50,563 nucleotides of DNA from a bacterium (GTDB lineage: Bacteria; CAIWAD01), in the NCBI GenBank assembly GCA_030685015.1, contig JAUXWS010000105.1, forward strand, positions 1 to 50,563. Direction: 5' to 3'. Each line of letters begins with the position of its first letter. Position 1 is the stretch's first letter. This document shows, piece by piece, positions 1 to 50,563 of this stretch. The notes below the pieces were generated by a model. It saw only the letters and a program-made list of their open reading frames with translations. It had not been told where the DNA came from and did not search any database. A program made the translations under genes and the position numbers.

Positions 1-1
1 A

Positions 2-679
2 GTTGAAAATGATGTTGTAATGAACGGTAATGTGATTTTGCATATTAATCAAGAATATATGATAGGATTTGTCGGCAATGAATTCTTACTCAACGAAGTT
101 TATTACGGCGTTTATCATGGACAGGCGAGCGACAATCATCCAGTTACTGGAGTTACATTTTATGGTGCGATAGAATACTGCGATTGGCTGTCAGCCATAA
201 CTGGCCTTGAACCATTTTATAATGGCAATTTAGACAACAATGAATTCCATAATCCTTATTTAAGTAATGGATATCGTCTTCCAACATCTGCCGAGTGGGA
301 ATATGCTGATCAATATAATGATCATAGAATTTATCCGTGGGGGGATTTTGGGCCGCTTCCTGAAATCGTCAATGCTCATCAATGGTATGGCGGAACAACT
401 CCAGTTGGTTCGTTTCCAGATGGATCCGGCTTGCTTGGCATTATGGATATGGCAGGAAATGTTTGGGAATATTGTAATGACTGGTCATATGATTACACCA
501 CCGATTCAGTTATAGATCCAATCGGTCCAGAATTTGGCACAAGCAAAATCTACAAAGGTGGGAGTTGGCTAAACACGCAAGGGAATTATATGTATTCATG
601 TTCTTTTAGAGTTATAGGTTCGCCAATTTCTTTTGCTGATGCGACACACGGATTTAGAATATGTAAGACGATAAGATAG
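2..679 (+). CDS. SUMF1/formylglycine-generating-enzyme-type protein, 5' partial
   Basis: The reading frame is open from the window edge, so the true start probably lies upstream; the first ATG in the window is at 20. Conserved SUMF1 landmarks appear in order: HPVTGVTFYGAIEYCDWLS, GYRLPTSAEWEYA, MDMAGNVWEYCNDW, KGGSW and a final GFRIC. In this family some members oxidise a sulfatase cysteine to formylglycine, but many bacterial homologues are binding or surface proteins; no sulfatase is in the window, so enzyme activity is not claimed. The gene is markedly AT-rich compared with the DNA after 11 kb and ends in TAG just before a good terminator. A broken relative lies at 8506-9183. Confidence 0.85.
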   Translation, partial: VENDVVMNGNVILHINQEYMIGFVGNEFLLNEVYYGVYHGQASDNHPVTGVTFYGAIEYCDWLSAITGLEPFYNGNLDNNEFHNPYLSNGYRLPTSAEWEYADQYNDHRIYPWGDFGPLPEIVNAHQWYGGTTPVGSFPDGSGLLGIMDMAGNVWEYCNDWSYDYTTDSVIDPIGPEFGTSKIYKGGSWLNTQGNYMYSCSFRVIGSPISFADATHGFRICKTIR

Positions 680-706
680 AAAATTATAAGAGCAGACGAG
701 ATATCA

Positions 707-730
707 GGGGGTCATCTTGATCCCCTTTTT
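707..730 (+). terminator. Rho-independent terminator after the SUMF1 gene
   Basis: An 8-bp stem (707-714 with 718-725, one G-T pair) closes a TCT loop and is followed directly by five T residues at 726-730. It lies 28 nt after the SUMF1 stop codon and faces the same way. Confidence 0.8.
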
Positions 731-784
731 CTACCTCCTCCCCCTCCCTTCAAAATCCTCACCACCCCACCAACTCCAACCACT

Positions 785-1561
785 TCACCTACCTTGCCCA
801 ACCATCATCACCACCCCTGTCCCATTGTCTTCCGACAGCACCCGGTAAAACCCACGCTCCTGGTCTACCTGGTTGCGGTGGGTGAAGGTTGTGCTGGGAG
901 TGTAGCCGATCCTGGTGAAGCGGACCCCACCATCCAAGGCAGAGGACCATTCAATCCGATACGCAGTCGCTGTAGGCACTGGGGTCCAGCTGATCACGTA
1001 GTCTTGGCCAACCTGCTGGATGTCAAGTTCCTGTGGCGGACTGATAGGTGGATTGCCGGTGGCGATGCCGTAGACAGCAAAGTTTTGGTTGCTGGCATCA
1101 ACTTGAACTATGACATCGTCAAAACCATCGCTATCATAGTCTAACACAATTGGACCGCCGTGAACAAGAAGTGAGGCCAATAGTGCTCCACTTTCGATGT
1201 CGATAATCTGACAAGTTTGCGTGTTTGGTATTCTATAGAAGTATTCTCCCGATCCCGGATTTCTCATTTGCAAACCGTAAACAATATGGTATGATGATCC
1301 ACTTCCCTGTGGATAAACATATCTTATTTCATAAGGAATGGTATATCTATGAAGAGAAACAGCATCATAATAACCATTTCCAGTAGGCAATTCTTTGCAT
1401 CCATCATTATTTACGTCAATTGGTTCCATAACCTTGGCTGAACAACTTAAACCACCAGGCGTGCCAAAGCTTATAAAACTTGCCTTCAGCACAATGTCTT
1501 GTGCCCAGACCAAACCGCTCCCAGCCAACAAGGTGGCCAAGGTCAACATTTTCACATTCAT
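785..1561 (-). CDS. Secreted protein with DxDxDG repeats and fibronectin-like C-terminal module
   Basis: A 258-residue protein with a clear signal peptide (residues 1 to about 20, ending in VWAQ). Two acidic DxDxDG-type loops (DVNNDG near residue 50 and DYDSDG near 145) resemble calcium loops of FG-GAP/dockerin-like repeats. The C-terminal 85 residues look like a fibronectin-type-III fold and end in a characteristic GFYRVLSEDNGTGVV string. The ATG overlaps the stop of the upstream gene (ATGA) and GGGAG lies six bases before it. It is the last gene of a three-gene minus-strand operon with two paralogues. It is probably exported to the cell surface or medium; no enzymatic motif is visible. Confidence 0.75.
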   Translation of the reverse strand: MNVKMLTLATLLAGSGLVWAQDIVLKASFISFGTPGGLSCSAKVMEPIDVNNDGCKELPTGNGYYDAVSLHRYTIPYEIRYVYPQGSGSSYHIVYGLQMRNPGSGEYFYRIPNTQTCQIIDIESGALLASLLVHGGPIVLDYDSDGFDDVIVQVDASNQNFAVYGIATGNPPISPPQELDIQQVGQDYVISWTPVPTATAYRIEWSSALDGGVRFTRIGYTPSTTFTHRNQVDQERGFYRVLSEDNGTGVVMMVGQGR

Positions 1562-2319
1562 TTTGTGCTCCCAACCATCCTGACCACCCCTGTGCCGTTA
1601 TCTTCCGACAGCACCCGGTAGTATCCCTGTGACTGGTCGGCCTGGTTCCTGTGGGTGAACGAGGTCTCCGTGGTGTATCCTATCCTGGTAAAGGATACGC
1701 CGTCGATGGCAGATGACCACTCAACACGATATGCCGTTGCCGTAGGCACCGCAGACCAGCTGATGACGTAATCCTGGCCTACCGTTTGGATGTAGAGTTC
1801 CTGGGGAGGCGAGATGGGCGGATTGCCGGTGGCTACTCCGAATACCTGAAAGGTAGTCATATCCAAGGGGATCAGGACATCATCAAGCCCATCATTGTCA
1901 AAGTCGTATATCATAATTTGATCACCAAGAACAATTTGCTCGGTCAAAAGGTCACCGGAGTATATGTCAATGAATTTCCATTTTAATGGTTGATAAGTAT
2001 TATCAATAGCGATATATTCCGCAATTCCAGGATTTCTCATTTTTGCTACAAATATGTTGTTATAAGCAAAGCTATGGTTATTATTGCAAAAAGGCAGAAA
2101 GTAAGGAGCTGTTGTTATAGTATCAAAAAATCCGCACGGAAGGATAGGTATCTCGTCAATACCGTCACAATTTACATCAGTCGGAACCACTTGTCGAACT
2201 GCCGTTAGCATTGAAGTTAAAGACATTTGTGGATGAAATGTTGCCTTCAGAACAATCTCCTGTGCCCATCCCTGATGCAGGATGGCCAAGACTGCAAAGG
2301 AACCGATGATGGATTTCAT
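1558..2319 (-). CDS. Secreted protein, paralogue of the downstream gene
   Basis: The start was set at the ATG encoding MKSIIGSFAVLAILHQGWAQ, a convincing signal peptide; the frame is open further upstream but that part has no signal peptide and overlaps the preceding gene. The protein has 253 residues. It shares with its neighbour the signal-peptide boundary (AQ-IVLKA), two acidic loops (DVNCDG, DFDNDG) and a C-terminal fibronectin-like module ending RVLSEDNGTGVVRMVG. The modules of the two genes are close enough at DNA level to recombine. It follows the upstream gene by 11 nt and overlaps the next by 4. Function is unknown. Confidence 0.72.
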   Translation of the reverse strand: MKSIIGSFAVLAILHQGWAQEIVLKATFHPQMSLTSMLTAVRQVVPTDVNCDGIDEIPILPCGFFDTITTAPYFLPFCNNNHSFAYNNIFVAKMRNPGIAEYIAIDNTYQPLKWKFIDIYSGDLLTEQIVLGDQIMIYDFDNDGLDDVLIPLDMTTFQVFGVATGNPPISPPQELYIQTVGQDYVISWSAVPTATAYRVEWSSAIDGVSFTRIGYTTETSFTHRNQADQSQGYYRVLSEDNGTGVVRMVGSTK

Positions 2320-2330
2320 AGGATGCCCCG

Positions 2331-3113
2331 TTAACGCCTTCCTTCCCCAGCCACAGGCCCAGAACGTCCACCAGCTGTCACAGCGATGACCTTGTAGAAG
2401 CCTTTTGGTACATCGCCAAAGCCTATGTGTTGGAAGGTCGAGCTTGTTGCATAGCCGACTTGTGTGAAGCAGGGTGCGTCCGGATCCGCGGACCACAGCA
2501 CTCGATAGCCATCTGCATTCGGGACGGACTGCCAAGTCAGCAGGACATCTGGCCCAATGGTCGTGATGTCGAGGGTTTGCCCGGGGGAAGCGAGGAAGGA
2601 AGAACCAACACCATAGACTTGATATGTGTAACAAGTCGGGTCATCTCCGTAACCTGTTCTTGGAGAGAATACAAAGATGTCATCCAATCCATCAGCGTCG
2701 TAATCTCTGCACACAACTCTCTGAACTCCACCGGCTGTCAGCCCTTGGAAAATGATTTCACGAGTATTTATATCATAAACATAGATGCCATCATTAGACC
2801 CGTTTACGAATTCACCAACCCATTGATTTCGGCACTTACAAAGACAAACATTCGACGGAAGTGCATACATATCACTCATGCTTGCAGGTATTACATACAT
2901 CTGACCGGTAATGACATTTAGTAATCCTATCCCACCTTGTGGTCCTGCCGAATATCCAGTATTTACCTCCAATACGCCATCGCCGTCCACATCGATATCA
3001 AGCCAAGAGGTTAGACCATTGTATAGTGAGATGTTGGCCATCTGCCCAGTGTGCTTCAATCCAATCTGGGCGAAAGTCACCACAGGCACGATAAACAACC
3101 AAGCGATCTTCAT
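2331..3113 (-). CDS. Secreted protein, first gene of the paralogue operon
   Basis: The start chosen is the ATG of MKIAWLFIVPVVTFAQ (signal peptide), with CCGGAG five bases upstream; the frame could begin about 66 nt earlier, but without gain. The protein has 260 residues and is the most divergent of the three. It keeps the acidic loops (DIDVDGDG, DYDADGLDD) and the fibronectin-like C-terminal domain, but its tail differs (GFYKVIAVTAGG). It is divergent from the helix-turn-helix gene at 3250, with 136 bp between them that hold two short inverted repeats (CTATC-TTT-GATAG at 3210-3222 and CTAC-TTCAG-GTAG at 3228-3240). These could be an operator, but that is weakly supported. Confidence 0.7.
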   Translation of the reverse strand: MKIAWLFIVPVVTFAQIGLKHTGQMANISLYNGLTSWLDIDVDGDGVLEVNTGYSAGPQGGIGLLNVITGQMYVIPASMSDMYALPSNVCLCKCRNQWVGEFVNGSNDGIYVYDINTREIIFQGLTAGGVQRVVCRDYDADGLDDIFVFSPRTGYGDDPTCYTYQVYGVGSSFLASPGQTLDITTIGPDVLLTWQSVPNADGYRVLWSADPDAPCFTQVGYATSSTFQHIGFGDVPKGFYKVIAVTAGGRSGPVAGEGRR

Positions 3114-3249
3114 AAGAACTCCGGCCATTGACGCGGGGGAGGATGCCGAAACGAAGGCAAATGAAGACGGAATATGCAAGGAAGAAGTCAGGAGAGTGAC
3201 ATTGGGATACTATCTTTGATAGATCAACTACTTCAGGTAGGCCAGAGAC

Positions 3250-3918
3250 GTGCAGATCCGCCACCACATCCATTACCTCGACCGCGGGGAGGATTGCTAC
3301 CGGGCAGAACTTCGCTTTGATCCGCCTTATGATGTTGGCGTTATGTTGGGTGCCATCGACCAGATCTACCCAAAGGATCTCGGCCATCATCCCAGTGCCC
3401 AAGCCGTCGATGTGGACTACGTGTTGAGCGTGGTGTCTGCAAACGGCGTGCTACACGTTGTGGAGCCCGTGGACAAGGCATCGGTTGTCAGCGTCACCAT
3501 CCGCCAAGGCCACACGGTGCAGGACCTGGTGGTGCGGGAGAGTGATGAAGTCATCCTGCTGGCGGGCACGAAGTGTCTTGTGTTGTGGGTGGTGGCGGGA
3601 AACCCCGGCATCTTGGCGGTTAAGGCCCTCGTTGTGCCCGACAAGGATGGCACGCACAGCAAAATCCGACGCAACATCGGCGACCTGCCCTTGCAGGAAT
3701 ACCTGACCAGGAAGCTCCTACACAAGCCGGAGGACGAAGACCTGGCTGTCACCCGGTGGCCGGATGTGTTGAAGACCCGCGAGGCATCCGCATATCTGCG
3801 GATCGGGGATAGCACCCTTCGTCAGAAAGTGGCGGAAGGGCTGATCCGTCGCACGGCATCCAAGAAATTTCTGAAGGTGGACCTGGATGCATACCTCGCG
3901 GGCATAAGGAAACGCTGA
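3250..3918 (+). CDS. Uncharacterised protein with C-terminal excisionase-like helix-turn-helix
   Basis: The 222-residue frame begins at GTG. The last 50 residues (from TRWPDVLKTREASAYL to LDAYLAGIRKR) match the MerR/excisionase-type DNA-binding domain (HTH_17): a first helix opening KTREASAYLRI, then a recognition segment and a KFLKVDLDAYL wing. The first 165 residues are not a family I recognise; they are rich in valine and aspartate and look beta-structured. Such small DNA-binding proteins often act as recombination directionality factors or local regulators, but no integrase is in the window. It stands directly upstream of the palindrome and tandem repeats and may control them. An overlapping minus-strand frame was judged a shadow. 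Confidence 0.6.
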   Translation: MQIRHHIHYLDRGEDCYRAELRFDPPYDVGVMLGAIDQIYPKDLGHHPSAQAVDVDYVLSVVSANGVLHVVEPVDKASVVSVTIRQGHTVQDLVVRESDEVILLAGTKCLVLWVVAGNPGILAVKALVVPDKDGTHSKIRRNIGDLPLQEYLTRKLLHKPEDEDLAVTRWPDVLKTREASAYLRIGDSTLRQKVAEGLIRRTASKKFLKVDLDAYLAGIRKR

Positions 3919-3989
3919 CCGTGTGCCCAAAATGTGCCCAAAAAGCTGACGAGATCCACCATTTTTCAGCTGTTTCTGGCGGTCGGACA

Positions 3990-4018
3990 TTGCGAAACTC
4001 GGCACGTAAAGTTATGAT
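3990..4018 (+). promoter_or_regulatory. Possible sigma70-type promoter before the structured repeats
   Basis: TTGCGA (3990-3995) and TATGAT (4013-4018) are separated by exactly 17 bp in a locally AT-rich stretch. Transcription would start near 4025 and meet the terminator-like palindrome within about 60 nt. FCB bacteria can use other promoter types, so this is tentative. Confidence 0.35.
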
Positions 4019-4079
4019 AATCAACAAGAAATGATGACCATCAACGGATAGGCAAGAAATGCGTCTGGCGAGTCCCTCC

Positions 4080-4129
4080 CTCTCCGTTGAAGAAAAAGGC
4101 CCGCCAGGGCCTTTTTCTTCAACGGAGAG
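4080..4129. repeat. Perfect 23-bp inverted repeat with 4-nt loop
   Basis: Arms 4080-4102 and 4107-4129 are exact reverse complements around GCCA. The inner part is a GC stem flanked by an A-run and a T-run, which is a bidirectional intrinsic terminator, but the arms extend a further 11 bp with no mismatch. It could end transcription from the gene at 3250 or from the promoter at 3990. The inner hairpin is repeated 301 bp downstream. Confidence 0.8.
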
Positions 4130-4398
4130 GCATATGTGGGTCCCGCGCTTAGCGGGACCTTCCTTAGGGATTCACGGAGTCGCGACGAGTCACATCGCTG
4201 CTCTGTGGACCTGATGCGCGACTCCGTCGACCCGCTTGATCATCAGCGCGGCTTGCCGCGATGATGGTCCTCCGAGGGGTTCCGCGCTTGGCGGAACCTT
4301 CCGCCGGGTCCTGCACGCCCGAGCCATTCTCATGGGCGAAGCGGGACATCTGACCCGGGCGTGCTATCCCACCCAACGCGACCGCCGAAGGCCAAGAT
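4098..4398 (+). repeat. Tandem structured repeat, unit A (301 bp)
   Basis: This is the first of two imperfect direct copies at a constant 301-bp offset (for example GGCCCGCCAGGGCC at 4098 and 4399, and GACCGCCGAAGGC at 4380 and 4681). The unit contains: H1, GGTCCCGC/GCGGGACC with loop GCTTA (4139-4159); H2, an 11-bp perfect stem 4174-4184 with 4217-4227 around a branched loop; H3, 4241-4251 with 4256-4266, loop CTTG; H4, GGTTCCGC/GCGGAACC with loop GCTTG (4278-4298); H5, CGCCC/GGGCG near 4316-4338. Several stems differ in sequence from unit B but keep full pairing, which points to a selected RNA or single-stranded DNA structure. No convincing protein is encoded. Confidence 0.8.
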
Positions 4399-4416
4399 GG
4401 CCCGCCAGGGCCTTTT
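4399..4416 (+). terminator. Terminator-like hairpin at the junction of units A and B
   Basis: GGCCC (4399-4403), loop GCCA, GGGCC (4408-4412) and four T residues. It matches the core of the palindrome at 4080-4129, so a transcript of unit A would end with it. This suggests about 300-nt RNA units, each closed by its own terminator. Confidence 0.5.
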
Positions 4417-4695
4417 GCATGAACGGAGAGGAATACATGGGGCGTGCGCTTGGCACGCCTTGCCATAGGGATTCGCGTGTTCGCGCCGACGACCAAGGCC
4501 CGTGTCGCGAACATTGTCCGCGAACACGCCGACCCGCTCGACCATCAGCGCGGTTTGCCGCGATGAGGGTCCTCCGAGGGGTTCCGCGTTAGCGGAACCT
4601 TCCACTGGGTCCTGCCCGCCCGAGCCATTCTTTTGGGCCAAGCGGGAGATCCTCCGCGGGCATGCCTTCCTACCCACCATGACCGCCGAAGGCTA
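4399..4695 (+). repeat. Tandem structured repeat, unit B
   Basis: This second copy ends where recQ begins. H1 is GGCGTGC/GCACGCC with loop GCTTG (4441-4459): the stem bases are mostly different from unit A, but the loop type is kept. H2 is the 11-bp stem 4475-4485 with 4519-4529; four base pairs differ from unit A and all four changed on both sides. H3 is 4549-4553 with 4558-4562, loop TTTG, with further pairs outside a G-A mismatch. H4 is GGTTCCGC/GCGGAACC with loop GTTA (4580-4599). No terminator-like hairpin follows this copy, so it may be the leader of the recQ-dprA mRNA. Confidence 0.8.
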
Positions 4696-4729
4696 CCAGT
4701 GGGGCCATCGTTTAGCGACATTCACGGCC

Positions 4730-6805
4730 ATGAGCTCGCCCATGAACTATTCCCCGGCCAGGGCCTTGGAACTGCTGCGCATCGGCTCCGGCATTCCCGC
4801 GGCATCCTTTCGAGAAGGCCAGGAAGACGCCATCCGTCATGTGGTGGAGGGCCGGGGTCGCCTGTTGGTGGTGCAGAAGACAGGCTGGGGCAAGAGCTTC
4901 GTCTATTTCATCGCGGCGCGCCTCCTGCGCGAGCAAGGCAGCGGGCCGGCCATCTTGATTTCACCCTTGTTGGCACTGATGCGCAACCAGATCCGTGCCG
5001 CGGAGAGAATGGGGGTACGTGCGGCCACCATTCATTCCGACAACCAGCAGGACTGGCCGGAGATCGAGAGTCGCCTGGCGCGCCATGAGATCGACTTGCT
5101 GTTGATTTCGCCGGAACGCTTGGCCAACGAGCATTTCACGGGCAAGGTGCTGGCCCCCATTGCCGCTCAGGTTGGTCTCCTGGTCATTGACGAGGCGCAT
5201 TGCATATCAGATTGGGGTCATGATTTCCGACCCCATTACCGGCTCATCGAACGCATCGTGCGAACCTTGCCCCCCACTTTGCGCTTGCTGGCCACAACGG
5301 CCACGGCCAATGACCGGGTGATGGAGGATCTGCGCTCGATCCTGGGTCCACGTCTGGAGGTCATGCGTGGCGATCTGAACCGGCCATCCTTGCTTCTGCA
5401 GACAATCACCATGCCCAGCCAGGCCGAGCGCATGGCCTGGTTGGCGGAGCGGATCCCCGCCTTGCCCGGCAGCGGCATCGTTTACACCCTCACCGTTCGG
5501 GATGCCAGGCAGGTGGCGGAGTGGTTGGCTTCGCGCGGCATGCTCGCCCAGGCCTACACCAGCGATTCCGCGGATCGCGAGAGCTTGGAGGATGCCCTGC
5601 TCGAAAACCGCATCAAGGTGATGGTGGCCACCACGGCCCTCGGCATGGGCTTTGACAAGCCGGACCTGGCCTTTGTGATCCACTACCAGACACCTGGTTC
5701 CGCCGTGGCCTATTACCAGCAGGTGGGACGCGCCGGACGCGCCCTGGAAGCCGCTTATGGCGTGCTGTTCAGCGGCGCGGAAGACGCGGACATCACGGAC
5801 TACTTCATCAACTCCGCTTTCCCCACGCGGGAGGAAGTGCGGCAGGTCCTCTCCACCCTTGATCAGGAAGCCCAAGGCCTCTCCATCCCTGAGATCCTCG
5901 CCCGGATCAATCTCAGCAAGGGCCGTGTGGAGAAGGCCTTGTTCCTCCTCTCGCTGGAGTCGCCGGCGCCCATCGTCAAGGATGGAAGCCGCTGGCAATT
6001 GACCGCGGCGCAGCTAAGCCCCCAGTTCTGGGAGCGCGCCGAGCGATTGACCATCCTGCGGCGGGCCGAGCAGGCGCAAATGGAAGAGTATGCGGCCTTG
6101 CGACAGGGCCACATGGAGTTCTTGATCCATGCGCTGGATGGCGACGCCAGGGGCATTCAGCCGCCCCGCCTTGACCCTTTGCCCGCCGGAACCAAGCCGG
6201 CCCTGGTCCAGGCGGCCATCGAGTTCCTCAGGCGCACGAAGCTCGTCATTGAACCACGCAGGCTTTGGCCAACGGGCGGGATGCCATCACTCGACCAGAA
6301 GGGGAGGATCTCTCCCAAATTCCAGATGGAGGAAGGACGGGCTCTTTGTGCCTGGGGTGATGCGGGCTGGGGAAGTCTGGTTCGGCAGGGGAAGTACCAG
6401 GATGGACACTTCTCGGATGACCTCGTGCAGGCTTGTGCCAGGATGATCCGGGCATGGCGGCCACAACCACCCATCGAGTGGGTCACGGCTGTACCATCCT
6501 TGCGTCACCCCCGCTTGGTGCCGGATTTTGCCCGGCGCCTGGCAGCGGAGCTGGGCCTGCCTTTCCAGGAATCCTTGCGCAAGACAGGGCATCGTCCGGA
6601 GCAGAAGACCATGGCCAATTCCATCCAGCAGGCCCGCAATGTCGACGGATCTCTCAGCGTGAATGCACTGGCCGTCCTGCCTGGGGCCGTCTTGCTGGTG
6701 GACGACATGGTGGACTCGCGCTGGACACTGACCCTGGGGGCCTATCTTCTTCGCGAGCACGGCGGTGGCGCCGTGTTTCCCTTGGCTCTGGCCACAACAG
6801 GATAG
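4730..6805 (+). CDS. RecQ-type DNA helicase fused to a ComF-like phosphoribosyltransferase
   Basis: An SF2 helicase of 691 residues if started at 4730. ATGs at 4679 (inside the repeat) and 4742 are alternatives, and none has a strong ribosome site. Walker A QKTGWGKS lies at residues 49-56, DEAH at 154-157 within the RecQ-typical [17 protein letters not shown], motif III is LATTAT, motif V is near residue 300 and motif VI is QQVGRAGR. The RecQ zinc-binding cysteines and HRDC domain are missing; a winged-helix-like stretch follows. Residues from about 560 resemble ComF/PRTases, with [13 protein letters not shown] around 654-666 as the PRPP-loop-like motif. The gene lies 5 nt before a dprA-like gene. 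Likely role: DNA unwinding in processing of foreign or damaged DNA; defence is inferred. Confidence 0.85.
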
Positions 6806-6810
6806 ACACC

Positions 6811-8220
6811 ATGTTCTCCCAAATCAGCCCGAACACCCAGGCCATGTTGATGCTCACCGCGCCCCTGATCACAGGTCGGGGTGTCGCCGAGGGGGACCTG
6901 CTGAAACCCAGCGAGTACAGAGTGCTGGCGAGGATGCTGCGCGACAACGAGGCTGAGCCGGCCGACTTGATGGGTCCGGCGGGCCTGAGCCTGATGCAGC
7001 GGCTGCCGGTCCCGCTGGATCCCTCACGGATTTCACGCTTGTTGAATCGCGGCTTTCAACTGAGCCAAGCCATCGAACACTGGAGTGCGCGGGCCATCTG
7101 GGTGATCAGCCGTGCCGACGCCGCCTACCCCGACCGCTACAAGAAACGGCTGCGCGAGGAGGCGCCCATCGTGTTGTACGGTGTGGGCGACAAAGGTCTG
7201 CTGGATCAGGGCGGGCTGGCCGTGGTCGGTTCCCGGGATGCATCCCCGGCGGCGCTGGAACACGCCCGGGCGGCGGGTCGACTGGCGGCGGCCGCGGATG
7301 TGATGATCATCTCGGGCGGGGCGCGGGGCATCGATCAAGCCGCCATGGCCGCCTCGTTGGAGGAGGGGGGAAGGGCGGCCGGGATCTTGGCCGACAGCCT
7401 GGAACGCGCCGCCCTCGAACGTAGCTCGCGGGAGGCCCTGATCCATCGCCGCCTGGTGCTGACCTCGCCCTACGATCCTTCCGCCCGCTTCCAGGTTGGG
7501 CATGCCATGCAGCGCAACAAGCTGATCTATGCCTTGGCGGACCTGGCCTTGGTGGAGGATTCGGACCACAACCGGGGGGGGACCTGGGCGGGAGCTGTTG
7601 AGCAACTCGAGAAACTGCGCTTCGTGCCCGTGCTCGTGCGGGACGACCACGATCAGAGCAAAGGCCTGTCGGCATTGGTGCGCAAGGGAGCTAGTCGGTG
7701 GCCGGAGCCCCGCGGCCCCGCTGAACTGCACCAGTTGATCAAAAGCATGGAAAGCACCGGCGCCTTGTCGAATCCCTATCAGCTGGCCCTGGATGACCCG
7801 GGTGTCCTCGCGGCCAAGCCCGACCCGACACGTGTGCGCGAATCACCGGCGGGTGCTGCCCCAGACGTGCAGGAACTAGCGAGTTCCGCCATGGCCCCCG
7901 CATCCAGTCCAGTCGCCCAGCCAGTGTGCAAGGCGAGCGTGGCGCCAGCATCCACCATGGCTTGTGAACTCTACCTCTTGGTGCGGTCACTGGCCTCCCG
8001 CCTGTCCGAACCCTTGCTCGAGAGGGAGATCGCGGAGCTGTGGGGCGTGACGCCCAAGCAGGCGAAGGCATGGATCGGCAAGCTGGTCAAGGATGGCATC
8101 CTGCTGCGCTCCGTGCGACCGGCTCGCTACCGGGCCCAGCCTCAACCTCTGCCGCTCCTTGAGGAGGAGCCAGATCCAGCAGAAGATCGCCCGAAGGGAT
8201 CCAAGGCCACCAAATCGTGA
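6811..8220 (+). CDS. DprA/Smf-like DNA-processing protein (SLOG Rossmann fold)
   Basis: Begins 5 nt after the RecQ stop; 469 residues. The N-terminal part ([20 protein letters not shown]) is helical. The Rossmann core shows AVVGSRDAS near 138-146, SGGARGID at about 168-175 (usual DprA form SGLARGID), an [10 protein letters not shown] segment and GGTWAGA near 256. After a variable proline/alanine linker a C-terminal winged helix ([20 protein letters not shown], about 400-440) resembles that of DprA. Classical DprA loads RecA on incoming single-stranded DNA during transformation. Here the direct partner is the RecQ-PRTase, suggesting a dedicated two-protein module, not housekeeping dprA. SLOG-fold proteins also bind nucleotides, which would fit the partner's PRTase domain. 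Confidence 0.85.
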
Positions 8221-8386
8221 CCATGGAACGCGGCATGACGAGGGCATGATGGCAGCCCTGGCCCTGTCCTGGCTGCAAATGCCGGGCTGGGCCATGAGCT
8301 TTGGCCCCGCCATCGCTCCCGGCGAGGTTGCGGCCGGGCGCGTTTTTCTACGATTAGATCGTGTGGCGAGAAATCTCGAAAACGCT

Positions 8387-8458
8387 GGTCCAACGATCCT
8401 AACCACACCCGTTCCATTGTCTTCTGAAAGAACCCGGCGGAATCCACGTTCCTGATCG
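8387..8458 (-). pseudogene. Fragment of the secreted-protein C-terminal module
   Basis: Read on the minus strand this encodes DQERGFRRVLSEDNGTGVVRIVG, the last strand of the module found at the ends of the genes at 785 and 1558. There is no signal peptide, start or body, so it is a remnant. The bases between the dprA stop (8220) and this fragment show no recognised gene; they include a GC-rich part followed by an abrupt fall in GC near 8340, which may mark the right edge of the recQ-dprA island. Confidence 0.65.
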
Positions 8459-8505
8459 CATGGGCGATTGCATTTAAATGATAGCATCGCTCATTTCTCT
8501 GTTGA

Positions 8506-9183
8506 GTGTCCGGTAGCATTGGACCTGGTTGGGCATATCCAAACGGATATGAGCTAGAGGAGTTACCTGTAAAGGAGGTTAGTTAGTACGGTGCCGTATG
8601 TTATTGCGACTGGCGTAGTTTAATGGATGGGCTCCCTTCGTATTACAATGAGAACTGGGAACTCATCACTCCTTCTAATAGTCAATATGGAGCAATAGGT
8701 TATCGTTTACCAACAGAGGCCGAGTGGGAGTTTGGTGTAAGATATAATGATAATCGTTCTTACAATTGGGGCAATAAATCGCCTGATTGCCAAAGAGCAA
8801 ACTTTTATAATGAAGAATTTTGTGTTTGGTGGACAAGTCCAGTTGGAAGTAATCCTGTTGGTACATCTTGTTTAGGATTACAGGATATGTCTGGTACTCT
8901 ATTAGAGTGGTGCAATGATTGGTATGATGACTACAGAGCTGATCAAAAAATCGATCCTTTAGGCCCTTCTACTGGCAGTCTTTAGGTGTTCCGCGGTGGT
9001 CATTGGGATAATAGTGATGTTGCATTGAAATGTGCTAATAATAATGCGGGAAACCCGAACACTCGTACCAGCAATGTTGGTTTCCGCATCTGCAGGACCG
9101 CCCAATATGGAAGGATTAGCAATCAACCATTGGACATCCAGACTGTGATGTTAGAAATCAATGTAGAGCATATGTCCGTTTGA
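8506..9183 (+). pseudogene. SUMF1-type gene broken by two in-frame TAG codons and a missing 5' end
   Basis: One frame carries the whole C-terminal SUMF1 pattern: AYPNGYELEELPVKEVS, then TAG at 8584-8586 where the family normally has Trp, then YGAVCYCDWRSLMDGLPSYY, GYRLPTEAEWEFG, MSGTLLEWCNDW, a second TAG at 8983-8985, and VFRGGHW and GFRICRTAQ to a TGA at 9183. The frame is otherwise undisturbed, so decay looks recent. TAG is an ordinary stop elsewhere in this window (for example at 677-679 and 6803-6805), so general recoding is unlikely. The N-terminal part of the domain and any signal peptide are absent. AT-rich like the SUMF1 gene at the left edge. Confidence 0.75.
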
Positions 9184-9927
9184 TTCGCCTCTTCGAATTC
9201 CAATAGTCATGAAATCTGATCCATCAAACGCTAGTCCCCAAAACTGATACCCGGTAACTTTGATAGAGTCAGCTGTAGATCCATAGTAGTTCAATTTATA
9301 AATAGTAGACCACCTATCTTCATTTGGATTCAATCTACTTGGATGCATAACACAACATATATAGTTTCCATCCCAACAAGCTCCACTATTAAATGTAGAA
9401 TTATTCATTGAGTATATTAATTGACCATTTATCGATACTTGGCTCCAAACACCATTGAAAAGCCATAAATCTTGTCCATCAAAAACAATGTCTTGTGGAT
9501 GAGGTACTGGCGATTGCCAACTTAACAATACATTACCCTCTCTATCAACTTTGTAAACGTTTATAATTGGGGTCGTGATTGTGTATGTTATAGGGCCATC
9601 ATGAACCCAAAAATATTCACCATCCCATTCGATTGCTCCACAACGCCCACCAGGCGCGGGAAAGAAGTCAATAACTTCACCTTCTTCATCAAGACAGCAA
9701 AGGTACCGAGAAAATGATATATAACTGCTAACAACCCACAAGTTATCCCCATCCCAAGTCATTCTACCAGAGCCTAAAGTGTCAATAATTGGAAAACTCA
9801 CTCTGACATTGTTATCTTCCATTTCAGACTCGCATCCGAAAACCATTAAAACAGAAAATAGCATCATTACTAATCTAATGGCTGAAACGGAAGCGTAATT
9901 TATCTCTATAAACGAGTATGCTTTCAC
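9151..9927 (-). CDS. Lipoprotein with WDG repeats, probable beta-propeller
   Basis: GTG start with AAGGAG seven bases upstream; 258 residues. A hydrophobic segment ending VFGC (Cys32) is a lipobox, so the mature protein should be a lipoprotein, though the N-region is long. Five regularly spaced blades share the pattern [W/F/C]DGx-aromatic: MTWDGDNLW, IEWDGEYFW, IVFDGQDLW, ACWDGNYIC and LAFDGSDFM, as in propeller proteins. No catalytic signature is seen. It follows the barrel gene by 11 nt, so the two probably form an operon, and its 3' end overlaps the tail of the convergent SUMF1 pseudogene by 33 nt. The gene is AT-rich. Confidence 0.7.
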   Translation of the reverse strand: MKAYSFIEINYASVSAIRLVMMLFSVLMVFGCESEMEDNNVRVSFPIIDTLGSGRMTWDGDNLWVVSSYISFSRYLCCLDEEGEVIDFFPAPGGRCGAIEWDGEYFWVHDGPITYTITTPIINVYKVDREGNVLLSWQSPVPHPQDIVFDGQDLWLFNGVWSQVSINGQLIYSMNNSTFNSGACWDGNYICCVMHPSRLNPNEDRWSTIYKLNYYGSTADSIKVTGYQFWGLAFDGSDFMTIGIRRGESNGHMLYIDF

Positions 9928-9938
9928 AATTAGACTCC

Positions 9939-10523
9939 TTATCTATTCTTAAGTTTGCCGTGAACTTCGGTCGCAAAAATAATTCCACCCTGTATTAGAA
10001 TGTTACTCGCTTCGCCAGGAGGATAATCACCGGTCAGTCTGGATGCTTCAACGAAAATTCCATTCTGACCGAAAACACAATAAGTACCTGCACCAATAGT
10101 TGTTAACCTACCACCTTCTTCAATATCAATTTCACCAAAGCTATGAGGATGACTATCTGTGCCGGTTAAGATGAAGAAACCAAGACCGCCAGAAACGTAC
10201 GGATAGATGTAGCCCCTTGTCATTGAAAATCTATTCCCAAGAAGCAATTTCATTTGAAGAAAGTTACATCCAGCACTGACATTTCTGCCATATATCTCAT
10301 AATTGTATTTCGTCAATAAAGTTACATCCAAAGCCGTCCCAAGATACTTGCCATGAAGAAAGGCATCACCAATCAACAGCCCACTTTCACCGATTTCATC
10401 CCCTTCGACGGTGCTTTTGTTGATATAGCCGAAGCTGATCGCACCACCGCCATTGACTAATCCCTGGCATGTAGAAGACAAGAGAAGTACCAAGGCAGGG
10501 GAGATCATTTGTCTGGCATTCAT
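9939..10523 (-). CDS. Small outer-membrane beta-barrel-like protein
   Basis: The start was put at the ATG of MNARQMISPALVLLLSSTCQG, a plausible signal peptide, giving 194 residues. The mature part has alternating hydrophobic strands with glycines and aromatics (GYIYPYVSGGLGFFILTG, LTTIGAGTYCVFGQNGIFVEASRLTG), like small OmpA/OmpW-type barrels or PorT-like proteins. It lacks a recognisable C-terminal Phe signature. The frame stays open upstream into decayed secreted-protein fragments, which may be chance or a recent fusion junction. It leads an operon with the lipoprotein gene. AT-rich. Confidence 0.6.
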   Translation of the reverse strand: MNARQMISPALVLLLSSTCQGLVNGGGAISFGYINKSTVEGDEIGESGLLIGDAFLHGKYLGTALDVTLLTKYNYEIYGRNVSAGCNFLQMKLLLGNRFSMTRGYIYPYVSGGLGFFILTGTDSHPHSFGEIDIEEGGRLTTIGAGTYCVFGQNGIFVEASRLTGDYPPGEASNILIQGGIIFATEVHGKLKNR

Positions 10524-10602
10524 AGGACACCATCCTGATGTTTTACTTTTGGAATTATTACTACTTTCCCAAGTGAGTACTTCACCGCTCTGCCCACTTG
10601 CC

Positions 10603-10722
10603 CCAACCATCCTGACCACCCCCGTCCCGTTGTCTTCCGATAGCACCCGATAGAAGCCACGCTCTTGGCCTACCTGGTTGCGATGGGTAAAAGTTGTGCC
10701 TGTGGTGTAGCCGATCCCAGCT
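10603..10722 (-). pseudogene. Second fragment of the secreted-protein C-terminal module
   Basis: On the minus strand it encodes GIGYTTGTTFTHRNQVGQ followed by ERGFYRVLSEDNGTGVVRMVG, nearly identical to the ends of the proteins at 785 and 1558. The rest of that gene is missing. It lies in the same frame as the barrel gene downstream, with no stop in between. Confidence 0.7.
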
Positions 10723-10895
10723 GCAATTGGACTCCTGGGCAGATGTCGATGTTGGATTGTGAAGCCTGTGACGCGTGGGTGCGCGAGGGTGGCAAATCCG
10801 GCCTTAAGATTCAATGGGGAATGTCGCAAGCCACAACATCCATCATGCACCAGCCGACGGGACAATCCTGTGCTGGAATGGACGAGGCAGGGCCC

Positions 10896-11002
10896 TTGAT
10901 CCTGGATTGCCTGGTTCCAGTGGGTGAAGGTCGTGCCCGTGGCATAGCCGATGCGGGTGAACGTGGCCCCGTGGATGACGGATGACCATTCCACCCCACA
11001 GG
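10896..11002 (-). pseudogene. Third fragment of the secreted-protein C-terminal module
   Basis: Encodes VEWSSVIHGATFTRIGYATG and THWNQAIQDQG on the minus strand, the central part of the module, in the same frame as the fragment at 10603. The two pieces are separated by about 170 bp of unrecognised sequence. No complete gene can be built from them. Confidence 0.65.
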
Positions 11003-11179
11003 CCTTCGTGCCGGCTGCGGGCCAACCCGTCCTTCTTCCATTTTTCCATTGGGCGGACGGAGGAGCTTCCTTAGCTTCGCCTCGCCCAACGCCGCCGCGA
11101 CCATCCACCCGCTGCTCCCCGCCGGGGGCTTGCCGTGCCGCGCGGCGCCCGCGTCACCAACCAATGAGAGGGAGCCCTC

Positions 11180-13963
11180 ATGCGCCTGCCCACCCTTTGC
11201 CTGCTCAGCCTGCTCGCCGCCGGCGCCGCCTCGGCCTGGACCACAGGCGGCACACCCTATGTCGAGGGACAGATCCTCGTGCGCTTCGGCGAGGACGTGA
11301 AGGACGAGGCCGAGGCCCGCCAATGGCTGGCCGACGACCGCTGCGAGCCGGCCCGCGCCCTCGCCCCCTCCCTGGGCATCTGGCTGGTGGAGTTGAAGGA
11401 GGGTCTCTCCGTGGAGCAGGCCCTGGCCGAGCTGGAGGGCAACCGCGCCCTGCGCTGGGCCCAGGCCGACCACAAGCTCCAGTGGCGCCAGACCTTCCCC
11501 AACGATCCCATGTGGTCCAGCCAGTGGGACCTGCACAACACGGGGCAGGGCGGCGGCACGCCCGACGCCGACATCGACGCGCCGGAGGCCTGGGACCTGG
11601 GCACGGGCGGCCTGGACGGCAACGGCGACCCCATCGTGGTGGCCATCGTGGACGGGGGCATGGAGCTGACCCACTCCAACCTGGCGCCCAACCTCTGGGT
11701 GAACGCGGCCGAGGCGGCGGGCACCCCCGGCGTGGACGACGACGGCAACGGCTACGTGGACGACATCAACGGCTGGGACGCCTACGCCGGGGACGGCAGC
11801 ATCCCCTCCAACGGCCACGGCACCCACGTGGCGGGCACGGTGGGGGCGCGCGGCAACGACGGCAGCCAGGTGACCGGCATCAACTGGAACGTCAAGTTGA
11901 TGGCCGTGGCCGCCTCCAGCGGCACCACCTCCATCGCCGTGGCAGGCTACAACTACGTGCTGGTGCAGAAGACGCGCTGGCTGCAGACGGGTGGAGCGAG
12001 CGGCGCCAACGTGGTGGCCACCAACTCCAGCTTCGGCGTGGACCTGGCCAACTGCGCCAGCGGCTCCTACCCCGCCTGGAACGACGTGTACAACGCCATG
12101 GGCCAGGTGGGCATCCTCTCCGCCGCCGCCACGGCCAACGCCAATTACAACGTGGACGTCCAGGGCGACGTGCCCACCGGCTGCTCCAGCGACTGGCTGG
12201 TGACCGTCACCAACACGACCAACACGGATGTCAAGTACAACGGCGCGGGCTACGGCGCCACCACCATCGACCTGGGGGCGCCGGGCACCAGCGTGCTCTC
12301 CACCTACACGGGCAACGGCACCAGCACGCTCACGGGCACCTCCATGGCCACGCCCCACGTGGCGGGTGCCATCGGCTTCCTCCACAGCGTGGCCAGCCCT
12401 GGCTTCACGGCCGAGTACAACGCCGACCCGGCGGGGGCGGCCCTCACCCTCAAGCAGATCATCCTCGACACGACGGATCCCAAGCCCTCCTTGCAGGGCA
12501 TCACCGTCTCCGGCGGCCGCCTCAACCTTTTCAACGCCGCGCTGGAACTCTCCACCTACGGCGGCGGCCTGCTCGAAGGGGTGGTCAGCAGCCAGGCCTC
12601 GGGCGATCCCCTCGCCGGCGCCCTCGTCGTGGCCAGTCCGGGCAACCGCAGCACCACCAGCAATGCCCAGGGCGCCTACATCCTGGCCCTCCAGCCCGGC
12701 GACTACCTGCTCAGTTTCAGCGCCTACGGCCACCAGACGGCCGAGCTGCCCCTCACCATGCCGGCCGAGGGCGGGGCCACGCTGAATGCCGCCCTGGCCG
12801 CGGCGCCCATGGCCACCCTCTCCGGCGTCCTGCTGGGCGGCGACGGCCTGCCCCTGGCCGGCGGCGAGATCGAGATCCAGGGCGCCCCGCTGCCCTCCCA
12901 GATCACGGACGGGTCCGGCGGCTTCTCCTTCCAGGTGCCCCTGGGCCAGGAGGTGGCGCTGATCAGCCGCACGGCGCCGGGCGAGCTGCATGATCCCCAG
13001 GAGGCCGACGCCCACGGTTATCGCGCCTTCGATCCCGGCGACGCCGACTGGAGCCGCACGGTCCTCACCCTGGCCGGCGACCAGGTCGTCACCCTGCGCG
13101 GCGCCAACCGCGCCGTCTACGCTTGGACCACCATCAGCCCCGAGCAGGGCGGCCCGGGCACGGCCCTGGTCTACACGTCGGACGACCAGACGCAGACCAT
13201 CGCCCTGCCCTTCCCCTTCACCTACTACGGCCAGGTCTTCACCACCCTCTCCGTCTGCGGCAACGGCTGGCTGGCCCTGGGCGCCACCACCAGCACCGAG
13301 TACCGCGGCCAGGCCATTCCCACGGCCGCCCAGCCCAACGCCGTGCTCGCCCCCTTCTGGGAGGACCTCTCCCCGCAGCAGGCCGCCTCGGGCGAGATCA
13401 GCACCTGGCACGACGTGGCGGACGGCCGCTTCATCGTCGAGTTCTTCGACATCCGCCAGTACACGCCGGCCACGGACTTCGAGCGCTTCCAGGCGATCCT
13501 CTTCGATCCGGCCCAGCACCCCACTGTCACGGGCGACGGCGCCATCCTCTTCCAGTACGCCCAGGTGGGGGAGACGGACAACACGACGGTGGGCATCGAG
13601 GACCCGGCGGGCGCCGTGGGCCTCCAGTACTACTACGGGCGCGGCAACGGCGTCAACACGCCGGGCGGCATCCTGCCCTCCACCAACCCGGCCCTTGCCC
13701 CGGGCCTGGCCCTGCTCTTCACCACTGGCCTGCTGCCGGTGGAGGCGGGGCTGGGACCCGTGACCGATCTGGCCATCGCGGTCCAGACCGGCCAGGTGGC
13801 GCTGGACTGGAGTCCTGTCGCGGGCGCCACGGCCTACCGGGTGGAGAGCGCCCCCGTCCTGGGCGGTGCCTGGACGGGGGCCGGCGTGGTGGGCGCGCCG
13901 GGCTGGAGCGGGCCCGCGCCGGCGGACGGCCAGCGGATCTACCGCGTGATCGCCATGAATTGA
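11180..13963 (+). CDS. Secreted subtilisin-like serine protease (S8), multidomain
   Basis: 927 residues, ATG preceded by AGAGGGAG. A signal peptide (1-19) is followed by an inhibitor-like propeptide (about 25-100) and an S8 catalytic domain with Asp158 (AIVDGG), His213 (NGHGTHVAGT) and Ser388 (GTSMATPHVAG). Downstream are one or two carboxypeptidase-regulatory-like beta domains (about 465-600), a nidogen-like beta domain (about 645-820, FPFTYYGQVFTTLSVCGNGWLALG) and a fibronectin-like tail ending IYRVIAMN. Probably an extracellular protease for proteinaceous substrates. The tail resembles the module of the secreted proteins at 785-3113 in fold. No T9SS sorting tail is visible. Confidence 0.92.
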   Translation: MRLPTLCLLSLLAAGAASAWTTGGTPYVEGQILVRFGEDVKDEAEARQWLADDRCEPARALAPSLGIWLVELKEGLSVEQALAELEGNRALRWAQADHKLQWRQTFPNDPMWSSQWDLHNTGQGGGTPDADIDAPEAWDLGTGGLDGNGDPIVVAIVDGGMELTHSNLAPNLWVNAAEAAGTPGVDDDGNGYVDDINGWDAYAGDGSIPSNGHGTHVAGTVGARGNDGSQVTGINWNVKLMAVAASSGTTSIAVAGYNYVLVQKTRWLQTGGASGANVVATNSSFGVDLANCASGSYPAWNDVYNAMGQVGILSAAATANANYNVDVQGDVPTGCSSDWLVTVTNTTNTDVKYNGAGYGATTIDLGAPGTSVLSTYTGNGTSTLTGTSMATPHVAGAIGFLHSVASPGFTAEYNADPAGAALTLKQIILDTTDPKPSLQGITVSGGRLNLFNAALELSTYGGGLLEGVVSSQASGDPLAGALVVASPGNRSTTSNAQGAYILALQPGDYLLSFSAYGHQTAELPLTMPAEGGATLNAALAAAPMATLSGVLLGGDGLPLAGGEIEIQGAPLPSQITDGSGGFSFQVPLGQEVALISRTAPGELHDPQEADAHGYRAFDPGDADWSRTVLTLAGDQVVTLRGANRAVYAWTTISPEQGGPGTALVYTSDDQTQTIALPFPFTYYGQVFTTLSVCGNGWLALGATTSTEYRGQAIPTAAQPNAVLAPFWEDLSPQQAASGEISTWHDVADGRFIVEFFDIRQYTPATDFERFQAILFDPAQHPTVTGDGAILFQYAQVGETDNTTVGIEDPAGAVGLQYYYGRGNGVNTPGGILPSTNPALAPGLALLFTTGLLPVEAGLGPVTDLAIAVQTGQVALDWSPVAGATAYRVESAPVLGGAWTGAGVVGAPGWSGPAPADGQRIYRVIAMN

Positions 13964-13987
13964 AGCGCTGCCACCGGAGCATGCTGG

Positions 13988-14010
13988 AAGGGGGCCCGCG
14001 CGGCCCCCTT
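13988..14010. terminator. Bidirectional terminator between the protease and phosphatase genes
   Basis: AAGGGGGCC (13988-13996) and GGCCCCCTT (14002-14010) pair perfectly around CGCGC. The two genes converge here, so the hairpin can serve both. T-runs are minimal. Confidence 0.6.
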
Positions 14011-14012
14011 GC

Positions 14013-15365
14013 TCATGCCGGGGGAAGGGCGGAGGCCGTCTCGAGGACCAGCAGGGTCAGATCGTCGAAGGGAGCCGCGGCGCCCACGAAGGCGTCCACG
14101 GCGTCCAGCACATCGTCGATCAGGGCCTGGGGGCCGTCCGCCGGCCGGCAAGCCAGCACCAGGGCCTCCAGCCGGTGGTCGCCGAACTCCTCCTCGGCCA
14201 GGTTGAGCGCCTCGGTCACGCCGTCGGAGAAGAGGACCAGCACCTGGCCCGGGTGCAGCTCCCGGCGGCCGGTCTGGAAGTCGACGAAATCGAAGGCCCC
14301 CAGCAGCGGCCCGCCGATCTCGAGACGCTCGAGGCCCCCGGTGGAGGGCTCGGCGAGGAGGGGCGGGTTGTGTCCGGCGTTGACGAAGTCCAGCATGCGG
14401 GTCCGCGGATCGTAAATGCCGGCGAAGAGCGTGGCGAAGGATCCTTCCGGCGAGTCGCGCAGCAGGCTCAGGTTGACGCGGGCGATGATCTCGTCCAGGC
14501 TCTGGTCGTACTCCAGGTGGGAGCGGAGGGTGGAGCGCAGGGCGCTCATGAGGAGGGCGGCGGCCGGTCCCTTGCCGCAGACGTCGCCCAGGGCCAGGCC
14601 GATCCGTCCGTCGGCCAGGCGGAAGAAATCGTAGTAGTCACCTCCCACCTGGCTGGCGGGACGGCTGAAGCCCGCCACGCTGATGGTGCCGTCCAGGGCG
14701 CCGGCCACCGGCCACAGGCCCTTCTGGATCTCGTTGGCCAGGGCCAGCTGCTCCACCAGGCGGGTGTGGGTCAAGGACTCCCGGTGCAGGCGGTCGCGCT
14801 CCAGGGCGATGGCCGCCTGGTCGGCCAGAGCCTCGAGCAGGGCGAGATCCTCCCGGTCGAAGGGCGTCTCGCCCCGGCGGTTGAGGGCCTGGAGGACGCC
14901 GATCACGCGGCCGTCGGGCCGCTTGACGGGGACGCAGGTGAGGTTCCGCGTGACGAAGCTGCCGGCCAGCTCGCCGAAGAAGCGCGGGTCGCGGGCAGGG
15001 TCGTTGCTGAAGAGGCCCCGCCCCTCACGCGCCACCCAGCCGCAGATGCCCTGGCCGGCAGGGATGCGGCGGCCGGTGATCTCGGCGCTGGCCGGACCCG
15101 TGGGCAGGTGGAGGACCAGCTCGCCGCTGGCCTCGTCGAGCAGGAGCAGGGAGCTGGCCTCGGTGCGCAGGATGGCCGCCGCCGAATGCATGATCGAGGC
15201 CAGCAGGCGCTCCGGCTCCAGGCTGGAATTGATCTGTCCGATCTGCTCGATCAGCTTGGCCAGCCGCGGAGCGCCGCAGCAGGCGAGCGGATGGTCGGCG
15301 CGCCGGAGGTCGGGTGGCGCGGCGCCCTGGGTGGCGGCGCTGCTGGAATCAAGATCCTGATGCAT
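14013..15365 (-). CDS. GAF-domain PP2C-type phosphatase (RsbU/SpoIIE family)
   Basis: The start was set at the ATG of MHQDLDSSS with AGGAG five bases upstream (450 residues). Residues about 40-185 form a GAF domain (IPAGQGICGWVAREGRG, GVLQALNR). After a helical linker (LALANEIQKGLWP) comes a PP2C domain with VGGDYYDF, ALGDVCGKGPAAALLMS, NAGHNPPLL, FSDGVTEA and FDDLTLLVL, so the metal-binding aspartates are present. Enzymes of this type dephosphorylate anti-sigma antagonists in partner-switch pathways in response to a GAF ligand or redox cue. No STAS or anti-sigma gene is adjacent. A second PP2C enzyme is at 37790 and a degenerate relative at 16725. Confidence 0.9.
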   Translation of the reverse strand: MHQDLDSSSAATQGAAPPDLRRADHPLACCGAPRLAKLIEQIGQINSSLEPERLLASIMHSAAAILRTEASSLLLLDEASGELVLHLPTGPASAEITGRRIPAGQGICGWVAREGRGLFSNDPARDPRFFGELAGSFVTRNLTCVPVKRPDGRVIGVLQALNRRGETPFDREDLALLEALADQAAIALERDRLHRESLTHTRLVEQLALANEIQKGLWPVAGALDGTISVAGFSRPASQVGGDYYDFFRLADGRIGLALGDVCGKGPAAALLMSALRSTLRSHLEYDQSLDEIIARVNLSLLRDSPEGSFATLFAGIYDPRTRMLDFVNAGHNPPLLAEPSTGGLERLEIGGPLLGAFDFVDFQTGRRELHPGQVLVLFSDGVTEALNLAEEEFGDHRLEALVLACRPADGPQALIDDVLDAVDAFVGAAAPFDDLTLLVLETASALPPA

Positions 15366-15654
15366 GGACACTCCTGCGCTGCAGCCTGGCTGGCGGTGGA
15401 TTCCCGGGTCTCCACTTTGCATATGCTTGAATAGTAAGGGGAACCTAAGTTATGAGGCAGGACGGGTCAAGGTGACTGAACTGGATTCGAGGTGAAGGAG
15501 GCCGGTCGGGCGCGGCCTGCGAGGGGATGCTGGTCCAGGGCGGGACCGTCACTGCCGTGATCCCTTGGCTCAGCCTGGCAGCTTGTGCTGGAAAGCGGCG
15601 GAAGGAGCGGGCCGGGTGGGGCGATGAAGGCCGCGAAAGGGCCGGGACCGACAG

Positions 15655-16170
15655 CTAAGCGATGGGTCCGGCATAGTCCGGGACGAAGGGGGCCGCCTCC
15701 CGGCGCAGCCAGAGAAGGTGCAGGCGCGTCAGCTGCCGCAGGTGGAGCAGGTCGTGGGCCGCCCAGGCCGCCAGGAGGTCCCCGGCGCGCAGGGAGAAAC
15801 CGTCGCGGTGGGTGTGCTCCAGCTCCCAGTCGGGCGCCGCCAACTGCTCCAGCCAGGCCAGCGAGGCGGCGCGCTCCTCGCGCCAGCGGGCCGCCACTTC
15901 CGCCAGGTCGCGCCCGGCGTAGGCCCGCGCCTCCACCCAGCCCCGGGGATCGATGGGCGGCCAGTCCCCGGCGGGATCCGCCAAGGTCTGGCGCAGGCGA
16001 GCGCGGAAGTCCTCGCGCTCCTCGTCCAGCAGGTGGCAGGCCACGTCGAGAATGGACCAGTGGCCTTCCGCCGGCCGCCAGCGGGCCTGCCCTTCATCGA
16101 CTCCCTCCAGCACCATCTCCAGCCATGTGGCCTGGCGTCGCAGCGCTTCAATCATCTTCCGAGCGTCCAT
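15655..16170 (-). CDS. DinB/YfiT-fold metalloprotein
   Basis: Start at MDARKM with AAGGAGG five bases before it; 171 residues. A four-helix-bundle DinB_2 pattern with GHWSILDVACHL and a late AAHDLLHLRQL gives the typical three metal-binding histidines His46, His139 and His143. The family includes thiol-dependent S-transferases (bacillithiol or mycothiol) and DNA-damage-induced proteins; the substrate cannot be told here. It is divergent from the cytochrome gene. The 232 bp between it and the phosphatase gene upstream of it show nothing recognisable. Confidence 0.8.
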   Translation of the reverse strand: MDARKMIEALRRQATWLEMVLEGVDEGQARWRPAEGHWSILDVACHLLDEEREDFRARLRQTLADPAGDWPPIDPRGWVEARAYAGRDLAEVAARWREERAASLAWLEQLAAPDWELEHTHRDGFSLRAGDLLAAWAAHDLLHLRQLTRLHLLWLRREAAPFVPDYAGPIA

Positions 16171-16268
16171 GCCTTCCTCCTTGCCGGCCCAAGATGGCAC
16201 CCAGCGGCCTGTCCTGCTTTCCTAACTTGCGGCCAAGGTCCCTCGACATCCATCACACGAGGTTGCAC

Positions 16269-16676
16269 ATGAAGACGCTGCTCCTGCCTGGTCTCGCCCT
16301 GGGTCTTCTGCTGGCCGCCGGATGCGGCGGCGACAAGCCCGCCGACCAGGCCGCCACGGTGGCCCCCGACGCCGCGCCGGCCGCCGGTCCGGCCTATCCC
16401 GTCGACCTGGAGAACGGCAAGCGGGTCTACGACAAGGCCTGCTTCGCCTGCCACATGACGGGGGTGTCGGGCGCGGCCCCGCTCACGGACAGGGCGCGCT
16501 GGACCATCCAGGCGGCCAAGGGGATGGCCACCCTGCACAAGCACGTCATCGAGGGCTTCACCGGGGAGTTCGGCGTGCTGCCCGCCAAGGGCACGTGCAT
16601 GGATTGCACGGACAAGGACCTCCACGACGCCATCCATTACATGCTGGACCAGGCCGGCGTTCGGCCCACGTACTGA
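16269..16676 (+). CDS. c5-like monohaem cytochrome lipoprotein
   Basis: 135 residues with a lipobox LAAGC (Cys19), an alanine/proline-rich linker and one class I cytochrome domain. The haem site is C58-F-A-C61-H62, and the extra pair C110/C113 (KGTCMDC) plus DKDLHDAIHYML is characteristic of the c5 group. In c5 proteins a Met-Pro just before that pair supplies the sixth haem ligand; here it is Leu104-Pro105 (GVLPAKGTC). It should be periplasmic and membrane-anchored. Partner oxidoreductases are not in the window. The gene stands alone before the protein at 16725. Confidence 0.85.
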   Translation: MKTLLLPGLALGLLLAAGCGGDKPADQAATVAPDAAPAAGPAYPVDLENGKRVYDKACFACHMTGVSGAAPLTDRARWTIQAAKGMATLHKHVIEGFTGEFGVLPAKGTCMDCTDKDLHDAIHYMLDQAGVRPTY

Positions 16677-16724
16677 TCCCGGCGCCGGGGCGGTGCGCCG
16701 CGCCGGCCCAAGCATTGCCACAGG

Positions 16725-17915
16725 ATGCCCATGCACCCACCCGATCCGGACCGGCTGGCGGCCTCTCGCCGTCGTTTGAGCCAAGCCGGCGCCCGCGCCG
16801 CCACGCTCGAGGACTATGCCCAGGCCCTCCTGATCCACGTCAACGAGGCGGCGGCCGCCCTGCGCCATCCGGCGGATCCGCCCCGCGGCAGCGTCTTCCG
16901 CGTGGGCCTGGCCTACCTGGGGGAGGACGGCCTGGTCATCCCCGTGCCATTCCGGCACCGCGCCCCCTCCCTCTTCCTGGACCAGTTCCATGTGCTGCCC
17001 CTGCACGCCACCAGCCTGGGTTCCCTCGTCGAGCGGGGCCGGGGCGACCGCATCGACGACATGGAGGCCCACCTGGCCTCCCGCGGCATCTCCCTGTCAA
17101 GCCAGGTGGCCCTGCGCGAGGGGATCCGCTCCAATGTCCGCCTGCCTTGGCGAAGCCTGGACCGCCACGGCTTCCTCTGGTTCTCCGCCGACACGCCCCG
17201 CTTCTTCGATGACGCCCTCTTCGCCCACCTGGAAGGCCTGGTGCCCGAGGTGGAACTCCATCTGCGCCTGCTGGACGTGCTCAGCCCGCTGCTGCCAACC
17301 GGTCCGGCCCGGCCCGCCTCCCTCGAAGGGTCGGTGGAAGGCCTGGGGCGGTTGGGGCGGCTGCTGGAAGTGGAGGAGAACCCCTTTCCAGGGCGTCTGG
17401 CGCTGGACTGGAACCCGCCCGCGGCGGGCCCTCCCGGCCTGGTCAACCTCTGGCGCCTGGGGGAGGGGCTGGCCCTGCTCGCCTCGCTGGAATGCACCGG
17501 TTCCGGAGCGGCGGCCCATCGCCTGCTGCTGGCCCTGCGCGGCTGGATCCTGCAGCAGGCCGTGCGTTGGCGCAACCCCTCCCGCCTCTGCGAGGAGGTG
17601 GAGGCCTTGCTGGCGACGGCCTGGCGCGACGGCGCGCTGCCGAGGGAGAGCTCCATCCGCGCCGTGGCGCTGGCCGTGCTGCACCTGGACAGCGGACAGA
17701 CGGACCACGTGGTGGTGGGCGGACCGCGCCTCTGGATCGAGCAGGACGGGGAGACACGGCCCCTTGCCTACGACCCGTCCCCGGCGGGCGCCCGGACGCC
17801 GCGGCAAGCCGGCGTGGTCAACCTGGGCGGAGGCCGTCTGCTGTTGGCGCAGGGCGACCGGAGCGCGGAAGCCGGCGGCCATCGGCTGGCCATCCGGCTT
17901 TCCTTCGCGCCATGA
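16725..17915 (+). CDS. Degenerate GAF plus PP2C-like protein, probably non-catalytic
   Basis: 396 residues beginning at ATG (MPMHPPDPDR). The first half resembles a GAF domain (SNVRLPWRSLDRHGFLWFSADTP, then a helix FAHLEGLVPEVELHLRLL). The second half follows the layout of SpoIIE-type PP2C phosphatases (LLLALRGWILQQAVRW, RAVALAVLHLDSG, HVVVGGPRLWI, GGGRLLLAQGDRSAEA), but the metal-binding aspartates of VGGDYYD, GDVSGKG, YTDG and DDQT are absent. This assignment is inferred from the order of elements, not from a signature. It may act as a pseudo-phosphatase regulator beside the true enzyme at 14013. It converges on the chemoreceptor gene. Confidence 0.5.
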   Translation: MPMHPPDPDRLAASRRRLSQAGARAATLEDYAQALLIHVNEAAAALRHPADPPRGSVFRVGLAYLGEDGLVIPVPFRHRAPSLFLDQFHVLPLHATSLGSLVERGRGDRIDDMEAHLASRGISLSSQVALREGIRSNVRLPWRSLDRHGFLWFSADTPRFFDDALFAHLEGLVPEVELHLRLLDVLSPLLPTGPARPASLEGSVEGLGRLGRLLEVEENPFPGRLALDWNPPAAGPPGLVNLWRLGEGLALLASLECTGSGAAAHRLLLALRGWILQQAVRWRNPSRLCEEVEALLATAWRDGALPRESSIRAVALAVLHLDSGQTDHVVVGGPRLWIEQDGETRPLAYDPSPAGARTPRQAGVVNLGGGRLLLAQGDRSAEAGGHRLAIRLSFAP

Positions 17916-17969
17916 GCTGAGGCAGGCGGTCCGGCCGCCTTGGCGCAAGTGGCGGACCACGTTCGCGTC

Positions 17970-20273
17970 TCAGTACCTGAACTTGGCCACGTGTTGCTGC
18001 AGGGCGGAGGAGAGGTCGGCCAGCCGAGACGCCGCCGCCGCCGTCTGCTCCGCTTCCCGCCGCGCCATGTCCGTTCCCCCCAGCACCTCATCCAGGGAGG
18101 TGGCCACCTCGCTGGTTGAACCCGCCACCTGGCTGATTTGGCCGGCGAACTCGCGGGTGGTGGTGGCCTGCTCCTCGATGGCGCCGGCGATGTTGCCCTG
18201 CAGGTCGCGGATGCGGGTCACCACCTCCAGGATGTGACCAATGCCGTCCACCGTGCGGGTGGTGTCCTGCTGGATGGCGTCGATCATGCGACGGATGTCC
18301 TCGGTGGCGCGCGTCGTGCCGGAGGCCAGTTCCTTCACCTCCCCCGCCACCACGGCGAAGCCCTTGCCCGCCTCGCCGGCGCGGGCCGCTTCGATCGTGG
18401 CGTTGAGGGCCAGCAGATTGGTCTGCTTGGCGATGGTGTCGATCACCTGGATGACGGCGCTGATCTTCTGGCTCGAATCGTCCAGGGTCTGGATGGCAAG
18501 GCTGGCCTGGTCGGCCGACTGGACGGCCTCGCCGGCCACCACGGTCGCCTGGTGGGAGGAGTTGGCGATCTCCTGGATCGTGGCCGAGATCTCCTCGGTG
18601 GCCGCCGCCATGGCCTGCATCGTGCCGTCCATGTCCTTCAAATGGTGGGTGGCGCCCTCGGCCTTGTCACGGGTGCGGGCCGAGACCAGCTTCAGCTCGC
18701 CGGCGATGCGGTCCAACTGGCCGGATGTGGTCTGCAGCTCGCCGGAACTGCCCGCCAGGTCGGCCATCAGGCGCCGGATGGTGGCCAGGGCCGAATTGAA
18801 TCCCGCGATGAGCCGGCCCAACTCGTCCTCGCGCTCCACTTGCACACTGACGGTGAGATCTCCCTGGGCGAAGCGGGTGACCGCCTGCAGCAGGTGTTCC
18901 ACGTTGCGGTTGAGGTAGGCGCGCTGGTCCTCCAGCTCGCCCATGCTGCGGCGGATGCTGCCGATCATGCCGGAGAAACTGCTGGCCAGCTCCCCCACCT
19001 CGGAGATCCGTTCCAGGGAGCGGTCGGCCAGCGCCTCCTCCTGGTTGAGATTGCCCTCCATCGCCTCCCGCAAGATGGCCGACAGCCGGACGATGGGCTG
19101 GGCCATGCGCCCGGCGCTGGCCAGGGCGAACCAGCCGGAGAGGACCAGGGCACCCAGCGCGACCAGCAGCGTGATGATCAGGGTGAGGCGCGCCCCCTTG
19201 GCGATACGGTGGACAGGGTCCATGAAGTCGTCCTCCCAGGCGCTGGCACCGATCACCCAGTCCCAGGGCTGGTAGTAGACCACGGCCGCCACTTTGGGGG
19301 CCGTGCGCTTGCTCATCGTGTCGTGCCACAGGTAGCGCACCTGGATGATCTGGCCGGGCACCGCCTTGGCCTCGTCGACGATGGTGCGGATGACGGGCTT
19401 GCCCTCCGCGTCCTTGGCCTCAAGGATGTTCTCGCCGTCCCGCTTGCCCTGCTGGCTGATGATGTAGTGGCCGTGGTGCTGGCCCTCGCCGCCAATGACC
19501 CAGACGTAGCCGGTCTTGCCCACCACGATGTCCATGATGCTCTTGCGCAGGGACTCGATGGACTCCTGCTTGACGCCCACGTGGAGCATGCCCGCCACCT
19601 CGCCGCCCTCCATCAGTGGCACATAGCTCGTCGTATACCAGGAGTCCACGACAAAGGCCTTGCCCCGGTAGGTCTCGCCCTTGAGCACGGTCTTCACCAC
19701 CGTATTGGCGGCGCCGTCCGGGTTGACGGCCGGGATGTAGGTGCCGATGGCGCGCCGGCCTTCCTTGTTGAGCACGGTGGTGGCCACGCGCAGCATGTCG
19801 CCGGTCTCGTTCATGCGCTGGAAGACAGTGACCGTGCCGCCCACCAGATCCCGCACCGTGTCGACCAGGGGAACCGCCGTGGTGGCGTCGTCGATGGGCG
19901 TCACGTTCCATGAACCCAGTTGGATGGCGGGCAGGCTGACGCTCGCGCTCTCCTGGCTATGCTGGTTGGTGGCTTGCCAGGTGAGTGTACCGGCCACCTG
20001 GTTGACGCCGCCCATGCGGCGCACTTGCTCCAGGGCCACCCGCATGTTTCCTTCCACCTGCATCTCCACCAGGGCGTGGGCGGTGGCCACCTGCTGCTGC
20101 ACGCCGTAGGCGATATGGGCCAGGTCGCTCTTCAACAGGCCGTCCGTCTCTTCAACGACCTGTTTGCGCTGAATCTGCTGGACGAGCAGGCTGGCCACCA
20201 GCAGCAGGACGATGGGCAGGGCTGTGCAAAGCAGGACCAGGCGGACGATGCGTGATTTGATCGAGTGCTTCAT
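17970..20273 (-). CDS. Methyl-accepting chemotaxis protein with Cache sensor
   Basis: ATG with AGGAGG four bases upstream; 767 residues. A first membrane helix (about 9-31) and a second (about 360-385) enclose a large periplasmic double-Cache region ([34 protein letters not shown]). HAMP segments follow, then the cytoplasmic signalling hairpin whose tip ([21 protein letters not shown], about 612-632) is the invariant CheA/CheW contact. It signals ligand binding to flagellar or type IV pilus chemotaxis pathways. No che gene is next to it. The 104 bp up to the divergent esterase gene would contain both promoters. Confidence 0.95.
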
Positions 20274-20377
20274 GTATCCTCCTGGGTGATGCCCAACGTC
20301 ATCGGCTTCCAAGTGATTGTTCTTGAAAACTCTCACCTTCTTTCCCCCAAGCGGGACCATCATGAACGGAGTCGCGC

Positions 20378-21817
20378 ATGAGAGCCACTCAAAACACGGT
20401 TATTCTGGTAATCGCTCTGTTGTCCGGCACCCTTCCCGCCCTGGGTCAGGGCTTTCAGGACTTCATCAACCACATCCATGCCCTTCCCGCCGACCAGCGT
20501 CCCGCGCTGGTGGACAGCCTGATGGCGAACCTGCCCGGCAGCGCGACGCCCATCCGCGAGGCGGACCGCGCCTGGTTCCTCTATCGCGGCACAGCCTCCA
20601 CCCTGGCCCTGGCCGGCGACATGACGGGCTGGCAGCCCGACTTCGCGCTCAGCCTGATCGGCGGGACGGACCTCTGGTATCGCGGCTTCCTCTGCGAGGA
20701 GGATGCGCGGCTGGACTACAAGTTCGTGCGCAATGGCTCCCAATGGATCCTTGATCCGCTCAACCCCCTCACCTGCAACGGCGGCTTCGGACCCAACAGC
20801 GAACTGGCCATGCCCGCCTACGTGCAACCCCCGGAGATCCTCAACCAGGGGCTGCCGGCGGGCACGCTGGTCACCTGGAACAACTTCCACAGCCCCCAGC
20901 TGGGCAACACGCGGACCATCCAGATCCTGCTGCCGCCAGGCCACGTGGAGGGGCAGGCGCGCGGCGTGTGTCTGGTCCACGACGGCCTGGAATACCTGTC
21001 GCTGGCCTACCTGCGCAACGTGGTGGCCTGGCTGGCCAACGAGCATCCCACCCTGGAGCTGCCCATCTTCGTCTGCGTGCCGCCCGTCAACCGCACCGCC
21101 GAGTACCAGACCACCCAGCAGGCCGCTTTTGGCCTCTTCATCGCCGAGACGGTGGTCCCCGCCGTGCGGGCGGCCTGGGCCACGCACGAGGATCCGGCGC
21201 GCTGGATCACCCTGGGCGCCTCCAACGGGGGCAACATCTCGGCCTACCTCCTGGGAGAGTTCCCGCTGATCTTCGGGCGCGGCATCCTCATGAGTCCCTA
21301 TCTCCCCCAGGCCCAGCAGAATCGGCTGGCCGCCCTCTCCCCGGACAGCCTGCGCCTCTACCTCAATTGGGGCAGCTACGACCTGGACGCCATCCGGCCC
21401 CTCGCCGAGCAGACGGCGGAGCTGCTGGAGGCGCGGGGCGTGCCGCACCTGGCGCGCGTCTACCACGAGGGCCACTCCTGGGGCCTGTGGCGGGCCACCA
21501 TCGACGAGGGCCTGCTTTTCGTGCTGGAGGCGGAAACGGCGCTGCCGCGCTCGGACGGAGGCGTCCGGCCCGGCCGCCTGGACCTGCGGGCCTGGCCCAA
21601 TCCCTTCAACTCCACCCTGAGCGTGAGCCTGGATGGCATGGGGTCCGCCCATCTGCGGCTCTTCGACGGATTGGGCCGTCTGCGCCAGGAACGGGAGATG
21701 CCTGCGCACAGGCAAGTGCTCAGCTGGGAGATGGACACCCTGCCCACCGGCCGCTACTGGATCGAGGCCAGGCGCGGACAGGCCCGGGGCCTGACTTCCG
21801 TGACCTTGGTGCGGTGA
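20378..21817 (+). CDS. Secreted alpha/beta-hydrolase (esterase D-like) with CBM48-like domain and T9SS tail
   Basis: ATG with GGAG seven bases upstream; 479 residues. Signal peptide to about residue 23 (ALGQG). Residues about 60-135 form an E-set/CBM48-like domain ([27 protein letters not shown]). The esterase domain has a nucleophile elbow GASNGG (Ser282) and likely Asp335 and His366 (YHEGHSWG). From about 400 comes the FCB-type sorting domain, [13 protein letters not shown] to the terminal SVTLVR. It is likely secreted by the T9SS and attached to or released from the surface; the acyl substrate is unknown. Confidence 0.88.
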
Positions 21818-22240
21818 CTGGTCGTTCCCGCCGGTAGGCCGGAGCGCGGGAGCTGTTGTCCAGCGGGCAATGCTTCACGCGTCCTGGACGGTTCGCGACG
21901 ACCCTTCGAAGCCGTGACAGCATGGGTGGACGGGAGGCTTGCCTCAGGTCGGGCGCCGGGCATCCATGTCAACCGCGGTCGCCACGGCCTGCGCCGGACT
22001 GCGAAATCATGCGCTCGGAACGGGAACCCGCCCCGCCGATTTCCCGTTTGGCCCCGCGCTCCCCATGACGCCCTTCGAAGGGCGGGTGGGGGGAGGTGGG
22101 AGGGCCTGGAAAAATGCGTATGAATTGAGGCGCCAACGGCGGCGCACCAGCTCCCCCGCTCCCTTCCCACCGCTCTTCTCATGCTACCTTGGTCGTCGAC
22201 GGCAGGAGGCCGGCGCACCAAACCAGCTCACGAGGAGACC
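21818..22240. other. Non-coding interval with a 16-bp palindrome
   Basis: About 420 bp without a credible gene; short frames here have no ribosome site or family resemblance. It contains the perfect palindrome CGCCCTTCGAAGGGCG at 22069-22084, which could be a dimer-binding site or weak terminator, and a less GC-rich stretch near 22110 that may hold the promoter of the MmgE/PrpD gene. No T-run follows the palindrome. Confidence 0.4.
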
Positions 22241-23620
22241 ATGACCAGCATTTCCCGCCAGATGGCCCGCTTCGCCCTGGGCCTGCGCCATGAGGATATG
22301 CCGGCCGCCGCCCTGCGCGAGGCCTGTCGCTACCTGTATGATTCCGTCGGCTGCGCCTATGGCAGCGTGCGCACCCGGGACGTCAACGCCTTGCGCGGAC
22401 TCTATCTGGACCTGGGCGGCAAGCCCGAGTCCACCCTCATCGGCTTCGGGGACCGGCTGCCCGGCATCAGCGCCAGCCTGGTCAACAGCCTGATGATCCG
22501 CGCCCTGGACTTCAACGACATCTATTGGAAGGAGGACCCCAGCCACCCCTCCGACCTCATCCCGGCCGCGCTGGCGGCGGGCGAGATGGCGGACCGCTCC
22601 ATGAAGGAGGTGCTGGTGGCCATTCTTCTCGCCTACGAGTTCGAGCAGCGGCTCTGCCTCTTCGCCGTGCCCGGTGTCCGCGAACGCGGCTGGCACCACG
22701 CCACCCTCACCCAGTTCGTCAGCCCGCTGGTGGCCGGCTGGCTGCTGGGCCTGGACGAGGACCAGCTGGTCAACGCCATCGGCATCGCCGGTTGCCACAG
22801 CCACACCATCGGCTGCCCCACGGCGGGCAAGCTGACCATGATGAAGAACACGGTGGATCCGCTGGCGGTGCAGGCCGGTGTGCAGGCGGCGTTGATGGCC
22901 CAGCGAGGCTACACGGGCACCGAAGCCGTCTTCGAGGGCAAGGAGGGCTTCCAGCACTGTTTCGGTCCCGGCTGGAACGAGGACGCCCTGCTGGGCGCCC
23001 TGCCGGGCTCGGAGGGCGGGCGGCCGTGGAAGATCCTCGAATGCAGCATGAAGGCCTTCCCCACCGAGGCCCTGACCCACACCCACCTCTCCGCCACCCT
23101 CAAGGCCATGCGCAAGGGCCGGCTGGGCTGGCAGGACCTTGAGAAGGTGACGGTGACCACCATCGCCCGCGCCTGCGACATCCTCTTCGATCCCCACAAG
23201 TACCGCCCGGAGAGCCGCGAAACGGCGGACCACAGCCTGCCCTACTGCATCGCCGCCGCCATCGTGGACGGCCAGGTGACCACGGCCAGCTTCTCCGACG
23301 AGAAGATCCACGACCCGGCCATCCGCGAGGTGATCGACCGCATCGAGGGCGAGGCCTCCCTCGAGTTCGAGGCGATGTTCCCGGCCAAGCAGCCCAGCCG
23401 CGTGCGCATCCTGACCAAGGACGGCCGCCTCCTCGAGGAATATCTCGAGTATCCCAAGGGGGATCCGCGGGAACCCATGACCGAGGAGGATCTGGACGCC
23501 AAGTTCGGCGCCCTGGCCGCCCCGGTCCTGGACGAGGCGGGCCGCGCCCGGGTCAAGCAGGCCATCTTCGGCTGCGAGGCGCTCTCCGCCCGCGAGTTCA
23601 TGGATGCCTTGCGCTTCTAG
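22241..23620 (+). CDS. MmgE/PrpD family protein
   Basis: Start at the ATG of MTSISRQMARF with GAGGAG just before it; 459 residues, the normal family length. Matches include ALDFNDIYW, HPSDLIPAALAAGE, GWHHATLTQF, GIAGCHSHTIGC, LTMMKNTVDPLAVQAG, the hinge region MKAFPTEALTHTHLSATL, and DHSLPYCIAAAIVDG. The family covers 2-methylcitrate dehydratase, cis-aconitate decarboxylase and related lyases. With no prpB/prpC neighbour the exact substrate is open, although a propionyl-CoA-carboxylase-type gene is at 47102. Stop is TAG; the 180 bp to the next gene show no clear feature. Confidence 0.88.
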   Translation: MTSISRQMARFALGLRHEDMPAAALREACRYLYDSVGCAYGSVRTRDVNALRGLYLDLGGKPESTLIGFGDRLPGISASLVNSLMIRALDFNDIYWKEDPSHPSDLIPAALAAGEMADRSMKEVLVAILLAYEFEQRLCLFAVPGVRERGWHHATLTQFVSPLVAGWLLGLDEDQLVNAIGIAGCHSHTIGCPTAGKLTMMKNTVDPLAVQAGVQAALMAQRGYTGTEAVFEGKEGFQHCFGPGWNEDALLGALPGSEGGRPWKILECSMKAFPTEALTHTHLSATLKAMRKGRLGWQDLEKVTVTTIARACDILFDPHKYRPESRETADHSLPYCIAAAIVDGQVTTASFSDEKIHDPAIREVIDRIEGEASLEFEAMFPAKQPSRVRILTKDGRLLEEYLEYPKGDPREPMTEEDLDAKFGALAAPVLDEAGRARVKQAIFGCEALSAREFMDALRF

Positions 23621-23800
23621 CAGACAGACGAGGGTGGACCGCTGAGAGGTTTGCGCCCTGCGAGCGCGGTTTTCAGGATGTCGCAGCGCATGCCGGTGGC
23701 ATGTGCAGGAAGGCTGTGGTGAATCCGGTCCGATCGGGGAGGATAAGTCCGACCGGCGGCAGGATCGAAGGGGCGTGACGCAGGGGAAGGAGCCGGGGGC

Positions 23801-24652
23801 GTGGCCTTGCTGTTGAAGGTTGATCACCTGTCCTTCTCCTACGGCGATCGATCCGCCCTGGACGATCTCAGCCTCGAGCTGCGCCCGGGCGAGATCCTCG
23901 GCCTGCTGGGACCCAATGGGGCGGGCAAGAGCACGCTGATGGCCCTCGCCACCGGCCTGCTGGAGCCCCGGTCCGGGAGCGTGCGCACGGCGGGCGGCGA
24001 TCCCCGCGATCCGGCCGTGCGCGCCCGCTTCGGCCTGGCCCCGCAGGAGCTGGCCCTTTACGACGATCTCAGCGCGTGGGAGAACCTGCTCTTTTTCGGC
24101 CGCGTGCAGGGCTTGGCGGGCAACGGCCTGGCCCTCCGGGCCCGGCAGGTCCTGGCCGAGTCGGGCTTGACCGGCCGCGAGCGGGACCGCGTCTCCACCT
24201 TCTCCGGCGGCATGAAGCGCCGGCTCAATCTGGCCGTGGCGCTGCTTCACCAGCCGGATCTGCTGCTGCTGGACGAGCCCACGGCGGGGGTCGATCCCCA
24301 GTCCCGCCTCGCCCTCTATGACCTGGTCCTTGCCCAGCGGGCGGCGGGGCGCGGCGTCCTCTACGCCACGCATTACATGGAGGAGGCCCAGCGTCTCTGC
24401 GACCACGTGGCCGTGCTGGACCAGGGGCGCCTGCTGGATTGCGGAGCGGTTCCCGAGCTGCTGGAGCGCCATGGCGGCCCGTCCATCCTAGAGGCGCAGC
24501 GCGCCGGCGGGACGATCCGGCGTGAGACGACCGATCCCATGGGGGAGCTGCTCCGCTTGCACGCCGAGGGGCCGCTCGCGGCCTTCACCGTCCGCCCGCC
24601 GGACCTCGAGCAGGTTTTCCTGCGCCTGACCGGCCGCCGTCTGAGGGATTGA
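23801..24652 (+). CDS. ABC transporter ATP-binding protein (DrrA/ABC-2 type)
   Basis: Begins at GTG with AAGGAG upstream; 283 residues. Walker A GPNGAGKS, Q-loop APQE, signature FSGGMKRRL, Walker B LLLLDEPTAGVDP and switch histidine ATHYM are all intact. The GMKRR signature and the partner permease downstream place it with exporters of drugs, lipids or polysaccharide precursors. It ends one nt before the permease gene, so the two are co-translated. Substrate unknown. Confidence 0.93.
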   Translation: MALLLKVDHLSFSYGDRSALDDLSLELRPGEILGLLGPNGAGKSTLMALATGLLEPRSGSVRTAGGDPRDPAVRARFGLAPQELALYDDLSAWENLLFFGRVQGLAGNGLALRARQVLAESGLTGRERDRVSTFSGGMKRRLNLAVALLHQPDLLLLDEPTAGVDPQSRLALYDLVLAQRAAGRGVLYATHYMEEAQRLCDHVAVLDQGRLLDCGAVPELLERHGGPSILEAQRAGGTIRRETTDPMGELLRLHAEGPLAAFTVRPPDLEQVFLRLTGRRLRD

Positions 24653-24653
24653 A

Positions 24654-25952
24654 ATGGGCAGCATGCTCGCCATCGCCATCAAGGACCTGCGCCTGCTTCT
24701 GAGGGATCGCGCCGGTCTCTTCTTCACCATGGCCTTCCCTTTCATCTATGCGCTCTTCTTCGGGGCCATCTTCTCGCCGGGCGAGGAGGGCGCGCGCCGC
24801 ATTCCCCTGCGCCTGGTGGATCTGGACGGCAGCCCCGCGGCGGCCGCCTTCCTCGATTCGCTGGCGGCGCGACCTGGTCTGGACTGCCGGCGGGACAGCC
24901 TGGCGGGCGCCGAGCAGGCGGTGCGGCGGGGTTGGGCCAGCGCCGCCCTCATCCTGCCGCCGGGCTTCGGTCAGGGGCTCGTCCACCCCTTTCGCGGGCA
25001 GCCCGTCGAAGTCGAACTGCTCCATGATCCGGTCCGCCGGGCGGAGGCCGGCCTCCTGCAGGGCTTGCTCATGGAACAGGCTTTCCGCGGCCTGGCGCAG
25101 CGCTTCCAGGATCCCCGCTCCTTCCTCCCGGATGTGCGCGCCTGGCGGGACAGCCTGGACCGGCCCGCCGCCGCCACCGCGCGCCTCGATCCCCTGCGCC
25201 GCTGGCTGGGAGAGCTGGACCGCTTCCTGGTCCATGAGGCCGCCGCCGAGTCCCTGGCCGCCGGTGCGGCGCCACTGGCCGCGCCACGCTCCGGGCTGGC
25301 GGACTTCATCCCGCTGAGGATCAAGGCCCGCGAACTGTCGGTGGTGCGGGAGGGACCCCGCTCCTACTTCGAGATCTCCTTTCCCCAGGGCCTGCTCTGG
25401 GGCCTGATCAGCGTGGCCGCCACCTTCGGCGTCTCGCTGGTGGTGGAGCGCAAGGAGGGCACGCTGCGCCGCCTGCGCGCCTCGCGCCTGCGCCGCCGGC
25501 AGATCCTGGGCGGCAAGGCCCTGGCTTGCGCCGCCACCGTGATGGCCCTGGCCCTCCTCATGCTGGTGGCCGGCCTGCCCCTGGGCGTGCGGGCGGAACG
25601 GCCCCTCCTGCTGCTGGCCGCCATCCCCGCCACCGCGGCGGCTTTCACCGGCCTGATGCTGCTGGTCTCCGTCCTGGGTCGCACGGAGCGTTCCGCCTCG
25701 GGCATCGGCTGGTCCCTCCTGCTGGTGTTGGCCATGCTGGGGGGCGGCATGGTGCCGCTCTTCATGATGCCGGAGTGGATGCGCGTCCTGGGGAACGCCA
25801 GTCCGGTCAAGTGGGCCATCCTCGCCTTCGAGGGAGTGCTCTGGCGCGGCTTCGGCTGGGCCGAGCTGTGGCCGGTCTGCGCCATCCTCTGCGCCTTCGG
25901 CGCCGCGGCGGCCGCCATCGGCCTGCGCGCCTTCCGCTGGAACGAGTCTTGA
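24654..25952 (+). CDS. ABC-2 type transporter permease
   Basis: 432 residues. One N-terminal membrane helix (AGLFFTMAFPFIYALFFGAIF), a periplasmic domain of about 210 residues, then five or so membrane helices from FEISFPQGLLWGLISVAATF onward, with the conserved cytoplasmic loop ERKEGTLRRLRASRLRRRQI. This is the ABC2_membrane_3 layout with a large extracytoplasmic loop. It works with the ATPase encoded just upstream, probably as a homodimer. Substrate cannot be inferred. Confidence 0.9.
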   Translation: MGSMLAIAIKDLRLLLRDRAGLFFTMAFPFIYALFFGAIFSPGEEGARRIPLRLVDLDGSPAAAAFLDSLAARPGLDCRRDSLAGAEQAVRRGWASAALILPPGFGQGLVHPFRGQPVEVELLHDPVRRAEAGLLQGLLMEQAFRGLAQRFQDPRSFLPDVRAWRDSLDRPAAATARLDPLRRWLGELDRFLVHEAAAESLAAGAAPLAAPRSGLADFIPLRIKARELSVVREGPRSYFEISFPQGLLWGLISVAATFGVSLVVERKEGTLRRLRASRLRRRQILGGKALACAATVMALALLMLVAGLPLGVRAERPLLLLAAIPATAAAFTGLMLLVSVLGRTERSASGIGWSLLLVLAMLGGGMVPLFMMPEWMRVLGNASPVKWAILAFEGVLWRGFGWAELWPVCAILCAFGAAAAAIGLRAFRWNES

Positions 25953-26013
25953 CACGCGGCGCCCCGGCCTTGGACGCCCACAGGGCCGGTCGGCCGCTGC
26001 GAAAGGAACTGAC

Positions 26014-27126
26014 GTGGAGTGGACGTGGAGCACCCGTCGATGGGAGATCCTTGATCCGGCGCCCCTGCTGGAGGGCGAACGGCTGCGCGGCCTGATCCGC
26101 GCCGTCCCCGAGGATTTCGTCGTGGAGGAAGTGCCTGCCTATGAACCCGATGGCGGGGAGGGCCACCTCTTTCTCACGCTGACCAAGCGGGGCTGGACCA
26201 CCGACGCGGCCCTGCACGAGGTGGCGCGGCAGCTGGGCCTGCCCCGCGGCGAGATTGGCGTGGCCGGCCTCAAGGACCGCCATGCCCTCACCACCCAGTG
26301 GATCAGCCTGCCCGCCGCCGGCGCCGCCCGCCACGGCGACTTCCAGCATGCGGACCTGCAATTGGGCGCTCCCCATCCCCACCGCCACAAACTGCGCCGC
26401 GGCCACCTCAAGGGCAACCGCTTCCGCATCACCCTGCGCGAGCTGGACCGCCCGGCCGCCCCGGCGCTGGAGTTGGCGCGGGACCGGGCGGAGCGCCTGG
26501 CGGAGGCGGGCGGCATGGGCCACCTCTTCGGCCGCCAGCGCTTCGGCCCGGACGGCCGCAACGTGGATCTCGGCCTGCGCCTGCTGGGGCAGCCCCGCCG
26601 CCTGCGGCCGGGGGACTTCGCCCTCTCCGCCCTCCAGGGAGCCCTCTTCAACCTGTTCTGGTGCCTGCGCCGGGAGCGGGGCCAGCTGCGCACGGTGCTG
26701 GGCGGGGACATCCTGCAGAAGACGGAGACGGGCGGCCTCTTTTCCAGCGCCGATCCTGTGACGGACCAGCAGCGGCTGGAGGCGGGGGAGCTGCGCATCA
26801 CGGGCCCCATCTTCGGCGCGGACCGCCTGGTGCCGCCGCCGGACAGCCCGGCCCGCGCCCTGGAGGAGGAGGTCCTGGCCGCCTTCGGCCTGGCGCGGGT
26901 GCAGTGGACCGGCCTGGGCAAGAAGGCTCCCGGCACGCGGCGCGCCCTGCAGACCCAGGCCGGCGGCCTGACCATCCAGGCGGGCGGGGAAGGGGCCAGC
27001 CTGGTGCTGGACTTCGAGCTGGAGGCGGGCGCCTTCGCCACCCGCCTGCTGGGCGAAATGGCGGACTGGCGGGAGGCGGAGCGCGGCGGAGCGGACCCGG
27101 ACCTGGCGCAGGGGACGAGGGCATGA
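26014..27126 (+). CDS. truD: tRNA pseudouridine(13) synthase TruD
   Basis: GTG start with GGA upstream; 370 residues. The catalytic motif VAGLKDRHA places the nucleophilic Asp at residue 88; GNRFRITLR, GMGHLFGRQRFGPDGRN and the inserted TRUD domain ending PGTRRALQ are typical. It converts U13 of certain tRNAs to pseudouridine. The last codons overlap the next gene's start (ATGA). Confidence 0.95.
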   Translation: MEWTWSTRRWEILDPAPLLEGERLRGLIRAVPEDFVVEEVPAYEPDGGEGHLFLTLTKRGWTTDAALHEVARQLGLPRGEIGVAGLKDRHALTTQWISLPAAGAARHGDFQHADLQLGAPHPHRHKLRRGHLKGNRFRITLRELDRPAAPALELARDRAERLAEAGGMGHLFGRQRFGPDGRNVDLGLRLLGQPRRLRPGDFALSALQGALFNLFWCLRRERGQLRTVLGGDILQKTETGGLFSSADPVTDQQRLEAGELRITGPIFGADRLVPPPDSPARALEEEVLAAFGLARVQWTGLGKKAPGTRRALQTQAGGLTIQAGGEGASLVLDFELEAGAFATRLLGEMADWREAERGGADPDLAQGTRA

Positions 27127-28124
27127 ACATGACGCACCTGGGGCCGGGCTCTGGTCCCCTCCTCCTGATCCACGGCGGGGCGGGACCCATCCGCGCGGAC
27201 ATGACCAGCGAGGAGCTGGTGAGGGGGCGCATGGCCGGCCTGCGCGCCGCCCTCGCCGCCGGCTGGCGCATCCTGGCGGCGGGAGGCCCGGCGCTGGCCG
27301 CCGTGCAGGAGGCGGTCATGGCGCTGGAGGACGACCCCCTCTACAACGCGGGCCGCGGTTCCGTCCTCAATGAGGCGGGCGAGGTGGAGCTGGACGCCTC
27401 CCTCATGTGCGGCCGCACGCGGCGGGCGGGAGCCCTTTGCGGGGCGCGGCGCCTGCGCCACCCCGTCCGCGCCGCCTGGCGCCTGCTCGAGGCGGGGCGC
27501 GTGCTGGGCGCCGGGGTCGCCGTGGAGGACTGGCTGGCCGCCCGGGGCGAGGAGCTGGCGGACCCCGCCTGGTTCGTCACGCGGGAGCGGCAGGCCCAGT
27601 TGGAGGCCGCCCGCGGGCGGGGACAGGCCGTGCTGGACCACGCCGGGGAGCTGGCGGGCGGGGATGATGCCGGCACGGTGGGCGCCGTGGCCCGCGACCT
27701 GGCCGGCGACCTGGCCGCCGCCACCTCCACCGGCGGCATGACCAACAAGCCCCGCGGGCGCATCGGCGACAGCCCCGTGATCGGGGCCGGCACCTATGCC
27801 GACAACCGCTCCCTGGCCCTCTCGGCCACCGGGGCGGGAGAGGCCTTCCTCCGCGCCGTCTTCGCCCACGAGGTGGAGGCGCGTCTCCGGCTGGGCGGTC
27901 AGGATCTGGCCGAGGCCTGCGCGGCGGCCCTGACCAACGTGGCGGAGCTGGGTGGCGAGGGCGGCTGTGTGGCCCTCAGCGCGGAGCGGGGCGTGCTGGC
28001 CTTCAACAGCCAGGGCATGTACCGCGCCTGGGCCGACCCCGCCATTGGGCGCTGGGGCTTGGCCATCTTCGAAGAGGAACTGCTTGAGGGGGGCGATCTC
28101 CGACAGCTTGAATTCACGGAGTGA
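27123..28124 (+). CDS. Isoaspartyl peptidase / L-asparaginase (Ntn hydrolase)
   Basis: The ATG overlaps the truD stop by 4 nt; 333 residues. HGGAGP near the start, LEDDPLYNAGRGSVLN, then the autoprocessing site GGDDAGTVGAVA, whose Thr becomes the new N-terminus and nucleophile, and STGGMTNKPRGRIGDSPVIGAGTYAD, the substrate-binding segment. Members remove beta-aspartyl residues from dipeptides and may hydrolyse asparagine. The usual His/Asp before Gly-Thr is replaced by Asp-Ala, a minor variation. Cytoplasmic, as no signal peptide is seen. Confidence 0.92.
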   Translation: MNMTHLGPGSGPLLLIHGGAGPIRADMTSEELVRGRMAGLRAALAAGWRILAAGGPALAAVQEAVMALEDDPLYNAGRGSVLNEAGEVELDASLMCGRTRRAGALCGARRLRHPVRAAWRLLEAGRVLGAGVAVEDWLAARGEELADPAWFVTRERQAQLEAARGRGQAVLDHAGELAGGDDAGTVGAVARDLAGDLAAATSTGGMTNKPRGRIGDSPVIGAGTYADNRSLALSATGAGEAFLRAVFAHEVEARLRLGGQDLAEACAAALTNVAELGGEGGCVALSAERGVLAFNSQGMYRAWADPAIGRWGLAIFEEELLEGGDLRQLEFTE

Positions 28125-28217
28125 TGCGGGGATTCGGGCGGCCCCTTGGGCGCAGGAGGACCGGCCCGGAGGGCGGGTGCTGATCCACGTGTCGCGGTTT
28201 CACGAGGCGCCGCCGCC

Positions 28218-28607
28218 TCATTCCCCGCCCAGCAGCTCGTCCAGGGGCAGGTGGTTCTCGTCCCGCTCCACCAGCAGGATGCCGGCCAGGGGCACAATCA
28301 GGTAGCGGTGGCCCTGGTAGGTGACCTCGATCGCCGCCTTCTTCAGGTAGAGGGCGTAGTCGCCCGCCTCCACCTCCATGGGCAGGTGGCGCAGGCGGCC
28401 CGGGGCCGGTCGCCAGGGTTCGTCCGAGCTGTCCGGGTCGGGCATGGGCGTGCCCGGCCCCACCGCCACCACCGTGCCGCCCTGCACGATGTCCTTGTCG
28501 CTCACGCTGGGGGGCAGGTAGAGGCCGGCTCCCGTCCGCTGCTGGCCGGCGTCGGGCAGGATCAGCACCCGGTCGCCGATCACCTTGAGATGCTCCAGGC
28601 CGCTCAT
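28218..28607 (-). CDS. GroES-like co-chaperonin, orphan and lengthened
   Basis: ATG with GGAGGTGGG directly upstream; 129 residues against about 95-100 for GroES. The fold is recognised by VIGDRVLILPD, a mobile-loop position (QQRTGAGLYLPPS), GGTVVAVGPGTP and AGDYALYLKKAAIEVTYQGHRYLIV. An insert of about 25 residues (DPDSSDEPWRPAPGRLRHLP) interrupts the usual core. There is no groEL next to it. It may be an accessory cap or have another role. Convergent with the peptidase gene and divergent from sufE. Confidence 0.8.
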   Translation of the reverse strand: MSGLEHLKVIGDRVLILPDAGQQRTGAGLYLPPSVSDKDIVQGGTVVAVGPGTPMPDPDSSDEPWRPAPGRLRHLPMEVEAGDYALYLKKAAIEVTYQGHRYLIVPLAGILLVERDENHLPLDELLGGE

Positions 28608-28739
28608 CCCACCTCCAGGAGTTGATCGCCTCGGCGGGCGGAATATAGCGCCCGGTCGGCGGTCCGCATCGGCGGCGGGCGCCTGCCGCAGTCACCGGGG
28701 ACCATGCCTTATCTTGGCCCCGGACAGCCCGGGAGCACC

Positions 28740-29165
28740 ATGGATGAGCGGCAAGCGCGCATTGTGAAGGAATTCGAGGCCCTGCCCGGTTGGGAGGAAC
28801 GCTATGAGCGCCTCATCCAGCTGGGCGCCGCCCTCCCCCCCTACCCCGACGAGTGGCGCGGCGAGGCGCTCAAGGTGAAGGGCTGCCAGTCCCAGGTCTG
28901 GCTGCACGCCCGGCTGGAGGAGGGCAAGGTCGTCCTGGACGCCGACAGCGACGCCCTCATCGTCAAGGGTCTCATCGCCCTGCTGCTGCGCGTGTATTCC
29001 GGCCTGAGCCCCGACGCCATCCTGGCCACCCGGCCCGAGTTCGTCGAGGCGATCGGCATGCGCCAGCACCTGTCGCCCACGCGCGCCAACGGCCTGGCGG
29101 CCATGGTCAAGCAGATCCAGCTCTACGCCTTGGCCTTCCGGCTCAGCGCCCCGGCCTCGGCCTGA
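28740..29165 (+). CDS. sufE: SufE-like Fe-S cluster assembly sulfur acceptor
   Basis: ATG of MDERQARIVKEFEALPGWEE; 141 residues, normal length. Cys49 in VKGCQSQVWL is the sulfur-accepting cysteine; DSDALIVKGLIALLLRVYSG and LSPTRANGLAAMVKQI are family motifs. SufE takes persulfide sulfur from the desulfurase SufS and passes it to the SufBCD scaffold, none of which lies here. Possible ribosome site GGGAG four bases before the ATG. Confidence 0.93.
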   Translation: MDERQARIVKEFEALPGWEERYERLIQLGAALPPYPDEWRGEALKVKGCQSQVWLHARLEEGKVVLDADSDALIVKGLIALLLRVYSGLSPDAILATRPEFVEAIGMRQHLSPTRANGLAAMVKQIQLYALAFRLSAPASA

Positions 29166-29223
29166 GACGCGGCCCCAAGGCCCGTAGCGGCGGTCGAGCG
29201 CGCCCTTCTCCTGGGAGGACGAG

Positions 29224-30021
29224 ATGAAAGTCTACCTGAGCGTGGACATGGAGGGCGTCACCGGCGCCCAGCACTGGGACGAGACGGAGATCGGCAAGCC
29301 CGGCTACGAGCGGCTGCGGGATCGCATGGCCCGTGAGGCCGCCACCGTGGCCGCGGCCGCCCTCGAAGCGGGGGCGTGTGAGGTGTGGGTGCAGGACGCC
29401 CATGACACGGGCCGCAACCTGGCGCCCGAGGACCTGCCCCCCGGCTGCCGCCTCATCCGCGGTTGGAGCGGCGACCCCCGCCTCATGGTGCAGGAGCTGG
29501 ACAAGAGCTTTGCCGCGCTGCTGGTGGTGGGTTGGCACAGCGGGGCGGGCAGCGGCGGATCGCCCCTCTGCCATGCCATGTCCACGGGTCTGACCGGCCT
29601 GCGCCTCAACGGCGAGCCCTGCTCCGAGCTGCGCCTCGCCGGGTTGACGGCCGCGGGGCTGGGCGTGCCGCTCGTCTTCTGCGCCGGCGACCAGGCCCTC
29701 TGCGCGGAGGCGCGGGCCTGGCTGCCCGGCATCCGCACGGTGGCCACCCAGGAGGGACGCGGCGAGAGCGTGGTCTGCCACGACGCCCAGGCGGTCCTCG
29801 CGCGGATGGCCGAGGCCGGCCGGGCCGCCCTGGCCAACCTGTCCGCCGCCCGTCTGCCCCGCCTGCCCCGCCGCTGGGAGCTGGAAATGGACTTCCGCAG
29901 CCCGGCGCGGGCCCGGCGCGCCTCCTTCTATCCGGGGATGAGGCAGGTCACGCCCTCGACCGTGCGTCTGCGCGGCGCGGCGCTGGACGATCTGCTGCGC
30001 GCCCTGCTCTTCGCCGTCTGA
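29224..30021 (+). CDS. M55 family D-aminopeptidase (DppA-like)
   Basis: ATG with GGGAGGAC upstream; 265 residues. The metal site of DppA is conserved: Asp8 and Glu10 in SVDMEGVTG, His60 in DAHD, His105 in GWHSG and Glu135. DppA forms a self-compartmentalised decamer that cleaves D-Ala-containing dipeptides, linking it to cell-wall turnover; the M23 peptidase at the end of this operon fits that idea. Its stop overlaps the start of the next gene by one base. Confidence 0.92.
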   Translation: MKVYLSVDMEGVTGAQHWDETEIGKPGYERLRDRMAREAATVAAAALEAGACEVWVQDAHDTGRNLAPEDLPPGCRLIRGWSGDPRLMVQELDKSFAALLVVGWHSGAGSGGSPLCHAMSTGLTGLRLNGEPCSELRLAGLTAAGLGVPLVFCAGDQALCAEARAWLPGIRTVATQEGRGESVVCHDAQAVLARMAEAGRAALANLSAARLPRLPRRWELEMDFRSPARARRASFYPGMRQVTPSTVRLRGAALDDLLRALLFAV

Positions 30022-30701
30022 TGAAGGGCTTGGTCCAGGCGGCGGGCATCCGCGACGAGGAGGAGGCCCGCCTCTGCCTGGCGGAGGGGGTGGACCTGCT
30101 CGGCTTTCCCTTCCGCCTGCCCGTCCACCGGGAGGACCTGGACGAGGGGGAGGCGGCCCGGCTCATCCGCTCCCTGGACATCGGGGCGCGCTGCGTGCTC
30201 ATCACCTACCTGGACCGCGCCGCCGAGATCCGGGAGCTGGCCGATTTCCTGGGCTGCGGCTGGGTGCAGGTGCACGGGGCGATGGGAGCGGGGGAGCTGG
30301 CCAACCTGCGCCGGGCCGGACCCGGGCTGCATATCATCCGCAGCCTGATCATCCGCGGCCCCGACCTGGTGGAGCCGCTGGCCCTCCTGCGGGAGGCGGA
30401 GGCCCAGGTGGACGCCTTCCTCACGGACAGCCACGATCCGGCCACCGGGGCCGACGGCGCCACGGGCCGGGTCCATGACTGGAGCCTCAGCCGCCGCCTG
30501 CGCGAGGCGACCACGCGGCGGCTCATCCTGGCCGGCGGGCTGCACGCCGGCAACGTGGGGGAGGCCATCCGCGCCGTGGGACCGGCCGGGGTGGACGCCC
30601 ACAGCGGCCTGGAGGACAGGGAGGGCGCCAAGGACAGGAAGCGCGTGCGCGCCTTCGTCGCGGCGGCCCGGGCAGGATTCGCCGAAGAGGGGGGCGCATG
30701 A
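30021..30701 (+). CDS. TrpF-like (phosphoribosylanthranilate isomerase family) protein lacking the catalytic Cys
   Basis: 226 residues, a TIM-barrel homologue of PRA isomerase: [42 protein letters not shown] and [10 protein letters not shown] with [15 protein letters not shown]. The N-terminal KICG motif that holds the catalytic cysteine of TrpF is QAAG here, so the general base is missing, while the acidic Asp (about 136) remains. No other trp gene is near. It sits between DppA-like and YjbQ genes with 1-nt and 4-nt overlaps, so a non-tryptophan role is likely. Confidence 0.8.
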
Positions 30702-31117
30702 TAAGCCATCGCCGGGAGCTGGTCCTCACCCTCCCCGCCCGTCGCGCTTTTGTCAACATCACGCCCCAGGTCGAACTGGCGCTGGCCGAGAGTGGCGTGG
30801 CCGAGGGACTCGTCCTCGTCAACGCCATGCACATCACGGCCAGCGTCTTCATCAACGACGACGAGGGCGGGCTGCACGCCGACTTCGAGCGCTGGCTGGA
30901 GGAGCTGGCCCCCCACCAACCGGTCTCCCGCTATGCCCACAATCGCACGGGGGAGGACAACGGCGACGCCCACCTCAAGCGTCAGGTGATGGGGCGCGAG
31001 GTGGTGGTGGCGGTGACGGGGGGCCGCCTGGATTTCGGGCCCTGGGAGCAGATCTTCTACGGCGAGTTCGACGGCCGGCGACCCAAGCGGATCCTTGTCA
31101 AGATCATCGGGGAGTGA
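30698..31117 (+). CDS. YjbQ family protein (UPF0047)
   Basis: Start overlaps the previous stop by 4 nt; 139 residues. Family signature: [66 protein letters not shown] and [21 protein letters not shown]. YjbQ proteins form trimers with a histidine-rich site and have been reported to have weak thiamine-phosphate synthase activity; the in vivo role is unsettled. Constant linkage to the TrpF-like gene should be looked for in other genomes. Confidence 0.92.
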
Positions 31118-31119
31118 CC

Positions 31120-32424
31120 GTGCGCATCCTGGCCCTGACGCACACCTATCCGCGCTTCCCCGCCGACACCAACGGACCCTTTGTCCGTTTCCTCATGGAC
31201 GAGCTGGCCCGCCGCGGCCACGAGGTGCGCATCCTGACGGCCTGGGACCGGGGCTTCGATCCCGCCGAGCTGGAGCGGGACCTGGACGGGCGTGGCCGCG
31301 CCCGCGCCCGGCTCTCCGCCTACCGCTACGCCCCATGGGACGCCTGGCACCTCCTGGGCTATTCGCGCACCATCCGCGAGGATGTCCGGCTGAGGACCCG
31401 CATGCTCCTGCTCAGTCCGCTCATGCTGGCGGCGGGGGCCCGCGCCCTGCGGCGCGCGGCGCAGGAGTTCCGCCCCGACCTGCTGCATGCCCACTGGTTC
31501 CTGCCCAACGCCTTCATGGCCGCCGGCGTGGCCCGCCGCCTGGGCCTGCCCCTGGTGGCCACCTTGCACGGCAGCGACGTGTTCGTGGCGGAGAAGGGCT
31601 GGCCCTTCTCGCACATGACGCGCGTGGCGCTGCGCGCCACCACGCGCCTGACGAGCTGCTCGCCGGAGCTGCGGGATCGCGTTTGCGCCCTGGGCCTGGA
31701 CCGGCGGCGCAGCCATGTCATCCCCTATGCCGCCGATCCCGGCCTGCTCGAGGGCGGGATCGATCCGGCCGCCGCCGCCCGCATGCGGGAGCGCCTGCTG
31801 GCCGGCGCGCCCGGCCCCCTCGTGCTGGCCCTCGGGCGGCTGGTCTGGAAGAAGGGCTTCCACGTCCTGCTGGAGGCGCTGCCTCCCTTGCGCGCCCAGC
31901 ATCCCGGCCTGCGCGTCGCCATCGCCGGCGAGGGCGATCTGGCGGAGCGCCTGAAGACAATGGTCCGCGAACGCGGCCTGCAGCTGGTGGTCGACTTCCC
32001 CGGCCGATTGTCGCGGGAGGAGGTGGGTCCGGCCATGGCGGCCTGCGACCTCTTCGTCATGCCCAGCGTGCACGACGAGGCGGGCAACGTGGACGGCCTG
32101 CCCAATGTCATCCTCGAGGCGATGGCGGCCCGGCGCGCCGTGGTGGCCAGCGAGGTGGCCGGCATTCCCCTGGCCGTGCGCCATGGCGTGACCGGCCTGC
32201 TGGCCGCGCCGGACGACCCGCGCTCCCTCAAGCAGGCCCTGCGCCTGGCCCTGTCCGACGCGGAGGTCCGCCGCCGCTGGGGCGAGGCGGGGCGCGCCCT
32301 GATCGAGTCGGAACTCAACTGGCCGGCGGTGGCCGCCCGCTATGAGGAGATCTATCGGCTGGCCCGGGCGGACGGCCCCGGTGGCGCCGGGAGCCGGACA
32401 CGGACGCGGCTGGACGCGCCATGA
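31120..32424 (+). CDS. GT4-type glycosyltransferase
   Basis: GTG start two bases after the YjbQ stop, with GGGGAG upstream; 434 residues. GT-B fold: N-terminal THTYPRFPADTNGPFVRFL, then HAHWFLP, HGSD, and the C-terminal nucleotide-sugar domain ALGRLVWKKGFHVLLEAL and EAGNVDGLPNVILEAMAAR (the EX7E element). It transfers a sugar from a nucleotide donor to a glycan or lipid acceptor at the cytoplasmic face. It overlaps the next glycosyltransferase by 4 nt, and the pair probably builds one surface polysaccharide or glycolipid. Confidence 0.92.
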   Translation: MRILALTHTYPRFPADTNGPFVRFLMDELARRGHEVRILTAWDRGFDPAELERDLDGRGRARARLSAYRYAPWDAWHLLGYSRTIREDVRLRTRMLLLSPLMLAAGARALRRAAQEFRPDLLHAHWFLPNAFMAAGVARRLGLPLVATLHGSDVFVAEKGWPFSHMTRVALRATTRLTSCSPELRDRVCALGLDRRRSHVIPYAADPGLLEGGIDPAAAARMRERLLAGAPGPLVLALGRLVWKKGFHVLLEALPPLRAQHPGLRVAIAGEGDLAERLKTMVRERGLQLVVDFPGRLSREEVGPAMAACDLFVMPSVHDEAGNVDGLPNVILEAMAARRAVVASEVAGIPLAVRHGVTGLLAAPDDPRSLKQALRLALSDAEVRRRWGEAGRALIESELNWPAVAARYEEIYRLARADGPGGAGSRTRTRLDAP

Positions 32425-33629
32425 GAATCTGCCTGGTCCAGCAGCATCCCGTCGACGAGGAGCGCATCCCGGCGGCCATCCTGCGCTGGGTGGTGCTCCA
32501 CGACCGCCTGCTGGCCCGCGGCCACGAGGTGGTGAGCGTGGGGCCCAACCAGCGCTGGCGCCTGGAGACCCGGATCTTCCGCGGCGCGCCCCAGCTCATG
32601 GTCCCGGGGCCGGGCAGCGGCATCAAGGCCCTGGACATGGCGGTCTTCGCCCTGCTGCTGGGACCTGTCCTGCTCCTGGCACGCCGGCGCTGGCGGCCGG
32701 AGGCCTGGTTCATGGACGAACTCTTCGTGGGGCCCGGCCTCGCCCTGCTCCGCCTCGTCCACCGGCGGGAGGCGGTGGTCTACGACGTGATGGGGATCCA
32801 CTACCATCAAGTCCGCAAGCACAACCGCAATCTGTGGCGGCAGCTGCCCCTGGCCTGGATCTACGGGGCGCTGGAGCGCCTCACCCTGTGGGGCGCCACC
32901 CTCGTCTCCACCGTCAACGAGGCGCACCGCACGGAGCTGCTCCGCTGGACGCGGCGGCCGGTTGCCGTCATCCGCGATGCGGCGGAGTTCCCGGATGGCG
33001 CCCCGCCCGCCCTCGCCCTGCCGGCCAAGGAGGAGGGGACGATCTGGCTCAGCTTCGTGGGGAAGATCTCCAACCGCCGCCTGGACGACCTCTACCACAT
33101 CCTGCCCGACCTGATGGCCGCCGAGGCGCGCCTGCGCCTCATCATCGTGGGCAACGGTCCCTTCCACCGCCGCTACACGGAGTGGACAGCCCGCCTGGGG
33201 TTGCAGGACCGCGTCCACTTCGCCGATTTCGTGCCCCATGCCCAGCTGCCCGCCTGGCTGGCGCCCGCCGACATCACCTACAGCGACGACTGGTCGGACA
33301 TCGGTTTCCCCATGAAGGTCTTCGAGTACATGGCGCTGGGCAAGGCCATCCTGGTGGAGGACACGCCCGCCGTGCGCGAGGTGATGCGTCACGAGGAGAA
33401 CGGCTTGCTCTATGAAGGACAGGAAGGCCTGCGCGATGGCATCCTGCGCCTGTGCCGCGACGGCGGGCTGCGTCGCCGCATCGGCGCGGCGGCCGCGGCG
33501 GAGGCCCGGGCCCGGCACCGCTGGGATGACCGCATCGACCGCTTCGAGCGGCTCTTCGCCCAGGCGCGCCTAGGGGCATTGGAGTCCCTGGGACGGTCGG
33601 AATCGCCCAAAGCGGGGGACGATCTATGA
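32421..33629 (+). CDS. Second GT4-like glycosyltransferase
   Basis: 402 residues; start in ATGA overlap with the preceding gene. The N-terminal domain contains a hydrophobic stretch (FALLLGPVLLLARRRW) that may associate with the membrane. The C-terminal part has SFVGKISNRRLDDLYHILPDL, VGNGPFHRRY, VHFADFVPH and GFPMKVFEYMALGKAILVED, as in GT4 enzymes where E and K/R residues bind the donor. Donor and acceptor are unknown. Followed by a 4-nt overlap with the M23 peptidase. Confidence 0.88.
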   Translation: MRICLVQQHPVDEERIPAAILRWVVLHDRLLARGHEVVSVGPNQRWRLETRIFRGAPQLMVPGPGSGIKALDMAVFALLLGPVLLLARRRWRPEAWFMDELFVGPGLALLRLVHRREAVVYDVMGIHYHQVRKHNRNLWRQLPLAWIYGALERLTLWGATLVSTVNEAHRTELLRWTRRPVAVIRDAAEFPDGAPPALALPAKEEGTIWLSFVGKISNRRLDDLYHILPDLMAAEARLRLIIVGNGPFHRRYTEWTARLGLQDRVHFADFVPHAQLPAWLAPADITYSDDWSDIGFPMKVFEYMALGKAILVEDTPAVREVMRHEENGLLYEGQEGLRDGILRLCRDGGLRRRIGAAAAAEARARHRWDDRIDRFERLFAQARLGALESLGRSESPKAGDDL

Positions 33630-34861
33630 AGATTTTGCTGCTCCTGCTCCTGCTCCTGCTCGCGCTGGGTCTGGGCGCCCTGGCGCCGCGCCCCACGGCG
33701 GAGGCGCCCCTGCGCTGGCCCGAGTGGATCCCCGTCCTGCGCGACGAAGTGCGGGCGGGCGACACGATGCAGGGGGTGCTGGCCCGCCTCGGCCTGCCCG
33801 ACATGTTGCTGCCCGACATCGTGGCGGCCTGCGAGGGCCTGCTCGACCTGCGCCGCCTGCGCCCCGGGGAGCCGGTCCTGCTGGTCCGCCACAGCGTGGG
33901 CGATTCCCTCCGCCTGGTCCATTACGGGTCCGGCGCCCGTTGCCTGGAACTGACCCTGCCCCTGGCCCTGCGCGGTGATTCCCTTGTCGCCGTGGAAAGA
34001 ACCTGCCGGGCCCGGCTGGACAGCGCGCGCACCACGCCGCAGGTGGTGGTGCACCAGGGCCGGGTCGGCTCGCACCTCTACGAGGCCGTGCTGGCGGCGG
34101 GCGGTGGCCCCCAGCTCGTGCTGGGCTTCGCCGATATCTTCCAGTGGGACGTGGACTTCCTGCTGGATGTGCGGGAGGGCGACATGTTCTGGCTGGCGGT
34201 GGAGGAATCCCGCGTGGCGCGGAGCTACCTGGGCGACAGCGTGACGGTGGAGGGCCGCATCCTGGCGGCGCGCTACGAGAACGGCGGCCGCCGCCTGGAG
34301 GCCTGTCGCCTGGACGGCTGCGGGGAGGCAGGCTATTTCAATGGACAGGGCCAGTCCTATCAGAAGGAGTTCCTGACCAGCCCCCTCACCTTCCGCCGCG
34401 TCAGCTCGCACTTCGGCCTGCGCCGACACCCGGTGCTGCGTCAGGTGCGCATGCATCATGGCATCGATTACGCCGCTCCCCACGGCACCCCGGTGGTGGC
34501 GGCCGCCGCCGGCGTGGTGACCAAGGCCGGCTGGGAGAAGGGGTACGGGCAGGTGGTGCGCATCCGCCACAACCAGCGCCGGGAGACAGTCTACGGACAC
34601 TTGAGTTCCCTGGCCGACGGTATGCGGACCGGGCGCCGCGTGGCCCAGGACGAGTTCATCGGACGGGTGGGGGCCACCGGCCTGGCCACGGGTCCGCACC
34701 TGCACTACGAGATCATCGAGAATGGCCGTAGCGTGGACCCACGCAAGGTGCGCAACGAGCCGGGCAAGCCCGTGCCCCCGAACTGCCTGCCCGCCTTCCT
34801 GGCCGAATTCGATCGGTGGTTTGGCGCGGATCCACCTGGGTTGGAAGCGGCAGAGCGGTAG
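33626..34861 (+). CDS. Secreted M23 family metallopeptidase
   Basis: 411 residues; a very leucine-rich signal/anchor segment (residues 3-18, coded by repeats of a CTGCTC hexamer) is followed by an OapA/LysM-like region (VRAGDTMQGVLARLGLP, RRLRPGEPVLL). The lysostaphin-type domain has FGLRRHPVLRQVRMHHGIDY with His277 and Asp281, and HLH at 358-360. It should cut peptidoglycan cross-links in the periplasm. Final gene of the operon that starts at 29224. A 12-bp hairpin follows its stop. Confidence 0.93.
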   Translation: MKILLLLLLLLLALGLGALAPRPTAEAPLRWPEWIPVLRDEVRAGDTMQGVLARLGLPDMLLPDIVAACEGLLDLRRLRPGEPVLLVRHSVGDSLRLVHYGSGARCLELTLPLALRGDSLVAVERTCRARLDSARTTPQVVVHQGRVGSHLYEAVLAAGGGPQLVLGFADIFQWDVDFLLDVREGDMFWLAVEESRVARSYLGDSVTVEGRILAARYENGGRRLEACRLDGCGEAGYFNGQGQSYQKEFLTSPLTFRRVSSHFGLRRHPVLRQVRMHHGIDYAAPHGTPVVAAAAGVVTKAGWEKGYGQVVRIRHNQRRETVYGHLSSLADGMRTGRRVAQDEFIGRVGATGLATGPHLHYEIIENGRSVDPRKVRNEPGKPVPPNCLPAFLAEFDRWFGADPPGLEAAER

Positions 34862-34883
34862 GGCATGGATGCAGCTGGACAAG

Positions 34884-34913
34884 GAGCGAGCGCCCTGGGC
34901 GGGGCGCTCGCTC
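34884..34913. terminator. Hairpin between convergent M23 and PpiD genes
   Basis: GAGCGAGCGCCC (34884-34895) pairs with GGGCGCTCGCTC (34902-34913), a perfect 12-bp stem with a six-base loop. It lacks a T-run, so it may act with Rho or as an mRNA 3' stabiliser. Confidence 0.5.
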
Positions 34914-34956
34914 GCTGTCTCAGGCGGATCCTGGTGGGCAGAATCCGGCTTGCTGC

Positions 34957-36783
34957 CTAATAATCGATGCCGAAGCGGACCCGGTGGTCCTTGATGGCCG
35001 CCCGCTCCCGCATCCAGGATGACCAGTTGCCGTAGATGCCGCCCTTCTGCTGGCGGATGGTCTCCACACGCCGCGTCGGCAGCTCGGCGGCGTAGGCCTG
35101 CAGGACCTCCTGCTCGTCGTCCCGCTGCAGGCAGTGGATCAGATAGACGCCCCGCTCCCCGGCCACGGGCTCCGACACGGCGCCCACGGGCATGGTGAAG
35201 AGGGTGGCGCTGAAGGCCAGGTCGCGGCCCACATTGCCGCGGATGAACTGATTGATGCGCACCGGCTGGTCCAGCTGTCCGAACTCCGCCCGCGGCGGCA
35301 GGGCCATCGTGCTGTCCAGCGCGGTGGGGCGGGCGCTGGCCAGGTAATCCCGGGCCGCCTGCAGGGCCAGGGCCTTCTGCTTCTCCCGGCGCACGGCGCT
35401 CTCCGCCTCGGCGCGGCGCTCCTTGAAGGAGTCGGTGCCCTTGGGCAGGATCTGCTTCACGCGCATCACATACCAGCCCCCCTGCTCCGAGTAGGCGGGG
35501 GCCAGGACCTCGCCCTGCTTGGCCTGGAAGACGAGGGCCGCCGCCCGCTGGCTGCGTCCCACGCCCGGAACGGTGCCATCGATGGTGAAGGGCCGCCCCG
35601 GCTGGATCTTGAGCTGGCGCTCGGCACAGAGCACCTCGAAATCATGGCCGTTCTGCACGTCCTCGTACAGCGCATCGGCCCTGGCGCGCAGGTCGCTGTG
35701 CGTCATGGAGCTGGGCTCGATCTTGATCAGGATGTGCTGGACGCTGGCCTGCTCCTCCTTGACCCCCGTGCCGTTGTCCCGCAGCTCGCGCCCGTTGATC
35801 TTCAACAGGTGCAGGCCGAAACGGGTGGCCACCGGGCCCACCACGCTGCCCACCGGCTCGCCGAAGGAGGCCGCGTCGAACTCCGGCACCATCCGGCCCC
35901 GCCCGAACCAGCCCAGGTCGCCGCCCTTGTCGGCGTTGGACTCGTCCATGCTGTAGATGCGGGCCAGATCCTCGAAGCTCTCGCCGTTGTCCAGCTGCTT
36001 GCGCACGAACTCAATCTGGTCGCGGGCATCCAGACTGTCCTCGCGGCTGGGCACGACGGGGAACTGCACGTACTCGATCTCCCGCCGCTCCTCCAGCTCG
36101 AACTTCTTCTGGTTCTCCTTGAACCAGGCCAGCAGCTCCGCTTCGCTGATCTCGCTGGAATCCACCGGGAAGGCGGCGTAGATGAAGACAAGAAAACTGC
36201 CCAGGGCCGTCTGGCTGCGCTGCAGATGGTCCTCCAGCAGGTTGGCGTCGCTGGCCAGGGCCGTGGACATCAAGCGTGCGCGGAACTTCTCCAAGGGCAT
36301 GGACTGGCGGAGCTGGTCTTCCATGCCCAGGAGCCAGGAGCGCATGTTCTCGCCCCGCAGGATCTCGTGCCACTTCAGCGTGTCGAACTGGCCGTTGGTC
36401 TGGAAAGTGCTGTCCTGGGCAACCCAGCTGGGCAGGTAGAGGATGCGGTCGGTGATCTCCCGATCGCTGGCCCTGAGGCCCATCGCGCGGGCCAGGCGGC
36501 GCTCAAGGCTGAGATGGATCAGGTCGTTCCAGCTCTGGCTGCGCGCCTGGGTGACCGCCCGGCTGTCGGTCTGATTGCCGGATTGCTGCAGCCGGTTGGA
36601 GACCAGCCGCTCGTAATCCTGGTACTCCACCTCCTCGCCGTTGATCGAGGCGACGACGGTCTTGCCGCCTCCGCTGATCGTGTCGAAGCCGCCCATGCCC
36701 CAGCTGAAGACGATGGTGCCGACAAACGCCAGGATCAGGACCCAAAGCACCACAGCCGTGTTGTCGCGGAGTTTCCGCATCAT
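34957..36783 (-). CDS. ppiD: PpiD/SurA-like peptidyl-prolyl isomerase, membrane-anchored
   Basis: 608 residues from MMRKLRDNTAVVLWVL, with GGGGGA upstream. One N-terminal membrane helix (about 10-32, FSWGMGGFD), a SurA_N-like helical region (to about 240), a parvulin domain (about 240-335) with GGDLGWFGRGRMVPEF, and a second weaker parvulin segment (VQHILIKIEPSS onward). This architecture is that of PpiD, a periplasmic chaperone near the Sec translocon that helps fold outer-membrane and secreted proteins, of which this genome has many. Divergent from cdsA. Confidence 0.88.
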   Translation of the reverse strand: MMRKLRDNTAVVLWVLILAFVGTIVFSWGMGGFDTISGGGKTVVASINGEEVEYQDYERLVSNRLQQSGNQTDSRAVTQARSQSWNDLIHLSLERRLARAMGLRASDREITDRILYLPSWVAQDSTFQTNGQFDTLKWHEILRGENMRSWLLGMEDQLRQSMPLEKFRARLMSTALASDANLLEDHLQRSQTALGSFLVFIYAAFPVDSSEISEAELLAWFKENQKKFELEERREIEYVQFPVVPSREDSLDARDQIEFVRKQLDNGESFEDLARIYSMDESNADKGGDLGWFGRGRMVPEFDAASFGEPVGSVVGPVATRFGLHLLKINGRELRDNGTGVKEEQASVQHILIKIEPSSMTHSDLRARADALYEDVQNGHDFEVLCAERQLKIQPGRPFTIDGTVPGVGRSQRAAALVFQAKQGEVLAPAYSEQGGWYVMRVKQILPKGTDSFKERRAEAESAVRREKQKALALQAARDYLASARPTALDSTMALPPRAEFGQLDQPVRINQFIRGNVGRDLAFSATLFTMPVGAVSEPVAGERGVYLIHCLQRDDEQEVLQAYAAELPTRRVETIRQQKGGIYGNWSSWMRERAAIKDHRVRFGIDY

Positions 36784-36912
36784 ATGGCCAGTTCCCCCGA
36801 AAATGGAAGCCCTCAGCATATTGCTTTCACGGCCGGAATTCAAGGCATGTGGGGCCTTTGCGCAGGGCCGGACCGGCGGAGCGCTGTGCGAAGAGACCAT
36901 TACCTTGGCGCC

Positions 36913-37743
36913 ATGGCCACTTCCGATCTGAAAACCCGCGTCTTGACCTCCCTGGTGGGCATCCCCCTCCTCCTCCTTGTTTTCTGGCAGGGGGGCCTCC
37001 CGTTGACAGTGCTTGTTCTGGCAATCTGCCTGTTTTCCTTTTACGAGATGCATCGATTGTATCGGTCCAAGGGAGTTGGCCACAGCATCTGGCTGGTGCT
37101 GCCCTATGTGGTCTGCCTGCCGATCGGGGCCAGCCGCCTCTTCGACGGCCGGGCGGATTTCCTTCACTTCTGGGGCGGCCTGACCTTCGTCTGGCTGCTG
37201 CTGCTCTTGCTCAGGGAGCTTTTCTCCCGGCGGGAGCAGATCCTTTCCAGCATCGGAGCGGCCGTGCTCATCGGCATGATCAGCACCCTGCCCTTCGCCT
37301 CGCTCATCGCCCTGGACCAGGCCCTGCCGGAGGAGCGGCGGCGAGCGCTCATGCTCGCCTTCCTGCTCTGCACTTGGGCCACGGACACCTTCGCCTATTT
37401 CGGCGGTCGCTGGTTGGGGCGGCACAAGCTCTTCGAGCGCGCCAGCCCGAAAAAGACCGTGGAGGGCTTCCTGGCCGGCCTGATCGGGGCCGTGGCCGTG
37501 GGCGGCGCCGTGGGAGGGCTGGCGGGCCCCGGGCTGCTTGCCCAGGGCCTGGGCATCGGCCTGCTGCTGGGGGTGCTGGGTCCAGCCGGGGATCTGCTGG
37601 AATCACGACTCAAGCGGGATGCCGGGGTGAAGGACAGCGCCCGCTTCCTGCCCGGCCATGGCGGCGTGTTGGACCGCTTCGATTCTTGGATCTTCTGCGC
37701 TCCGGCCGGCTATCTGCTGGCCTGGTTGGGGTGGCTGGCCTGA
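36913..37743 (+). CDS. cdsA: Phosphatidate cytidylyltransferase CdsA
   Basis: 276 residues from MATSDLKTRVLTSLVG. Multiple membrane helices (about eight) and the family signature near the C-terminus: ESRLKRDAGVKDSARFLPGH followed by GGVLDRFDS. WATDTFAYFGGRWLGRHKL and SPKKTVEGFL are further conserved parts. It makes CDP-diacylglycerol from phosphatidic acid and CTP in the inner membrane. No Shine-Dalgarno is obvious. The start of the next gene lies 46 bp after the stop. Confidence 0.95.
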   Translation: MATSDLKTRVLTSLVGIPLLLLVFWQGGLPLTVLVLAICLFSFYEMHRLYRSKGVGHSIWLVLPYVVCLPIGASRLFDGRADFLHFWGGLTFVWLLLLLLRELFSRREQILSSIGAAVLIGMISTLPFASLIALDQALPEERRRALMLAFLLCTWATDTFAYFGGRWLGRHKLFERASPKKTVEGFLAGLIGAVAVGGAVGGLAGPGLLAQGLGIGLLLGVLGPAGDLLESRLKRDAGVKDSARFLPGHGGVLDRFDSWIFCAPAGYLLAWLGWLA

Positions 37744-37789
37744 GGCCGGTCCCGCCCACCCGGTTCCTGCGATGAGAGGGGTTGACGCG

Positions 37790-40474
37790 ATGGGGGACTG
37801 GTTCAGCCGCCTGCAAGGCAAAGCCGCGCGAGTCCTGTCGCTGCCGCTGCCCCTGTTGGCCGGCCTGTCCCTGGCCTGGCTGGCCGCCTCGCTCCTGTTG
37901 CCGGCGGACGCGCCGTGGCGAGTGGCGCAGGCGCCGGGCCAGATCGGCCTGGCCATGGTGCTCTGGCGCCTGCTGCGCGACGGCTGCTGGCAGGAGCGGT
38001 TGCCGCTGGCCTGGCTGCTGCTCATGCTGGGCCAACGGCTCCTCCTATCCCAGCACCTGGTCAACCCGGAGGATCTGCTCTGGCAGGTCCTCACCCTCCC
38101 CGGCACCCTGACCGTGACAGCCCTGGTCCTGGTCCAGGCGGGCGAGGAGATCTGGCTGCATCGCCCCTGGCGGACCCGCCGCCGTGAGCTGCTGGGCCTG
38201 TGGGCGGCCGCGCTGCTGGGCGCCATCGGGCTGGTGGCGGGCAGTCCCCTCATGCTCATGCCCCTCCTCGTGCGGCCCGTCCTCCGATGGCTGCGCAACC
38301 CCGCCCTGCGCCCGCGCCTGGCCTGGTATGCCCTGTTCTGGCTGATCCTGCTGGCCTGGGCCTGGACCCGCGAGATCACCCAGGGTCTCCAGCTCCAGGC
38401 CCAGAGCGAGACCTTCAACCTGCACATCGGGGAAGGTCTGGGCCAGGGACGCCTGCTGGAAACGCTGGGTCCGCTCCAGACCATCGCCCAGGCCTGGCTG
38501 GGCTTGCAGTTGCCTGCCGCGCTCCTGGTGCTGGTGGGGCGCCTCCTGCGCCAATCCCGCATCCGCACCAAGCTGGCCATGAACGCCCTCTTCTCGAGCG
38601 TGTTGCCCCTCATCCTGCTCACCCTGCTCTTCGGCACGATGGCCGTGATCGTCATGGGCAGCTACCGGGCCCGCCTGGTGCGCGCCCAGTTCGACCAGCG
38701 CCTGGAAAGCGGCCGCCTGGTCACCGCCTGGTTCGCCCAGGCCTTCGCCGATCCGCTGGACCGCTCCGCCCAGCGCCGCTTCGAGCAACAACTGCGCAGC
38801 ATGGGCGACGAGACGCACATCGGGCGCGGCTTCTTCTGTCTCTACTGGTCGGCGGACACGCCGGGCGGCAGTGTCGCGCCCGGCGAGGGGGACAGTCTGC
38901 GCCGCGAGCACTGGCGGCGCCTGGTGGCCACCTGGCGCATGCCCAGCGACTTTCCCCTGGAGGAGATCCAGTTGCCGCCCGATTGGCGCGCCGGCTGCAC
39001 GGCGGGCCTCGTCCGCGTGGGCCAGCGCGCCTGGCAGGTCTCCCTCATCGAGCAGAACAACCTCCTCTCGGCGGGCTTCTTCCCGCTGGACGAGGAGGCG
39101 CTGGAGGAGATCGGCACGACCCTGGGCACCAGCATCCGGCTGGTCTCGGTGGAGGGGGAGGAGAACCTGGTGCGCTTCGGCCTGCGCCAGATCGGCCTCC
39201 GGCCCGAGGCGGACGAACGGGAGCTGGACCGCACGCGGGAGTTTCCGGGGGCGGATGCCCCCTTGCGCGACCGCATCTTCCAGGTGGGGCTGGCCCGGCT
39301 GGTCCACGAGGGCTTTCCCCTCAATCCGCCGGGCGAGGAGCTGCTCGTCCAGGTGGAATCCCTGCCCGGACGCATCCTGCCCGCCGTCCTCATGGATGAC
39401 ATGACCATCGTCTTTCCCTATGTCCTGTTGCTGCTCCTGCAGCTGCTTGTGCTGGCCCCCCTGCTCGTGACGGGGATCTGGATCGCCTGGATGCTCAACT
39501 GGCGCATCACCCGATCCATCGGCGAGTTGAAACTGGGGACGGATGAGCTGGCCCGGGGCAACCTGGACATCCGGCTGCCAGAGGAGACGGACGACGAGCT
39601 GGGGCTGCTGGCCCGTTCCTTCAACACCATGAGCCGGCGCATCCGCGACAACATGCGGCAACTGGCCGCCCAGGAGCGCCTGGAGCGGGAACTGAGCATC
39701 GCGCGGACCATCCAGCAGGGCCTGCTGCCCGGCGAGGCGCCTGAGCATCCGGCCCTCGACATCGCCAGCACCTGCCGCATGGCCCACGAGGTGGGCGGCG
39801 ACTACTACGATTTCCGCCGCAACCGCCAGGGCGATCTCGCCCTCGCCCTGGGCGACGTCTCGGGCAAGGGCATGGCCGCCGCCCTGGTCATGAGCAACGT
39901 GCAGGCCTCGTGGCGCAGCCTGCTCGACCAGGGTCTCGATCCCGGGCGACTCAACGCCCGCCTCAACGACCAGCTGGCCGAGACGACGGCCGACGACATC
40001 TACGTCACCTTCGTGCAGGGCCTCATCCGCTCCTCTGCCGACGGCCTGCGCTTCCATTATTCCAACGCCGGCCACAATCCGCCCCTCCTCGTGCGGGATG
40101 GACGGATCCGTCACCTGGACAGCGGCGGCCTGGCCTTGGGCATGTTCGGCGGGAGCGCCTACCAGACGGAGGACCTGGACCTGAAGCCCGGCGACCAGCT
40201 GGTCTTCTACACGGACGGCTTGACCGAGGCGATGAGCACGGCGGAGGAGGAGTTCGGGCAGCGGCGCCTGGAGCAGACCCTGCTCTCCAGCCGACAGCCA
40301 TGCGCGCGCGACACCCTGCAACATCTGCTCGAGGTGGTGGATCGTTTCGAGACGGGCGCCCGCCAGTACGACGACCAGACCCTGGTGGTCCTCCACGTGC
40401 GCGATGCGGTCCGCCTCGCGCCGGCCGCGGCATCCGCCAGCGATCCGGCCACTCCGCGGGACAGCCTGGCATGA
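37790..40474 (+). CDS. Membrane sensor PP2C phosphatase (multi-TM, HAMP, SpoIIE)
   Basis: Start at ATG 37790 with AGAGGGG upstream (37772 possible); 894 residues. About seven N-terminal helices, then one helix (VLPLILLTLLFGTMAVIVMG), an extracytoplasmic sensor region of about 230 residues, another helix (VFPYVLLLLLQLLVLAPLLV), HAMP (RSIGELKLGTDELARGNLDI), a coiled linker and an intact PP2C domain: VGGDYYDF, ALGDVSGKGMAAALVMS, NAGHNPPLLV, FYTDGLTEA and YDDQTLVVL. It probably senses a membrane or periplasmic signal and controls a partner-switch sigma regulator. Overlaps birA by 4 nt. Confidence 0.88.
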   Translation: MGDWFSRLQGKAARVLSLPLPLLAGLSLAWLAASLLLPADAPWRVAQAPGQIGLAMVLWRLLRDGCWQERLPLAWLLLMLGQRLLLSQHLVNPEDLLWQVLTLPGTLTVTALVLVQAGEEIWLHRPWRTRRRELLGLWAAALLGAIGLVAGSPLMLMPLLVRPVLRWLRNPALRPRLAWYALFWLILLAWAWTREITQGLQLQAQSETFNLHIGEGLGQGRLLETLGPLQTIAQAWLGLQLPAALLVLVGRLLRQSRIRTKLAMNALFSSVLPLILLTLLFGTMAVIVMGSYRARLVRAQFDQRLESGRLVTAWFAQAFADPLDRSAQRRFEQQLRSMGDETHIGRGFFCLYWSADTPGGSVAPGEGDSLRREHWRRLVATWRMPSDFPLEEIQLPPDWRAGCTAGLVRVGQRAWQVSLIEQNNLLSAGFFPLDEEALEEIGTTLGTSIRLVSVEGEENLVRFGLRQIGLRPEADERELDRTREFPGADAPLRDRIFQVGLARLVHEGFPLNPPGEELLVQVESLPGRILPAVLMDDMTIVFPYVLLLLLQLLVLAPLLVTGIWIAWMLNWRITRSIGELKLGTDELARGNLDIRLPEETDDELGLLARSFNTMSRRIRDNMRQLAAQERLERELSIARTIQQGLLPGEAPEHPALDIASTCRMAHEVGGDYYDFRRNRQGDLALALGDVSGKGMAAALVMSNVQASWRSLLDQGLDPGRLNARLNDQLAETTADDIYVTFVQGLIRSSADGLRFHYSNAGHNPPLLVRDGRIRHLDSGGLALGMFGGSAYQTEDLDLKPGDQLVFYTDGLTEAMSTAEEEFGQRRLEQTLLSSRQPCARDTLQHLLEVVDRFETGARQYDDQTLVVLHVRDAVRLAPAAASASDPATPRDSLA

Positions 40475-41304
40475 GGCTCGAAGGGGTGGCGGCGGCCCTG
40501 GCCAGGATGCCGGACCAGCCGCCCTGGCGCCTGCACGCCGTGGCAGAGACGGACTCCACCAACCGGCGCCTGCTGGAGGCGCTGGAGGGGGGAGGTCCCC
40601 TGGACCGGCCCTGGACCGTGCTGACGGCCGAGGCGCAGACGGCCGGCCGCGGACGACACGAGCGACACTGGGACTGCCCGGCGGGCGAGGGTCTCCTGGT
40701 CTCCCTGCGCCTGGACCTGGATCTGGAGCGCCATCATCTGTCCCTGGTCGGGCATTGGGCGGCCCTCGCCCTGGCGCGGGTCCTCGCCCGCAGCTGTCAG
40801 GGGGCGGAGGGCGACGCGCGTGTCTGGTGGAAGTGGCCCAACGACCTGCTGCTCGAGGACGGGGCGGGCGCCGGCAAGGTGGCGGGACTGCTCGTGCAAA
40901 CCCGCATTGTGGGAAGCCGCGCCCATGTGGTGGTCGGCCTGGGTCTCAACCTTGGGCAGCGGACCTTTCCCCCCGGACTGCGGCAGCCGGCCCGCTCCCT
41001 GGCCCAGGGCGGCGTGGCCGTGGAGCGGGAGGAGCTGTTGGCGGCCTGGCTGGGCGAGCTGGGCGGCCGCGGGCTGCCCGCCCGCCCTGCCCCGCCACCG
41101 GGGCTGGCGGAGGCGGACCTGCTCGCCTCCCGCCCGGTCTGGATCCGCGACGGGGAGCGGACGCACCGCCTGGCGGACCACGAACACCTGGCCGATGGCC
41201 GCCTGCGCCTGGCCTGGCCGGGCGGTGGCGCCCTGCTGGCCGACGGCGGACTGCGCCTGGAGGAGTTGCGAAAGGAGGGCATGTGGTGCAGGCTGGAAGC
41301 CTGA
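40471..41304 (+). CDS. birA: Biotin--[acetyl-CoA-carboxylase] ligase
   Basis: 277 residues; start in ATGA overlap. Ligase core only, without the N-terminal DNA-binding domain of E. coli BirA: TDSTNRRLLE, TAGRGRHERHWDCPAGEG (biotin/ATP loop), WWKWPNDLLL, GKVAGLLVQT and VVGLGLNLG. It attaches biotin to the carrier protein of carboxylases, consistent with the carboxylase beta subunit at 47102. The stop overlaps the coaX start region by about 19 nt. Confidence 0.92.
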   Translation: MRLEGVAAALARMPDQPPWRLHAVAETDSTNRRLLEALEGGGPLDRPWTVLTAEAQTAGRGRHERHWDCPAGEGLLVSLRLDLDLERHHLSLVGHWAALALARVLARSCQGAEGDARVWWKWPNDLLLEDGAGAGKVAGLLVQTRIVGSRAHVVVGLGLNLGQRTFPPGLRQPARSLAQGGVAVEREELLAAWLGELGGRGLPARPAPPPGLAEADLLASRPVWIRDGERTHRLADHEHLADGRLRLAWPGGGALLADGGLRLEELRKEGMWCRLEA

Positions 41305-42173
41305 GGCCGGGCGGCTTCACCCGCCGGCTGCTGGCGGTGGACATCGGCAACACCCACATCGTGCTGGGCGTGATCGAGAAGGGGCGCCTCAGCGCCCACT
41401 GGCGGCTGGCCTCCAGCCACGCCCGCACCATCGACGAGAGCTGGGTCATGCTCAGCACGCTCTTCCGCAGCGTGGGGCTGGACCCCCAGGCGCTCAGCGG
41501 CGTGGCCATCGCCAGCGTGGTGCCCGACTTGAACTTCGTCTGGATCAAGCTGGCCGAACACTATCTGCGCATCGCACCGCTCTTGCTGGGGCCCGACTCG
41601 TCGGGCGCGCCCGCCATCCGCCTCCAGGAGCCGGCCACGGTGGGCGCCGACCGCCTCTGCAACGCCGCCGCCGTCTGGCACCTTCATCGCCAGGCGGCCG
41701 TGGTGGTGGACTTCGGCACGGCCACGACCTTCGACGTCGTCCATGCCGACGGCGCCTTCCTGGGCGGCCTCATCCTGCCCGGCCCCCAATCCGCCCTGCG
41801 CAGCCTGCACCAGAGCGCCGCCCTCCTGCCCAAAGTGGCCCTGGCCTTTCCCCCGCGGGTGATCGGCTCGACCACCGAGCAGGCCATGCAGAGCGGCCTG
41901 TTGCACGGGGCCGTGGCCCAGGTGGAGGGCCTGGTCGCCCGCATCCGGGAGGAGCTCGCCGGCGCGGGCGTCCCCGCTCCGCTGCGCGTGGTCTCCACCG
42001 GCGGATTCGGCCGCATCATGGCGCGCCACACCACGGTCATCGAGCGGCACCTCCCTTATCTGGTGCTGCACGGACTGGCCCTCATCACCGCCCGCACCCT
42101 GGGCGAGCCCGAGCTGGATCCCGGCGAGATCGGCATCGAACGGTTGCCCGATGAGGATCCGGTGGACGAGTGA
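41286..42173 (+). CDS. coaX: Type III pantothenate kinase CoaX
   Basis: Start chosen at GTG 41286 (41283 is an equal alternative), with AGGAGG about seven bases upstream inside birA; 295 residues. LLAVDIGNTHIVLGV (phosphate loop), TVGADRLCNAAA (with the catalytic Asp), VVVDFGTATTFDVV and GGLILPG are diagnostic. It phosphorylates pantothenate in the first step of CoA synthesis. birA-coaX adjacency is common in bacteria. Confidence 0.94.
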   Translation: MQAGSLRPGGFTRRLLAVDIGNTHIVLGVIEKGRLSAHWRLASSHARTIDESWVMLSTLFRSVGLDPQALSGVAIASVVPDLNFVWIKLAEHYLRIAPLLLGPDSSGAPAIRLQEPATVGADRLCNAAAVWHLHRQAAVVVDFGTATTFDVVHADGAFLGGLILPGPQSALRSLHQSAALLPKVALAFPPRVIGSTTEQAMQSGLLHGAVAQVEGLVARIREELAGAGVPAPLRVVSTGGFGRIMARHTTVIERHLPYLVLHGLALITARTLGEPELDPGEIGIERLPDEDPVDE

Positions 42174-42207
42174 GCCGGGTCGGATGATCGAGATGGAAGG
42201 GAAAACG

Positions 42208-43704
42208 ATGGATCGCAGCCGGCCCGCGCGTCGCCTGCTTCTGTTGGGGCTCGTGCTGGGCGCCTTTCTGGCGCCGGGCCGGGGGGCGACGGGCGCTCCC
42301 CTCCCACTGCCCGATGGGGGCCTGCTCTGCCATCCCCGCCCCGCGGGCGCCGACAGCCTGCCGCGCCTGGCGGCGGGCAAATGGCTTTATGTCAACGGGC
42401 ATCTGGGCCGGGCCGAGACCATCCTGGCGGAGGGGCGGCCCCTGCGCCGGACGGCGGACGGACGCTTCGCCGCCCAGGTGCCCTGGCCCGCCGATCGCGT
42501 GCTGCGCCTGAACCTGGAGCATCCCGACAGCGTCTGGACCTTCCACCTGCGCCTGGCGGAGCCCGCCGCGGACGCCCCGCCCGACTCGCAAAAGACGGCG
42601 GCGCCCCGGGAGCTGCCCGCCCGGGTCCGGCTGGACGGCAGTCCCCTGTCCACGGCGCCGGGCGCCAGCTATTGGATCTTCCCCCAGGCCGGCACGGAGT
42701 GGATCGCTGATCAGCGCCGGGATGGCTGGCTCCGCCTGCCCATGAGCTCCACGCTGGCGGCCTGGGTGCCGGAGCGGCGCGTGGCGCACCTGGGCCCGGC
42801 CCCGCCGGAGCCGCCGGAGCCGCGCTGGTTGGGACCTGCCGTCCAGACCCGCCGGTTGGAGCAGGGCGACTTGGAGCTGAGCCTGGCCGTCAGCGGTGAC
42901 TCGCCGCCCCTCTGGCGGGAGGAGGGCACCGCCAGCGGCGGCTGGCGCTTCATCTTTCCCCGGATGCGGGGCCGGCTGGACTGGGTGCAGCTGGACGAGG
43001 CCGGGGATCTCCGCCAGTTGGATTGGGAGCCGCTGGCCGGCGATGAGTTGTCCCTGCGCGCCGACCTGGCGCCCGGGGCCTTCCAGGGGCACTCCCTGCG
43101 CTGGGAGCCCGGCCGCCTGATCATCACCTTCCAGCGGCGCGCCTCCTCCCTCAAGGAGGCGCTCATCGTGCTGGACCCCGGGCACGGCGGCGGCGAGAGC
43201 GGCGCGATCGGCGCCTCCGGCGTGATGGAGAAGGACCTGGCCCTCCTCCTGGCCCGCGAGCTGAAGACGGAGCTGGAACGAGCCGGGGCCGAGGTGCGGC
43301 TGACGCGAGACGGGGACAGCACCCTCAGCCTGGGCGATAGGGTGGCGCAGGCGCGGGAGTTGCGGGCCGATCTACTGCTTTCGCTGCACTACAACAGCGT
43401 GGGGGAGGGCGAGGACCCGTGGAAGTCGGACGGCTTCATGGTCTTCTCCTGGAGCCCCTGGTCGGCCGAGGCGGCCCAACTGCTCCACGAACAGCTCAAG
43501 CGGCGCTTGCCCCTGCGCGATCGCGGCCTTCATTGGCGCAGCCTGGGGGTCTGTCGGCACCATGGCTGCCCGGCCATCCTGCTGGAGGCCGGCAGCCTGG
43601 CCCATCCCGGCGAGGAGGAGTGGATGCTGGATCCGCACGTCCGCCGCAAACAGGTGAAGGCCATCCGGCGCGGCATCGAGGCCTGGCTGCGGGAAGGCCG
43701 CTGA
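42208..43704 (+). CDS. N-acetylmuramoyl-L-alanine amidase (Amidase_3)
   Basis: Start at MDRSRPARRLLLLG with GGAAGGG upstream; 498 residues. Signal peptide to about residue 35, an N-terminal 270-residue beta-rich region (AMIN/SH3-like, not assigned), and the zinc amidase domain: VLDPGHGGGESGAIG, MEKDLALLLAREL, VRLTRDGDSTLSL, LSLHYNS and ILLEAGSLAHPGEE. The His, Glu and His of the zinc site are present. It cleaves the stem peptide from glycan strands during cell separation. Confidence 0.92.
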   Translation: MDRSRPARRLLLLGLVLGAFLAPGRGATGAPLPLPDGGLLCHPRPAGADSLPRLAAGKWLYVNGHLGRAETILAEGRPLRRTADGRFAAQVPWPADRVLRLNLEHPDSVWTFHLRLAEPAADAPPDSQKTAAPRELPARVRLDGSPLSTAPGASYWIFPQAGTEWIADQRRDGWLRLPMSSTLAAWVPERRVAHLGPAPPEPPEPRWLGPAVQTRRLEQGDLELSLAVSGDSPPLWREEGTASGGWRFIFPRMRGRLDWVQLDEAGDLRQLDWEPLAGDELSLRADLAPGAFQGHSLRWEPGRLIITFQRRASSLKEALIVLDPGHGGGESGAIGASGVMEKDLALLLARELKTELERAGAEVRLTRDGDSTLSLGDRVAQARELRADLLLSLHYNSVGEGEDPWKSDGFMVFSWSPWSAEAAQLLHEQLKRRLPLRDRGLHWRSLGVCRHHGCPAILLEAGSLAHPGEEEWMLDPHVRRKQVKAIRRGIEAWLREGR

Positions 43705-43779
43705 GCCGCGATCAGAGGACCACCGGCATCGATAGTCAAGCCGTCGCGCCGGAAGGGCGGACGGGCAAGGAGGATCCAC

Positions 43780-44751
43780 ATGATGCCACTCGCCTGGCCG
43801 CGCCAACTGATCGCGGGGCTGCTCCTGGCCCTGCTCTCCTCCTGCGCCCGGCCACCTCTGCCCATGGCCGAGGATCCCCGCCTGGCGGGAGCCGATCCCT
43901 GGCTGGCGCCTGATCTCGAGGCGGCGTCCCGCGAGTTGCCGGGCGAACTGCTGCTTGACCTGGCCCGTCTGCGCCTGATCGAAGGCCAAGTGGAGGATCC
44001 GCGTCCCCTGGCTGGCGGCTGGGTGCTCCATCTGCGGCGCGTCCTGCCCGGCGCGGGCGGCCAATCCGCCACCGGGCAGGCCCTGCTCGCCTGGCTGGGG
44101 GCGGGCACTGGGCGTGGCGCGACACGCCTGCTCCTGCGGGCCGACTCCCTGGTCGTCCTCCGGCAGGCGGCCGACCGCGGCGAGGCTCTGCTCGTGTTGT
44201 CCCGCCACCAGGGCGAGGACTTTCCCCGGCGTCGCCTCGACGTGGTGGATGCCCAGGGCCGGCGACGCCTTCTGGCCGAGGACGGGGCCGACCGTCTGCA
44301 CTGGGACGGCCAGGCCCTCCTCGTGGCGGAGGCCCACGCCGCCCCCGCCTTCCGCGAGCGCCCGGGCAGCTGGCATCTGGACGTGCGCCGGCCGCTCCTG
44401 GGGAGCGGGGGCGATTGGCGGCTGGGGCCGGCCGTGCGATTGGACAGCCCCTACCGCGCCCTCGGCGAGTTCCTGGACGCGGTGCGTCGCGGCCGGTGGG
44501 GCAAGGCCCGTGACCGGGCCGATCTCAGCCGCTTGCTGGCCCTGCCCGGCGGACACCACGGCACCGATCTGAAGGCGACGCTCAAGGCCGCCGCCCCGGA
44601 GTTGCTGGATAAGCGCCTTTTGCTGAGCGCCCCCCCTCGGGGCCCGATCTCGCGCATCGAGGCACCGGGCGGTCGTCCCGCCTGGCGCGTGGCGCTGGAG
44701 CACCGGGAGGACCGGGGCTGGGTGCTGACCAGGTTGGAGCGGGTGCTGTGA
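43780..44751 (+). CDS. Lipoprotein of unknown function
   Basis: ATG with AAGGAGG six bases upstream; 323 residues. Hydrophobic segment LIAGLLLALLSSC gives a lipobox Cys22. The mature part is rich in leucine and arginine with short beta-strand-like runs (TRLLLRADSLVVLRQ, EALLVLSRHQGEDFPRRRLDVVD) and no recognised motif. It follows the amidase by 75 bp on the same strand and may work in envelope maintenance, but that rests on position only. Confidence 0.7.
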   Translation: MMPLAWPRQLIAGLLLALLSSCARPPLPMAEDPRLAGADPWLAPDLEAASRELPGELLLDLARLRLIEGQVEDPRPLAGGWVLHLRRVLPGAGGQSATGQALLAWLGAGTGRGATRLLLRADSLVVLRQAADRGEALLVLSRHQGEDFPRRRLDVVDAQGRRRLLAEDGADRLHWDGQALLVAEAHAAPAFRERPGSWHLDVRRPLLGSGGDWRLGPAVRLDSPYRALGEFLDAVRRGRWGKARDRADLSRLLALPGGHHGTDLKATLKAAAPELLDKRLLLSAPPRGPISRIEAPGGRPAWRVALEHREDRGWVLTRLERVL

Positions 44752-44877
44752 AGGCGTCGGGAGGCCGAGTTCGCCCGCGGCTTGCACTTCACCTGCCCGG
44801 TGCTACTTTGAGCGCCGGCCCTTGACGGACTCCGCTGCCGCGTGCAAACCCCGGCCGCAATCAAGAGTTGGAGCGGC

Positions 44878-45930
44878 ATGACCCCCGTCCGCGAAAGTTC
44901 CCGACGGTTGCAGGATCTGAAGCTCGCGCTGGGCGCGGCGCGGCGCATCCTCATCGTCACCCACGACAATCCGGACCCGGACTGCGTGGCCAGTGCCATG
45001 GCCTTCAAGCTCATCTTCGAGCACATGGACCGGGAGGCGGTGGTCGGTTCCGGCGGCGAGCTGGGGCGCTCCGAGAACCGCACCATGCTGCAGATCCTCA
45101 ATCTGCGCATCCACCCCCTGGACGAACTCCATCTGCCCGACTTCGACTTCTTCCTTTTTGTGGACAGCCAGCCGGGGAGCGGCAACAATTCCTGCCGCCT
45201 GCCCGCCGATGCCCGCTACGGCGTGGTGGACCACCACATCATGGGCGAAGCCTGGCCCCACGAACCGGTCTTCCTGGACCTGCGCGAGAGCTACGGCGCC
45301 ACCGCCACCCTGGCCTACGAGTACCTGCTGGCGCGCAACCTCAAGGTGGATGTGCCCCTGGCCACCGCCCTCTACTACGCCATCCGCACCGAGACGAGCG
45401 ACATGGGCCGCGGCGCCAGCAAGCCGGACCGCGCCGTCTACCTGAAGCTCCATCCCAAGATCGACTGGGACCTCTTGCATCTGATCGTCAACAGCCGCCT
45501 CCCGGTGGACTACTTCATCATGATGAAGGAGGCCGTCGAGCGGGCCGAGCGCTTCGGCAAGGCGATGGTGGTGGATCTGGGTCCCACCCGCCACCCGGAT
45601 TTCGTGGCCGAGGTGGCGGACACCTTCCGCCGGCTGGAGGGAATCCATTGGGTGCTGGTCTGGGGCTGGCGCGAGGACCGCGTCGTCTTCTCCATCCGCA
45701 ACAACCTGCAGGAACCCCATGTGGGGAGGCTGGCGCGGGAACTGGTGCGGGAGCACGGCAGCGCGGGCGGCCACCGCCACATGGCGGGGGGCCAGGTGTC
45801 GGCGGCGCGCATCGGCCTGGAGGAGGCGCGCCTGCTTTTCCGCCGCAGCATCGTCCCGGCCTTCCTGCGGGCCGTGGGCCAGCCCGAACAGGACGGGGTT
45901 TCCCTCGTCCAGGAAGCGAGCAGCTCATGA
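44878..45930 (+). CDS. DHH/DHHA1 family phosphoesterase
   Basis: Start at MTPVRESSRRLQ (a GTG at 44842 is possible); 350 residues. DHH motifs: THDNPDPDCVASAMAF (motif I), LFVDSQPG (II), YGVVDHHIMGE (III), AIRTETSDMG (IV); the DHHA1 end is GGHRHMAGGQV. Closest in style to NrnA-like enzymes that degrade nanoRNA or dephosphorylate pAp, or cyclic-dinucleotide phosphodiesterases. Cytoplasmic. Overlaps the next gene by 4 nt. Confidence 0.88.
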   Translation: MTPVRESSRRLQDLKLALGAARRILIVTHDNPDPDCVASAMAFKLIFEHMDREAVVGSGGELGRSENRTMLQILNLRIHPLDELHLPDFDFFLFVDSQPGSGNNSCRLPADARYGVVDHHIMGEAWPHEPVFLDLRESYGATATLAYEYLLARNLKVDVPLATALYYAIRTETSDMGRGASKPDRAVYLKLHPKIDWDLLHLIVNSRLPVDYFIMMKEAVERAERFGKAMVVDLGPTRHPDFVAEVADTFRRLEGIHWVLVWGWREDRVVFSIRNNLQEPHVGRLARELVREHGSAGGHRHMAGGQVSAARIGLEEARLLFRRSIVPAFLRAVGQPEQDGVSLVQEASSS

Positions 45931-46874
45931 ACATGTGGTGGCGCCTGCTCATGCTCGGCACCCTGGCCACCCTGGCTTGGGGAAAGGAGCGGCACGGCGG
46001 GGACTTCCTGCGGGCCGAGGTGGGGGCGGCGCCGGTGGCCCGCGGCCTGAGCGGCCTCCTGCTTGCCGACGGGGGCACCCGGGCTTGGTGGAATCCGGCC
46101 CTGTTGGTGGACGGCGGGGCCGGACTGGCTTCCTTCCAGCACCAGGAGGCCTTCGGCGGAATCCTCAGTCTGGACTACCTGTCCTGGAGCGCGCGTTGGA
46201 ACGACCTGCCCGTCGCCGTCTTCCTGCTGCGGCAGGCCGTGCCGGACATCCCCATCAGCCGGTTGCTGGAGGGGGGGGGCACCTTCGAAGAGGGCGGGCG
46301 GCCCGTGGTCCGGCGCGAAGACGCGGCGGACTGGATCCTGGGGCTGTCCACGGCGCGGGAGCTGCGCCCCGGGCTGGCCGGCGGTCTGACGCTGAAGCTG
46401 ATCCACCGCGACCTGGCCGTTCTGCGCGGCCAGGGGCTGGGCCTGGACGCCGGCCTGCGCTGGCAGACGGAAGCGGGTCTGGCCCTGGGCCTCAGCCTGC
46501 GGGATCTGACCGGCAGCGTGCTCTTCTGGGAGGATGGCGAGCAGGACTGGATCGCACCGGAGTGGGCGGTGGGCGCCGCCCTGGACCGCTCCTTGCCGCG
46601 CTGGCGCTCACGCCTGCGGGGGGAGCTTGCCCTGCGGGGCGAGCTGGAGGGCGCCGTGCCCGACCGCGACGGCCGCTGGCGCCGGGCCTGGCTGCACGGC
46701 GGCGCGGAGTGGATCGTGCTGGAGCGGCTGGCCCTGCGCGCCGGCCTGGCCGAGGGCGACCCCGCCGCCGGCGCCGGTCTGATCCTGGGCCGCTGGAGCG
46801 TGGACTATGCCTGGCGCCCGCACCAGGAACTGGGCGCCTCGCACCTCGTCACGCTCAGCGCCCTTCTCCCCTGA
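45927..46874 (+). CDS. PorV/PorQ-like outer-membrane protein
   Basis: 315 residues; ATGA overlap with the DHH gene. A short signal peptide (MNMWWRLLMLGTLATLAWG) and then the pattern of the PorV/UPF0164 barrel: FLRAEVGAAPVARGLSG, GTRAWWNPALL, FQHQEAFGGILSLDYLSW, and strong amphipathic strands to the last residues (LVTLSALLP). PorV-type proteins shuttle T9SS cargo; the two T9SS-tailed proteins in this window make that plausible. Similarity is by pattern, so the exact subfamily is uncertain. Confidence 0.6.
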   Translation: MNMWWRLLMLGTLATLAWGKERHGGDFLRAEVGAAPVARGLSGLLLADGGTRAWWNPALLVDGGAGLASFQHQEAFGGILSLDYLSWSARWNDLPVAVFLLRQAVPDIPISRLLEGGGTFEEGGRPVVRREDAADWILGLSTARELRPGLAGGLTLKLIHRDLAVLRGQGLGLDAGLRWQTEAGLALGLSLRDLTGSVLFWEDGEQDWIAPEWAVGAALDRSLPRWRSRLRGELALRGELEGAVPDRDGRWRRAWLHGGAEWIVLERLALRAGLAEGDPAAGAGLILGRWSVDYAWRPHQELGASHLVTLSALLP

Positions 46875-47101
46875 CACCCTCAGACGAGATCGCCGGGGCA
46901 TGACCACCCGGCGGACAGGGCACCGGGGCCATCCTGCTCCGTTGCCGGGAGTGCCCCGCCTTCATCATCTTGTCGCGGGATCGACAGAGACCGCGCGAGG
47001 CGCGCCTCGGCGGACCACGAGAAGAGCAGGACAGGCGGGACCGGACCCGGCCGATGGCCGGTCGGCTGCGTGTGCTCGGCCGACCATCCACAGGAGAAGC
47101 C

Positions 47102-48646
<1,545 letters not shown>

Positions 48647-48819
48647 TCCAGTCCCGGGCGCCCGCCCGTCGCGGATTGGACACAGGAGCCCATCGGGCCG
48701 TCCGCGGCGACGCGGTGCCCCGTTGCCTGGACACCCCCTGCATTTGATCGCCACGGCCCGCCTGCCAGGGGAACGGCCGCCCCGCCGGGCGGGTTGAGCT
48801 GCCTTCGCAAGGAGGCACC

Positions 48820-50355
48820 ATGTACACGCAGGTCTGGACGGCCGTGCTGACCGGAGTGGAGGCGCAGGGAGTGCGGGTGGAGTGCCATGCCGCTTCCGGG
48901 CTGCCCAAGATCGTCCTCACCGGTCTGCCCGACAAGGCGATCCAGGAGGCCGTCCCCCGCATCTTCAGCGCCGCCCGCTTGAGCGGCCTGCCCATCTCGC
49001 TTTCGCAGCGCATCGTCGTCAATCTGGTTCCGGGGGACCTGCGCAAGAGCGGCTCGGCCTTCGATCTGCCCATCGCCGTGGCCTTGCTGGCCGCCGTGGG
49101 CCTGCGTCCGGCCGACGGCCTGGGGCGCACCCTGGTCCTGGGCGAACTGGGCCTCGACGGCCGCATCGAGCCGGTGCGGGGCGCCCTCTCGCTGGTGGGC
49201 GCGGGCAGCGGACTGGTGGAGCGGGTGCTTGTGCCGACGGAGAACCTGGCCGAGGCGCGGGCGGGCTGCCAGCTGCCCCTGGCCGCGGCTTCCACCCTGC
49301 GCGAGGCCCTGGACTGGATGTGCCGCGACACGGGGGATTGGCGGGCGGAGGGCCCGGATCCCGCCGTGGACGGGCGGAGCTTCAGTCTGGATCTGGCCCA
49401 CGTGCGGGGCCAACGCCAGGCCCGGCGGGCCCTGGAGGTCGCGGCGGCGGGCGGGCACAATTTGCTGCTGGTGGGTTCGCCGGGCAGCGGCAAGACCCTG
49501 CTGGCCCGTTGTCTGCCGGGCATCCTGCCGCCCTTCACGCCGGTCGAGCGCCTGGAGGCCAGCCGCATCCACTCCGTCGCCGGATTGCTGCCCCCCTCCT
49601 GCGGCCTTTTGGCCCACCGGCCTTTCCGCGCCCCCCATGCCACCATCTCCGACGCCGGCCTGATCGGGTCCGGCCGACCGCCCCACGTGGGCGAGGTCAG
49701 CCTGGCCCACCGCGGCGTGCTCTTCCTGGATGAGCTGCCCCAGTTCCGCCGGCCCACCCTGGAACAACTGCGGCAACCGCTGGAGGACGGGCGCGTTCTC
49801 ATCTCGCGGGCCGCCCTGCGCCTGGAGCTGCCCAGCCGCTTCACCCTCATCGCCGCCATGAATCCCTGCCCCTGCGGCATGCTGGGGGACGCCCGCCGCC
49901 GCTGCCGCTGCCCGCCCCTCGAGCGGCAACGCTATGCCTCCCGTGTCTCGGGGCCTGTGCTGGACCGGATCGACCTCCAGGTGGCGGTGCCCGCCCTGCC
50001 GCCGGAGGATCTGCTGGCCGATGCGCCGGCCGAGGCCTCGGCCAGCGTGGCCGCGCGGGTGGCGGAGGCCCGGCGGCGGCAGCAGCGCCGCTATCGGGAT
50101 CGTGGTCGCCAAGCCAACGCCGATCTGGAGGGATCGGAGATCCGGGCCTGTTGCCGGCTGGGGGAGGCGGAGTCCCGCCTGCTGGCCGCCGCCATTTTGC
50201 GGGATTCCCTTAGTGGACGCAGTGTGGATCGCCTGCTCAAGGTGGCGCGCACCATCGCCGACCTGGCTGGGGCGGAGGAAATCAGCCGGAAGGAACTGGC
50301 GGAGGCCATGCTCCTGCGCACCGGCAGGCACTGGAAAGCCGGGGACGAGTCGTGA
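48820..50355 (+). CDS. comM: YifB/ComM family magnesium-chelatase-like AAA+ protein
   Basis: ATG with AAGGAGG upstream; 511 residues. N-terminal ChlI-like domain (GLPDKAIQEAVPRIFSAAR, VNLVPGDLRKSGSAFDLPIA), Walker A GSPGSGKT, sensor RAPHATISDAGLIGSG, Walker B GVLFLDELPQF and the cysteine-bearing NPCPCGMLGD, then the C-terminal Mg_chelatase_C part. In naturally competent bacteria ComM is a hexameric helicase promoting branch migration in transformation; the family is present in many non-competent species too. Confidence 0.95.
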   Translation: MYTQVWTAVLTGVEAQGVRVECHAASGLPKIVLTGLPDKAIQEAVPRIFSAARLSGLPISLSQRIVVNLVPGDLRKSGSAFDLPIAVALLAAVGLRPADGLGRTLVLGELGLDGRIEPVRGALSLVGAGSGLVERVLVPTENLAEARAGCQLPLAAASTLREALDWMCRDTGDWRAEGPDPAVDGRSFSLDLAHVRGQRQARRALEVAAAGGHNLLLVGSPGSGKTLLARCLPGILPPFTPVERLEASRIHSVAGLLPPSCGLLAHRPFRAPHATISDAGLIGSGRPPHVGEVSLAHRGVLFLDELPQFRRPTLEQLRQPLEDGRVLISRAALRLELPSRFTLIAAMNPCPCGMLGDARRRCRCPPLERQRYASRVSGPVLDRIDLQVAVPALPPEDLLADAPAEASASVAARVAEARRRQQRRYRDRGRQANADLEGSEIRACCRLGEAESRLLAAAILRDSLSGRSVDRLLKVARTIADLAGAEEISRKELAEAMLLRTGRHWKAGDES

Positions 50356-50422
50356 ACGAGAAGTGAATCGCACAGGCGGCCGCCACCGGGTGCCGGGGTT
50401 TCGTCAGGGGGGACCCATGGAA

Positions 50423-50448
50423 AAGGGGGCCTCCGCCGAGGCCCCCTT
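50423..50448. terminator. Bidirectional terminator after comM
   Basis: AAGGGGGCCTC (50423-50433) and GAGGCCCCCTT (50438-50448) form a perfect 11-bp stem with loop CGCC. It lies between the comM stop and the end of the minus-strand gene at the window edge and can serve both. Confidence 0.65.
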
Positions 50449-50473
50449 CGGGTGGATGCGGATGTGGCGGTAC

Positions 50474-50563
50474 CTATTTCACGAGGACGGCCTTGCCCGT
50501 CCGGCGCTCGGCGCCCGCCGTCAGGGTGTAGATGTAGACGCCGCTGGAGTGGCGCGAGGCGTC
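50474..50563 (-). CDS. C-terminal end of a T9SS cargo protein (partial)
   Basis: Only the last 29 residues are inside the window, read inward from the right edge: SSGVYIYTLTAGAERRTGKA, then VLVK and TAG. GVYxY...G......GK.VLVK is the typical last strand pair of type A T9SS sorting domains. The body of the protein is outside the window, so its function is unknown. Confidence 0.8.
   Translation of the reverse strand, partial: DASRHSSGVYIYTLTAGAERRTGKAVLVK

Follow-up and report, generated by a model that had tools for sequence, protein, structure and literature searches.

A hairpin array between a tRNA-Ser end and psyrTA

In the window (the whole 50,563-nucleotide stretch analysed here, contig C105), positions 4123-4712 hold an array of hairpins that ends just ahead of a RecQ-like PRTase toxin gene and the DprA-like antitoxin gene behind it (Table 1). 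This succession identifies the pair as the phage-defence operon PsyrTA/RqlHI, which we take to be two names for one system; the true start of the antitoxin is probably downstream of 6706.

The two tandem 301-bp units given in a preliminary description of this DNA were recovered (start-to-start spacing 301), and their alignment, with long identical stretches, covers most of their length. The unit count, however, had to be corrected to four H1-H2 modules, two per unit, with starts placed by a covariance model at 4123, 4259, 4424 and 4561; module A2 reaches 37.6 bits (E 4e-9) with a model built without it. The natural start of the array is 4123 (CGGAGAGG), and a perfect palindrome, P0, precedes unit A. 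The terminator-like hairpin described earlier is present ahead of unit B, and the H3 hairpin of unit A has a similar counterpart in unit B with one pair broken. Folded as RNA and compared with dinucleotide shuffles, unit A gave z -3.37 (1/200 shuffles as good) and unit B z -2.70 (2/200). Open reading frames of about 116-118 aa cross the units, but the paired changes in the stems make coding unlikely as the main constraint. A search of the genome found the array at one locus, without any other copy, and thus none of the REP-like scatter that the preliminary description had named as counter-evidence.

Table 1. Features of the hairpin array and its surroundings, in window coordinates
Feature	Position	Strand	Remarks
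Putative right portion of an integrated element (target tRNA-Ser(GCT))	1-4072	.	att core common with contig C26
HTH_17 ORF	3250-3918	+	domain score below curated cut-off
Promoter-like site TTGCGA-17-TATGAT	3990-4018	+	points into array; consensus match only
Putative attR core TCCCTCCCTCTCCGTT	4073-4088	+	4073-4086 = tRNA-Ser(GCT) 3' end
P0	4079-4130	+	perfect 24-bp palindrome, terminator-like
P0 outer 8 bp	within 4079-4130	+	acceptor 3' strand of the tRNA, paired with the complementary CGGAGAGG
Module A1	4123-4233	+	CGGAGAGG, H1, TTCCTTAGGGAT, H2; 95.6 bits
A1 H1	4139-4146/4152-4159	+	GCTTA loop
A1 H2	4174-4184/4217-4227	+	11-bp stem
H3 hairpin	4238-4269	+	GATCATCA-G-CGCGG-CTTG-CCGCG-A-TGATGGTC
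Module A2	4259-4370	+	H1' 4278-4298 (GCTTG loop), H2' 4313-4321/4356-4364
Terminator-like hairpin	4399-4416	+	GGCCC-GCCA-GGGCC-TTTT; diverged P0 before unit B
Module B1	4424-4535	+	H1 GGCGTGC/GCACGCC, H2 GCGTGTTCGCG/CGCGAACACGC; 104.9 bits
Module B2	4561-4671	+	H1'-H2', diverged; 19.4 bits, E 8e-4
PsyrT/RqlH (RecQ-like helicase-PRTase toxin)	4730-6805	+	PDLC03928, E 1.8e-272; outside element
PsyrA/RqlI (DprA-like)	6706-8220	+	PDLC03927, E 4.4e-121, residues 40-477 matched; outside element

To the left, the array borders on a tRNA remnant. Window positions 4070-4086 (GAGTCCCTCCCTCTCCG) match, with a single mismatch, the 3' terminus of tRNA-Ser(GCT) at C26:4277-4293 of the same genome. The same 16 nt that form the core in Table 1 close that tRNA gene, directly behind which lies a tyrosine recombinase gene (Phage_integrase, profile match 1.3e-29); with this core shared in the manner of attL and attR, and the integrase behind the C26 tRNA, 4073-4088 reads as attR. 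The GC content of 44-50% over approximately 1-3500, against 62-67% to the right, agrees with foreign DNA left of the core. The DNA right of 4088, array units included, would then once have lain directly downstream of tRNA-Ser(GCT). A congener supports this independently, for its tRNA end, palindrome and H1 are contiguous: window 4069-4169 matches its tRNA-Ser(GCT) end and downstream hairpins with 81% identity (E 4e-21). As C26 and C105 have neither sequence overlap nor common homology, it is the att core and the congener layout that place them on the two flanks of one element. An integrase element thus appears to have severed the array from tRNA-Ser(GCT) and its promoter in this genome, where the promoter-like site (1 found against 0.2 expected) might still feed the array.

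Related tyrosine integrases lie directly behind two different tRNA-Ser genes of this genome, GGA (C95:8774-8858, L169) and GCT (C26:4276-4363, L167), making tRNA-Ser a repeated integration site. Separately, FGE-sulfatase-type domains of low GC, one intact and one apparently broken, flank the array and psyrTA (20-679 and 8623-9100, plus strand). On the minus strand, the ORFs at 785-1561, 1558-2634, 8350-8487 and 9939-11108 have a nearly identical tail (HRNQ..QERGFYRVLSEDNGTGVVRMVG), which suggests a reused C-terminal cassette.

Compensatory changes and Watson-Crick strictness

Units A and B had been said to differ in stems that still pair, and this holds: in H1, three pairs have both partners altered and one further change affects a single side; exactly 4 of the 11 H2 pairs differ, every one on both sides. 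In a five-sequence alignment of H1 and H2, 14/24 pairs (24 cells) had changed on both sides. The covariation score was 0.658 against 0.256 in shuffles (0/500), and slid partners gave at most 0.221, in a control biased towards the structure because the rows were set by sequence alignment and the structure was written from the sequences. Despite this bias, the H2 core, with all 11/11 pairs held in 5/5 sequences, is far beyond chance. An alignment of 11 modules, itself fitted to the covariance model, agrees with the covariation. The constraint on pairing put forward earlier is also supported by covarying, conserved stems at three independent loci of another genus.

The cores are strictly Watson-Crick. 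In the inner H1 and H2 core pairs, 161/165 cells are Watson-Crick and 0/165 are G-U, compared with 9.4% G-U (95/1016) in tRNAs of the same genomes; the cores were picked as covarying and the modules are related, hence we claim no exact probability. Whole folds contain 13 G-U among 330 pairs. The three P0 stems of the other genus are each Watson-Crick at 32/32 pairs, and differ by 6, 5 and 7 both-sided changes and 0 one-sided ones. The lack of G-U in covarying cores suggests that complementarity is kept or renewed at the DNA level, so that a process acting on DNA is indicated for at least part of the pattern. Stems can be made and maintained, and multibase compensatory changes produced, by template switching during replication (PMC8794818). 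We also tried to read the transcribed strand from wobble asymmetry, but 4 G-U against 2 A-C in the given helices proved uninformative.

Homologues behind tRNA-Ser genes and the P0 palindrome

Within a set of ~290 genomes in which the phylum is represented by five, a covariance model built from five sequences found the element in three: the present genome (G000), its congener (G002) and a member of another genus of the same family (G003). G001, G004 and ~285 others gave none. Further copies with covarying stems had been anticipated, often near recQ-dprA homologues; the copies exist, but behind tRNA-Ser genes instead. In G003 the element follows three of them (GCT, CGA, GGA), always co-oriented, and each locus comprises P0, CGGAGAGR, H1 with a GCYTR loop, a TTCC.TAGGGAT-like sequence and H2. 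Extra tandem H2-bearing repeats measure 102 bp at GCT and 224 bp at GGA. The latter reach the contig end (C8:186450-187073; L165:16450-17074), and the true length of this GGA array therefore exceeds what the assembly shows. In G002 everything beyond H1 has been lost, and in G001 tRNA-Ser(GGA) is followed by a terminator of the usual kind, indicating that the element is dispensable.

Taken together, the array is a lineage-specific structural element, in its small family always right behind tRNA-Ser genes: it is co-oriented with the tRNA gene at 4/4 intact loci, the fifth (G000) being the one severed by insertion. The unpaired CGGAGAGR, GCYTR loop and TTCC.TAGGGAT are conserved across genera. 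Searches with blastn against 50,697 phage and 72,556 plasmid records gave no match, and an exact-pattern search of IMG/VR found none. A 46-nt match in G133, with an ordinary terminator and no tRNA, was rejected. The pattern of a tRNA-Ser end plus CGGAGAG, sought in 386 genomes, led outside G002 and G003 mostly to the next tRNA gene or to sites lacking a palindrome. The literature searched, whose coverage leaves out many journals, holds no description of the element.

P0 is tied to the tRNA with precision. By eye, its arm takes in exactly 8 tRNA bases at 5/5 loci, the acceptor 3' strand plus discriminator (CCTCTCCG), and stops there; the palindrome ends in their complement CGGAGAGG, which opens the first H1-H2 module. 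The layout is the same, with different letters, in G002 and the three G003 loci, and the copy tracks the acceptor letter, being CGGAGAGA at GGA and CGGAGAGG elsewhere. About 55 other tRNA genes of the three family genomes have ordinary terminator hairpins outside the tRNA. In computed folding of full-length transcripts, P0 pairing beats the tRNA fold by 5.3, 10.5, 8.7 and 6.4 kcal/mol at the 4/4 intact loci, while transcripts ending at the P0 U-run keep the cloverleaf; these energies express thermodynamics only, and kinetics may differ.

The nearest known kind in layout is RtT RNA (Rfam family RtT), reportedly described by Bosl and Kersten in 1991 from the tyrT operon of E. coli. This RNA also has its place downstream of a tRNA gene, and it is associated with tandem repeats and with the 3' end of the tRNA. 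RtT repeats carry direct tRNA-end copies, whereas the copy in our array, which also has tandem repeats, is inverted (CGGAGAGG) and spans 8 nt only. The tRNA here is Ser, and H1 and H2 covary in strict Watson-Crick fashion. Another comparison is with the 3' external transcribed spacers of tRNA precursors, such as 3'ETS-leuZ, which act as sRNA sponges. They resemble the array as tRNA trailers that may have a separate role, but 3'ETS-leuZ is short and processed from between tRNAs, whereas the array consists of multi-hairpin repeats behind the last tRNA. RtT RNA has been reported to be released from the tRNA-operon transcript and is implicated in the response to amino-acid limitation (PMC4986893). 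Rfam gave no gathering-score RtT match in the window and no RtT among permissive matches in 3950-4760; at both thresholds it returned only chance matches to long hairpins.

Two further families were also compared. REP/BIME elements, to which rtT-like sequences have been linked (PMC2965389), share extragenic hairpins with the array, but have many dispersed copies per genome, whereas the array occupies one locus in G000 and tRNA-Ser loci only in the relative. Integron attC sites are folded single-stranded DNA whose hairpin shape is conserved, and sequence imperfectly so, and a tyrosine recombinase reads the shape (PMC2727003). The array shows the same kind of conservation; however, neither an integron integrase nor a cassette structure was seen among the few ORFs scanned near G003 arrays, and the C26 integrase belongs to a tRNA-targeted element. 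Nor is the attC core motif recognisable by eye in the modules.

Candidate explanations of the array

Strict co-orientation, conserved unpaired motifs and a palindrome that competes with the tRNA lead us to rank first a putative tRNA-Ser trailer element with an RtT-like layout, made as RNA on terminator read-through, a tentative reading to which we give somewhat less than an even chance. The trailer would start inside tRNA-Ser(GCT) and continue as the lineage-specific array of hairpin modules. Mechanistically, most tRNA-Ser transcripts would stop at the U-run inside P0 and yield normal tRNA. In read-through transcripts, P0 would capture the acceptor strand, giving a structured trailer RNA of H1-H2 modules and little tRNA. 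Release could proceed by tRNA 3'-end processing or by RNase III-type processing of P0, as for E. coli rtT from tyrT. The letters of the stems would be replaced pair by pair, with template switching a probable aid.

A stronger version, doubtful in our view, makes P0 a switch for tRNA quality or supply, with read-through turning the tRNA transcript into structured trailer RNA. It is similarly doubtful that tRNA and trailer would be made mutually exclusive by an acceptor 5' strand repeated in inverted form after a perfect terminator palindrome, and equally so that one such switch design has been reused behind three different tRNA-Ser genes.

Several points count against the trailer RNA. P0 is terminator-like, and it would take read-through to bring the modules into a transcript; if the RNA folds as it is made, P0 may never get to open the acceptor stem. 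The absence of G-U from all 165 core cells is unusual if selection acts on RNA alone; the element is dispensable, and in G000 it is cut off from the tRNA promoter. The missing G-U pairs favour two serious rivals.

In the first, which we judge unlikely but well worth weighing, P0 and the modules act as DNA hairpins, either cruciform or single-stranded, at a hotspot for integration into tRNA-Ser. The same judgement applies to a specific form of it, in which a recombination system that recognises hairpins by their shape would have left them behind or would use them as its platform. Strict Watson-Crick cores and P0 stems fit this explanation, as do the integrases behind GCT on C26 and GGA on C95, the inclusion of the tRNA 3' end in P0, the variable tandem copy number and a P0-like palindrome on the prophage-end contig L190. 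On the other hand, no integrase or transposase was seen beside the G003 arrays, where just two of the adjacent ORFs were scanned, nor was there a second copy of an att site; the C26 element uses an ordinary 16-nt tRNA-end repeat as its core and leaves the modules unused, and the phage and plasmid records hold no match.

In the second, slightly less probable still, the palindromes have no function: template switching behind the tRNA makes and repairs stems, and tandem duplication spreads them. Under this reading, the compensatory changes are no record of selection. Perfect stems of 24-32 bp, paralogues separated by double changes without a single one-sided change, the lack of G-U, the clustering of the A/B changes in H2 (pairs 4-6) and the documented activity of template switching (PMC8794818) all suit it. 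It is opposed by the conservation of the unpaired motifs between genera, by the exact end of P0 at the acceptor stem (5/5) and by the restriction to tRNA-Ser, although terminator hairpins also occur at other tRNAs. Either functional reading could, in addition, have template switching as its source of mutations.

The link to recQ-dprA, in contrast, was not upheld, since every homologue found lies directly behind tRNA-Ser and the element is absent from 80 loci around other PsyrT genes (0/80; best chance match E 1.3). Searches of 80 PsyrT loci by blastn and nhmmer with the units likewise gave no convincing match near psyrT. That the array encodes an antitoxin-like or guide-like RNA cognate to the defence operon is thus largely refuted and very improbable, even though the array ends just ahead of psyrT and defence systems with small-RNA partners exist: judged from the ORFs read at the four homologous loci, psyrTA follows none of them, RqlH/RqlI of E. 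coli has been described as a two-protein pair (PMC4670107), and the array apparently stands beside the operon by chance.

If the array is a trailer RNA, rtT-type tRNA-linked repeat RNAs are not confined to E. coli and its relatives, and this would be a clean case of a trailer competing with the acceptor stem of its own tRNA. Should it prove to be a DNA hairpin or the outcome of template switching, it would serve as a caution, since covariation that looks "compensatory" and is strong, but comes without G-U pairs, is by itself no proof of a functional RNA. Either way, the tRNA-Ser trailers of this family offer replicate loci for telling the mechanisms apart.

Related palindromes occur elsewhere. 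In three IMG/VR contigs from other bacteria or prophage ends (L187:1054-1220, L189:400-602, L190:50-119), tRNA-Ser 3' ends continue into terminator palindromes, with ~8-23 nt of the tRNA end repeated in inverted form as the far arm, reaching the T loop in L187; such palindromes may be more generally characteristic of tRNA-Ser genes, or of the elements integrating at them.
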